A stretch of DNA of 64,000 nt. It comes from Taiwanofungus camphoratus. Lineage: Eukaryota; Basidiomycota; Agaricomycetes; Polyporales; Taiwanofungaceae. Of the stretch, positions 1 through 64,000 are shown piece after piece. Location: assembly GCA_003999685.1 (NCBI GenBank), contig CP021221.1, positions 496,001 through 560,000 of the forward strand, in the 5' to 3' direction. The notes below the pieces were generated by a model, which was not told the origin of the DNA, did not search any database, and saw only the letters and a program-made list of their open reading frames with translations. Position numbers and translations under genes: made by a program. Position 1 is the stretch's first letter. Each line of letters opens with the position of its first letter.

Positions 1-3
1 TCA

Positions 4-1877
4 TCAGGACAGGTGCGCGAAGCCCACAACTATTTCGGACATTAGCCAATGTAGTAGCCTTAACGTGGTGAATTACTTACGATGATTTTCCACTAAAAGT
101 GATGGTGATTCAATAATTAATCTATGAAGTAAGCGTAAGGAATACGAGAGGACGTACTGTCATAGGCCGAGTACGCATTCGCTAGGAAATTCTGTCCTAA
201 TTCGAACATCCTTGGCCCAGCTGACGCGATCCAAGTATGTATGCGATCGTCCGTGATGTTGAGAGACTGATACAAGGTTTGCGGTATGATATATCTGGCA
301 AACGTGAATGTTGCGTGATAATCGTATCTGATGACAGAGTGACGTTTATGGGCTTACTTCGAACTCGGAAAGGAGAAGGTAAGACTACCAATACCGATGT
401 CGAGTGAAGGAAGGGAGTCGACAGTGATGTTCGCCGGAAAAACAAGCGTATGAATGGGCGAAGAACCATCTACAGTACTGCCTGGTATGGATTGGACGAT
501 ACTATCCAACGCATCACTGGCAGAATCGTGTCAGCAAGAAGCTCAAGCGATAATGGAGCCACCTGCCTCGGAATCCCAATATACAACACCCCAGTGTCAG
601 TCCTAGCGTAGATGGGTCCATCAACGACAACAGAATTGCCACAAGCGAAACTAGATGCCTGCGTCACACATAGATTGAGACTTGAAGAGAAATAATGGGG
701 TTAAATCTAGCATTGATTTGAGGACTGACGTTGAATTCCCAATGGAAATTATACGGGAGATTTTGAGGAAGCCATGTGATAGTCCCTGAGAAGGCGAGTG
801 ATTCAAGATGACGTAGGGCCGCTCCATCAGCGGAGGATGATATCTGAGACAACGCACGCACCATTGAAACGGCTTTGGTCAATGCCACCAAAGGTGATCT
901 CTCCCACGCCCTCACTTGTGCCATTCTCACTCAACGGACTGACGTAGATCCCAAATACAGGCTTCTCAATAATACCTTCGGAGACGAGGTTCTCCACGAA
1001 CGTAGGCGTCGTGTTGGATCCCGACACTTCTCCCCCGTTGGACCCCGATGGACCAAGCCCCACTAGATGCGTTCAGTAAAATACGAACATAACGCTAGAT
1101 AGAACACTCACGAATGCCATCAAGAGGCTCAATAAGTGTGAACCCGCTTACGTACTCCGCTGAACCAATGATCTGCGACATAGTGGTGGCATCGCCGATT
1201 GTTACACGGTCGAGATATGCTGTACCGTTCACACTTCCGGTGCCATACCTGTATGTCGCCATAAAGCTTAGTAACTACCAATTTGCTAAATTCAAAAGTG
1301 GGTGCCCACCCGACACTGAATGTCTGGTAAATCCTACGGAAGGAGCAAGATATGTGAGTCCATGCATGACATGGCAGTACCGCTTCGGCTCAAATGCGAA
1401 TACTACTCACGCCCTTGTGTAAGGTCCAGGCATATACTGTTTCTCACCGCCTACCCACAATATTGCACTTCCTGTGTCAACAACCACATCCCGAAAAGTT
1501 TGATTATCCCCAGCTTGTACTGATTTGGATTGTTCAAAACAAGTTAACGAATAAAGGAGTCCGGTAAGCTCACCAGGAGTTACAAGCTTGACCACGGCGT
1601 TGTAGATAGGTGCGGTAGGATCTTCATTGGCGTGGTGCAACATAAATATGATGAGCGGTAACATTGAAATATGGCAGCATCACTTACTGAAGGCATTCGA
1701 AGCCGCATTGCTAGCGAACTATGGTTCAAATGGTTCGCGATCCAAAAATACGAAGAAAACTTACACAAGCGTCGACGTGAGTGGCATCTTGAGAAGGCTC
1801 GCTGCATTGGCATGGCTGGCTACAAGAATGCTGAGGGTAACAGCGGCACTAATAGCAGTCTTAATCTTAGGCAACAT
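4..1877 (-). CDS. Secreted pepsin-like aspartic peptidase (family A1), copy A
   Basis: The start at 1877 gives a signal peptide of about 25 residues (MLPKIKTAISAAV..., ending near SHANA), so the product is probably secreted or vacuolar. The first catalytic loop reads VVVDTGSAILWVGG (about 1450-1500). The second reads ARTDTGVLYIGIP (about 560-610). Between them is the body segment GEITFGGIDQSRF. The C-terminal exons encode SLNITDDRIHTWIASAG and AYSAYD, then a 12-nt microexon (81-92) and a last exon ending VGFAHLS at the stop in 4-6, the usual A1 terminus. Donors and acceptors flanking the microexon are canonical (gtaagt, ttttag). It is a close paralog of the gene at 18077-19938, sharing intron positions. 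Seen: both DTG loops and the paralogy. Known of the family: acid endopeptidase using two Asp. Not resolved: the exon between the signal peptide and the DPTAPIYNAVV segment. Confidence 0.85.
81..92 (-). other. 12-nt microexon of aspartic peptidase copy A
   Basis: Read on the minus strand, the 12 bases TGGAAAATCATC lie between a ttttag acceptor and a gtaagt donor. Joined to ...GACA| upstream (donor gtacgt) and |TTGTGGGCTTC downstream, they read M-E-N-H-L-V-G-F-A and restore the A1 C-terminus. The paralog has the same exon at 18163-18174. Confidence 0.75.
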
Positions 1878-2077
1878 AGCGCTTTTCTATGCGGAGCAGC
1901 ACGAAGAGGAGTACGCAAGAGTTGCACAATTAGACAAAGAGAAGGGGTATGGTAGGTGCAAGCTCAATGGATACGCTTTTATAATGAACCAGGGTGAACG
2001 AGATTCCAAGACGGAGTTGCATGACCGAAAGGCCAGTGCGTCGAGGGTGCCTAAGGAAAATACGTAAACCCCTACAG

Positions 2078-3194
2078 AAGCACTGCATTGTAGTGGGTTC
2101 CATTCGAAATCAAATTGTATAGAGACGGCATCACAGGCCTACATTTTGGGTTCACATCACGTACCACAATCTGCCAGAGAATAACTTCAAGCCTGCAAAA
2201 CATATATTCGATAGAGGCTCTACCTTCTATAGCGTATCACATGAGCTCGAGTAGCGAGAAGATTGTTATTAGCTCAAAAGATTGCTTGTGGTAGGCCCTG
2301 GTATGTTATCGCTTGTACTAGACGGAAGACCGCGAACAAACTTGCGACGGCCAGCTATCCACGTCAGAGTTCTATAGCCGACGGCTCTCCAAATCATCGT
2401 AGGCTTGTTAACAGCATTCTGTAACACGCATACTAATATCGTCATAAAATCAACGGCTGGCACATTGCGGTCATTCACGGGCATCGTTGAGGACTGAAGT
2501 CTCCCGAGAGCACTGCCAGCCTTTCCATCACGGAGGATTTGTGCCGGCAGAAGAGCCCAACTGCAGTGCTGCAGTATCTGGTATGAGAGTTTGTTGCGGA
2601 AATTCAGACCATTGTGCACAAGAACAGAATCACCGTACGGCATCTTGAAGCACGAGTCCGCACGACAAACGCGATCATGTGACTGGCACCCAGGCTATAA
2701 AACCCCTTGAAGGGGCCCAGGGCTCATGACGACACCGTTATATTGTCCGTTAAGAGATGATCCATTGTCAAACACATCTTCTTTGCGTTGCATTCCAACG
2801 GTTGTTAAATATCATATTACAGCCTCGTATCTGTCATTAAAGTGATCACTGCAATAGAGAAGATGGTGCAAATAGATGATGGAGAAGGTAAAATAGAAAA
2901 GTTATAAAGACGGATGTCTACCGATACAACACTAATGATTTCAAGGAGACACTGAGTTCGTAGATTGAGCAAGTGCAGGGAAGGAGACAAGGACGGTGGC
3001 AAACCCGATTGATACTGATGGATAGGGATGGAACCAAAACGGTGTGACGAAAATGCGACAGCTCTGATACATATGTGCATGATGAAATAAAGTGAAAGTC
3101 CAGATTAAACCCGACAAAAATGAGTAACACATGGACATGGAAGAAGACATCACCGCGTCAACGATCGCTTCTTTCTGCGGTCAGGATTTAGCAA
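2078..3194. other. Intergenic region between peptidase A and MED13
   Basis: No recognisable gene. It holds a minus-strand 124-codon open frame (2269-2643, listed separately) and a TATA-like ctataaaacc on the plus strand near 2695 with no supported reading frame after it. Confidence 0.4.
2269..2643 (-). CDS. Hypothetical 124-codon open frame, doubtful
   Basis: An uninterrupted minus-strand frame starting MPYGDSVLVHNGLNFRNK and ending TTSNLLS. I recognise no domain, signal peptide or membrane segment, and composition is unremarkable. It stands alone between two convincing genes. It may be a chance frame or an exon of an unrecognised gene. Confidence 0.15.
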   Translation of the reverse strand: MPYGDSVLVHNGLNFRNKLSYQILQHCSWALLPAQILRDGKAGSALGRLQSSTMPVNDRNVPAVDFMTILVCVLQNAVNKPTMIWRAVGYRTLTWIAGRRKFVRGLPSSTSDNIPGPTTSNLLS

Positions 3195-6100
3195 TTAATC
3201 AGTGGATTCCTTGCATAAGGCCATCCGCATGATCTCCAACGCAGCTAAATGAAATGGCAACGTCGAATGCTGACGCATCCTCCACCTCATACGCGAGAGG
3301 ACAAACAAGTCGTGAAAATTCTGCGTGATGTCCTGGAGTGTCTTGTCCTCGGTGGCATCTATGCCTTGCATCCTACTCGGTAGCGCCTCGACAGGAGATC
3401 GTGTCAACAGTGAAGACCGCAATGAACAGGTAGTGTGCAGGCGGTGTATACGCACAACGGAAATTGATGTGTGATCCGTTCCCGATGGCACGTAGATCAA
3501 CGTGTTCGAACCTAGTGCACGTACGCTGGGGTGACTCTGCAACTGCGGTTCTTCATCTTCCGAGTCGGGGATGAATGACAGGTCTGTATGGCCTGGATTG
3601 AAGGGACCGGAGCTAGAGAAAGAACTTAGAGAAGGGATGCATGCTATTCCTGCACAAGAAAAAAGGGCGTAGGTAGAATAAGACGTGTCTGCAAGAACAG
3701 TGCCAGAGCCTGTACGAGGGGGGGAGCGCGTGGATGATGGTATGGGCGAAAGCGCGCATTTACCATTGGTACCATTATTAGTAGCCTGTGCGAGGAAAAT
3801 CCAGGGATTTTCATGCTCTACTGAAAGGAGTGTAATATGCATAGGGGGAGTCTCCATGGAACACGCAGTTGAGTCAAAATGGGTAATCCAAGCTGTGAAA
3901 ATATTGAATAGCAGAATCGTCAGCGTCGAGAAGCGAATATCATTATAAAAACACTTGCCATCGAGTTCACTGCTTCTCAAAGACCCCAGCTTCGCCACGA
4001 CAATCTTCCACTCTACATTCGCCCGTGCAGCAAAGTCCCGAACAAATCCCCACACTTGGTTCACGACGAAGGTCTCCACTGATTCGCCCGGTAATAGCCA
4101 TGCCCCTAGTTCATAAGCCTCACCTCGGGCGTCCACACACGCAGCAAGCACCCATCGTCCACAGGGGGTTGTCTGATAGCCAACATGCAGTAAGGTGTGT
4201 CGATCTACGACGTCCAAGGAGTTCAGGTGGGGTTCAAGAACGAAAGTCACACGAGCACCATGGTCTGGGAATGGATACTGCGCAACACCTGTAGAGACCA
4301 AAGGACGGGCGAGTGCGAAAGCGGGGGCGCGGAAGTAACCACGTTGAGGAGCTAGACCTGGAAGAAGCGCACGCGACATAACGCGTTGCACGGGTAAAAG
4401 GACGCGGTCGTACACACTTTCAACAAATGGCTCGAGCCCTACGTGACCCGCACGCGGATCAGTAGGTCCACCAGTAATAAGGGCATCAGGAACAAAGTGA
4501 AAGAGGATTTGCATATCGCCATGTGCCTTGGTCACACGCTTGACAGCCGAAAACAGGTGGCGAAGAATTGGGGAAGTGAGAGCAATAATAGACGGCGGAG
4601 TGACGATGTAAAAAACAAAACTTAAGCTCGGCTGGGCAAGTCCAGCCACAAAGCTGGCTACAAAGACAAGTGAGATGATAGTTATCTAAAATTGCAAGTG
4701 ATGATTGCGTACCGAGGGTCTTCCTGAACGAGTCGAAGCGTATTGGAACAAGGCCTGGTCGGGTACAACTGGTGCACATTCCAGCAGAGTGTGCCCCAAA
4801 ATTCTTAGCCTACAGACCTGATGAGTATCTGCAATCATACTCCTGCGTGAAACATACCGAGTATGCTGATGACACCTTGTTTAGCCATTCTGCTATTTCC
4901 ATTTGTTTCTCTTCGTCTGACCCTTCAAAGAACACGAAGGCAGTCACATCTTTCTTCCCACCTCGAGGACCAAGACCAAGCTTCTCCCAGAATCGCAGAG
5001 CGGTCGGGAGAACTTGGATCAAGGTATCAGATTTGCCTACCGTGAACATAGGAGATTCCAATAAGTGAAGTGACGTTATAGAGGCATCTTCACCACTCTC
5101 CCGCTGAGCAGAATCTGCATTCTCATTTTAGCCGAATTTAAGACATTAGACGGTTCTATAACTCACCTAAGCCAGACAACATCTGAAGACTGACCGGAGA
5201 TTGTGCCATACCAATGCTCCCTAAAAGCCGGTTGACTCTCTTGACGTCAGCTTGCCATACCTCCGTAGGAGCTGGCACTTCCAGAGATGCTGTGGTCGCA
5301 TTCACTTGCCACGCATCCGCCCATATGCTATTCTCCACTACTTCCTTTACGAGGATCTGCGCTGCTGCTTCAAGAGACTTCAACTTCTCCGACGTCAATC
5401 CTAATACGGCAGCAGGAGATACTGGAGTGGGCACAGATACTGGTGCAGTTCCGCCAGGAGAATTACTGACTACGGCACCTGGATGTCTAAGCGGCGCACT
5501 CAAAGGGAGAAGGTGGGAATGGTGAAAGTGAGTCTGGAGTAGAGAGGGCCCCATGGGAAGATATGATGGCGGAGGGGTAGAAGGACGCAATATGGTCGCT
5601 GCATCGTCTTCGTCCGGCCAGCGCTCCTCATCCTCAGAGTCTGCTTCCGATTTGGTCTCGTCCAAAGCTGGTGAAGGTGCACTCTCCCACTCCTCATGCT
5701 CCCTCACCCATGACGGCGACAACTTAACCTCACGTGCGCCCTGGTCGAAACTCTTCCGCTTGACACCAATCAACTTGCGAACAACACCGACACGTGGATC
5801 AGTTGCAGCACTATACTTGGACTTCCATCCGCTCTGCAGAGGAAACAGAGAGAAAAGGGGAACAGGCTCGGTACGATCCTCTTCGTCCGGTGGACTCGGT
5901 AATGCAAACTTCCCGACAGCATATTTGCCGTCAGCGAGCCTATGACTAATATTGAACGGGATAGGGTCAAAGATACTGGGACCTAGGCTCAGTTGGTCTG
6001 ACTTACGGCCCCCGCTAGGCTCGTAGTAATCTGATAAATGCACTGTAGGTGTTGTGGGCCCTGAATGCGAGGACTGTGTCTTTGTCGGTGAAGGAGGTAG

Positions 6101-9100
6101 CAGGTCCGGGGCGGGAGGGACATCTGAATAACGGAAATCAATGGCACGTGGTGTGAACCCTTCTCCAAGTGCTGGACCCGTCCATGGCGACGGTTGAGTG
6201 AGAGTAACTGTAGGTGGTCCAGGCCCAGAGTCCACACCAGGCAAGGGAGAAAGACCTAGAGGTGCCGATCCTGGGGTCGGCATCAAACCTGCACCCATAT
6301 TCAGAGGGTTGACGACCGTGACCGAAGGTGTGGAAGTAGTCGCGGAGCGGGCCTGCGCTACGGGAGCGTCGAAAAAGTTGAAGTCATCATCTGTGAAGAC
6401 ATCGAATCCATCATCTAAATCGAAGCCGCCCACACCATCCCCTCTAGAACGCGTACCACCAAAAGAGTCTATGTTCATGTTGAATCCCATGTCATAATCC
6501 ATATTTATATCCACGAATTCATTAGAGGGCTGCGTCCAAGAAGCCTCAAACCCGCCAAATGGATCAAATGTGGACACAGCATTTTGATCATTTTCATCAG
6601 GAGGTCCCAAAGATGCGGGCACTGCACTCAGATCGCTTTGTTGTGGTTCGATCTTAGTATCCAAAGAAATTTGCATCGCATCGTCGTTAGAAGGTAGGGT
6701 AGCCCCAGTCTCCGGAGGAGAAAATAAAGAATCCGTCGAGTCTTGCGGCATGAAGGGCGAACGTATATCTTGATCCACCATGGTCGTGTTAGTTATTGGC
6801 AAAGAGAGGGGGCTCGCTACTTGCTCAGCATTCATACGATTCGGCGCACTTGGCCTTGATATAGGTGGTGGCGGCATCGGAACAGATCCAGGCCCACTTG
6901 TGCTGCAAGCCCGGCCGCGCGAGCTCGCGCCCTCTCTTTCCCTTCTGATCCGCTCACGCTCTCGTTCTCGCTCCTTTGCGACGGCATCGACGTATCCACT
7001 GATCTCAGCCGCGACTTTATGCACGTCCCTCGTATAAGGCTTCGTAGACAATGACAATGTGCGAAACGCACGGAGAGATATTGTAGTGGGAGATGACGTC
7101 AAGGTAGGCAGGCGTCGGGAGGCCGAAGGCAAGAGATGCTCTCTGTCAGCGGGTTGAGGAATTGGTTGATGTAGCGGGGTAGCTCCACGAGTCCCAGCCT
7201 CCGTTGATGTTGAAGAACCCAACTTTGAGCCTGACAGACTCGGTGGGACCGCCGGTGGTGGCGGTGGCGGAGATGCCTGCAGCTGTGCTGGCAGTTCTGG
7301 AATATACTGGAGTGAGGTCCTAGCATGCATTGATGGGGAGCTTGCGTGATAGGAGAGGCAGAGTCGAACAGGCCAGATGACAGGCATTCCCTTATCCTCG
7401 CCCTGCTTGTTCTGCACGGAAAGCCAGGCAATGACGTAAGTAGGAGTGTTTCCGTTGGCGGAGGTAGTAGAAAAACCGCTCTCCAGCGAGCCATGGACCG
7501 ATACACCCTTCCAATCGCCCACCCCCAGACCCAGAAGCGCTTCGTCGAACTGGGAAGTCAGTGCGGAAGTGGGTCCTCCGTAAGTATTCATATAATAAGC
7601 AGGAGTGCCATGCGGAAGTAGGATGATAGGAGTCCCTTGGGGCAGAGGCAAGTTACTATAGAGTGGCAGATGACACGTAGGGCGGAGGACGGGGTGTATT
7701 ATGAGGCGTGAGGGTGAAGACTGAGAAGAATGGTGAGACAAGTGCACTTCGAGATGACAGTAGATGAGTGGACGACTGCGCGCATGATGTTCCCAACCGG
7801 AACCCCATTCAGAAGAAGTAGAGGTAGGACCAAGGAGGAAGCCATCTTTTAGCCTCACAGCGGGTCTGCAATTTGAGCTGCCTTTGGCGGCCTCCGCGAT
7901 TTCATCGATGAGTCTGCCGCGCACGGCTTGTAGGAACTGGTGAAACGGTCGACGGAGCGGCTGCCGTGGAAGAAGATGGGCGGATGAGGGGGCATTAGTA
8001 GGCTTTCGCAAAAGATTGAGGCAGTTGGGACATGGTGTAAGTTGAGTAGAGCACGTGATCGAACATGGATATATAGTCGCAGGCGTGAAAGTCGAGGAAT
8101 CTGTTACTGCAATATGTCGTACGTCAGTAAATCACGTCAAAACAATGAAAGCGCCGAGGACGCGCTCAGGCTAGCTAGATTTTGGAGTCCCTTGAGAGAC
8201 GGGGAATGCAGTAGACCACTCAGGCGGATAATATATGCGATGCATTTGCAAGGAAAATGGTCGCAAGCCCCCATGAACATATCCTACAACTGTCCAATTT
8301 CCACCAGCCCTGGCTTATCGAGGACTGCCCATTTCGAGCACATTAAACCTGGTTTGCCATCTACTCACCATGAACCCGGGTCTCATTGGCATACAGCCTG
8401 ACCAGGAGTTAAAACGCTTTTATGATGCCATACTGATAAACCAATGAAACCGGATTCCATTTGTCATACGCCACGGTATCTCGGAAGCGGGTGAGAAAGC
8501 ACGGAAACACGGGTTCCCATGCCCTGAGTGAAGCCAGACTACGGTAGCCACCCAGGACGGGTCGCCTAGCACGACAACTGGCTCCAAAGCTACGCCTTCA
8601 GGAAGAGAAGCTGATGAAGTTAGATACTCACATACTAAACCATCGAATTGTAATGCCAACAAAGCAACATGGGATTCCGAAGTCCGAACAGTGGAACAGA
8701 ACGCGAAGACATAGAGTACAGCAAGATCCTTGGATATGTAAACACTGGGTAAGAGGGAATCCAAGATTGTGTGGTTCGCATTCCGCTCCAGTATCCTCCT
8801 ACGGGCAATTTCGATGAGGTTCAGCTGATCGGATGTATTAGTGGCAGATGCGCCAGTAAATACTGAGTAGGCGATAAGGGGTTGGTCGGGGAGAGGGATT
8901 ACTGAAGCGAGTACAGGTGATGCCAAAGATATGGGCGGTGGAAATTGGGCCAAGAAAGATGACCCAGTGTTGTCCTGAGGTGCTGCATGCGGCTTTGCCG
9001 CCATGGAGGGTGCGTACAAGGGCGAGCAAGGCTTCGGAACTATCGAACGGCCAATTTGAATGACTCCGATACCATGCGTGAACCTAAGTGAACGGCCGTA

Positions 9101-9379
9101 AGACCAGCTCGGAGTATCGGGAACCGCTGTCCAGACAATCAGAGTAGCCTGCTCCGATCCGCAAGAGATAGACCAGGCGTGGCCATGCAGATCACTCCCC
9201 AGAACGTGACAGTTCAGGAAGAGCCTCAGCTTGCACCTGCTTGCAGCCTGCGCCGGAAGAGTAGTGTTCGCGAGGCCGGCGTCTTCACTCGTGTCACCTC
9301 GATGTATATGTCGACAACAACGTGCGCTGCTTTGATCTGCGCACCAATAAGTACTCTTCACTTTACACCAGAATGGCAC
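3195..9379 (-). CDS. MED13: Mediator subunit 13 (MED13/Srb9/Ssn2), kinase module
   Basis: Large multi-exon gene. The N-terminal Med13 domain is in the exon at 8420-9379: HAWSISCGSEQATLIVW, then IEIARRRILERN and LPSVYISKDLAVLYVFAF, matching the conserved LFVNGDL-type segment. A 5'-proximal middle exon runs from about 8104 to 5156 and is Ser/Pro-rich with acidic patches (DINMDYDMGFNMNID). The exon at 4810-5061 carries the MID-like segment LPTALRFWEKLGLGPRGGKKDV. The exon from 4649 carries the PIWI-like C-terminal domain (PPSIIALTSPILRHLFSAVK, DMQILFHFVPDALI, CGRWVLAACVDARGE). The last exon ends LPFHLAALEIMRMALCKESTD at 3195. MED13 links the CDK8-cyclin C-MED12 module to core Mediator and represses or tunes Pol II transcription. 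The start is unresolved: the frame is open to 9379 and an extra 5' exon is likely. Introns near 3660-3960, 4680, 5070-5155 and 8110-8420 are inferred. Confidence 0.88.
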
Positions 9380-9669
9380 TCAATCGCATGGCGGCAGTCT
9401 GAGTGGCTCGCTTGGTGGAAGCAGTTTCTCGTCACAATAAGCGAGATCGTGGATCTTTTTGACGGACTTTGAAATACTGTCTCATTTTGGGTCACAAACT
9501 CCTCAATATGGAGAAAGTGAATTTGTAAAATTATGTCTCCGACCAAATAGTGTCCTGAATTTCCGACAATTGTCCAGACAATGCGTGTCACAGAGCAGCC
9601 AAATTTTGATGTGACGAGCTGCGCGACGACCTGCAACGTCTCGTATTCCGCCTGCACATCCACTCAAAA
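9380..9669. promoter_or_regulatory. Shared divergent promoter region of MED13 and the DUF2433 gene
   Basis: The two genes are transcribed away from each other and at most about 290 bp separate the recognised coding parts. Any missing 5' exon of MED13 would also have to lie here. No TATA box stands out. Confidence 0.4.
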
Positions 9670-12068
9670 ATGCAGTCCGTATCTCGCCCTGCCTCCACGT
9701 CCACTCGCCCCGCCTCGTCACCGAATCCAAGACCACCGACGCATCAAGTAAATACCCAGACAAAAGTATTCGATACCGCTCACGGACGGCTATTATGCAT
9801 CGCGGACATCCGTGGCCGCCTTTCTGCTCTCAATGACCTCGCGAGGGAGGCGAATGCGTCTGCTATCATCCATACGGGTGATTTTGGCTTCTTCGGTGTG
9901 TCCTTATTCAGTTGCTATCAGATTTCTTGTCTAAGACTCGACGCTTGCAGAGGCGTCAAGTCTCGACAGAATCAATGACAGAACACTCCGCCATCTCACA
10001 ATGTACTCCCCGCTCATCCCGACTGCACAACGTAACCATCTCCTCGCCCCAGAAAATCCGCCCTCCGTTATCCGCCAGACTGTCACCATTTCGCTGCTGT
10101 CCGAATTCCCTCTACTCCTCACTGGCCAGATCAAGCTGCAGGTGCCCGTCTTCACCGTCTGGGGTGCCTGCGAGGACGTCACCGTCCTCGAAAAGTTCCG
10201 CGCAGGACAGTACGACATTGACAACCTTCATGTGATTGACGAGGCGACGACACGGTGCCTCGATATCGGCGGCGTCAAACTGCGTTTGTTGGGTCTTGGG
10301 GGAGCGCTTGTACCACACAAGATGTTCGACAACGGGGACGGCAGCGCGACGATCGCTGGCGGGCAGGGAACGATGTGGACGACGGCGCTGCAGCTCGGTG
10401 AGCTCGTGGACACCGCCCAGCGCGTGTTCGATCCTACCGAAACGCGGCTGCTCGTCACGCACGCGAGCCCCGGGCGCGAGGGTATCATCAACCAGCTCGG
10501 GCTTGTGCTGAAAGCGGATCTTACCATCTCTGCGGGTCTTCACTTCCGATATGCGTCATCGTACAATGAGTTCAGCGTGCAGGGCGACTTTGAGGGTCTG
10601 CGCCACAAGTTCGTTGTTGGCAAAGACGGTTTCGACAAAGTCTGGGATAGTGTCAAGACTCAGGTGGATGCGGTCATTGATGACCATCAGCGGGTATTGC
10701 TGGATAAGGCGCTCTCGGTCATTGAGCGTATACCGCCACCCACCAATCAGCCTGCGCCTAATGGACAATTCCCTCCAGAAGAGCCGGCATGGAAGAATTG
10801 TTGGAACTGGAACCTGTGCGATGCAGCTTATGGTTCTCTTGTTCTCGATATAAAGGATGGCAGGGTCAGCGCGGAGTTGAAGAGCCAAGGCACGTTCCAT
10901 CAGACTCCATTCAACTGGACTCACTGACTTCATTCTCCTCTAGGGTTCAACTACGCATACCGCCGCACGATTACACCTTCCACGACCGCGCCCACTCCAA
11001 GCTCGCAGACATCTGCTCTTCTGGCGGGCGGTGGTGGCACGCAAACGGCGGCAACGCCGACACTTTCAACCAGAGGCTCAGGCACGCCCGTCGCGGCTGA
11101 GAAGTCGCTCCCGCCACACCTCAATCCTGCCAACAAGTCAAAACCTTCTACGCCCCCTCCCAACTCAGCAGGCTCAGGCCGCGAGACGCCGAAGGAACCC
11201 AGGCAGAACGGGACCCCCAACAGCGCCGCGGCAGACAGAGCAGAGCGGGAGCGCGCAAAACGGGAACGGAAGAAGGAGCGCAAGCAGCAGGAGCGGGCGG
11301 AGCGCGAGGCGGCCACGACGAAGGAGAAGGAGAACGGAGCCGCCGGCACGAGCAACCCTGCGAGTCCGTCGCCTGACAAGAACGAGGCCGATGCGAGCAA
11401 TACACCGCCGCAAGGGAAGTCGGGCAAGGGAACGCCTGATATCCAACGTGATGTGAAGTCGCCTGAGGATGGTGTGGCGTCCCCCGCGACCGAGAGCACA
11501 GGTATGAGGACCCCCACGAGCAGAAGACCACCTAGGAACCCGTGGACAATCTTCATGCGGATGAATGTACCTGCAAACGAGCAGGAGGTGCGCGACTTTT
11601 ACGGGGATGCGAAGGCAGGGGTGAGTGAGGACATCAGCACAGCACAGTACTTTTGACCTTAAAGTCACGTTAGATTACGCGAGTGAATTACCCGCAAAAC
11701 TTCGCCGGCCGTGCGCAGAAAATGGTGTACGTGGAATTTGGAGACGAGGAAGCTATGAAGGCTGGTCTCGAGAAGCAGGGCGAGGTGCGTCTCATCGTGG
11801 CTATTTCGATCAATATATCCTCACGGTATCACAGAAACTTAAGGACATGATTCCGGACATGAAGCAAGCAACGGACAAGGAATCGCGCAACGCCGAGAAT
11901 GGCGGCCCGCCAAGAGGCTTCGGTGGACGTGGCGGACGAGGAGGTCGGGGAGCCTTTGCTGCGAGAGGATTCGCGGCGGCAGGGCTGACGAAGAGTGCCT
12001 ATTCTGAAAAGAGGGCGAATGGCGACGCCTCAGCGGCCGAGGGATCAAAGGCGTCTGAGGGGTCGTGA
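9670..12068 (+). CDS. DUF2433 metallophosphoesterase-like protein with RRM-like and RGG C-terminus
   Basis: Residues from the start (MQSVSRPAS...) lead into a calcineurin-fold core: RLLCIADIRGRLSALNDLA and IIHTGDFGFF, then LQVPVFTVWGACED and TRLLVTHASPGREG. The canonical metal-ligand motifs are altered (ADIRG instead of GDxHG), as I would expect for DUF2433, so catalysis is doubtful. After an intron the chain continues FNYAYRRTITPS, a long Ser/Pro and Lys/Arg/Glu-rich linker with a basic coiled stretch, and then an RRM-like unit (PWTIFMRMNVPANEQEV, FAGRAQKMVYVEFGDEEAMK). It ends with an RGG-type run (GFGGRGGRGGRGAF) and stops at 12066-12068. Introns: about 9898-9950, 10890-10943 (GC-AG, needed to avoid the stop at 10925), about 11621-11674 and 11784-11831. 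Inference: an RNA-associated protein using a degenerate phosphoesterase fold. Confidence 0.75.
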
Positions 12069-12504
12069 ATGGACAATGGTAGACGAACGGCGACGGTTCT
12101 GACTCCTTAATTATGTTATGCGTTGAGAGTTGGTACTTGGAGACATCCTTTCATTCGATTTTTTCCTACTCTTCGCAGTTGCGTTGTGTCTTTGAACTTC
12201 TCTTCTTATGCTGTGGATTGCTCCTTTGATACTTATGGTCATGGTAATGCGAGATCCCTTATGCACGCCTCTTGTAGTCCTGTGTGTTTTTCTCTGAGAT
12301 GTGGTGTGTGTGGTCAGGTGACTAAGTGGTGCTCCACGCCCATGTGATTGCCCCAGATTTTGCCCCAGATGGTGTTCTCGTGATCGCCCCGGGCTCAGAT
12401 TCCTGGGCGCCTCTACGGGGACGGCTCAGGTTACTCTCAATACCGGACCATCGTATAAGTACACTGCTCTTCGCTCTCTATCTTGTCGAGCTTCCAGTTG
12501 AATC
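12069..12504. other. Intergenic region, 3' end of DUF2433 gene and promoter of ACADSB-like gene
   Basis: T-rich leader sequence before the ATG at 12505. No gene, repeat or clear core promoter element seen. Confidence 0.4.
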
Positions 12505-14316
12505 ATGTTGCGCTCAGCTTCCCGGCTTGTCAAGGCATCCCGCTTCAGATGTCGAACACCGACATTTAATAATCTCACTGCGAGGTGGTTGTCTCCTCTC
12601 CTGAGATCCTTCAAATATACTGAGTCTCCGTTCATTCTTTCTCCGTAGATCATTCATGCGCTCTCATGTACTCCCGCTCGAAGCCCGTTTGAATTCTCTC
12701 GATGCTTTCACTGATGAAGAGCAGATGCTTCGCGAGTCTGGTAGGCCAACCCCCGGTTTCTCTGACTTCACCGGCGATGGGGTGCCTCTAGTAGAGTGGT
12801 TGTAGATCACTGACCTTTCCATGGGCTGTGTGTTTTCTAGTGTCTCGATTTGCTCAGGAGGTTGTTGCGCCCAAGGTCCGTGAGATGGACGAGGCCGAGA
12901 TGATGGACCCTGCCGTCATTCAAGGGCTATTCGAGCAAGGCGTATGTGTTTATTGTTCTAGTGTCATTTGTCTTCACTTCATGACCTTGTCATCTGTAGC
13001 TAATGGGGATTGAAACGAGCGCAGAATACGGCGGTGCCGAGTCATCCTTCACGGCTGCGATCATCGCCATCGAGGAGCTCGCTAAAGTTGACCCGTCCGT
13101 GTCAGTTATGTGTGACGTGCACAACACGCTTGTCAACACGGTCATCCGTACTTATGGCACGAAGGAGCAGCAGGACAAGTGGCTACCTCTCCTCTCCGAG
13201 TCCAAGGCATGTCATCTCAGTTACAGACTGTCTACAAATGTGAAACCTCGGCATAACTGACTGGGTGGTTCCATCGTAAATCTTATATATAGCTGGGATC
13301 ATTTTGTCTGTCAGAGCCAGCATCAGGTTCGGATGCATTCGCGCTGCAGACGCGAGCACGCAAGGACGGCGATCACTGGGTCATAAACGGAAGCAAGATG
13401 TGGATCACCAACTCCTATGAAGCTGATGTCTTCCTTATTTTTGCTAATGTGTGTCCTGGTTATACGTCTTTGACGTTGAACGGTACCCTCACCATATTCC
13501 TAAGATTGACCCAAGCAAGGGGTACAAGGGAATCACTTGTTTCATCGCAACAAAGGACATGGGCATTCAAATCGCTAAAAAGGAGCAAAAGCTTGGTATT
13601 CGCGCGTCATCAACATGCTCACTGAGCCTTGACGATCTGCGCGTGCCCGAGGAGAATGTTATTGGCGGGGAGGGCAAGGGCTACAAGGTCATTCTCTTGA
13701 TTCATGGCTGCTGTACTCTGCCTCACACTGCATTCAGATTGCTATTGAAATCCTGAATGAAGGTGAGCACTGGCCGTGTTATTGTTGCTAGTACTATTCC
13801 AGACCGACACGTTCAACTCGCCTGGCAGGGCGTATCGGCATCGCCGCACAGATGCTTGGTCTCGCCCAAGGGGCCTTCGAGAAAGCCGTCCCGTACACCT
13901 TTCAGCGCACGCAGTTCGGGCAGCCCGTGGGCACCTTCCAAGGTCTCGCGTTCCAGCAGGCGCACGCGGCGGTCGAGATCGAGGCCGCGCGTCTGCTGAC
14001 GTACAACGCGGCGCGGCGGAAGGAGGAGGGCCGCCCGTTTGCGCGCGAGGCAGCGATGGCGAAGCTGTATGCCAGCGAGGTCGCGCAGCGTGTAAGCGGC
14101 GCTGCGATTGAGTGGGCGGGAGGAGTCGGGTTTACGCGGGAGACGGGGATTGAGAAGTATTGGAGGGACTCGAAGATTGTGAGTGGTGTTCTTATTGTCT
14201 TGACCGAAACAACCGTTGATGAATTTTTCTTTTCTTGCCAGGGAGCAATATACGAGGGTACATCAAACATCCAGTTACAGACTATCGCGAAGTTCATTCA
14301 GAAGCAGTACTCATAA
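12505..14316 (+). CDS. Mitochondrial acyl-CoA dehydrogenase, short/branched-chain type
   Basis: The start at 12505 gives an Arg/Ser-rich presequence ([16 protein letters not shown]), pointing to the mitochondrial matrix. The mature chain begins [17 protein letters not shown] and [20 protein letters not shown], then the N-terminal helical domain [18 protein letters not shown]. The FAD-contact strand follows ([32 protein letters not shown]). The C-terminal helical domain reads [20 protein letters not shown] and [20 protein letters not shown]. The catalytic base region is [17 protein letters not shown], where the family uses the Glu of EGTS. At least six short introns are spliced, for example 12587-12647, 12740-12840 and 12943-12999. 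The reaction is FAD-dependent alpha,beta-dehydrogenation of acyl-CoA passing electrons to ETF. Closest by eye is the ACADSB (2-methyl-branched/short-chain) group in isoleucine catabolism. The gene is convergent with the HEM25 gene. Confidence 0.9.
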
Positions 14317-14474
14317 CATCGCCATCCTTTCTCGTTACCCAGAAACATCGCCGACATAGTGGTCATACAATGTATTTATCTGTATAATGTATATTATGGA
14401 GTGGGACCGGGAGTGACTGATATAAAGTCCTTTGCACTATTCCTGCTTTTTCACTCAAGAAGTGGGTGTACTAA

Positions 14475-15900
14475 TCAATTTGATGTCCGCATGAACATCA
14501 GTACACCCTCGTATGTAGCCCAAGCGATCGCCGAACTGAGTGGCTTACGCGACAGACGCAGCACAGCGCCGTCAAAGAATCCTCGCGCACCGCGTTGCTG
14601 CAAAACCTCGTTATGAAAATTTCTATGATATAGGCTGAAGCTGGACTTACGTGCCAGACAGTCGAGATGGTCTTGAACAGGCCGTGATATTTGTTTTCTG
14701 TACGGACCTGCATTCTGGTCTGAGAAGGGATATCAGAAGGCACAGGGCCATTGTGAAGAGAGGATAGAAAGCTGTGCGTGAGGTTTCAGAAGGTCGTAGA
14801 GCTAACCTTGATAACATCGAAAGGGTGCGTCGCCAGCGTAGCAAACGCTCCGGCTGCCATAGCAGAAAAGCCATGCACTGCAGTCGAGCATGTAGACGAA
14901 GTTGGCGCTAGCAGACTTGCTGTGTCAAAGACATGGTTCAATTCATCGGTCACTTGCGTTGTTATGGTAGGTCTTTTGCCACGCACAAAGGTCGTTCTTG
15001 ATGTACTCATAGCAAACAACGAATAGGCCAGCATACGGTGCATCGCGCAGGGATGACGCTACGACACCGCGGAAGCTCTCCGCAGGACCTGCACGCAAAA
15101 GGGCGCCGAGGGCACCAAAAACACTCTGGTATGCATAGAAGTTGCTCTGGGCATCAAATAGTCATATACCAACGTTAGTGGTTTCGATCAGTATACAGCA
15201 AGAAACGGACCTCATACCGTGCCTTGAGCACGGTGATCGGGTTGAGCAGAATGCCGACTGCGACACGGGTAGTGGCACCTGCGAGCAGGTTCCCCTGACT
15301 CGTAAGCTTTGGGAGAACAGAGCCTTCTTTCTCGTGATTCTTAGAAGAACACGGAACGGCAAAGTATGGTGTCGTGGCCAAGACGGTACGCGCATGGTTA
15401 AGGCCGGTAAAATAGAGCGCAACACCAGGCACATTTCTGAGGCGAATAGATATCGGATTAATTGATATAAAGTGAACTACTGTCACTCACCGGAGGAGAG
15501 TTGCAGTTGTTCCCCGCCACAAGCCAGACAGGCCGTTTATGCGGACAATGTCACGGGTAGTACTGAGCAACAAGGCCATGTTACTGCGATACGCAGGCAG
15601 GGCCTGATAAGATTTAGGGCGCTGGAACTACGAACAGGGTTGCAGACCTCGGTCTATATGGAGAGCCATCGCCTTGCTGCAAGCGTGTTTTGAGGAGATC
15701 CACTATCAATGCACATGAGGGGAAAGTCAAGGAATTGTGATTAGACGGCGCAGACTAGGAGAGGCATAGTATTTACGCGGTTGGAGACATATGCTTGATG
15801 CAAACCCAGATAACGCACCTAAGCATGGTGAAAATCCTGCTGGAGCAACAGGCTTAGGCACGAACCTGAAATTAGGTGCTGGCTGACATGGCTCATGTAT
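14475..15900 (-). CDS. HEM25: Mitochondrial glycine carrier (SLC25A38/Hem25)
   Basis: Three mitochondrial-carrier repeats can be followed. Repeat 1: GALSGFASSICLQP, then an intron, then LDLLKTRLQQGDGSP. Repeat 2: NLLAGATTRVAVGILLNPIT, VLKARYE and FYAYQSVFGALGALLRAGP with the diagnostic LRDAPYAGLFVVCYEYIK. Repeat 3: FSAMAAGAFATLATHPFDVI, then MQVRTENKYHGLFKTISTVW, then GFFDGAVLRLSRKPLSSAI, ending MFMRTSN at 14475. The LRDAPYAG segment and the second-repeat PITVLKARYE match the Hem25/SLC25A38 group, which imports glycine into mitochondria for 5-aminolevulinate synthesis, the first step of heme making. At least five introns; the donor after CAACCGC joins to TGGATCTCC to give QPLDLLK. The first exon and true start are not settled; an ATG near 15895 is possible. 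Confidence 0.82.
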
Positions 15901-17009
15901 TAGAGGGGCCCGTGGCAAGGAATCCCGACTTCGTACTATGAAGCCCTGTCTGTTCCAGGTGAAAGGCCTTTCGAGATGAGAGAACCTGCTCAATTTACAG
16001 GTCAAAACACCTGAATTTCTTTACCGCAACTGGAGCCTGCACGGTCGGACAGTGACACGTCGACGTGACGCACCAAGAACAGGACCAATCCCTAAACGAG
16101 CTTTGATCCCAATGGGGGTCTGGGAGCCGAAATGTCCGATGCAAATAACCGAAACGGGGGTTTCCAGGCCCCCGGAAACTTCACTAGAGGTTTATCCGTT
16201 TATAGCATTTTTGAGGGGCCGAAAACCACACTTTCCCTGTCCGACATTGCATATTTCGGGGCCCGAAGGGACCAATCCTTAACTGAATATAGCATATTTC
16301 AGTCTTGCCAACCAGACCCATACCCAGTTGCTATTAGTAGGGAACATCGCTGTGCCACTGAACGTTCAAAACTAGCGTGACAATGCATGTGACATAGAGC
16401 AACAAATCGTGACACTGTGACTACCCTTGTCCAATATTGCATATTTCACACCCTTAACATTGCATATTTGAGGCCGAAATCTGGGGCTTCGGCGGATAAA
16501 ACTGTAGTGAATTTCCGGGGGACTGGGTTTCCGGCCATGGAGACGCCGAATTAAAAAGGTTTTTTCGGTGAAGAATGGGGTGCTGCTCTAACACCGCAGA
16601 ATCTGTTTTGAGGGGCAAAAAATGCCAGGAAAATCAGGCTGTGAGTTTTTTTGGAGGCTTGATCCCATTTTCGGCTGTGAAAAATCACCGAAATTGACCA
16701 TGCTCAGACCACCGAAAAGGGATATGTTCAGGATCAAAGCTCTCATGAGGATTGGAACCTGGCGGTGGTCCTGTTCAGTCTGACCGGGACCGTATACGGT
16801 GACCACAATAACCAGCCTTTACTATCTCAGCTTTGTTATTGCGTTATTCGAAGGTTTAAGCCGTGCTATTGAGCAGAAGAGCCAGACTCATATCGTACAA
16901 CTACCACCCTCTTTCGAAGTTGAACCCTGCATAGTTCGGACTCACAACTAAGTCAGTCCAAACTTTACAAGCGTTTGCAAAAAGCATTGTACTCGCGCAC
17001 TGAGCGTGC
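15901..17009. repeat. Gene-free region with repeated GCATATTT/GGGCCGAA units
   Basis: No gene seen. A unit like attgcatatttsrggggccgaa recurs at about 16203-16226, 16245-16268 and 16459-16480, with shorter copies at 16290-16300 and 16436-16447. A related inverted form (gaaatgtccgatgcaaataa) lies near 16129. No terminal repeats were found, so the nature of the array is unknown. Confidence 0.4.
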
Positions 17010-17537
17010 GTGCCGGTCAAACCTATACGAGCTACTTTGATACGGATCCTTCTGCACCATTGACCAACGCTACTGTCCAAGTCATTGGTGAGTCGGCAAT
17101 GTAGCTGACCGGCATTTGTTGAACGCCGTCGTGAGGCGCTTGTTGCTGATCATTCTGATGCCACGCAGCAACGTCAGGTTCTTGATTTCGCTTACTTAGA
17201 AACGGCACCGAGCCATCTTGTTACAGTATGCAGATCAGACTCGAATGAATTAAGTTACGGCTTCGACGCGGTGATGTTACCCCGCTCACTGGGTGATAGC
17301 TCATGACTCTGCCAACCCATTTTGTTTTTCCAAAGTTATCTCGTTCCAGCTGCATTGTATTCGTCTTTGAATATCACCGATAGTGAATACCACACATGGA
17401 TCGTTTCTGGTGGTGACCAGTTCGGGACGCAGTTCTTCGAGAAGGCGTATACGGCTTATGATAGTATGTTTTCGTCAGCTGAACACTTCCGGTGGCATTA
17501 CTCACGAGCATATAATCAATTCACAGTGGAAAACACC
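17010..17537 (+). pseudogene. Remnant of an aspartic peptidase copy, inverted relative to copies A and B
   Basis: Two separated pieces match the neighbouring peptidases. At about 17045-17092 DPSAPLTNATVQVIG aligns with the segment after the signal exon of copy A. At 17335-17470 YLVPAALYSSLNITDS and ACHT-like WIVSGG...FFEKAYTAYDS align with the C-terminal part. The equivalent of the conserved microexon follows at 17527-17537 but is 11 rather than 12 nt, and no VGFA terminus is found behind it. The central domain with both DTG loops is missing. It lies tail to tail with copy B, about 540 bp away. I read it as a decayed, internally deleted duplicate. Confidence 0.7.
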
Positions 17538-17540
17538 GTG

Positions 17541-18076
17541 AGTGTCCTGCTAGGTGGAACGTGGTCAGTCAATTAACAACGGTTCAGTGACATAGCTGGA
17601 TAAACCGATGGCGGCCCAGAGTGTGTACCGTAGGGCGTTCCAACGATGAAGCGGTGTAGTATCTTTGCAATGCAATTTCAGGCCGTTGGCATCTATCCAA
17701 GCGATCCGAGAGGACTTACAAAGGTTTTGTATATCGACACTCAGTTGTGTCTATTCTCGTCCTCTGGAGCAAGTGTAAATGGTTTCCTCTCACGAGTTCT
17801 CCCACCCTGCTTGTCCCTCCTATTTGCCACCTCCCTTCTCTATTTCCGTCCCTTTTCATGTACCCAGTCCTTTGTTGGCCGAAAGATCACTGTTTCGCGC
17901 AAGGATCACAGCACACGCAAGCAGGGGTCAGATATAGATTACCTCACTGAAAATACAGTCTACGTAAAGATCGTTGAGCTGTAGATACATTGCGGGTGTC
18001 CCCAAGTTCGTCAAGAATTCATAGTCCATGGTCCAAGTCAATAACAAGTCCAATACCCCGCTACTTGCAGCACTGA
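17541..18076. other. Intergenic region between the peptidase remnant and copy B
   Basis: Includes a pyrimidine-rich stretch at about 17760-17875 (plus strand). No gene is supported. Confidence 0.35.
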
Positions 18077-19938
18077 TTACGCAAGGAACGCAAAGCCGAC
18101 GACTAATGCACAGACATGCCGTCAAAAGTCAAGTTTGCGGGAAAGGGTATTATAGCACTTACGGTGGTTTTCCACTGCACGCGATGAGAGGTATCCGTGA
18201 GTTGCATGGAACAAAGATGAGAAAGGAGAAGGATGTACGCACTGTCATATGCCGAGTACGCGTTCTCCAAGAACTTCTGACCCAGGTCGAACATGTCTGG
18301 CCCACCTGATGCAATCCACGTGTGGATCAAGTTGTCTGTGATGTTCAGGGAAGAGTACAGGCTCGTCGGCACGATGTATCTGTGCGCCCAAACACGATGA
18401 AACCACATAACTGAGAGTCGTGATACAACGGAATGCTTACTTCGACGCGGGGAGGGTGAAGTTGAGGTTGCTAATGCCGATTGTTAGTGGGGGCAGCGTG
18501 TCCACGCTCGTGTTCGCGGCGAGGACGAGCGAGCCCGCCAGCGCGGAGCTCTCATCGAGGCTAGCGCCCGGGATGCTCTGCAGGAGAGACAGGAAGGGGT
18601 CGCTAAATTCGGACTGGTTAGCATTCTACCCGCGGAGGTGAAGGCAAGATGCTTGCAAAGGAATGGCGATGGGAAGCACGCCTGTATCGGTCCGCGCGTA
18701 GATGGGTCCGGTGGCGAGTGTTTCGTTACCCCAGCTGAGACTGGAGGCCTGTTTTACGCGTTAACAGCTAGGAATCAGCGATGCTCGCTCCGATGCAGAT
18801 ACGCACGTTGAACTCCCAGTGGAAGTTGAGCGGCTCGTTCTGCGGCAGCCATGAAATATCGCCTGACAAAATCCAAGTTACCCGCATCATCATTGTTAGT
18901 GATACTTTATCAAGGACCAACGAAGCATCGGGCGCACCACTGATGCGACTCTGGTCGATCCCGCCGAAAGTGATCTCACCGCTGCCCTCCGGGATGCCGC
19001 TCTCGCTCAACGGGCTCACATAGATCCCGAAGACAGGCTTATCAATGACGCCGTCCGAGACGAGGTTCTCGACGAAAGTGGGTGTCGTGTTGTACCCCGA
19101 GACCTCATGATAATTGGATCCGGAGGGCCCCAGTCCCACTATGTCGTAAAGTCACGCCGTCAGCTGCGACCAACACCGTAACCTGGTCGCAGGGGCGGAG
19201 AATTACGTACAGATACCGTCAATTGGCTGGACGAGGGTGAACCCCTCCATGTAGCCTGCAGAACCAATGATCTGCGAGCTGGCAGTTGCGGAGCCGATTG
19301 TAACATGGTCCATGTATGCAGTGCCATTGACTCCACCCGAGCCATATCTACGTCGTTCTTAGGGTATCAAATCAAATAGCTCATGTCATAGTAACCCATG
19401 CTTACCCTACACTGAATGTCTGATTGATACTTCAGAAATCCAACGCATTCAGAATATAGCGCATGCAAAACAAGAAGTGGATAATACTTACGTCTGCGTG
19501 TTCGGCCCTGGAACGTACTTTTGCTCACCGCCCACCCAGAGAACGGCACTTCCAGTGTCTACAAGCACATTCGAGAATACTTGGTTATTTCCAGCTGTGA
19601 CTGGAAAATGGTTTAGACTCTGTCCGTGTCCATCAGCAGAGATAAAGACGTACCAGGAATGACGACTTTGAGCGCAGCGTTGCTGGTAGGGGAAGAAGAA
19701 TCTGTATGTGCAGAGTGCGACGGGCGTTAGCCATATCAGCCCAAAGGTAGTTGTGGAGGACGTCTTGCCGAAGAACTTTGCAAAATTTGGACTAAACTAG
19801 CCATTCAGAGCGTACATCACAACATTATCTCAACTTTGACACATACATTAATGTCGATGAGAACGGTACTTTCAGAACATTTGCAGCGCTTGCTTGAAAA
19901 GCTCCGAGAATACCGAGGATCAATATGTCGAGCAACAT
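18077..19938 (-). CDS. Secreted pepsin-like aspartic peptidase (family A1), copy B
   Basis: The start at 19938 gives a signal peptide (MLLDILILGILGAFQASAA), followed by LKVPFSSTL. The segment DSSSPTSNAALKVVIPG aligns with copy A. The first active-site loop is VLVDTGSAVLWVGG near 19520-19570. The flap and body include GLGPSG and KPVFGIYVSPLSESGIPEGS, then GEITFGGIDQSRISGAP. The second active site lies in the exon around 18670-18720, where ARTDTGV is read. C-terminal exons give YIVPTSLYSSLNITDN, HTWIASGGPDMFDLGQK and NAYSAYD. The 12-nt microexon at 18163-18174 and the last exon, ending VGFAFLA with the stop at 18077, complete it. Intron positions match copy A throughout the parts I could align. 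Substrates unknown. A cross-check of the second exon (about 19700-19800) is needed because the frame there is ambiguous. Confidence 0.85.
18163..18174 (-). other. 12-nt microexon of aspartic peptidase copy B
   Basis: Minus-strand TGGAAAACCACC between a cag acceptor and a gtaagt donor. Joined as GACA|...|TCGTCGGC it reads M-E-N-H-L-V-G-F-A-F-L-A-stop. Confidence 0.75.
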
Positions 19939-20147
19939 AATCTTAAAATTTACAGCCTCAAAAAAGAGTGTGCGGGTGCTAGATGGGAAAAGCGAGGGTT
20001 GTTCGGGGAGAATGGTAGTGATAGTTGAAGTAGATTCGCTGAGCCCACATGGTTTCACAACTTGGCATCGTGGAAGGGGGCTTCTTATTGAACTTTGCTG
20101 TCGCGCGGGAGATCACTGCGAGATCCGCGGTTGTCACGTGCACTTGG

Positions 20148-20196
20148 CCAAACCCTAAATGAGCCCTAACCCTACCACAGTCTAAACCCTACGTTC
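20148..20196 (+). promoter_or_regulatory. Telomere-repeat-like (telo-box) motifs just upstream of ICP55
   Basis: AAACCCTAA, CCCTAACCCTA and AAACCCTA occur within 45 bp directly before the ATG at 20197. They resemble degenerate CCCTAA telomere units or telo-box promoter sites. Function is inferred only from similarity. Confidence 0.4.
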
Positions 20197-22858
20197 ATGT
20201 CGTTCCGACCTTTCGTTTGTGCTGGCTCCAGGATTTCCGGATTTCTTGAGCTCGGCCGGCCCAGCTTGTCACGTACTCATTCGCGAAGATACGCTACGGA
20301 AATATTGAGACAATACACAGACTCGAAGCCTTCGACCTACGGCCAGCCCCTGTCTCCTTCGCATGCTCATCTTAGTAAGTGAATACCCTTTTTCCGAACG
20401 ACCTGGAAGCCTGATATCCCTGCGAGTGCAGTCCAGCATGATGAGATCACATCAGGTGTACATAGAGATGAGTATGAACGCAGGAGGACACAGCTGATGA
20501 GCAGCTTGCCGGATAGCAGTTTGGTCGTATGCGTGGCTGGGCAAATTAAGTACATGAGTGGACGTAAGTGCGACCATGACATTATGCACCCTCGCAGGCT
20601 TCACTGATCATTTCTTAGAGATATTGTGAGCCCCGCATCTCCGCGTATTCCATCAATACCCTGACGACTGTCCAGCTATAAGTTTCGCCAATCCTCCGAC
20701 TTCTGGTATCTTACTGGTTTCGAAGAGCCTTCCTCTGCCGTAATCCTCGAAAAGAACTCCTCTGCTCGGGGATACCGTATGACGCTCTTTTCTACCGGTA
20801 CCAATCCAGCCAAGGCACAGTGGGACGGCGCGCGCACTTCACACGCAGATGTAGTACGGCACTTTCGCGCGGACGATGCGCAGCCCATCTCAGAATTCCC
20901 CAGCGCGCTCCGTTCCCTTGCACCTGCTTTTGACCATTTGTATATGAACATTCCCCAGTCCTCCTTTCCGTTGTCTAAACGGGGACGTCCGTCCTCGCCG
21001 AAGTCACTACTCAAGGTGTTTACGCTGTTCTTCGAGTATCGATCAACTATCCTAAGTTATTCTCCGTTGTACAGTACCTGTCACCTCCAGGCATGTCGCG
21101 TACAGACTACGACGGCCTTCTTGACTCGCTGAGCAGCGCGAAGCGCAAGCCGCTTTCCCCCGAAGTCGGCCGGCTGCGCGCAATCAAGAGTGAGGCCGAA
21201 CAACGCGTCATGCATACTGCCGCAGATATCAGTGCGCGAGCGCATACGAAGGTATGCTTTCGCCTTTCCACCACTTTCATCTTTTGTGTCTTGTCTTCCT
21301 TGTTGGGGTTTGCTTAAAAGTGTGAATATCTGCTCCACTAAGAGTCCTGCTACAATTGCCAAGCAAATAGTACCTACAGAATGATAATGGCCAATGTCAT
21401 TCTCCCTGCCACCAGATGTTGATCGTAGCAATGCCGAAAGTTACAACCAGTCTGTTTCCCTTTCTGACTGCCTTGTCATATATTGCAGACTATGCGCTTC
21501 ACGCGTCCGGACGTGTCCGAGCATGTCCTTGCTGCGCATTTTGAATACCTTTGTGCGCGAGAGGGCGCCCAGCGCCCGGCGTATGTCCCAGTTGTTGCTT
21601 CAGGGTACGTGATTTTCTTGACCGTCCCGTTCTTGCTATTTTCCCATTGTCAACGTTACCCAAGCTATGCGAATTGGCTTTCTTCATTGACCTAGATGAA
21701 CGTATATAGGGCTAACGCGTTGACCATACATTACACGGCGAACAACCAGTTGGTGCGCGACGGCGAGATGGTCTTAGTCGACGCAGGTTGCGAATACAAG
21801 TCAGTCATGAACAAGTCCATCTCTCGCCCGGTGTTATCTGACTTCATTCCTTCTGCCTGTCTTCCCTCGTATTCATTTTTCTGGCGCCTCTCGATACCAT
21901 CCGCACGGAATTGATGTGAATAGCGGGTATGCCTCAGACATCAGTACGTCTGATGTTCCTCGCTCAGTTTACATTCGTTTCTAACCATCCATGCAGCGCG
22001 TACCTACCCTGCGAACGGCATCTTCACCTCTGCACAGGCCGAACTCTATTCGGCACTCCTGAGCGCCCAAAAGCAACTCGTCGCACTTTGTACGGCGAGC
22101 GCAGGGCTCTCGCTCTCGCAACTACATAACACTTCCAACGAATTGATACGAAAGGAGCTCGAGGGGATTGGGTTCCAGCTCGGCACGGGGGAGGGCCGGA
22201 TGGGAGAGTTGTATCCACACTTCGTCGGACACCCTGTGGGAATTGGTAAGAAAATCACTGGAAATAACTCTATAGTCATTGCTGATTGGGTCTCTAGATT
22301 TGCATGAGTCGAGTTATTTCGACCGGCACGCGCCGTTCGTCTCCCGAGCTTCTTGTGGTTGGTCTCTTCTTGACCTACCTTCTTTTGCGTGTAGGTTGCA
22401 GCCAGGGATGGTCATCACTGTCGAGCCAGGTGGGGCCTATTTTATTCTCCCGCGCTTCACGTAGCACTTGCTAATTATATCCTCAGGGGTTTATGTTCCT
22501 CCATCATCGTCTTATCCGAAGCACTTCCACAATATCGGCATTCGAATAGAGGTAAATTTCCTTGAGTCTTGTCTATAAAACGATTGCTCATGTTCCGACA
22601 TTCCATCGTTCTTGTCGCTTTTCGGTGCTGCTGCGTATTCTCCGCGATTCAGGATGAGGTTCTAGTAGGCGAAAAGTACCCAGTAGTGCTCAGCGCAAGT
22701 GCACCAAAGGAGGTAGGTCTCAATGAAACCGCGCCCTTGACTGATGTCCTTCCATGAACACACGAGTTTCTTGCTAATCACACTGCGAATTCAAATTTCA
22801 ACAGATCGTAGACATAGAGGGAGCATGTCAAGGGTTGCTGGGACTAGAGCCCTTCTAG
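20197..22858 (+). CDS. ICP55: Mitochondrial Xaa-Pro aminopeptidase, intermediate-cleaving peptidase 55
   Basis: Begins MSFRPFVCAGSRISG with an Arg-rich presequence, then the typical PSTYGQPLSPSHAHL entry. The N-terminal domain includes SSDFWYLTGFEEPSSAVILE and LPLSKRGRPSSPKS-like exon text. The M24 pita-bread domain begins near KRKPLSPEVGRLRAIKS and continues MRFTRPDVSEHVLAAHFEY and GANALTIHYTANNQLVRDG. Metal ligands are visible: the Asp of EMVLVDAGCEYN, the Asp of GYASDITRTYPANG, the His of YPHFVGHPVGIDLHE, the Glu of MVITVEPGVYVP and the Glu of NIGIRIEDEVLVG. The chain ends ACQGLLGLEPF, stop 22856-22858. About eight introns are spliced out. In yeast the family removes one residue from matrix proteins after MPP cleavage, stabilising them against the N-degron pathway. 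Manganese-type binuclear site expected from the family. Confidence 0.9.
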
Positions 22859-22975
22859 ATTATCTACTGTTCTAGTCGGGAGCATAGCAGGAAATACAAA
22901 TGCATGGATCAAGAAGGGCGATTCCCCACTCTTACACCTTTATCTTCAACTGCTCAATACCTCCGTGGTTTGCAC

Positions 22976-25040
22976 TCATTGATCGACATCCTTTGCAATG
23001 GACTCACGGTACCTGGCGCCATCGCTAGGGCCTTCTACACTCGAACTACCAGCCTGTTGCGGTTCGTCCGCTACCTCGAGAGCACGGAGGATCTGTTCTC
23101 GGCGCAGCCACTTCTCTTCGGGGATGAAGTACCAACTTAGTATACCGAAGATCGTCACCGAGCCGAAGATCACGCATGCCTAAGTTAAAAGATGGTCAGA
23201 CGCGCGGCAGCCTTGGTGGATGATGAGCAGGACTGACGAAATTGAACGATTGCGCATTGACAGGGAAGTAGAAAGGCGATATTTGGCACTAAGAGTCAAG
23301 ACGTCAGAAACACAGTTCGGTAGCAGCGAGCCTGCGCCGCGAAACTCACTGCGAACACGATGCCGTTGAAGACGACAGTCGCGACGTAGAACGGTTTCCT
23401 CCATCTGCCCAAATAGAAGTGGGACGACTTGAAGTCGTTGGGCGTGAGCGTCAGCCGCAGTAGCGCGATCAGCCCGTACGCGGCGGTCGTGGGGATGCCG
23501 CCGGCAGACGTAAGGGACGTAAACGCGACCTGGCTGGGGAGGATCGTGCACAGCAGCGCTGCGCCAAATACGAACATGATCGTGACGGCGTTCCGGGGCT
23601 GCCGGGAGGAGTCGACGCGCCCGATCCAGCTCGACAGGGGCAGCACGCCATCACGCGCCACAGCAAAGACGAGGCGAGAAGCGGCGACCACTGCGACGCT
23701 CGTGTTCTGTGTATGGCATGTCAGTGACAAGGGGGGAAAGGTGCAACGGGCGACGTGCCAGGATGAGGCCAACTGCAGCGATGATGGTCATGAAGATACT
23801 GCCGCCTTTTCCGAGAGCCAATGCGTACAGTTGGACAAATGGCTGCGGCGCCTCCAGGGCAAAAAGCGTATCCAGGTCAGGTGTGCAGAAGAGGAAGAGG
23901 ATTGTGGTCGCAAAGCCGAGACAACCGGTCGCGATAGCGCTCCACAGAATACCGCGGGCAGCCACCACGCTTTGGAGGGCGGGAGGTTAGCCTCGGATAT
24001 CAGGCACGCGCAGAATGCCACCGTACCTGGCATTTTGGGTCTCCTCTGCTATATGTCCCGAGGCGTCGAAGCCTATCATGGTTCCGGCGGTGAACAGGCT
24101 TCACAATGCGAATCAATATGTAAGTTGTGACCAAATATAGATACTGCTTACAAGGACAGCATCCAGTTCCACCCAGCAGGAGCTCCCGTGCCATTATCTG
24201 ATGAGAATATCAAAAATCGGGATGATACAGCTCATAGCTTGATTGGGAACGTACATGTCATTGTGAAAACCTCCTTCGCCGTCCGAAAACCGTAGGTTCT
24301 CGACACACCAATAGGAAGCCAGATCAGGCAGAGCAAGAAGTCAACCATGTAGATTCCGATCGAGAATTTGAATACCCCAGAATACCATTTGGGAGGCAGG
24401 TAGTTGATGGCGAGGGCGATAATCAGAGTGCCTTCCGACACGGCCCAAACGAGTGCGCGCCATTGGATGCTGTCATTTCCAACACCCCCTGGATAGTTAA
24501 TCTGCCATACCACAAGCTCTGAGACAATATAGTTGGCCGCTGTCTGCGAACGGCCAAGGCTGAGCACTGAGACTTGATTGAGAATGGAATAGACATACTA
24601 GGCAGTTCCCGGCAGCGAACGTCATCCAGGCGGTACACGACCACCACGCGACAATGAAGCCAAAAAACCTGGCATATTTTGGACCAGCGCTCTCGGCAGT
24701 CCAAATGTAGATTGACCCGCTCAGAGGGAGCGCCGAGCAAATTTCGGCCATAACAGCGGCGGTGATGAACATGAAAATCATCGAGATGATGTATGATGAC
24801 CTTGTCAAGTTAGATCTTGCCGGGGGTGAAACTCATGAAGAGGTTTATTTACCATACTGCAGCAGGCCCTCCGGCTTGCAGACCAAGGAAAATACCAGAC
24901 CTAAGAGAAGCGGAGTCAAGGAGAGAACAAAACAATCCGCAGTATTGTTCTTACCGTACACCGCCAATAAAATTCAGGGCGACGAAACTGGCAGCAAAGC
25001 TCTCTACGAAGTGCCAACTGCGGTGCAATTGCTAGCCGAG
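22976..25040 (-). CDS. APC-superfamily amino acid/GABA-type permease
   Basis: The spliced chain includes ESFAASFVALNFIGGV, SGIFLGLQAGGPAAVW and SYIISMIFMFITAAVMAEIC, then SALPLSGSIYIWTAES and FGFIVAWWSCTAWMTFAAGN. Later parts are EGTLIIALAINYLPPKWY, FKFSIGIYMVDFLLCLIWLP, WNWMLSLLFTAGTMIGFDAS with GHIAEETQNA, and AASRLVFAVARDGVLPLS. The tail is YFIPEEKWLRREQI, ending IAKDVDQ at 22976. The GHIAEET motif after a TM helix and the SGSIYIW segment are hallmarks of fungal Uga4/choline-type permeases, with about 12 membrane helices expected. At least nine introns. The first exon is unresolved; the frame can be followed upstream to about 25040. Plasma membrane uptake of GABA, choline or another amine is likely; the substrate is not determinable here. 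Confidence 0.83.
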
Positions 25041-25749
25041 AAAACTCAGTTGAAAATTTAAGAGATGGCCAAATGTAGAATATCCACCTGTTTATAACCA
25101 AGCCTTTGCTGCAAAAAGAAAACAGAGGATCAGTGAAATTTGCCGGGGCTCCCCCGCGAAAGCTAAGGGAGTGTAAGTAAAAAGGCGACACTGGGGGGCT
25201 TCCCTACGCAGGTATGAGCGCTGATCAGGTTCAGACGGTGTGATCTCAATCCTTGCTGTTCATCCACTACATTTTATTCGAGCCGATCATCTGTCCGCGA
25301 CAATCGACAAGCCAAGGTGTAGTAGAATCACAAGCAAGGATACCCGTAGCCATTCCAGTTCACCACTGAAAGTCGATGTTACCGATGATACAGTCACAGC
25401 AGGCCCAGGTCTGCATAGTTCTTCCCAATTGCGCCATTGCAATTACCAGCTGGATCTCGTCTTCGTCGGCCGGCGAGGCGCGCTCAGAATCAGGATTTGC
25501 GGGGAGTTTGGGGACGTGCAGCTCGTCTGAGGACATTGTACAAGTTACAGATGATCGCGAGGAGAAGCGAGAAGAAAAGAAGGACGAGCCCGTTCACGAT
25601 TCAGGAACGAAGATTGCAAAGATAAATAGATACATGTGTTTATGTAAGGACTTCCCACGAGTCTCAATGTTCCAGATCACAACCAGACAGGGCGCAGGCA
25701 GAAAAAAAATATCATCGATGGGCATGGTCCATCTCGGACTCCTCACACA
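25041..25749. other. Region between the permease 5' end and the eIF5B 3' end
   Basis: Should contain the missing first exon(s) and promoter of the permease. The plus-strand open frames here (25240-25771) show no recognisable protein features. Confidence 0.35.
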
Positions 25750-28700
25750 TTACGGAATACCGAGACGCTAGATGACGGGGTATTTATCAGTGCGGAACGG
25801 AACCCATAAGACACAGGCACTTACAGGCTTGAGAGCTTTGATGAGCAGCCACTCCTCATTGCTCACATCCTGCTTGAACGATGTCTGCAAGACATGAGTA
25901 CGCTGTGGTCGACGTAAAGGCTCACATAAGCTTACCTTCAGCACGTCAATGCTCTGCCTTGTGATATGACTGTACAATTCGTCCTTCTCGTCGAAATGCC
26001 GCCCGAACATCTTCGCTGATTGATAGACAGCATGTTCAATCTTGACCGCAACACCACCACCCGCCTGCGACTTCTTCACGATCTATAAGCATGTATTCAG
26101 TTTGATGTCCATCGTAAAGAGGAGAACGATAAGAAACTTACCTCGTGAGACTTGTGATTGATCTCCAAGGACGTTCTGAAACGTCGTTAGGGATGAGAAG
26201 TCAGACTGACCATGCACCACTCACATCTTTCCAAGATCAATGATATCCTTCTTCTGCGTTTCTGGGTCTACCTTGACAACACAAAGAGGTGTGCCGACCC
26301 GTAAAGTACCATCGAGGATGTCGACTCCCAAGATGATGGGGTCACGCTTACAGAAAGCAGCGATGGTCTTCAATCTACAGGGCCAGACCGCTTGAGGAGC
26401 GGCGTCCCTTCGCTTCGCCTCCATAATCTCGTTGTTGTAAGCAGTGAAGGCATCGAACAGGTGGTAGATGATGTCCGCTACAAATCCGGTCAATGCTTTT
26501 CAAGATATCTGGAAGAAGCCTTGCAAAATCACCTTTGAACAGACGAATGCCCATCTCCTCCGCCATCCGCTCCGCATCCTTGTCAACGGTGACATCGAAG
26601 CAGAGGATACACGCGAGCTCCTTCGCCTTCTCCAACATCGTCGCCGCACGCATGACGTCCTTCTTGTGCACAGGACCAATGTTAATACCAGACACAGGGA
26701 TCTTGCTCGACTTGAGGAAATCGAGCAATGCCTCCAGAGACCCCAGCGTGCTCGCCTGCACGCAGACGCCGCGGCCAGACTTGTCAATCGAGTTCAGCAG
26801 GGTGGTCAGGTCGGACATGACCTCGTCCATGAGGTCTTCTTCGTCGTCATCAGGCCCAACGACGAGTAAGCGGGAACCGGCGATAGCCTTCTCCAGGTCG
26901 GGAGCGACAAGCTTGACACCGAGAGCTGCCTTGACCTCTTTGTGGTGGACATATTGCGACTAGGGAAATTAGTGAGTGCTCCCGTCCGCAGCAGTCAGAA
27001 GTGCGGCACACCTTGATACGAAGTTCACGAAGAGGTTGCGGCGTCAACAATGCACGAATTTGTGTCACTATCGGTCCGTTAAGCCCACAAACAACGATCT
27101 TATCTCCTTCGTGCAGGATACCGTTGGACAAGACAACATCAATGGTCGTCCCCAAACCCTCGATGACTTTGACTTCGAGGACTGTGCACTCGAGCTCCGA
27201 TAGGTACATCAAACGGTCACTCATGCGCTGCTGTGTGAGGTTCACGAGGAGCATGATCATGTCCGGAACACCTTCGCCCGTAACAGCGGACGTCGGAACA
27301 ATAGAAACGTTGCGTGCGAAGCTCTTGTTCTCGTAGTAGAGAACGGCGTTCAGCCCCTGCTCCGCAAAGGCAAGGATCGTCTTCTGGAGACGGTCCTCGA
27401 ACTCCCGCTGCACTGATGGCTTCTGCTTTGCCAGAGAACTTCGGAAGTCGTTGTCAGGGGTAGCTTCCCAACCATACATACGGTCGATCTGTAAATTGGA
27501 AGTCAATGCATGTACAGTTTTCTTCCTTGAGAATCGCACCTTGTTCAAGGCAACAATGAAAGGCGTCTTGCGATCTCTCAGGAGACGCAGTGACTCAAGT
27601 GTCTGAGGCTCGAGGAAGTGCTACATGGGAGTCAGAAACAGAGACGGGTGCAACATCAGCATCTATACTGACCATGATATCGACCACCAGGATGGCGATG
27701 TTACATAGTGAACTACCACGGGATCGCAAGTTCGTGAAGGACTCATGGCCAGGAGTGTCGATGATCAAAAGACCCGGAATCTTGTACTCCTGCGATCCAT
27801 CCTAAATGCGAGTTGTGTTTAGTATATAGCCCACTCGCTCATAAGAGAATAGAAATATACCTTGTTCAGAACAACCGTTTTGGTCTTGATCGCATCGACC
27901 GGGAAGTAAGTTGCACCGATCTGCTGCGTGATACCACCAGCTTCTCCTTCTTGGACGTTCGTTTGCCGGATCTGATCAAGGCGTTGGTTGACAAGTGACG
28001 GAGGTTGTCCCTGACCGGACTCACCTTGTCCAGCAGTTTCGTCTTGCCGGTATCGACATGGCCTAATATACAGCAAATAGGACTGCGCAAGTCGTCCTTG
28101 CTTCGGGCAGCAAGTGCAGCCTCGTGGGCCTTTGCTCTCCGTTCAGCAGCCTCCGCCTTCTTCTGCGCTGCCATGATTTGTGCCTTCGACATTCCGTCCT
28201 CGGACTCGGATTCAGAAGACGCGTCCTCGTCAGAATCCGATTCCGATTCTGACGAATCTTCGTCCGAGCTTTCGTCCTCCGACTCTGACGATGATTCCTG
28301 TGCGCCATAGGTCTTCGTTGTTGCAGTAGGAGTCTTGGACGAAGGGGGGCCAGCAGATACTGACTTCTGTCCAGGACCTCTCGCAGGAGCCACAACTGCC
28401 TTCGCAGGTACAGCCTTCACCGCTGGCTTCTGCGGCTGGGTTGTCTTTGGAGTACCATTAGACGCGCCATTCACTGAAATCATCAATGAGCTCTGAGGTC
28501 TGTTTGCTACACAAGAAGCAGACTCACCAGGGGCAGCTGTCTTGGCTGGTTGAGGAGTCTTTGCTTCCTCATCTTCGCTACTCACATCCCAAGATTCTTT
28601 GACACCATCTGCCGCCTTCTGGTCTTCGTCACTGCTTGCATCCCAGTCATCCTTGACGCTATCAATTTTCTGTTTCTCTTCAGCTACCTGGGTAACAGGC

Positions 28701-30338
28701 TCGGGGACATGTTCAGGCTCTGGTGTTGAAGGCTTCTCCTCTCGTACTGGAGACGGTTCTCTTGTAGCTGGCCCACTACCCGTTGCGCTAGCAGGACCTT
28801 TCCTTTTCCGATTGCCATATACAACTCTCTTGGGTACCTGCGCACCTGAGGGCTGCTGCAGGCCCTCTATTTGTACTCCGGAAGCAAGTAGAGCTTGTTT
28901 TCGCAGCTCGGCCGCTCTTTGTTCTTCCTTCTGCTTCTTGGTAAGGAGACGACCCTCCTTTTTAGCCAGTTCACGCTTGGCCTGTGCGCACAATTCAGTA
29001 CTCCCTTCTCGAAATGACGAAGTCAGTATTACCATACCTTCTCTTTCTCCTTCCTTCTCCGCTTCTCCTCCTCGTTCCTCCTCGCCTCCTCCTCTGCTCT
29101 TCGCTCCTCCTCTTCGATCCTCTTCCTCTCTTCTTCTTCCTTCCTCCTCGCCTCTTCCTCCAAACGTTTCTTCTCCTCCATCATCGCCTTTAGAGCGCTG
29201 ATACCAGAAGCACCCTTCTTCTTGCCCGCCGCTGGAGCTGGTGCCGGAGCAGGCTCTTCATCTTTTTCCGCTTTTTTCTTCTTTTTCTTCTTTGAATCAG
29301 CCTTCGCACCGCCAGCTTCCTCTTCTTCTCCTTCCTCTTCTTCCTTTTGTGTCGGCGCAGGTGGTGGTGGGGCGGGCGATGCTTGCTCGTGGCCGGCTTC
29401 CTCTTGTGCGGCCTTTTTAGCTGCTGTTTGGGCTTTCTTTTTGGCCTAAACGAGATCCTATCAGCAAGCTGAATACATATATCGCGCGGCAATAGTAACC
29501 TTTTCCCGCTCCTTTTTAAGCTTCTCCTTCTCCTTCTTCGATAACACTTTCGGACCTGTGTCGTCAGCAGCGTCCTCATCGTTCTCCCCGTCCTCCTCCT
29601 TCGGCTCTGCGGCAGGTGATACTACTGATTCAGTAGGGGTGGCCTCATCATCCTGAGTAGGTGCTATGCGATCGTACGTCAGCTTGACTGACGAATACTG
29701 AAGACGTGCACAATGACGCACCAGGCTTGTCTTCCTCATCCTGTTCCTGCGCCTTGCTCTTCTTGGCTTTGCCCTTCTTTCCCTTCTTTCCTTTCTCCTT
29801 GACCGGCCCCCACTCCTCGTCGGCCAGCTCCTCCGCGGTCATCTGCGCAGGCTTCTGCGGTGCGCTGATATCTCCATTCGCAGCAGCGGCTTCTCCATCT
29901 GAGCCCCTTCCCGGAGATGGTCCATCCGCGAAGGACACTTCTACAGTAGCCTTTTTACCTCCCTTCTTATCCTTCTTACTCCTGGCCTTGATCACAGACT
30001 GTTACAACACGAACCATCAGCCACTGAGACTGTATGAAAGTGCGGGGTATGGCACACCATCAGGCCCCCAAAATCCTCGTCCTCGGCCACTGCACCGCCA
30101 TCGTCTGCACCGAGCGCCGCGAAAGTTGAAAAGCCTCCTCCACTCTTCTTTTGCGATTGGAACTCATCATCCGATGCCTCCAGTGGTGTTCCGGTATTAT
30201 TATTAGCGATAGATGTACCCGCTTTCTCCCTGTAGTGGGCAATAGATCAACGGTGGCATACGGTGGACTGATGTCTACTCACCAGAAGTCGTCATCGTCC
30301 TGCTTCTTTCCCTTTTTTCCCTTAGTCTTAGGTGCCAT
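25750..30338 (-). CDS. FUN12: Translation initiation factor eIF5B (IF2-like GTPase, Fun12)
   Basis: Starts at 30338 with [19 protein letters not shown]. The N-terminal third is highly charged: [14 protein letters not shown], many Lys/Glu repeats encoded by 29040-29500, and an acidic Ser/Glu/Asp run near 28190-28300. The G domain opens with [18 protein letters not shown] (G1) near 28030-28080 and continues [35 protein letters not shown] and [20 protein letters not shown]. Domain II follows ([20 protein letters not shown]), then the domain III segment ([20 protein letters not shown]). Domain IV includes [20 protein letters not shown] and ends [13 protein letters not shown] join that across a 57-nt intron (25768-25824) to a six-codon last exon, RLGIP-stop at 25750. 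eIF5B promotes 60S joining with GTP hydrolysis. It is divergent from ARL2. Confidence 0.93.
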
Positions 30339-30589
30339 TGTTGTTGAGGATCAGGGGTGTAGGTAGAGGTAAAGCTGAGAGTTCGGTGGCTTAGGGTACA
30401 GACGAGTGAGCACCGGCACGGTCCCGGAGGAGAAAAGTGACCTGATCGCGCGTGGGACCCGGCTCACCTTGACTTTCGCCGCGTGCGGTTCCACTTCTGA
30501 GTCCTTGTCTCCGAAGTATTGTCTCAAGTATTGTGACTCTAACGTTCTGAGCTACTGTTATTTTACCAAGCCGAAGTCGACATCGAGCT
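30339..30589. promoter_or_regulatory. Divergent eIF5B/ARL2 promoter
   Basis: Only 251 bp separate the two divergent ATGs, so both housekeeping genes must share this control region. No TATA box is evident. Confidence 0.5.
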
Positions 30590-31511
30590 ATGGGGCTTCT
30601 CACTATCATCAGGAAGAACCGCCAGAAGGAAAAGGAGATGCGCATCCTCTTCCTGTAGGCTTTTCGGACACCCGATACCTTCCAGCGCTGCTCTCAACTC
30701 GCTTGTACGCCTATAGCGGTCTTGATAATGCAGGAAAAACGACAATCCTGAAGAAACTGAACGGGGAAGACATCATGGGCATCAGTCCTACTCTAGGTTT
30801 CAACATCAAGACATTTGTGCACCGGAAGTGAGCTCGAGACCTCAGATCGACGTCGGCTGTCCCAACTAAGTGCACGAACGATATCGACCGTTTTCAGATA
30901 TACCCTTAACATTTGTGAGTACATCGGACGTCGTATTGCTTATGATGTGGGTCCAATGCTTCTGTAAGGGGACGTTGGTGGTCAGCGTACCCTCAGGCCA
31001 TACTGGCGTAACTACTTCGAACAAACAGACGCTCTAGTATGGGTTGTCGATTCGGGGGATCGGATGCGTATCAGGGATTGCAGGGAAGAGCTGCACAGTC
31101 TACTACTAGAAGACGTATGCTGGTCTTTCGATCTTGTCTGCGTTGATAGAGCCTCACTTCACCATCCAGAGATTAGCGGGCGCGTCTCTCCTCGTCTTTG
31201 CTAACAAGCAAGACCTCCATGGCTCCATGAGCAGTGCTGAGATCCGAGACGTGCGTATTCTGCTCCAAATCTTGTTCACACGTCCCTACTCACGAGCCAT
31301 AACATAATCCCCTCAGGCCCTCGACTTGCTCTCGATCAAATCCCATCACTGGAAGATCTTGCCTTGCAGTGCGGTCACGGGAGAAAATCTTGTCGAGGGT
31401 CTAGATTGGGTGGTTGATGATGTTGCAGGTCGGCTATATTATTCCACCGTATTCGAAGAGGCAGCATCCAGGAATAGGCCTCAGGCGTACAGTGATATCG
31501 CAGGAATGTGA
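30590..31511 (+). CDS. ARL2: ADP-ribosylation factor-like GTPase 2 (ARL2/Cin4/Alp41)
   Basis: Starts [19 protein letters not shown] with Gly2. The P-loop [19 protein letters not shown] is followed by [16 protein letters not shown] (switch I), [26 protein letters not shown] (switch II), [30 protein letters not shown] (NKQD) and [18 protein letters not shown] (SA motif). It ends [12 protein letters not shown]. The residues around the P-loop and the GENL segment match ARL2 rather than ARF1 or ARL3. Six exons: 30590-30656, one ending near 30828, a 17-nt exon (30898-30914), one starting near 30970, and two more. ARL2 works with tubulin cofactors in making alpha/beta-tubulin dimers and microtubules. 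The tail after the G domain is longer than in human ARL2. Confidence 0.92.
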
Positions 31512-32193
31512 TTATTTGTTATCCGATAGCTCAATGCGAGCGTCATTTGATACAAATACTCGTTCACATAAAGGTACTCTTTCGAGACATCCTGGCGCCC
31601 GATTTTCCATGATTGAACTGAGAGGGTGCAGTGCACATCATGAAGTCGCACAGCATACGAGGTGTGCTTGCGTTTGTACCATCTTCCGTATTTGATGATT
31701 TTTTTGCAAGTCGGGTTTTCACTAGATAATCTGTTCAACGTTCAAGGCACTTGGCCAGGCCGTCTTGGATTTAAAAGCCTCTATCATGCATGCAACTAGA
31801 CCGAACTTGAGTACTATCGTGTCGTTGCATGACACTGGTAGTTGCTGCTACCGTGACCGAACCGACAAAATGTCGCTCATAACTCCACTCGTCACCCGGC
31901 CGGTGGAACACGGAGCTGTGCCTATACGATGCGATGCTCTATAAAAGCGAGACCCTGTCTCCCAAGCGAAGGAAGGTCGCAACTACCAATTCGATTCCTT
32001 GAGACCCTACACATTCGCTCTTTGGCGCGTACTTCATCCGAGTCGCTTTACCGAAATAGTCAATGTGTAGTCTGCAGAGATCCCGGAGTGAGCAAGCGAA
32101 ACAATGACCGACAGACATACTCGGAAAGTGGATCGATACCCAGTAAGCTCGTTCGAAACGAAAACGGAAGTCGGGCTAGGTCTGACAACCTTA

Positions 32194-32269
32194 GCGAAGC
32201 TAAAAGAGGCTGAACAGTTCGTATTGAAATTCCATTCAATATGAGCTGTTCAGCATCCTTAAGCTTCGC
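32194..32269. repeat. Imperfect 76-bp palindrome
   Basis: Arms gcgaagct...gctgaacag...attgaa and ttcaat...ctgttcagc...agcttcgc pair around a centre at about 32231, giving a long hairpin with a small loop and a few mismatches. It could be the core of a foldback element or an inverted-repeat MITE end. Confidence 0.6.
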
Positions 32270-32798
32270 CATCGGATAGGATGCGATGGTCTGGTTTCGG
32301 GATGCCAGCAAGCAGTAGACCAGGCAGGCTTATATACGTTTCGCATCAGTGTTGATCATATGCTGACAATAAGGCCCTTTTGTCACAGCCTTTGGCTCAA
32401 GCAATATCTACGCCACAAGGGGACGCGCGCATCGAGGCCCAAAGGGTTGGACAAAGCACCTACGATCACCGCCTCGAGTACCCGGAACACGGTCACATGA
32501 TTGTGTACTTGGCCTGTAGAACAACAGTATATACCGGATCCTTATCCCCATGCCAATGTGAATGGTGACATAGCTAAGGTTCAAGCACTGCTAGGATACT
32601 GTACCAATATACAAAGGATCTAGCCATTGTCATGTCAGGGGACACAAATGCAATTTATTTTGCATGTCTCAGCATAAAACATTGTAAGGCCAAGAGTGTA
32701 AATGATGGTATAGACAAGAAATCATGCCCAAATCCTGAAAATCAAAAAAATACAGAGGACACTGGTTAAACAGTAACTTGACTTTCATTTGAGGATTG

Positions 32799-32926
32799 TT
32801 ATAAAGATAGGTGTCGCTGTATCTATCCCAGCACTGCATACTAGCTATACAGCAAGTTTGCTAGTCTGAGAATTAGCCCCGCACTACAAATGATGCCCGC
32901 GCATTATAAAGATAGGTGTCGTTGTA
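32799..32926. repeat. Direct repeat pair, 105 bp apart
   Basis: ttataaagataggtgtcg is identical at 32799-32816 and 32904-32921 and is followed by yttgta-like text in both. No coding meaning seen. Confidence 0.6.
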
Positions 32927-34388
32927 ACGGTAAATGACGGCCACGCTACCAGTACTATGACGGCGGTGCAAACTACACCATATGGTCTTGAGAAACATCA
33001 TCAATGATAGACCAATGTACATACCAATGGTGTAGGGCAATGACTATGCAGTCAATGACATAGCCTGTGGGCAAATGCATGTCAGATAAATATGCCACAT
33101 GAGAATGCGATCAGAAGCTAGGACGTACCAATGATGTCCCAGGTTTGACGGGACCGTGAGGACTCGATGAGGGGTCGAGCCGGTATGGATGCTCACAGTC
33201 GTAGCAAAGCCTGGGCGGAAATGAACAACTCATATTGAATGGAGTAATTGGAGACGGTTGGTTTGTAGCGCGCCATTGGTAGAGGATGTGGGTGCAGGAC
33301 AAGTTGCCAAACAGCGTCCGAGCAGGGCCGGTTTATCAACGTTTTCGAACAAAGGGCCAAGCGCGGCCGGGAACACAATGAGTGGACGTTCGTCGGGTGG
33401 ATTCACATAAGCCACGGTCCAAGAAACAATAAGGACAGAAACGAGACGTGAGCTTGGACATGGACAAAGCATACCCGTAGCCAACGACGAAACCGGGTCA
33501 TAGCCTCGACAGGCGCTTGGATGCCTGACCCCGGCCAAGTTGCGAAAAAGCAAGGTTTGACCGCAATTGACACAATGTAGTCCGCCACTGTCGCTTGAAA
33601 GGACGATCGTTGTCACTAGAACTTACAAGCTAATACGATCGCGCATTGTCAGTGAGCACAAATGTGATGCACTGTCAAAAAGCCAGCGCTGAAGTGATTC
33701 TCTGTCCGCTACTAGAAGAGCGTATACATAGGCTCAGAATAACTTGAAATTGTGATGTCCGTCAAAGCCAGGAGCCGACCTATCATGTTCTGGAGCAAAG
33801 GGCCCATGTTAGCCATGAGTGAAATGAGAAACAGACATCTGGCTTTTGATCCAAGGATGCGAAGGATGGCAAGTTTGGATAAAGCGCGCTTCGACGCGCT
33901 GCCGTTGATTACATCATATCACGTGTGAATAGAATAGGTCGGTGAAGTAAGTACTAGAGGCGCGCACCGGCAGATGCCGAGACACAGGGTAGAGGGGGGG
34001 GTACCCCCAGGGGCCCTTAACCGGGATTTCTTACCAGTTAGCTGTATTTTCTCCCAGGTGTTAAATGGGCTAAAATGTGGTGCAACTATGATATAGACAC
34101 TCAAAATAAGCAATACATACTGTAACTAAGCCTCTTTCCTGATTTTGGAGCCCTCCCAAGTCATTGGTGTCGACGACCATACTGAGATGTCGGTATGCTG
34201 CCATATATGGTAAGGTAACTCACAGCGATGTCTGGAATTCTGTCGCAATTCAGTCCATACATCCCAAGCATAATCTCTTGCTCTGACCTCTGGCAGGTTG
34301 GTGCTATCCATTCCTTCTAATCTCTCTTGAACATCCTTTGAAGCTTCATCCAGTACTAGTGTTTTGACTTACTTACTACTCAACGCAG

Positions 34389-34594
34389 TTCACAAGGATG
34401 GTCACGCTCATGGAGTAACATGGGAGGAAGATTATCTCAAAATGTACGTCCAGTCTCTGCTTTGATGGCATTCAACTGACACACCATTATTTAGGTTCTT
34501 TACTGAAATTTTCCAGAACAATCCCAAAGACTATTCTGCGTTGAATGATGCAGAGAGCCAGGCGTTGACAGTGGGTTGGCAGGTCGCAATTTAA
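34389..34594 (+). pseudogene. Fragment of an unrecognised protein gene
   Basis: Two exon-like pieces join across a clean intron (gtacgt at about 34444; ttag acceptor near 34495). They read HKDGHAHGVTWEEDYLKM and then TEIFQNNPKDYSALNDAESQ, ending LTVGWQVAI-stop at 34594. The text is protein-like and the splice sites are good, but nothing coding is found upstream, so it looks like the 3' remnant of a truncated gene. Family unknown. Confidence 0.4.
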
Positions 34595-35108
34595 GACCAT
34601 TTCAGGTGGTCAATCCCTATCTTCACGGCTGAGCTCATCCACTGCCAGTGGCAGCATGTTGAACATCATTCCTGTATAATAATTACTGTCTGTTGTTTCA
34701 TGCCATTATATGTTGTTAATTTCATCTACTGGATGCTACTGTTGTGCTTCCAATGCTGCAATGACCCTGGAAAAAGCCTGTAATGTCATGAGAAAGAGCA
34801 CCAGTGCCGGTATATTGGTAGTAAATAATGTTGTAGCTGCCTCGATCCTCGGTCGATTTCCGGGACGCTGCAGTGCCATAACGGTATGCCAACCAGATGC
34901 TGGTTTCGGGCCTGCCCCGAAACGGGGCTGCATACGGGAAGTAACCGGCCTGTTTACATGTTACATCAACCATAATTTCAAGCACTACATAAGGGATTTA
35001 CAAAATTATCGTAAAATCATAGGACGAAAAGGGTAGTAATCATGACGGCTATGGGCCGTTACGGGGACCTCGCTCTGAGGCCCCGTTTCCATGCCGCAGA
35101 GTTCTGGC
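34595..35108. other. Intergenic, no gene seen
   Basis: AT-moderate sequence with only short chance frames. It borders the MITE-like element. Confidence 0.35.
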
Positions 35109-35426
35109 CGTGTAGTGTTGCGGTCGAGTCGAGTAACTCGCTCGACAACTCGAGTTGGTGTTTCTGATAACATAAGCATGATTGATTGGCTGTTCCAGCT
35201 GCCTCTTACATAAGCACCATCAATCCAGACTCGGCACGTGAGCTGGGACATCGAAGGTGAGCTCTTGCCCTCCGGTGCTTGGATTCTATTGGCTGCCTGG
35301 CACGACCCGGTTTCACCCTAACTCGCGAGTCAACTCGCAACTCGCCTCGAAGAAACTTGGATTTTCGAGTTTTGTCGAGTTTGTGACTCGACTCGACTCG
35401 AACTCGACTCGTCGCAACACTACACG
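35109..35426. mobile_element. MITE-like non-autonomous DNA element with terminal inverted repeats
   Basis: The ends cgtgtagtgttgcg (35109-35122) and its perfect complement (35413-35426) frame 318 bp. The inverted similarity continues inward as gtcgagtcgagt-type text. The interior next to both ends is packed with ACTCG/CGAGT units. No transposase frame is present. A TIR beginning TAGTGTTGCG would suit a hAT-like element, but I see no clear 8-bp target duplication, so the family is uncertain. Confidence 0.65.
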
Positions 35427-35952
35427 CTACACACATATCCAAGTGGAGGGATACCTTTCTAGATATCCATGGCATGCATGACTGGGCCTCAGGATGTTGC
35501 ACGTTCCTGGATAGCTTCTCCTGTAGGCCTGACAGGATATTCCTCTAGGCTCGAATATCGGGCGTGAAGCCGATATTACTACGAAGAAGCTAAGATTATA
35601 CACAGCGTGTACGCCACTACCATCCAGTGCTGCGCCTCTTGTCTGTCTGCATACTTGGCCGTTACTCTACAAGAATGGAGAGCGTTATAAAGATTATATG
35701 TGTATCACATCTTGTGCCACAGCACTTCCACGACACCACCTACATATGCGTGAAATCATCAAACATCAGTGGCTAGTGTCTCCGAGCATGGATACCGCGA
35801 TTTAACTTCTTCTGCTAACCGTGGTGTGGTGTCTGTGGACTGAAATCTGAAGTCGGACACAGTGCTGGTATCTGGGTATGTTAGCACGTACAGAGTAATG
35901 CAAAGTGCATATAAAGCCCACTCATGCAGGGTCATCCCTTCTAGTGAATGCA
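35427..35952. other. Intergenic, promoter side of the membrane-protein gene
   Basis: No gene or repeat recognised. Confidence 0.35.
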
Positions 35953-36966
35953 ATGACCCAAAAGTCTCAATCGCACCCTTGGCTTGAGAAGTTTGCATGC
36001 TCTAGAAGGCAAGCACTTGAATTGCTCAGAGCAGCTGCATCGTCATTCTTCGATTTTCTGAGCGCGATGGCTACCTTGCTGTATCGTGATCTCTTCCTTC
36101 TTTGCTTTCCTTCTTTGTATGCGCCATCCTATACGCGTCTCCAGAAATTTCGAGATGCCTATTCGATTCAACTTGGTCGGTCGGACTTCGATGAATTCGG
36201 CCCTAAATGGTATCATTTCTCTAAGGGACTGACGGCACAATACAAGAACATGAACATTCTTTCCGGTCTGCTGTTGTCGTGAGTGTTTCTGAATTGCATC
36301 TATACGGCACCAGTTAACGATTCATTCCGGTTGGTGCCTTCGCGTGCTGCAGGGCAGCTGTTGGCTTGTTACAAGTTTTTAACGTCTCTGATAATTGGCC
36401 TACCAACACCGTAGGAATTGTCACCCTTATCAATGCTCTCATCAGCCTCCTCTTCGGCATAGTCTACCAGATACACTTGTCTAGTCTCACCAGCGAGCGC
36501 CATGGAGTGATTTGGCTTGAAGCACGTCTTGTGACTTTTTTGGCTTACATACGACTCATTGGGATAACCATACAGAGCACTGCAAAAGTGGCATCGCCTG
36601 CGTGGATAGGTGCCCTTCTCTCGATACCAGCCGCGTGGTTGATGTGGTACTCTTACTGTTTCCCGAAGATTTAAACTTGCTGATTCCCCTACAATCAGGT
36701 CCATAGGATCTTTGCTTACACTCATTTTGGTTTACGTATGGATTGAACCTGCCCAGGAAGGTGAACATTGTCTTCGCCACTGTGGCTGCCTAGCTCAATG
36801 TACTTTCTTAAGGTACTGGGTCTGCCGGCATCATGCCACTTCCTGCACGCTTGTTGATCACCTCCGTGTTCTGCTTCGGACTCGCACATCTTGTGGTTGC
36901 GGCAATTATTATTATTAGACTCAATATCGCCTGCCGGAGTATGGCGAAGAACGAGGAGAAAGTCTG
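35953..36966 (+). CDS. Multi-pass membrane protein of an Agaricomycete-type unknown family
   Basis: Four exons join cleanly: 35953-36278, 36353-36640, 36698-36757 and about 36816-36966. The soluble N-terminal part contains FDEFGPKWYHFSKGLTAQYK and NMNILSGLLLS, then hydrophobic segments: AAVGLLQVFNV, VGIVTLINALISLLFGIVYQ, PAWIGALLSIPAAWLMWSIG with SLLTLILVYVW, and LITSVFCFGLAHLVVAAIII. It ends SMAKNEEKV. The pattern 'FGPRWYxFSKxLxxQYxNMNILSGLLLS' followed by 3-4 helices is common in proteins of unknown function from mushroom-forming fungi; I know of no assigned role. Splice choice for exon 3 (gtactc donor at 36641) is inferred because it yields a continuous helix. Confidence 0.72.
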
Positions 36967-37112
36967 AGTGCTTCATCCCCACCGAACGACCTTTACGCCA
37001 TAGCTCATAGGCAAATAATTTGTGTATCGATCGTTCGAATTACAATAATGCAGAGTATAGGCATTTAAAATCAAAACATTCCTACCATACATGCCACTAG
37101 TAGACTAGGATG

Positions 37113-40100
37113 TTAGGTCACTGCGAAAAGAATAGCAAAAACCAGTACAAATATGGTCATCCTCTGTTTCCTGTTCATATTCTCCTCGTTCCTGGGCGCA
37201 TCACCTAATCGATCGGTGAACCAATCAAAACTCATGCCAATAAGTCGGAACTCCTTCCTCTCAATCATTCCCACAAGACGTCCCCACTCACTGAAAATTC
37301 GTATGAACGTACTTTCTATAGTGGCCATGAATAACGAGAGGCCTGTGACTGTCATCTTGATAGTCGCGGTTCTCTGGACATCCCGCCATAGATGCCGATA
37401 TAGATCGTGCACGATATTGGTGATGAAGACAGCGGTAGCCATCTCAATGCCCGTCGACGACAGGAGGAAAGACCATTTTGAAGAGACCAGAGACGCCACA
37501 CATCCGGCTAGAACAACAACGCCACATAAAAAGAGTAGTTCAGCACTGTTAGGAGCGGCCTCTCGGTAGGTAAATTCAGGGTATCTCCCAATGAGGCCAC
37601 TGTCGCCTTTAGACCACATGTAAAATCTCCAATACGATCTTTTACCGTTGTTCCACCAGGGGTGAGTGACAACCACGTCCGGCGCAGCATGGAAACCTCC
37701 ACCACCGTTTTTAATCGAGAAGTTTCTCTTCTTGCGGCAGAAATCGATGTCCTCGCCACCACCGGTCTTTGGAAATTCTGGGTCGAATAGGACACCGTCC
37801 TGTATATTACGCCGTGCGATGAGGTTGGCAGTGACACCCCAAGGCAAATCGGTATCCATCCTCATCTTGGTGGCTATGTCCCAGAAGTATGTCACGCCGG
37901 CCAAGTGGATAGCGGCAGTGGAGACAGTGTCCGCCGATGGGAAGTGTGCAGTACCAACGAACCCGGCTGCTTCAGGATGAGCCCGTATGGCCTTTTCTGC
38001 CTCGATCAGCACGTTTGCATCTGGAGAGACATCGTCGTCTAGAAAGTGGACCCACTCCGCCGACGATTCCTGTAGGCCTCTATTACGAGAAGCTGAAGCT
38101 CCAAGGTTGACCTTGTTTACCCGAATGCGGACGTCAGGTCGGTGTGCATATTTGTCCATTAGCTTGGAAATATTGGGGGAGGTGGGATCATCAATGATGA
38201 TAATAAACATGACTGTACAAGTTCTAGATGGCTGCAGCGCTAGAAACACATCAAGATAGGATAAATTGACCCTATAACAAGGGATGATGACATCCAGAGT
38301 TAGCTTGCGTTGGACACTTGAGCTTGACCTCCGGAGCCAAGCTTCGACAGTAGTCGTGGCACTATCCAGCAGATTAAATGTCCATCCTACGGCATGTACT
38401 TTCTGATATCGAGCGCCTTCGCTTCCACCGAGCCTGTTGCATATTCTGGAACTGATCATGCGCGAGCAACCCCAGCGCTGATAGAGCTGGAAGAGAAAAG
38501 GGTCTCCATCCTGGTTAATGAAGGACGCTGGGATGACTTCTCCGCCAAAAATTTCCATATGCGTTCGATGGATGATGGGAAAAGTGGGCATACCCGGAAA
38601 GCTGGTATCTGTGAATGCCACACAGCCAAACCCTTTGGGAACAGCTTCTTCAGAGACGAAGTCAGCGAACGTGTCGCAAACTGCGGACATCCAGTTGGCA
38701 TCCTGCAGAATAACGTCATCGCCCATGAGTGTAAAATAATCACAACCATCCTGCCATGCCCGTCGAGCACAGTCACGCCAGATGGCGCAAACATGACCAC
38801 GAGGGTGCATGCAAATGAGAGTGACAACATGCAAAAAGCCTTCAGTCCGCAAGGTATCAGCGGCCTTGTTATGCCCGTTTTCGCCTAGAAGGAAGTCGTC
38901 ATCGTAGTCTATGGCCAGGTACACTCGGATCCGATAATGCTGACCGAGTCGTCCAACATCGTAAGTTGTCGTTGCCGCGAGCGAACGGGCAAAACGGGTC
39001 AGATTCACGAGACAGTCAGCCGGAGACGATGAGCCTCTCGAGGTAATAGGAAGGAGAATGGCAAATGTGTCTCCATCCGAATGCAAATCCATTTTGGTGC
39101 TCGTCTGCAATTGGAGGAGCGTCTCCGCTCGTTGTGAGTCAGTCATCCCTGACACAATACGGTTCATCTCGCTAGATATCCATTGTCCTGTCCGTTGCAT
39201 CCCTGTCTCGAGAGAAGTATTTGGTGACCAACCCAATTGTTTCAGGACAAAGGAGTTATTCGAGTTGCGAGACCCAACACCAATAGGCTTGCTGGAATCG
39301 TAGAGAAAGTGCACTTGCCCAAGGTCGAGCTCAGCACAGCGCACCGCGATCTCTGCAAGCTCCCTTATTGTCACGGCATGATCGGAACCTATGTTGACCG
39401 GCTCGCAACAGCGAGATTGAAGGAGCCGAACAATGGCATCGACAGCGTCGTCTATGAAGCAGAAACTTCGCCTTTGTAGTCCATCTCCCCAAATCTCTAG
39501 TTCCAACGGGAAGGTCCCCGCCATTTTTGCGGCGAAGGCCTTCCGAAGGAGCGCTGCAGGTGCCTTCTCACGACCCCCAGCCCAGCATCCACCAGGACCA
39601 AATACATTGTGGAAGCGGGCGATACGAATCGCCATTCGAGAAGAGAACTGAGATAAAACTTGTTCTGTATTCAATTTCTCGAGACCATACAGACCTTGGG
39701 GGCGAGGCGGAAGCTGCGCCCACACGTCTGCCTCCTTCAAAGAAACATCGACGTTCCCCTTGCCTTGGAGAGATTCCGGATAGACGCATGCGGAGGATGC
39801 GTAGAAGAAGCGTTCGACACCCACTGCAAGACAGGCCGAAAGTAAATTCATGGTCATGGTGTGATTCTCCCCATATATAGCAAAGTCATTGTCCGAATGA
39901 ATGACACCCATACCGCCCATGTTCGCTGCAAAGTGGAGGACGATCTTGACATCACACACCACACGAGTACAAAACGACGGATCGCAGAGATTGCCAAGCA
40001 TGACTTCGGCATCGGATGGCTGATCATGGTAAGAATGTGGAATTATATCTGTAATGCGGACTCTATGGCCTAAATCGCAGAGACGTCGAGCGACATGGCC

Positions 40101-40195
40101 TCCCTTTCGACATGTCAAAAGTGTGTAATATGCTATATGGCGGTAGAACTTACAATAAAACCATGACCTCCTGTCACTAGAACGAGACCGTCCAT
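37113..40195 (-). CDS. GDP-mannose 3,5-epimerase-like / GT-A / membrane GT2 fusion protein
   Basis: Two exons: 40195-40154 (MDGLVLVTGGHGFI) and 40103-37113, joined over a 50-nt intron, giving about 1010 residues. Residues 1-330 form an extended SDR epimerase. The Rossmann motif is TGGHGFIGGHVA. Catalytic residues of plant GDP-mannose 3,5-epimerase are all present: Cys120 in YASSACVYPE, Tyr153 and Lys157 in YGLEK, Lys194 in GGREKAPAA. The flanking text (FAANMGGMG, EIWGDGLQRRSFCFIDDA, EPVNIGS) also matches. Residues 355-600 look like a GT-A nucleotide-sugar fold (RVYLAIDYDDDFLL, YFTLMGDDVILQD). Residues 615-880 are a GT2 domain (LDVIIPCYR, VNLGASASRNRGLQ, WVHFLDDDVSPDA). Several hydrophobic helices follow, and the protein ends with a C-terminal anchor (MTIFVLVFAILFAVT). 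Expected role: make a GDP-L-galactose/L-gulose sugar and transfer it at a membrane. The middle-domain assignment is the weakest. Confidence 0.88.
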
Positions 40196-40517
40196 TGCTA
40201 GCTGGTTTTGTAATTCTGAGGGTGTAGGCCATGCTAAACAACGGCCGCCTTATATATTGCAGTTTTAAACTCCTACACCAGGACCAGCTGAGAAACAGGA
40301 AGAAGACATACCATTACACACAGAATGATGTCCTCTGATACCAAAGGGACCGACGAAAAGGCTCCATTGAAATTATTTCACATAGGAAGGCATTGAACAC
40401 GAGGAATGAGCATCCAAATATATGTCCAGCCAACCAAAACACGTCCTGATGGCTCATTAGGGCACATAGAAGACACTTATAGCAGTCGAGGTATTAGGTT
40501 CAAGAAGTGATGAAAAC

Positions 40518-41330
40518 TCACTGATCATCTCTGTTTGTACCAAACACTGAGCGCTGGAGACCTGTCAACAAATTTACTACCCAATCGCACCACATCCATC
40601 TGATTTGGCAACTCGTAATAACCTGGATGCTGCGGCATTAAACCAGGAGCGGATATTTGGACGTATAGAAGACAAGAAGCTACAACGACGATAACTTGTA
40701 TCCACGTTTAGTGAATGTCCATTCATATGGAAAAATCGAAGGTGACTTACCTAGTTATGCGCCCAGACAATGCACCATGAGGCTGAACATCTTGGCGTAC
40801 CTAAACATATGCGCCATAGCCCCGAGGCTGTGTCCAGTAGCAACTCGTCTTTGGAAGATGACGATGGAGGCACGGTATTGATCCCACCCCGAAGTCTGCA
40901 CAGGTACAAAACATACTTCCCCTGCGCTGTGCCATGGTTAGGCAAAATGGTTAAGCCCGACCGTTTTTTGTCCGTTTGCGTTTTACGCTGCATGTAATGT
41001 GGCTCTAAAGCTTGTCCACAATGTCCAACCGGAGCATCTGACAGAGTGGGAAGCTTGTGAGACGCTAGCTGTGCCCGCAGCGAATCGGCATATTCTGGGG
41101 GAATAGATGTTAGGTCTAGCCAGCGTGCAGCATAATTCCAGGGTCCAACTGCGCCAGATCAGTCTCTTCGACTGCGCGCTCGTCTGTGAAGTCAGAAAGT
41201 AGCGATAGAACAACTTTAGTTGAAAGACACACGCAAAGAAGCCCAGGACGCATTCGGAAGAGGGTGGTCACCCCCAGGCAAACGGCTCCGAGACCGACTC
41301 CTAGCTCTCTCTAAAATATCCCAAAGTTTT
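40518..41330 (-). pseudogene. Unresolved, possibly decayed gene between the two glycan-enzyme genes
   Basis: Protein-like pieces lie in shifting frames on the minus strand. They include MGTKLWDILERARSRSRS from about 41328, VVLSLLSDFTDERAVEE with LAQLDPGIMLHA (about 41150-41215), and RWLDLTSIPPEYADSLRAQL (about 41050-41110). A possible last exon reads WVVNLLTGLQRSVFGTNRDD, stop at 40518. Good splice signals occur (cctgtgcag acceptor near 40905; gtaagt donor near 40750), but at least one frame change near 41122 is not explained by an intron I can see. A second hydrophobic open stretch (DVFWLAGHIFGCSFLVFNAF) lies at 40326-40480. I recognise no family. Either a multi-exon gene I cannot assemble or a pseudogene. 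Confidence 0.3.
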
Positions 41331-41473
41331 GTACCCATTTGCCTTGGTCACCCTGCATCGACCTACATCCCTACACAGTACACCTTGCATACAAAGGTAT
41401 GTTAGTGACGGGATCTTCATGAAATGCCTCACTTACGGTCTGTGTTACAACAAGGCAGCACTCTTGCAATATC

Positions 41474-43096
41474 ATGTCCGATACCGAAACAGCACAGGAT
41501 GTCAAAGGGACGGACTACACCTTCACGTCCACCCAGGACTGGTTTTCCTTCAACGTTGACACATGGAGATTGTTGTTTCCGCTCGTCACATCTTCCAACC
41601 CTCGTGTCCTTGAAATCGGCTCGTGGGAGGGCCGTTCTGCGGTATTCCTCTTGACCGAGCTTTGCCGGAACCGAGGAGAGATCGTCTGCATCGATCATTT
41701 CGACCTGATGAAGACTGAAGCGGGGCGCAAACGATTCGCAAAGATACACCATAATTTATCTCTCACGAAGAGATCATTTCGTATCATAGACGAGTTCAGC
41801 TTCCCGGCACTCATGATTCTCCTACGAGAGGAGATGTCCTCGACCAATCCCGGATACGATTGGATTTACGTCGACGGTTCACACGAGGCCGATGATACCT
41901 TTCTCGACGGAGAACTAGCATGGCGGCTGGCAAGAAAAGGCGCCATTATCATTTTTGACGACTACCGCTGGGACAAGGAGCCAGAAAATAGCATTCACCA
42001 CCCAAAACGTGGTATCGACGCGTTCTTGGCACTGCATGCTGGAGAGTATAACCTGCTATCCAGTTCTACGCAGTACCAAGTGGTCCTCCAGAAATCCTCA
42101 GAGATGCGTATTGGATTTCTCGTGAAGGAACAACTTGAGAACGGACTAGATGCCGCGCTCGGATACGGCATCCATATTGCGCTTACTATCGACTCTACGT
42201 ACGCGATGGCCGCGGCGGTCGCCATCCGCAGTGCCGCCGCGCACACAAGCGGTAGAATCACATTCTATATTATAGATCTCGGACTTACTGATGAAGACAA
42301 GGACAAGATTAACAGGTCCATGCCCGAGAGGGCAGATGTTACTCTTGTCTTCATGAGCCCGCCGGAGGGTAGTATGGCTAAGGACAGCGATGCCACATGG
42401 GCTAAAATCAACATGATCCCTATCCTTCCTGTCGAAAGGGTCCTCTACCTCGATGCAGACGTACTGGTGCGAGCCGACTTGCGGGAGTTATGGGACATCG
42501 ACTTGAAGGGCAAACCTATAGCAGGGGTGACGGACGTCGGATACCCATTAGGCCATGAAGATATACAGAGAGGCCCATATTTCAACGCTGGCGTCCTCTT
42601 GATGGATTTGACCGAGATCAGAAGAGAGTTCGAGCAGTTAAAAGAGCTCTTTGGCAGCTTCGAGAACACTAGGTACCGCGACCAAGACGCGCTTAACACC
42701 CATTTCGCCTCTAGCTGGTTACCATTGGAGCTGAAGTGGAACGCGCAGGGCCTGGGAACCTACGCCAGGCTCCCTTCCATAGATCGTGACACCCTTGAGC
42801 TGTCAAGCATGCGAGACCCGGCCATTGTTCACTTCACCGGGCCTGTCAATCCAGACATGGAACATGTACTGAACCCTTACCTTCAGCCGTACACAGCTAA
42901 ACCGTGGGGCTACGCTGGCTCCCCTGGTCATCCATTCAGAGAAGAATGGTGGGGCTTGCTCGAAATGACAGCATGGAAAGGGTGGAGGACATCGAACGAA
43001 TACCGCGAATATTGCTCCAAAGAAAAGAAGAAAGCGATTAAGATCGCTTCTGACAAATTTGAAGTAATGTTGAAGGAGAGAAAAAGTATACGGTGA
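41474..43096 (+). CDS. Methyltransf_24 / GT8 glycosyltransferase fusion protein
   Basis: A single uninterrupted exon of 540 codons. Residues 40-210 form a class I SAM-dependent methyltransferase: VLEIGSWEGRSAVFLL (45-60) is motif I, EIVCIDHFD motif II and YDWIYVDGSHEADDTFLDGE the acidic motif, followed by GAIIIFDDYRW. This suits the Methyltransf_24 group, which includes glycan O-methyltransferases. Residues 230-490 are GT8: IHIALTIDSTYAMAAAVAIR, FYIIDLGLTDEDK, WAKINMIPILPVERVLYLDA with the DxD metal motif D327-A-D329, then YFNAGVLLMDL, QDALNTHF, LELKWNAQG, AIVHFTGPVNP and AKPWGY. No signal peptide or membrane segment is seen, so it probably acts in the cytosol. It is divergent from the epimerase-GT gene. 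Inferred partner in the same glycan pathway; acceptor and methyl target unknown. Confidence 0.88.
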   Translation: MSDTETAQDVKGTDYTFTSTQDWFSFNVDTWRLLFPLVTSSNPRVLEIGSWEGRSAVFLLTELCRNRGEIVCIDHFDLMKTEAGRKRFAKIHHNLSLTKRSFRIIDEFSFPALMILLREEMSSTNPGYDWIYVDGSHEADDTFLDGELAWRLARKGAIIIFDDYRWDKEPENSIHHPKRGIDAFLALHAGEYNLLSSSTQYQVVLQKSSEMRIGFLVKEQLENGLDAALGYGIHIALTIDSTYAMAAAVAIRSAAAHTSGRITFYIIDLGLTDEDKDKINRSMPERADVTLVFMSPPEGSMAKDSDATWAKINMIPILPVERVLYLDADVLVRADLRELWDIDLKGKPIAGVTDVGYPLGHEDIQRGPYFNAGVLLMDLTEIRREFEQLKELFGSFENTRYRDQDALNTHFASSWLPLELKWNAQGLGTYARLPSIDRDTLELSSMRDPAIVHFTGPVNPDMEHVLNPYLQPYTAKPWGYAGSPGHPFREEWWGLLEMTAWKGWRTSNEYREYCSKEKKKAIKIASDKFEVMLKERKSIR

Positions 43097-44052
43097 TCAT
43101 GATTGATAGCCGCGTCCGGAGTCTGCTCTGATTGGAATGAATGCTTGTGCCAAGAATATAGGGTGTCATGTACACTTCGAGTGATACAAGACAGGGGTTA
43201 TTGAGTTTCTCAGTGAGCGAGAAGAAAACGACTGTTCCGTGTTGTAAATTGCACGGCTGTGTTAATAAAGTAGATCTCATAGGACAGCGAACTTTATAAA
43301 ACTTGCCTATCCTAAGAAGGAAAAACGTTCAAGGTTTGACACCCGGACTGCTTTCTGAGAAAGCCCTTGAGCAGGAGAGTTTCCTATATATACATTCCAA
43401 ATGATGCTTCAAGCCCATCCGTGTGAGCCGCTTTCTTTTGAATCTTCAAAGGACCGAACCCGGGGTATGCATAGTAGCCTTGCCTGGTCCCGGCGACATT
43501 GGACGAAGGAAGAGAAGGAGAAATCTTTTCTAAAGCTAAGCAACTGTTTTCCGAGACGATGGCATCTGTGAAGTGAGAAACTTCTGGCAAGGATCTATAG
43601 CGTGCAGACGTTCGAATTATCAAGTTGAGTCTCTACTATCGCAACCGTTCTGGAGGAACGTACAGGTTAGCGCCTGCACGGAACCCACTACACGAGGCTA
43701 TTCAACGCCCGCAGCGAGGCGCCCGCGGGAAAGCGACGGCGCCTGAGATATTGAAGAAATACTGAAGTCTATATGCATAGGTGAAATTATTATTAAGATC
43801 TGCTCTAAGTCTGTGCCAGATTCAGAACATTTCCCGGAGTGACATTGTACTCCTCTATTCTCGAGTACACAAAAAGTTGATGTACACCGCATGAGTATTC
43901 ATTTCGACAGATAACTTGCAAGAAGACAAAAGGAACTAGCATAATTAGTCGTACACCACAAAATCGGACGACCCATACTTCCATAGCAACCGAAAGAGAC
44001 TGCGATTTAAAGGCGAGATTTCACAAGCTCACAAGTCCATATTGTAGCTGTT
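43097..44052. other. Intergenic region after the MT-GT8 gene
   Basis: No gene assigned. An 80-codon minus-strand frame at 43384-43623 is the longest and is unrecognised. Confidence 0.35.
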
Positions 44053-45058
44053 CTAGAAGAAACCCGGATCCCCACCAAAGCCTCCTCCATCGTCCCAACT
44101 AGCCTGGTTGATTTCCCCATCCTGGTAACCTGCCAAAGATGTGTCAGCGAATTGAATGTAACAACTCACGATACAAACATACCCTGATCAAACCCGACCT
44201 CTCGCTCGTACTCGTCGTGGTGTTCGATACCCTCAGCGAGTAACGCACCACCTAACAGACCGATACCGCCTAGTCACGCTGTTGTCAGATAACCCGAAAA
44301 GATCAGAAGGGAAAGTGGCGTACCTGCCGCAATGGCTGTTCCCATGCCCATACCGTGCTTCTTCTTAGGCGGCGCTTGGATGACTTCAACTGGCGCAGGG
44401 GGCTGAGATGCGCCTCCACCAAACCATCCTTCAGACAGCACACATCATCCACATCAATATCCACACCCTCCCAAGGCTTTTGACAGAGCAGCTCACCTCT
44501 TGACTCACCCGGTGGCGGACCTCCGTACCCACCTTGAGGTCCCCCATACCCACCCTGCGGCGCTGGGCTACCATATCCTCTTCCATAATTACTCCCTTCC
44601 CATTGTTGTGATGGAGGACCTTGATTGTAGCCTGGCTGACCGTATCCTCCCGGCGGCCCCTGCGAGTAAGGCGCTGGGCTGTACCCGCGGTTATCTGGCG
44701 GCGGAGGACCCAGGGGTGGTGCAAACCCCGAAGGCCGTGGGGACGAAGGGGGAGGGCCAAGGGGGTGTGTCCAGGATGAGCGTGGCGGGTCCTCACATGT
44801 GTTTACGTAGAACCTGCACGATCGCGCACGATCAGCACTTTGCAGACAGACACATACCAGGCAGCTAGACTGCGTACCATGCCTTGTGGCTGGGATGAAT
44901 TTCGATTAGCTCAGACAGCGGGACAGCGTGTAGAACGGTGCGCACTTGCTATCGTATTGTGCTATCCACCCAAGTGGGAGCTCTCGTCTGTCGGGATTTG
45001 TGGGCGGGCCTCCCGCACCAGGACTATAGCCAGGGCTGTATGGTGGTGGCTGTGACAT
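44053..45058 (-). CDS. WW-domain protein with Pro/Gly/Tyr-rich linker
   Basis: Starts at 45058 (MSQPPPYSPGYSPGAGGPPT). The WW domain spans three exons: ELPLGWIAQYDSN, a 12-nt microexon (44878-44889) supplying H-K-A-W, and FYVNTCEDPPRSSWTHPLG. Both signature Trp residues and the aromatic pair are present. A long low-complexity stretch of Pro, Gly, Tyr and Gln follows (GYGQPGYNQGPPSQQWEG, GGYGGPQGGYGGPPPG). Then come PPAPVEVIQAPPKKKHGMGM and a glycine-rich hydrophobic segment, AIAAGGIGLLGGALLAEGIE. The acidic tail ends DPGFF, stop 44053. Fungal proteins of this layout are common and poorly characterised; WW domains bind PPxY-type peptides. The hydrophobic segment may insert in membranes. Confidence 0.8.
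44878..44889 (-). other. 12-nt microexon inside the WW domain
   Basis: CCACAAGGCATG (minus strand) sits between a cccag acceptor and a gtacgc donor. Joined as AGCAA|...|GTTCTAC it reads S-N-H-K-A-W-F-Y and completes the WW fold. Skipping it would give S-K-F-Y and lose the loop. Confidence 0.7.
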
Positions 45059-45795
45059 TGTTTGCGAGTTGGTGGTCTGAAAGATAGATATACCAAGGAA
45101 TGCTCTAACAGTGTGCTTTATATCCCGACGGCTTGGTCGGCTCACAGTGGCCGGATCCGCGTCAACTTGGATACCAACTCATTTATACAACCAGTCATTG
45201 GCATTATTCTCGTGACTAAGTACGCAACCAAGGAAAATGCCACTGCAGCAGCGCAGGATACCTAATATCTAATTCCGCGGCAGCGGGGATCACAGCCATG
45301 CAATATCGCCTTGTTCAGTCTCTGCAGATCATTCGCTCGCCATGAGCACAAACCTGTGCCCATCATTAGCTGATAGAACAAGTTCTGTGTGTGTACAGTG
45401 TTGTGTACGACGTTAGTATCAGGCTGCGGCTGTACTTGCTGTACAGCCCCGATGCACAGCATGTGTATTGTATCTGGAATGCTCCGGAAGAGCCTTGTTT
45501 TGCACCACGATGATCCTCCTACCACAGGGTCAACTGTTGTAAACATCTCTCCATGATCATATCGTCCAGGGATCGTCTTCAATGCCCGTGATAGTGCAAC
45601 TTGGCAAGTATAGTCAGAACAACGTCAGCAGGACAGCAGAATCAGCGCTCTGCGTGTTACATTGCGCATTACTCGAGGAACAATTACACCGAGCAGTCAA
45701 ATGAGGTAGGTACAACGAATAGTAAGTCAGCCACACCTTCTGGTTCGCGCGAATTATCGGGCACTAATAGCGTAACAAAAGCGTTTATGACGATC
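45059..45795. other. Intergenic between the WW and HMG-box genes
   Basis: Upstream of the WW gene and downstream of the HMG-box gene. Only unsupported frames are seen. Confidence 0.35.
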
Positions 45796-46733
45796 TCAAT
45801 TGCCTATCGGCTTCCTTGACTTCTTCTCCTTAATGGGCGCCTCTGACGTAGTTGCAGCGGCGGGCGTCTCGCCCTTCTTGGTCTTCTTGGTCGGCGGAGG
45901 CTTCGGTATTTCTTCCTCTGAACTTGAAGATGCGGACTCCTCTTCCTCGGAGTCCTCTTCCTCAGACGAAGAGGCACTTGAAGCGGCCTTAACGGGCTCG
46001 GGTGCGGCTTGCTCCTAAGATCGTGTTCATCTCCGTCTCAGATGTGATGATACATGCGGAGAGTTACCTCAGCGATAGTAGGTACGGCAGCGACCTGGTT
46101 AGGGGAGCCTTCGTATGCGGCCTTCTTCTGGAGCCATTGGTCCTTGGAGGTCTTGTGACGCAGTTCGTACGTCTGTGAGAGAAAACTATAGCCGTCCGCG
46201 GATCAAGGATAGCGCAGGCTTTACAGACCTCCTTGTCCTCATCCGACATGCCTTTCCACATCTTGGAGATAATACCCAACAACTCGTTATTCGGTAAGGC
46301 GGGGTTCTTCGCCTTGAGCTCCTGCCGGACGTCGTTCTGAAAGAGAAGATACGACGATGCCGGTCGCTTAGGTGCATTGGGGTCCTTGGGCTTCTTGGGC
46401 CGCAGCTGTTTCTTACCCTCTCCATCCTCACCACCGCGCGTTTTGCGTTTCCCCCCTGTTTGCGGTGTAGCAGCAGCCTGACCAACGATAGGGAACTGGC
46501 CATTCGCCTGCGCCGCTGAATTGTAAGGCACATAGGGAACCATTTGCGCAAACTGGTCTGCAACGGCAGCACAGTTACGCATCGCCTCAGCTACGGCGCC
46601 TAAGCTGCTAATGAGCTATGGCCAGGAGGCGACGATTAGTACAAAGAAAAATGATGATTCGCAATATCACGGGGTAGCTGACCTGCATTTTTTGGAACTC
46701 GAATTGAGCAGCACCTCCAGGAAGGTTGGCCAT
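45796..46733 (-). CDS. HMG-box chromatin protein with acidic tail
   Basis: Starts MANLPGGAAQFEFQKMQ at 46733. After an intron the N-terminal helix region follows (AVAEAMRNCAAVADQFAQMV), then a basic linker GKRKTRGGEDGEGKKQLRPK. The HMG box reads KDPNAPKRPASSYLLFQNDV, RQELKAKNPALPNNELLGII and SKMWKGMSDEDKE, then continues over an intron with TYELRHKTSKDQWLQKKAAY. The tail alternates acidic Ser/Glu runs and Lys-rich motifs, ending KKSRKPIGN, stop 45796. One full HMG box with the DPNAPKRP entry is typical of non-sequence-specific DNA-bending proteins (Nhp6/Hmo1-like). The extra N-terminal region makes it closer in layout to Hmo1 than to Nhp6, but I cannot decide. Confidence 0.85.
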
Positions 46734-47431
46734 TGTCTCTGTATATTGAGAAAAAGGACAATGTGTCAACGCGACAGGACGCGACGCGTCTGAGCGCGAG
46801 TAGTAAGTGGAACTGAAGGGGGGTAAGAAAATTGATTGAAGGTTGTTGATGGCTGTAGTCGTATTGTAGACGTTGTATGTGTTTGGTTGAATTGATATTT
46901 GTCGCGTTACAAATACGTTCAAATCAGATTACTAGTCCGTTTCAACTGCGCTTTCACGTTCCCCTATTGTTCCGCCATGTGATCAATTCATTTGTCAGTT
47001 TTTGCGTACTTCTCACCACATGGCGGCAAATACTTTCTGCATGCATTGTAGAAGGTCTTCCTTCATTCGATCAATTGCCAGAGGGATTTTATCGATTGCT
47101 TTGAAAGGTGCCATGAAGGTGTGGAATGCAGGAAGGAGGGCGGGTGAGTGGCAGCCTTTATTTGGGAAAGGAGGCGTGGGAAGGGTCGACAACAAAGGCA
47201 GGCAATATATAGAGTTACAACTCCAAGCGGAGACTGAAAGGGCGGTATCGAGCCTGACCTCTGACCATCACTACGAACGGTGTACACTGCGACGACTTGG
47301 CAAGGTGATAACTTACAGTGGGCAGTTTACCGCGCAGCTTTCTTGTCTTCTCTCGTTTGCACAGAAATAAGCCCATTTAGTGTTGCTGTAATCGCCTAAG
47401 AGCGCGAGTGCAAAAAAGTGTCGCTACAGAT
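46734..47431. promoter_or_regulatory. Divergent promoter region of the HMG-box gene and the PNUTS-like gene
   Basis: About 700 bp between divergent ATGs. No convincing gene or core element seen. Confidence 0.35.
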
Positions 47432-50400
47432 GGAATACACGAACGCGGCGGCGTGGCTGCAGTCGCAACCAATTCCTGATCTGCAGGCTGTTGGCCACGA
47501 CGGCCAGCATCCTGCGAATGATGACTGGAAGGAGCCCGTTGCAGGTGCTCAGGCCGGTGCAGGATCGGCGCCAGCCCCGCCTCCGAGCATGGATTTGAAC
47601 GGGTTTGGGTTGGGCGACATATCGGGTGAGCACACCAATAACAATAAATAAGCGCCCTTGGGCGTGGTCGTGCCACATTCTTTGTCCAACACAACAAACT
47701 TATATGATTTCCGCTGGTATGCAGTGCCAACGTCGTCAGCGAGCCCAGTGTCAAATCCGTCGCCAGCATTCTTTACATTTCCCCAGCATAGCTTCTATTT
47801 GTCGAGTGCTCCCGGTCCTTACAATGCGGTCGCATACGGGGCTCCCCAATGGTCGAATCCTGGCTCTCAGCTTCCCTTGTCGTCCTACTCCTCTCTTAAT
47901 GGCGCAACCAGTACCTCCTCTCCTTCAAATCAGCAGTCACAGCCTGCTCCTGCACCCACGATGATGATCGAGTACGTGCTTCACGTGCTGTCCTTGATAT
48001 CTGCTCATGCTGGTGTCTTTCTAGTCCTGCGCTAACCACCATGAACGGCTCAGGATCGCCTTCGATGCAGCAGTATCAACATTCTCCTCCTTTTCTTTCT
48101 TCGCAGCCTCAGCAACGCCCTCAATTCCCATATCAGCATCAACAGCATCAGCCCACATTATCTATCAATCCTTCATTTGTCCATGCCTCTGCAAGTCATT
48201 ATTCGCATTCACCAATACCACGCCCCCCTTCGCAACAGCAACAGCAGCAGCAACAGCAGCAAGGCACCCTCTCACCCTACGTTCTACATTCGCCACCTAA
48301 TGCCACCACCCTCACGAGCCCTCTGCCACCATCGGCTTTCTATGCGCCCATGTCTATGCAACATCCTCCGACACCTACCCCTGAACAACGCAGACTGACT
48401 TTCCTGACTGCGATCAAGCCGCATCTTACCCCGACTTCATTCACAGGCGCGGGAGCGGTTGCTGAGCTGGTATCGTTGATCGAAGATTATGGTACGGCTG
48501 ATGTCGATCCGCAGACGCGACTGGAGATCTTGACTAAGATGCGGGACAACGCTGGTAATCACTACTTTCGTGCATGGGTGGAGAATGAGGAGGCCATGGA
48601 CATCACACGAGAATGGCTAAAGCTGGCTTATGCGGGCAAGGGTGATGCCCAATTAGTCGAGACGATAATGCCGCTATTGCATGTAAGTGATCGTTGTCTC
48701 ACAACGCCGCCTTATCTGATAGATCATGTATTCTCACTTGGATTTGTGTCGTCATGCCTCATTAAGATCATCGATCGCTTGCCGTTGACTATCGAGAGTT
48801 TGAAGACTTCAAAATTGGGCAAGATCATCGTCAGGCTAGTCAAGGAACCTCCTGCCCCTGGTGAGTTTCATTATCCGAATGGGCCAGATGATCGGCCCAT
48901 GCCAAGTTTCGTCTGCAAAGCTTCTGTAGTAAAACAGTTGCAGCATGCAACAAAATATAAGTTCTACTGTATAAGCTCGCGCAGAGTACCTATTATATTC
49001 CTAAAAAGAAATAAGTTACATACATCTGACATTCGTCGTTCTTGCTCTATCGCTTGGTAAACAGCGATCAAGGACATGGCATCGAATCTGGAACGTAAAT
49101 GGCGACAGCTACTTGCGGCCAATAACGAGGAAGCATCGAAACGAATGGAAGTCGACGAGGGTGGGTCATGTCAGTCCGTTGTAATAACATCTACGCCTAA
49201 TCGTACGCCCCAGATACGAAAGGCAAAAAGCGGAAAGCGGAAGCCTCATCGTCAAAGACAGCTCCACCGATGAAGAAGACCGTGCTATCTACTGCAGGGC
49301 CTTCGTCAGGAAAGCCAGTCGTCGTGAAAAAGGAGGCCAAAAATGTTGTCAGGGAGGTGAAGGATGCGAAGTCCGATTCTTCCTTCTTTTCAGCGCCAAA
49401 GCCCAAGCCAAAATTGCCAAGTTTCAAGAAGGCTCCGCCTGCACCCGTTAAGAAAGAGCCCGATCCAAACATTGCGCAGCCTTCCTCAATAAATCCATTC
49501 GAGGAGGCGCTCAAATCGATGGCAAAGGGGCGAAGAGATTCACCGGCGACGGCGACGCCACCACCTGCACATCCTTCATTTGCTCCAGTAGCATCGACAA
49601 GTACGGTAACATCAGGCAAGCAAAAGAAAACTGTAACATGGGCACCTGAAGGCAAGCTTGAGATGATCAAGCTCATTGAGCGGGCGGTTTACGACGATGA
49701 TCCTGCGGATGTCAGCTTTCTCTCTTTCACGTTCTCGTATGTATTGTACATTAATTACGCGCTCTTTTGCGCCGGTACACAGGGTATACTCTCGACACAC
49801 AACGTTCGCGATCTTGACCGTGACGAGGGCGCGGCCTTGCATGCACACCTTTTCGAGGAACAAATTGAATGGTCCGAGCCACTCCGTAAGCATATCCGAA
49901 ATCAGGCTCATGTCAATCCGTAAATAATAACATGTCTTTGCAGTCATTGATATACCCCCGGACATCGAAATTCGTACACGGGGAGAGGATAGCCTGGAGA
50001 AGCTCACGCAAGAGGAACGGGAACAAAGCGCGCTAGTCGCGCTCTACATGTCTGCGGCGACCATACCGGACAGTCCGGCCGAGCCGCCGAGCCAGATCTC
50101 GGAGGAGCAAGTCGATGAGGGTGTCAGAAGAATGTTGACGGGTCCTAATGTTGATTCCATATTCTGGAGTGGCGACGCGCCCGCGGCAATCGAGCCACCA
50201 AAAGCCTCGGTAGCTGATCTCGTTGGGCAGCTTGCAGCTGGGTCGGCTGATGTCCTGATGTCAAATACGTCGTCTGGGGCTCATCATTTCGACTTCAAAG
50301 CATACGATCTTGATTCCACTGTTATGCAGGGTTTGCCCGGATTGACGACTCTCAGCCCAGAGCAACTGCAACAACTTGTACAGCATGCTCAGGCTTTAAC

Positions 50401-50783
50401 ACAGGGCGGGATGTTCCCACAGGGGTCATCCGCCGGTCAACCGGCTCCGGGCGGTGATCAGAGTTGGGGCTCCGGCCAATTCTCAGATTATGAGCGAGCA
50501 GGGTATTACGAAGAGGGAGGGCGTGACCGACGGTGGTCGGAGGATGGCTGGAGTGAACGCGGTAGCAGTCGTGGTCGTGGCTTCCGAAGTCGTGGTCGGG
50601 GTCGCGGCGACGGATTTAGAAGTAATAAACGAAAACCATGCAGTTTTTTCGCAGCAGGAAGGCGAGCACCAAATCTATAATGAAGTCTGAATGAGGAAAA
50701 CTAATATCCGTGTTTGCTTATCCACTTGCAGATGCAGATATGGTGACCAATGCGACTTTAGCCATGAACCTATATCGTACTGA
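47432..50783 (+). CDS. PNUTS/Ppn1-like PP1 regulatory subunit (TFIIS-N, RVxF, CCCH)
   Basis: Starts MEYTNAAAWLQSQPIPDLQ. The N-terminal third is low complexity with a polyGln run (48230-48262). The TFIIS N-terminal (LW) domain follows: TRLEILTKMRDNAGNHYFRA, then IIDRLPLTIESLKTSKLGKI and NLERKWRQLLAANNEE. A basic linker leads to KKTVTWAPEGKLEMIKLIE, which closely resembles the PP1-docking KTVTW segment of animal PNUTS. Further on are PDIEIRTRGEDS, SAALYM-like helix text, and an RGG-like stretch (GSSRGRGFRSRGRGRGD). The C-terminus is a CCCH zinc finger spliced over a GC-AG intron (50662-50731): CSFFAAGRCRYGDQCDFSH, spacing C-x7-C-x5-C-x3-H. The stop is at 50781-50783. PNUTS directs PP1 to Pol II and Spt5 at termination; S. 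pombe Ppn1 is the fungal counterpart. Six or more exons. Confidence 0.85.
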
Positions 50784-51201
50784 CTTGATGTATTATGTAT
50801 TGTTGTCCTCACCGTTTGTGGGGAAGCCCAGTAATGATATGACACCAACATACGAGTTCGGCATGGGAAGATGCACGAGATCCGAAACGGCTCCGATAAT
50901 TGTCCATCTCTTCGGATCATGTCATGCAATGAGTCTAAAGTTTGTAACATGACAGCATCACAACACTCGCATTGAGGACGATAAAGTGATTAGTATACAG
51001 TACAGTGCTAGCTCATGATAAATAGCACAATGATAAGACAACGCCGCAAGGTTGCCAGTCCGCCGCTGAGCATGGCAGGACCGACGGGGTACTACTACAA
51101 TACAGAGGTCTATTGCTATGATGAGTAGAGTATCACTCGACCAGTAATGCGAACCGAGAGCGAAATAATAAAAAAAGGGAAAATTGGGGGTACAACATCA
51201 G
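50784..51201. other. Short intergenic between convergent PNUTS-like and LDB genes
   Basis: 3' UTR sequence of both genes; nothing else seen. Confidence 0.4.
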
Positions 51202-53787
51202 CTATCCTCCAGTCCGCGTGCGTTTTCGGGTCGTTCGTTGTTTCGCCGGTGGCTGTTCGCTGTTCGCTATTGTAGGCGAGCCCTCTTCTGGCCGCTGAGC
51301 TTTACGTTTGAGATTTGCATGAGGCATGGACGGGGTTGTGGGCCCGCCTGGTGTCCGTGCTGCGACCGGCGTCGACGCCGACGCCGACGCTGGCGTAGAG
51401 CTGGATGCCTCGGAGGATGGTGGGGGCTGCGCCTTATTCTGTTTTGAAGGGCCGTCAACGGGCTGTGGCGCATTTTGGGGTGTGTTGGCCGGAGGGCCTT
51501 GTGGTGGATTTGAGGGACCCGGGGCGTTTGGGTAGGCAACGGATGGATTTGGAGGCACGCCATTCTGACCTTCGAACATGCCGCCGCCCACGCTTCCACT
51601 GCCGCCACTACTACTACTACTGCCGCCCCCTCCTCCACCTCCTCCGCCTCCGCCTCCTCCGCCCCCTCCGCCTCCACCACCAGCGCCGGGGCCATGGCTA
51701 TTGGGATGGCCACCGGCACTGCTAATAGCGGCCTCTCGCGCTCGCTGCTCTCGCAGTCCATGAGCAAATTGAGCCAGCGCGTCTGCAAAGTAGCAAAAAA
51801 ATCATGTGTGAGCGACGTCAAACTGCCACCAGCGCCTGAGCGCATGTCAGAAACAGGGACGCACCCACGGGCCCCAAGCGCTTCTCCATCGAGAACTGGA
51901 TGAGATCCGACATCTGCGCAACACTCTCGGCCAGCTGCAGCCGGACAGGACACCGTCAGCGCGCACAGCAGGGGCGAGAGAGCACACGGCGCACGTACCT
52001 CCAGACAGCGCATCGTCGCCTGGGGGATCCCAAACGCATTCACGGGCTCCGAGGGGATGAACGCGCGCTCGAGCGGCTGCTTCATCTCGACGACCTCGAA
52101 GTCCTCCGGGCGCGTGATACCCATCGCGGCCATGTACGGCGAGCGCGACGCGCGCGTGCCCTCGATGCGCTCGACCATGATCATCTTCTCGTGCATGAGC
52201 GAGTCGAACTGCAGACTCTCGATCTTGAGCGTGTACCCCGCCGCGCCGTGCGGCGGGTTCATCACCACAATGATGTGCGCGGTGAGCGGCCCGCGGAGCG
52301 TGACCGTGTACCCGTTCGTGTATTTGAACGTCCACAGCGCGTAGAGGCACTCCACGACGGCGTGCCCCTGGCCGATCAGCCGTTCCCGCGCGCCATCCAG
52401 GTTGATAGACATGCTTTTTACGCCAGATTGGCTCGTGACGAGGAAGAACCGCGGGAGGATCGGGACACCGACTTCTGCCACGCGTTAGACAAGTGAGACC
52501 ACCGAGCACGCGCACAGCGGGACACAACGCACCAAAGGGCTTTGCCTCGTTCCGCTGGTTGTCCTTCCACAGCGTGAACTTCATCGTCGCCTTGTTCGTG
52601 AAGTACTCGCCCACGATCCTCTGCCAGTGCGCGAGCTGCAGCTTGTCTTTCTGTGAACGCAGCCAGTGAGCCCTCCCCGCACGCATCACAAGAGCGGAAG
52701 CGCGACGGCACTGACGTATTTCGACTCGCTCGCGAGCACCCCGCTGAAGTGCAGCAGCCGCGTCACGCCCTGCCCCAGCCCGACGATCAGCGTCGCGTTC
52801 CTGCGCCGTCCGCGGTCAGCCCACGCGCGCCACACAGCATGCGCAAGAAACGCAGCCGCACAAAAAGAAGGCACTCACATGCTCAGCGCACGCCCGACGG
52901 CAGACTGCGTCTGCTGCGAGGGCGGCTGCGGACCCTCCTGCTGACTTGGCGGCTGCGGCTGCGGCTGCAAGGGCGCGCCCGATGGCGGCGGCGGCACAGG
53001 CCCCTGCCGCTGCACAAGCTGTACCTGGTGTCCCTGCGGCGGCTGTCCTGGCGGCGGTTGCTGCTGCTGCTGTCCCGGCGGCCCAGGTTGCTGTGGCGGG
53101 GGGTGCGGCCCCGGGCCCTGCAGCGAGTTCGCGCGGCCAGGTATCATGCCCGGGCCCGGGCCAGGGCCCATGCCCATATTAGCGTTGACGTTCATCGGCA
53201 GCGGCAGCGGCGCCCCGCGCGGCGTGCGCTGCTGCCCGGCCTGCTGCTGCTGCTGCTGGGGCGACTGGCGCGCGAGGCCCTGCTGGCTCTGCGGACGCGC
53301 GCCGGGGAGCGCGTCGGGTGGCTGCGGCGGCGCGCGCGGAGACTGGTGGTGCGGTAGCTGCTGCTGTGAATGGGGGAAAGGAATCGAGCTCATCGCGCCC
53401 GGGCCCGCGTGCGACGGCGGGCGCGCAGGCGCAAAGGGGAAAGGCTCGCCAGCAGGCCCGGGCGCGGGCGCGTGGCCGCCCATCTGCTCGAGCATCTGCG
53501 CGGGCGTGAAGAGGCCGCGCGCGGCGGGGCCGTCCGCGGGCGGGCGCGGCGACGCGGAACCGGGCGCGAACGCGAAAGGGCCGCCTGCGCCGGGGGGCGC
53601 GCGGGGGACACCGCCCATGCCCATGCCGCCCACCCCGCCGCCACCGCCGCTGCCCTGCGGGAAGTCGAGTGCGAACATGGCGTTGTCTGGCGAGAGCTGT
53701 GCGCGCGCGGGGTCGCGCGGGAGGCCCGCGGGGGGATGCGGGGACGGCTGGTGCTGCTGCGCGTGCGGGTGCTGCTGCTGGAGCAGG

Positions 53788-53835
<48 letters not shown>

Positions 53836-54977
53836 TGCTGATGGTGTGGGTGCTGTGGGTGCGGCGGGTGCTGCTGATGCGGGTGCTGTTGCTGGTGCGG
53901 GTGCTGCGGGTGCGCCGGGTGGTGCGAGAGGCCGAAAGCGCCCTGGTGCAGCGTGCTCGGGTGCGGTGGAGGCTGCCCGAGGCCGCCGAGCATCTGCTGT
54001 GCCTGCGCCTGCGCCTGTGCCTGCGCGCTCCCGGAGCGGCCGGGGTGCGCGAGCGCGCCGTTGACATTCATGCTCATGCCCACGCCCACGCCCGCGCCGA
54101 CGCCGACGCCCATGGGGAGGTGCGGCCCGGGAGCGCGCATGCCTAGCGGGTGCGCGTCGGGCCCAAGGTGTGGGTGTTGCTGCTGGTGCTGCTGGTGCTG
54201 GAGCTGCTGTTGGTGCTGCTGGAGCTGCTGATGTTGCTGGTGCTGCTGCATCCGCATGCTGTTCTGCTGCTGGAGCGCCGCCGCCTGGCGCAGCTGCTGC
54301 TGCTGGCTCGCGCTCATGCCGCCCCCGAGCCCGCCCATGCCCACACCCATGAGCGGGCCGGGCTGCGATGCTACGCGGCGCATCTGCGGCTGGTGAGGTG
54401 CGCCGCTGGGGAAGCCCATCCCGCCCGGGAGCTGGTTCATTCCACCGCCGCCTTGGAGCTGACCCATCCCGCCACCATGCATCGGCAGCTGGCCGTGGAG
54501 CGCCAGCGGGGGACGCTGCTGCGCAAGGAGCTGTTCGCGGCGCTGTAGGTTCGCCTGCGCCATCTGCAACGGGAAGTTCGGCGGCGCGCCATTGGCCCCG
54601 CCGCCGCCGCCTGCCCCCGAGTTTGCGCTGGCACCAAGATTTGCGTTTGGGTTCGTGTTTGGGAGCGGGTTTGGGTTGTTTGCGTTGGGGTTCGCGCCCG
54701 GATGCGGGTTCAGGTTCGCGCCGAGGCCACCATTGGGATTCGCGTTCGCGTGTGGGTGCGGGGGCGGTGCAGGGCTCGCTCCCGGGTGCGGGTGTGAGTG
54801 CGGGTGCGAATGATTGGGCGGCGGGTTCGGGGCGTGCGCGGGGGGCGGCTGGCCGGGCGGGAGGAGCGGCGGCGCGTGCTGCTGCGGCAGGAAGTGCGGC
54901 GACGGCAGCCCGAGCATGCCCTGAGGGAGGGGCCCGAGGCCCTGCTGCTGCCGGAGCATGTCCGGGTGGACGTTCAT
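51202..54977 (-). CDS. LIM-domain-binding (LDB/NLI) co-regulator, PtaB/Mfg1-like
   Basis: Starts at 54977 (MNVHPDMLRQQQGLGPLPQG). About 700 N-terminal residues are Pro/Gln/Gly/His/Asn-rich, with a polyGln run encoded at about 53770-53842. After introns the LDB dimerisation domain follows: RALSMRNATLIVGLGQGVTR, FSGVLASESKYVS, KLQLAHWQRIVGEYF, TNKATMKFTLWKDNQRNEAK, FLVTSQSGVKSMSINLDGAR, AVVECLYALWTFKYTNGYTV, TLRGPLTAHIIVVMNPPHG and KIESLQFDSLMHEKM. Then EPVNAFGIPQATMRCLELAE and LDALAQFAHGLREQR. The C-terminal part has a polyGly run (encoded about 51605-51690), a Ser/Ala/Pro linker and a basic end (PPAKQRTTRKRTRTGG). Fungal LDB proteins pair with Flo8/Som1-type factors to control filamentation, adhesion and development. 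The linker lengths are unusual. Long frames on the opposite strand here are mirror images of the repeats. Confidence 0.88.
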
Positions 54978-55984
54978 GTGCGAATGGGTAAGAGGCGTGG
55001 TGCGAGGGCCGGTGGGTCCGCTGAGATGCCTTGTGGGTGGAGGGTTAGAGCGAAGATGGGGGTGGATGAGGACGTAGTCAAGCTCGGATTCGCACTCACG
55101 GATTCACGATTCACAGCTCGCGGCTCACAACTGAGACTCGGACTCTGACTCTGGACGAGCGCTGAGGTTGCGGTTGCTATCACGGTAGTGGGATGCGGGC
55201 AGGGCGCAGGGCGGGAGCACGGGCGTGCGCTGGTACTCGTTTCTGCGTTCGCGTTTGCGGCCGCGCATGCAGGAGGAGAGGAGCGACGAGCGCGACGAGC
55301 GGCGGGCTAGGCAGCGGCGGGGAGTCTGTCGCTGCTGGCGACCGGGCTGCGGTTTGCTCGGGAGCGCGGCGGGGAGGTGGGGCAGACCCGCGAGGAGAAG
55401 CGAGGAGGACGCGGGGCGATAAGACGGGCAAGGGTGCTCGTCGCTGTTGTGGGCGGCGGCGAGGCGAGGTGAGGCGACGGCGAGGATGAAAGGGAGAGGC
55501 GAGAGGAGGAAGGGGAGGACGAGGAGTGTGGCGGGGCGGGAGAGGGCGAGGGGCGAGCGTTATGGGCCTGTGGACGCTGGACGCACTCACACGCTCAGAC
55601 TCGGCGGCAGTGCGTCTGCACGCCACGCGTCGCGCGAGATCCCGATCCTACACGTAAATCTTATCTACCGGCCCTTTGCTCGCTCGGGCTCTGCGTGCAT
55701 GTATGTAGATATGTCTGTATGACTGTCTGTATGTAAACGGTGATGTTTTATTCTGCATGTCTGGGCAACGACGGGCGCAGAGGTCAATAAGGCGCTGGGC
55801 AGCTTTGTGGCCAGGCCACCGCAGGCGCTAGCGCATCTGCCCGGCAAGGACCCCGGCAATCCCTATAGAAGTCCAGTTCCGCTTTTTCGGAGTTTTTCTG
55901 CATTGAACGTCATAAAAATCCTGCGAGCTCCTGAGAGCAGCAGAAATGACAGTAGGTGTGTAGTGATCACTAGATCTAAGAATC
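54978..55984. other. GC-rich 5' flank of the LDB gene
   Basis: Purine-rich/GC-rich leader (55180-55560) and a gtatgt/gtctgtatg-rich stretch near 55700. No gene supported on either strand. Confidence 0.4.
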
Positions 55985-57035
55985 CTGTCCCCTTTTAATG
56001 TTCTGCAGGTCTTTGGTTCACCTATTTATTGTATAATATCACCTTTTTGATGAATGCATCCACAATATCCAGCAAAGCATTGAGCTGCAGAAGGGCCTCT
56101 AAGCTTTGTGTTAGGCTTGAGGGTGTGTATATGTAAGACTGTCTCACTCTTACCACAGTTTCTCTAATGTGCATATCAAGTGTCTGGATTCTGGTATAGC
56201 AGATCTCAGAATTGTGCCCTTTTAGTGCATATCAGACAGTCACCACTTATAGTATAATATTGTCAAAGGGCAGTATAAGATCGGAATTCATAGACTGTGA
56301 TGTAAGGAGGAGTTGGATACAGTGTACAAGCATCAGCAAAACCCATCTATTACTTTTTTTCTTCTTTTTTGTGCTTTCTGTTCTCTTGTCACTATAAAAA
56401 CAATAAAACAATAAATTTTTAAGAATATTTTGTTTAAAAATGACTAAAAATGATTTTTATTGGAGTAGATTTGTTATAATACAATTGGCATTTTTCTGCA
56501 TTAAATGGTTGTGAAAATTGCATTAAAGATGCTTTTTTACACAGACATCAAAAACTCTTTCAAAAGAAGATCAATCAGGATTTTTTTTTAAAGATTCATA
56601 GCTGTACTAGAGCTTGTCATCAGCCACTCTCAATATGTATTGAAATAAATCTACTCTTGTCAAAAGTACATCGGCAAAATCTACAGTATCTGTTGCTTTT
56701 TTTCTTCCTTTTTTGTGCTTCTTATTCAAAGAACTATAAGATAATAAGATGATAATTTTTCAAAGATAAAATTGACTAAAAATGGTTTTTGAAAGTAAAA
56801 TGTTTTTCAAGTAGCAAACAACAAAAGACCACAGGACTGACAAGACATTTGTTTGAAAAGCTTTTTTTTCTTTTTAGTTGCTGTATTTATTTTCTAGTCT
56901 CACAGATCTACAGCAAATGAGCCCTGACAATTATGGCAAACATGGAGCAATTGACAAATAGTCTTACCATCCTTATTTAAAGATCTGTACGAAAATGGGT
57001 AGCCACTACACTGCCATTCCTAACACAGGGGATCG
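55985..57035. repeat. AT-rich island with internal diverged direct repeats
   Basis: About 1 kb of strongly AT-rich DNA lies abruptly between GC-rich flanks. Two diverged copies about 345 bp apart match: at 56330-56475 (a T-run with cttcttttttgtgctttctg, then aaaatgactaaaaatg) and at 56675-56805 (ttccttttttgtgcttctta, then aaattgactaaaaatgg). No ORF of note, no clear terminal inverted repeat. It may be an inserted non-coding element or an AT-isochore remnant. Confidence 0.6.
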
Positions 57036-59500
57036 AACTAGACAGGGATGCCGTCCAAGCCCGCCAACTTCGCGGAATGGCACCATACATCGCCGCCCAA
57101 AAGGTCGACGTTTAGAGTGCACAGGTGCTGTATAGGGACTGTCAGGGGTCCTGGCCGGCGCCGTCCCCCCTCGACAAAGCAAGGCCGGCGCCTCCGCCCC
57201 CGGCCAGACACGCCATCGTATAGGCTACTCTGAGCCTGCGATATGTTGGTGGAGAATGCGGTGAGAGGGGACCGTGCGGGACGGGCGCGGCCACTGACGG
57301 CCCAACGGAGCTTCAGCCTTCTATCCAGTGGCAGCTTCGAATTCGATCCTTCTCGCGGATACGCCTACCGAGCGCGAGCGTCCGGACATCCGGACACGCG
57401 CCCGCAGCGCGCATTCCTTTCCAATTCATGCCATGGGGACGGCAGCGGGATCCACTCTGATGCAATGTGCCTGCGCCACGGCCATCCCACTCGGTACCTG
57501 TCCCGCATCCAGATATCCCAGATATCCAAATATCCAGCGCGTCGGGCAGGCTAGCATGTGATTATAGCCGCCGGCACGCGCCCGTCGACGCCAGACACGT
57601 CCGTCCGTCTAGATATGAGATACGTATATCTACAGACTGCAGTGCCCCTCGAGACGGGTGTGCCGTGCGCGTGGGTGGTCGTTGCACCGTGCTCGCCGGA
57701 AGGATCCTCGGACCTCGCACGGGGGCCATCGCGTGATGGCCACGACGCATCCGCACCCCCATCGCCATCACCCATCGCCCATCGCCCACCCACGCTCCTT
57801 CCCTCCTCTCCCACCCATGTGCATAGCTCCGCCCGATCGTAGATTGGCTCCGCGAGCCTTTAGAGTGCACACATCACTGAACATACTAACACCCGCCTGC
57901 AGCTCCGACCCCCTCGCCCGAGCTCGAGCTTGAACTTGATGCCCCGTACGCCTCCTTGCCAGTGGCTCCTGCACGCAGTGCAGCGCGGCCGTCGCCTGCC
58001 GCTCGTTCCCCTCCTGCCCGTCCCCTTCGCCGTCCCCTGCAATTCCCACCGTCCATTCTCGAATCTCCACCCCCTCGTCCCCCGCGCGGGTGTCGCCCTG
58101 CGCACCTGCCTGCACAGCACCAGCACACGAGCCCGGTCGCAAGAACCGCGTCCCAACTTCACGCAGGGTGGGGCAGAACCCCCGCGCGCAGCTGCAGCTG
58201 CAGCTTGCGACCTGCGGCTCTGAGCGCTGACGCCAGTTACTAGACACTGGAAACCAATTTCTAGATTCCACACAGCCCCGCTGGACGCCTATAGCTACAC
58301 CCTGCTCCGAGTCGACCGACCCGTCTCGCGTCTTCTCCCCAGACTCTCTCCAAGCCCGCATTCGAGCCCTCGCGTGCCCCGGTGTCCCCGCGTCTGCTGC
58401 GCACTCGAGCCTCGAGCCTCCGCGTCGAAGCCCACAGCAGGACCGGGAACCCCGCGCAGCCAGCGTGCGCATACACCAATCGCACCCACGCTGCGTCGCG
58501 GCGCACCAGGGCGTGTGCTCAGGCTGCTACAGCGGCGGCGCACCGTGCCTGCACGCGATTCCGCGCGGGAGCCATCCGTTTCTCAAGGTCCGCCCCCGCG
58601 CGCTGGTGCACAGGCAATGACGCCCCCCCCCCCTCCCCCACTATCTCCCGCGCGCATGAGATATCAGACCGCCGGCGTGCGTCCTCGCGGCGCCTACCCT
58701 GCCCGCGTGCCTCGGCCGACAGCCAGCCGGTGCTGCAACGTAGCCCCCGCACAAACCGCGCCCAGTGCGCCCACCTACCCAGCACCCAGCAGGGCGGTGA
58801 CCGCGTCTGCCCCGCTCCGTGTGCTCCCTTCTGGAAGGCATTAGGTCTGCCGACGCCATGCGACTTGTTGCACGCTTGGTGGCCACGCCTGTGCTGTGCT
58901 GTGCTTCGGGCGCATGCACCTTGTTGTGGTGTTTACCGGGCTTGGTGTTGCGTGGATATCGTGGAGACCGGGGATTGGTCGGCGCGCAATAGGGTTGCCT
59001 GCCAAAGTCGTGAGAGGGTTATTCTTCATGATGCTTAGCTTCGTTCGATCTCGATGGATGGCATTAATTCATTGTTGGAAAGCCCAATCTCATGAAGTTA
59101 CATATAGCCCCGCAAGATTCGGAGCATTTTGACTGCAGACCGAGCACTGTAGAGTCGAATCGCGCATCGTCAGATGTGTATCTATGCCTGCGGCTGTAAC
59201 TCTTACATGTAGCGACTATTCGAATTGGAACGATGCAAAGCGCAGACGTGTTGATAGTGCCCCGATTAGATGATGACTCGAAATTGATATCGGGTTTGAC
59301 GAAGAGAACAGTGGAAACCCATACCGTCAATACAGACCTTACTTATCTGCGTTTTGGCTACGCTCGAATGGCCCGGGTGACATTGACACGAAATGTGTCG
59401 CGCGCGAGTCACGTGGATGCAAAAAAGGCAAAAATTGTGAGTGTGCTGCGTCGACGAGCGGACGGCAACTCCTTGCTAGCCACCGCCCAGCTCTCGCAAG
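57036..59500. other. GC-rich gene-free region upstream of IMP3
   Basis: Many overlapping frames on both strands (57.5-58.9 kb) come from GC-rich composition. None shows a domain, and their codon text is Arg/Ala/Pro-rich as expected by chance. The last few hundred bases (59100-59500) are the IMP3 promoter. A C-run occurs at 58625-58637. Confidence 0.4.
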
Positions 59501-60415
59501 ATGGTCCGCCAGTTCAAGTACCATGAGCAGAAGCTCCTCAAGAAGGTCGACTTCCTCAATGTGCGTGCCCCCCTCCGCTCCAGAGTTCGTTTCGCGGCAC
59601 TAACTCTGACCGCCACCGGCAGTGGAAGCAGGACGCAAACCTGCGCGAGGTCAAGGTCATGCGCCGCTACCACATCCAGGACCGCGAGGACTACCACAAG
59701 TAGGCCACCACCTCCCCCTCTTTCTCTCCCCTCCGGTTCGCTCACCTACACCCTTCCCACAGATACAACAAGCTCTGCGGCGCGCTCCGCGGCTACGCGC
59801 ACCGCCTCTCGCTCCTCCCAGCGCAAGACCCCTTCCGCGCGCGCATGGAGGGCGCGCTCCTCGGCAAGCTATACGACATGGGCGTGCTCAACAGCACCGC
59901 GAAGCTCAGCGACGTCGACAACAAGCTGTCCGTCGCCGCGTTCTGCAGGCGGCGCCTCGCGGTGGTCGTGTGCACGACGCACATGGCGGAGACGGTCAGC
60001 GCGGTGCGTGCCCGTGTCGCCTTTTCTGCGCCTGGCGCTTCTTGTGGGCGCGGGTGGGTGGGTGGGTGGGGACCGGGATGGCTGACGGCGCTTTGTGGGT
60101 GCAGGCGGTGAAGTTCATCGAGCAGGGGCACGTCCGCGTCGGGCCGGACATGATCACCGATCCCGCGTACCTCGTTACCCGGTAAGTGCCCCCGCCCGCC
60201 GCTTACCGCTCACGACTCACCCCCCCCCCGGCGCGCCCCCGCTCCTGCAGACACATGGAGGACTTCGTCACCTGGGTCGACACGTCGAAGCTCAAGCGCA
60301 CCGTCATGCGGTACAACGACGAGGTGCGTCGCGCGGCGCTCCCGCTCCCGTCCCGCAGGCTGCTGCTGATATTTTGTATTGGAACGCAAAGCTGGACGAC
60401 TTCGACTTGCTCTGA
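59501..60415 (+). CDS. IMP3: U3 small nucleolar ribonucleoprotein IMP3 (uS4-like)
   Basis: Starts [20 protein letters not shown], closely like human IMP3. Six exons join as [79 protein letters not shown] and the S4 RNA-binding loop [20 protein letters not shown]. Then come [20 protein letters not shown] and [10 protein letters not shown], ending LDDFDLL at 60415. Length (about 185 residues) fits the family. Donors include gtgcgt after FLN, gtaggc after YHK and gtaagt after VTR. IMP3 binds the U3 snoRNA and helps it pair with pre-rRNA at the 5' ETS during small-subunit processome assembly. Nucleolar. Confidence 0.95.
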
Positions 60416-60485
60416 GCTGGCACGCGTGCGCCACCGCACCCTATGCGGCTGTTGGTCTCCTGCTATGCTCGACTCGGCTCTGCTT

Positions 60486-60520
60486 TCTCACTCACTCACT
60501 CACTCACTCTCGCTCTCTCG
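60486..60520. repeat. CTCA microsatellite in the IMP3 3' region
   Basis: About six tandem (ctca) units running into ctctcgctctctcgg, shortly after the IMP3 stop. Confidence 0.8.
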
Positions 60521-60749
60521 GTCGGCCGCGAGGACTCTCTAATCACATAATGCCGGTCCACCGGCGCACCCCGAGTCGTGTCTCACAACCTCGCTTCGTC
60601 GCTCTGTACGCGCGGCGTCACAGCGGCCCCCGAAAAATCACATGATGGTGCACGTCTGCTCGCCCTGCTTTTCGTGTTTTAACTCAATCGCGCAGCCTGA
60701 GGCCGCTGCGCAGGACGGCTCACGACGCATCCGCACCGCAGCTGGCTGC

Positions 60750-61160
60750 GACTGGCTAAGCGAGAGAAAAGTTGGGGCCGAGCCGTGGGCTGCCAGTAGA
60801 TGTATATATATGCTGTGGTGTGTAGTGCGAGGATATTAGATGTACGAACATATGATGTAGAACTCTGGACAACATTTCTGCTTTTGTTTCAAAGGGGGCT
60901 ATTCGTGCCCACTGCCCAGCCCCAACGCAGCGGCCCGTATTGCAGACCACATCCGCGTACGCAATCCTTACGATTTCCGACAACCAACAGCGAACAGAAG
61001 ACAAACGCGTGCGCACAGATCTCTATTGCCGCATCGCGCAGGGAAGAGATAGACAGAGAACAGAGAGTGGCAAAACCAAGACCGGGACTACTAGCAGAGA
61101 GATACACATATATGCGGTGGTATGTGGTACTAGGGATATCAGATGTACAACTATATGGCG
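60750..61160. repeat. Diverged direct repeats downstream of IMP3 and kinesin genes
   Basis: About 100 bp around 60760-60857 is repeated at 61063-61160 (offset 303 bp). Shared text includes tatatgcngtggtrtgtrgt and ggatatyagatgtac (60831-60845 and 61134-61148). The remaining DNA to 61415 is purine-rich (61265-61330) and holds no gene. Confidence 0.6.
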
Positions 61161-61415
61161 TTTGGCTTGGCGGACGGCAGCTGAAAAAGGGGGGCGGTAT
61201 CGTAGGCGTAGGTCGTCATCGTCGTCATCCGGAATCCGTAAATTGTATCGTAACGATGCACCGAGAACACAAGCAACAGAAGGAAGAACGGAGGAAAGGA
61301 GGAAGGAAGAAAAAGGGGGAAAAGAGCGAGCAAGCGTACATAGATAGCGAAACGAGCGGCAGGGGGGGCAGCTATGACAGGGCGAGATCGTATAAGTAGA
61401 TAGGCAGGACCAGTG

Positions 61416-63928
61416 TCAGGACGGCAGCCGCGTGGGGTCGAGCTTGGTTGTCCACGACTGCAGCTCTTTGGGGCTGGGTGCGGCGAGCGCATAAGAATTA
61501 GATGATGTGAATAGGGTGAAGGTAAACTTTTTCTGCACGCATGGCGCATCAGTATCCCGTCTCTATTCGCGGAGGAAGAGTACGGACCCCGAGTAGAGCC
61601 TCCATCTCCGGGTTCCTCTCGATGTTGACGCCATTCAGGTTGATAACGCCGGTCTCCTCCACCTCGTTGGAGTGTGCATACATATGCAAATACGGCCTGC
61701 ACCGAATCCCATCAGCAATCTCAACAACGCACCGCGAAAATAAGCCCTCATCGACGCACCTCCGCAGGACGAACCAGCGCCTCTCCCAGACGTTCTCGTT
61801 CGCGTCGACCATGATCATCATGTGACCCTTCTTCGTTGGTCCGTCGCTAGATAGCAGATAGGATCGGCGGCGCGGGCCAGGTCAGACAGAGATCATCAAT
61901 CCGAGGACGTGCCGACCTACTTTCGCGGGACGACCTTTGTCGACGACGTGAGCTTCACAGAATCGGTGGACTGCGTGCCCGACGTCCTGCCCGACTCGAC
62001 GCTGGACTCGTCAGGCTCGACGGGGTCTTGGCTGATCACGATCTGCAAACGGCGATATCGTCAGCACAGAAACATACAACGAGAGACGCAAGCTAACCTC
62101 TCCGCGGTGGCCGAACCGCTTCTGCCACAAGGCCAACGCCTTCCGGAGCAGGTCCTCTGAGGCCCACACGACAGCATCGGTCTGCGTGACTCGGCTGTTC
62201 GGCGACGACGCAAGGATGACTCGGATCGCCTGCACGTCCGCCGCGCGGCGCTCCATCGAGACCAACCGCGAGTAGTCCTCCACCACCGAGACACCGCGCG
62301 GCCTCCATACTCCGAGCGCCTCCTCGCCACGGACATATTTTTCGGCGGTATCGAGCCGCCAGAGGTCTTTTGGCGACCGCGTTAATGGAGGTGACAATCG
62401 GACGGTAAAGACGGTACTTGTCTTGGGGATAATCCTTGTTGAGCCGAAGACAGTCAGGAAACGAGAGGGCGGGCGCGCATCGCGCGTCTGGATGTTGACC
62501 GCCGCGTCCATAGTAAACTGCACCGGCTCAGCGCATATCTCCACGGCCACAGACCAACTTAACTGCAGAAGCACCCGCTGGTTGGCTCCTGTCACACGGT
62601 TCAACAAAATCGAATCGTGCACACTGGAATCCCAGAGTGCCTCAGCTGTGAGAGAACCTGTCCCGTCGGACTTGTACTCGACGACTTGCTGCTGCAGGAG
62701 GGGCAGGGTAACAAGCGGCTTGGAGGACGCGTCGTGAAGGCGGCCTTTGGCGTCCAACAATCGTACGTTGCCCAGACGTATTCGCATGACTTCTGTCCAC
62801 GGAAGTTGACGGCCCGAATTTGAAGTCAAAGACAGCACGATGCGCCGTTGCAACCCTTGATGTAGCATAAAAGCACCAGGGTCCAAATTTCCTTGTGACA
62901 CAACGGAAACGGGGACATAATTCCCATCTGGTGCCAACTCGCTGATTTGAAGCCAGGCGACCACATCGTGAGTTTGTTCCATCACGAAGTCCGTTTCCGA
63001 CCTTCGCATGAGGGGCAGACTCGGCGGCTTGCTATCCGGGGTAGACGCGCCATTGGTTGGTGTCCGTTGTTCTCGAAGCTCATCCCAACGTTCCATGCGT
63101 TCCAAATATGTGGGCTTCAACCGGGCGAAGAACTCAATCGGTGCATATCCTTGGCGCAGGTACATGAGGACTTTCGATGATGCGACAACGGAGAAGCTAC
63201 GCCTGAACTTGAGATCTGATATTGACGACGCGTCCAAGTCCACAGCAGACGAGGGATAGACCTCTTCAGCTGACAGTGAGGGCCCCATGAATGAAGATAG
63301 GCGGACTTGCATATGTACAGAAGAGAACTCATGGTGTGAGATGCCTTTCACAGAATCAACACTCAACACGAAGCTAATTTTACTCCCAGGAGGAACCGTC
63401 CCTGGAACGGGTGAAGATGCACGAGTGGAGGTCGCGGATGAATTGGCATGCTTAGGGTGCAGGATAACATTGGCAATCTTGACGTCGATGCGACAGGAGC
63501 CCATTGCCTCCGCAGTATACCGACAGAATATGGGCACGATGGAACTGGACGATAGTCGGCGTGAGAGAGGTGCTAATGACATTAGTGCGTTGCCAATAAA
63601 AGAGTATTCAGGCGGTGGCGAGTCATAGAATGGCTCTTCGGAGGAAAAATGTTGGGAGTAGGATGGTCGATCTATGAAAGTGGTCAAGTTGCGCATTCGT
63701 TGTAGTTGCTGCTGTAGGCGATCCAAAGACCAAACATATATGGCATCGTGGCGCTTGTCCAGAACTTTGATAGCAACCGACGGCTGCGTTGCAGACGCAA
63801 GTACTGGATCTGCAACGTCACCGAATTGATCGAGTCCAGCAATCGTATCAATGGCAGATGCAGGTGCTGCCAGTGAACCACCCGAAGCGACAGTGAAATT
63901 GTACACCACATCCTTCCTGAACTCCTTG
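61416..63928 (-). CDS. Unc-104/KIF1-type kinesin-3, C-terminal part (5' end beyond window)
   Basis: The window holds only the post-FHA part; motor and FHA domains should lie beyond 64000. The large exon (63928 to about 62097) opens KEFRKDVVYNFTVASGG and includes YVWSLDRLQQQLQRMRNLTT and FDV-like KIF1 text such as ILHPKHANSS. It continues VLMYLRQGYAPIEFFARLKP, the DUF3694-type segment (QLPWTEVMRIRLGNVRLLDA), and SLTSNSGRQ. Later pieces read PKDLWRLDTAEKYVRGEEAL and LALWQKRFGHRGE. The C-terminal PH domain follows: GHMMIMVDANENVWERRWFV, LRRPYLHMYAHSNEVEETG, INLNGVNIERNPEMEALLG and ELQSWTTKLDPTRLPS, stop 61416. Unc-104 kinesins carry early endosomes or vesicles to microtubule plus ends, and the PH domain binds phosphoinositides on the cargo. 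Confidence 0.88.
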
Positions 63929-64000
63929 CTATTGTGAAGACACAGCACATCAGGTCAACAATGTATTAGATACCATTCAAATGAACTCTTGCCTAATCAC

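Follow-up and report, generated by a model that had tools for sequence, protein, structure and literature searches.

A GDP-mannose 3,5-epimerase domain joined to two glycosyltransferase domains in mushroom-forming fungi: a candidate self-supplying L-hexosyltransferase

A single gene of Taiwanofungus camphoratus (Polyporales) codes for a protein in which an epimerase of the GDP-mannose 3,5-epimerase (GME) family is followed by two glycosyltransferase domains and hydrophobic stretches. With a probability of roughly 0.6, we read its product as a membrane-associated, self-supplying L-hexosyltransferase. The N-terminal domain would bind NAD+ and convert cytosolic GDP-D-mannose into GDP-L-galactose, with GDP-L-gulose as a by-product, by oxidation at C4, epimerisation at C5 and C3, and reduction at C4. 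At least one of the two GT-A domains would accept the GDP-L-hexose as donor, and the pair would assemble a hetero-oligosaccharide or a polysaccharide. The acceptor would probably be a lipid or the growing glycan, on the cytosolic side of a membrane, and the donor would be produced at its place of use. Making and using its own L-hexose donor, the chain would most likely yield a glycan of L-galactose or L-gulose; we infer the activity, the product, the transferase using it, the acceptor, the topology and the choice between a polymer and a single addition.

The gene lies in a window of 64,000 nucleotides (the whole stretch of DNA analysed), which belongs to a 33.2-Mb assembly of 15 contigs. It occupies positions 37113-40195 on the minus strand, its ATG being at 40195 and its stop codon ending at 37113, and is built as follows:

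40154..40195, minus strand: exon 1, 42 nt, residues 1-14, start of the Rossmann strand (VTGGHGFI), in agreement with the start of the deposited protein P0001
40104..40153, minus strand: intron, 50 nt, GTAAGT...AAAG (GT...AG), without which the GxxGxxG motif and the deposited protein are restored
37113..40103, minus strand: exon 2, residues 15-1010 and the stop codon, carrying all three domains

Removal of this one intron leaves a spliced gene of 3033 nt, which gives 1010 residues and a single terminal stop. The intron interrupts the Rossmann motif, and VTGGHGFIGGHVARR is restored by splicing. A deposited protein of the same species, AcV7_007840 (P0001), likewise has 1010 residues and differs at one position (V380M). 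The coordinates put forward in the initial annotation are exact. From residue 15 through to the stop 996 codons stay open, a frame that is not a chance one, since (61/64)^996 is about 1e-21. As drawn from Pfam and hydropathy, the order of domains is Epimerase (PF01370), a middle part, Glycos_transf_2 (PF00535) and hydrophobic stretches. The same annotation had proposed a fusion in one chain, and this is borne out by the 996-codon exon, which spans all the domains, and by the homologues: the best 120 of 412 are 881-1359 aa long and are listed with both Pfam domains. An artefact of annotation or assembly could be argued from adjacent split gene models in Cerrena, Fibroporia, Agrocybe and Lentinula, which are probably a matter of annotation, with gene fission as the alternative. 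By contrast, the single open exon, together with homologues of about 1000 aa in many independent assemblies, has already nearly refuted such an artefact. Within its own assembly, the two-transferase module has one match, the fusion gene itself; this gene is also the one good match for GME, the next being a 29% fragment of another SDR.

Judged by its sequence, the first domain of the fusion belongs to the GME family, with the following positions:

39126..40195 (intron included), minus strand: GDP-mannose 3,5-epimerase domain, residues 1-340, placed by Pfam, solved structures, trees and residues
39786-39788, minus strand: Cys120, aligned to Arabidopsis Cys145
39687-39689, minus strand: Tyr153, aligned to Arabidopsis Tyr174
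39675-39677, minus strand: Lys157, aligned to Arabidopsis Lys178
39564-39566, minus strand: Lys194, aligned to Arabidopsis Lys217
39267-39269, minus strand: Arg293, aligned to Arabidopsis Arg306

The Epimerase match (PF01370) has an E value of 1.2e-30. Five solved GME sequences score 230-234 bits against the domain, whereas the next family, GDP-L-fucose synthase, reaches 84 bits. The roles of C145, R306, the lysines and the tyrosine of Arabidopsis GME are taken from the available parts of PMC6678494 and PMC8787198. In the portion of the latter at hand, a GME is told from a GDP-fucose synthase by a Lys rather than a His as base, and by an Arg rather than a Lys beside the Cys. When the fusion is aligned to Arabidopsis GME, Lys194 and Arg293 occupy the base and arginine positions: these are the letters of GME, not those of GMER. 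Among the best 120 of 412 homologues, Cys120, Tyr153, Lys157, Lys194 and Arg293 are unchanged in 120 of 120, in keeping with the catalytic Cys, Tyr and two Lys that had been singled out at the start, while Ser118 is present in 117 and replaced by Thr in 3. In the fusion homologues the motifs around the catalytic residues (WGDGxQ, GREKAP and SRNS/D) are retained for the most part.

A catalytically dead domain, kept for a structural or sensing role, has to be weighed here. The NAD motif (G9-G12-G15) is present after splicing in T. camphoratus, but its first glycine is missing in 48 of 120 aligned rows (best 120 of 412). These 48 rows have gaps there, however, and of the 72 in which the position is filled 71 show Gly9; because the intron splits the motif in the T. 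camphoratus gene, the gaps are most simply seen as missed first exons. As the catalytic set is also invariant, a dead epimerase is very improbable.

Phylogeny points the same way as the active site. In a tree of 41 rows, the 13 fusion rows make one clade (100/100) within the GME branch (99/96; bootstrap not settled), outside of which fall four GDP-fucose synthases and five other SDRs; L120, set as another SDR in that tree, falls among the GMEs. A tree of 61 rows agrees (27 fusion rows, 100/100). There, the stand-alone protein P0183 is the sister of the fusions (96/96), a position unsettled in the 41-row tree with its larger number of outgroups. The initial annotation would have yielded to a tree that set the epimerase among non-GME SDR enzymes; the tree that was built gave the opposite outcome. 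Ancestry and catalytic residues thus both mark the domain as a GME, in line with the scores of 230-234 against 84 bits, and it has all that such an enzyme requires. To be sure, in both trees the fusion GMEs are set off by a long stem of 0.9-1.09 changes per site. This would suit an epimerase that has drifted towards another GDP-sugar (mainly GDP-L-gulose, or the product of a single epimerisation) or towards another NDP-hexose as substrate, and GME itself also gives GDP-L-gulose, according to the accessible text of PMC6678494. Against such a drift stand the five residues unchanged in all of the best 120 of 412 homologues and the flanking motifs, largely kept, which make it quite unlikely.

One part of the earlier description has to be amended. 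The domain had been called a plant-type GME: the family name stands, the qualifier is too narrow. In the trees plants form a clade of their own which the fusions do not join, and stand-alone relatives in plants are about as close as those in bacteria (approximately 39-47% identity for the matches listed). GMEs are also common in bacteria, occurring in 25 of the 49 genomes searched of one verrucomicrobial family, and on viral contigs (L122-L201), where GME relatives account for at least 594 of 600 pattern-matching stretches, with identities to the bacterial query that reach 68%.

The remainder of the chain would carry the transfer functions:

38331..39074, minus strand: GT1, residues 358-605, predicted GT-A fold, with LMGDDV (Asp477) and INQDGDP, without a Pfam family
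37566..38303, minus strand: GT2 domain (PF00535), residues 615-860, with DDD 703-705, GGGED 795-799 and HPWW
37410..37556, minus strand: hydrophobic stretches within residues 864-912, from the hydropathy of the protein and of 78 full-length homologues
37116..37169, minus strand: hydrophobic C-terminal tail, residues 993-1010, from the tails of 12 homologues

At a limit of E<=5, the sequence of GT1 matched neither a Pfam family nor any solved chain. Structure prediction nevertheless upholds the GT-A-like middle domain proposed at the outset, GT1 being confidently predicted to adopt a GT-A fold with an acidic, DxD-like metal motif. Its structural matches include the chondroitin synthase K4CP, heparosan synthase 2 (PmHS2) and the fucosyltransferase WrtF. 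The second transferase, also proposed then, is recognized by Pfam: PF00535 scores 50.7 bits against a cut-off of 23.3 (E 2.6e-13), and the DxD motif (DDD 703-705) and the pair E798-D799 are found in 120 of 120 (best 120 of 412 homologues). Active-site residues are thus conserved in the epimerase and in GT2, and those of GT1 are conserved as well. When the two domains were compared as possible duplicates with hhalign, the probability was 5.4, with the DD motifs in register, a weak result. The pairing of GT-A domains within a single chain is reminiscent of bifunctional synthases, an analogy that would suggest a repeat of two sugars. By hydropathy alone, residues 864-912 are probable membrane helices, and residues 993-1010 form a possible further membrane-associated helix. 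No N-terminal signal is evident, so that all three domains probably lie in the cytosol, anchored through the C-terminal helices.

The fusion is a conserved fungal family and not a peculiarity of the T. camphoratus genome. The named rows among the best 120 homologues are, we presume, Agaricomycetes of many orders. Named relatives are mostly mushroom-forming fungi. The fungal origin supposed from the letters is correct. The same two-transferase module is joined to a GME C-terminus in the arbuscular mycorrhizal Glomeromycotina, in Racocetra persica (P0320) and in Dentiscutata erythropus (P0322), the latter a partial model seemingly without the start of GT1. For the GME part of P0320, the score is 80 bits with the closest fusion and 64 with the closest of the named or typical stand-alone rows, but 91 with P0147, a fragment of 247 aa that we take, by inference, for a relative from the same fungi. 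The module further occurs without a detectable GME in the streptophyte alga Klebsormidium nitens (P0356), in Rhizophagus (P0303), in models from Endogone and in several fungal proteins, and, without a GME in the same protein, on a contig from a verrucomicrobial MAG (P0314/L012):

L012:774-1427, minus strand, and L012:1675-3444, plus strand: taken together, the pair formed by the two-transferase module and its RadC-like neighbour on the verrucomicrobial MAG contig

The gene beside the module is presumably RadC. Outside this bacterial MAG the module is mostly found in eukaryotes. In bacteria it is rare. Among the 80 loci kept from the genome collection (of at least 218 confirmed), L012 alone includes the beginning of the module; in the remaining 79 the match sets in at query residue 221 or further on. 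Within the same verrucomicrobial family, the module was found in 1 of 50 genomes. Viral contigs gave only 3 weak matches to the module, each starting inside its GT2 half. Co-occurrence of the module and a GME in the MAG was dropped as support; it is uninformative, because 25 of 49 searched genomes of that family have a GME. A bacterial frame of 1325 aa around a GME (G039), resembling another fusion, was rejected as a high-GC frame artefact in which the GME begins at its own Met inside the frame. Fungal two-transferase proteins of about 650 aa (P0248, P0249, P0269 and others) have no detectable GME and come from species groups (Rickenella, Athelia) in which the fusion occurs as well; these proteins may be paralogues that rely on a donor from another source.

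In the simplest history, a pre-existing two-transferase module would have gained its GME within the fungi; transfer or vertical descent would have come next, along with some losses. A quick, poorly rooted tree of the two transferases, in which the outgroup is not one clade, gave 12 changes (8 forced), a count that overstates the true losses of GME because several of the 'non-fused' rows are models that keep a GME remnant. Since the module exists without GME in an alga, in a verrucomicrobial MAG and in several fungi, its donor need not be the product of GME. An active GME might accordingly stand beside transferases that use other donors, GDP-mannose or UDP-sugars, with fusion serving localisation or regulation, and GDP-L-galactose going for example to ascorbate-like compounds. 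The structural and sequence neighbours of GT1 and GT2 do employ many different donors. Yet a fusion kept in a large number of fungal orders speaks for a product that is consumed on the spot, and the available part of PMC4396506 puts ascorbate synthesis of opisthokonts on the GULO route, fungi having ascorbate analogues. We therefore consider such a division of labour unlikely, and keep to a chain that would consume the L-hexose donor it makes.

In the window, a divergent neighbour (41474-43096, plus strand), the start of which lies 1.28 kb from that of the fusion, codes in a single open frame for 540 aa, a methyltransferase domain (PF13578) followed by GT8 (PF01501), and is possibly co-regulated with it. 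Further features are:

3195-9379, minus strand: pieces of Mediator subunit 13, an ordinary gene
10001-10927, plus strand: DUF2433 protein, an ordinary gene
62011-63948, minus strand: kinesin, an ordinary gene
52875-54977, minus strand: a Gln/Pro/His-rich frame of 700 aa without a Pfam domain

This last frame is held within a stretch (52001-56000) with a GC content of 67-70%. Elsewhere in the genome a GDP-mannose 4,6-dehydratase is present (G000:C13:453842-456085; 487.5 bits for a cut-off of 415), so that a GDP-fucose branch probably exists alongside the fusion. About 1 kb past that gene lies another epimerase-family match, perhaps a GDP-fucose synthase.

How does this fit with what is recorded of fungal sugars? 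A pan-fungal survey of nucleotide-sugar enzymes in 491 taxa lists 12 monosaccharides and, from GDP-mannose, only the GDP-fucose route (GMD/GER), as given in its accessible portion (PMC8092308); in its main text, within that portion, GME, GDP-L-galactose, L-galactose and gulose have 0 occurrences. Likewise, 'fungi' and 'fungal' have 0 occurrences in the available text of a review of GME (PMC8787198). That fungi can have a GME has been recorded before: among the homologues of the plant enzyme tabulated in 2011 (PMC3220709) are 2 close ones from fungi, without comment in the accessible text, and one deposited fungal protein (P0133) bears the name GDP-mannose-3'',5''-epimerase. In the open-licence literature searched, we found no description of a GME-glycosyltransferase fusion; in the same literature, no report of L-galactose in mushroom glycans was found. 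Known enzyme types thus appear in a combination not found described, which suggests an L-sugar branch missing from fungal surveys, and some fungi may be making sugars containing L-galactose or L-gulose that have hardly been looked for so far. Tentatively, and with less than an even chance of being right, mushroom-forming fungi and some arbuscular mycorrhizal fungi would make an undescribed L-galactose/L-gulose heteropolysaccharide by means of a single-chain, self-supplying, two-transferase synthase. Should the GME be active, the set of sugars predicted for these fungi would fall short, and reports of galactose in mushroom polysaccharides may need a check of its D or L configuration. A natural fusion of donor-maker and transferase would also lend itself readily to work on substrate channelling and to the production of glycans with rare L-sugars.

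Set beside known systems, the fusion shares with the Arabidopsis GME (PDB 2c54/2c59/2c5a/2c5e), with 8sg0 and with the Methylacidiphilum enzyme (PMC6678494) the fold family and the GxxGxxG and YxxxK motifs, as well as the catalytic Cys and Lys and the assisting Arg, whose roles are those described in the available parts of PMC8787198 and PMC6678494. These known GMEs stand alone, with about 320-380 aa, whereas the GME of the fusion opens a chain of 1010 aa and has its own clade. GDP-L-fucose synthase (GMER/GFS), the nearest other SDR family at 84 bits, is likewise a 3,5-epimerase, but has a His base and a Lys beside the Cys (PMC8787198, in its accessible text) where the fusion has Lys194 and Arg293, and the tree sets the two apart. 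On the transferase side, K4CP and PmHS2 have two GT-A domains per chain, as the fusion does (GT2 by Pfam, GT1 by model), and both are among the sequence matches of its GT2 part. To our knowledge, synthases of this type have no epimerase domain. The fucosyltransferase WrtF (9omm and related entries) is 7% identical to GT1, and mannosyl-, GalNAc- and other transferases match to within 1 Z of it, so that the donor of GT1 cannot be read from structural matches. Differing from the fusion in having no detectable GME domain, the proteins of Klebsormidium (P0356), Rhizophagus (P0303) and Verrucomicrobiota (P0314/L012) share with it the whole module of GT1, GT2 and hydrophobic C-terminus, KTGGGED and HPWW included.
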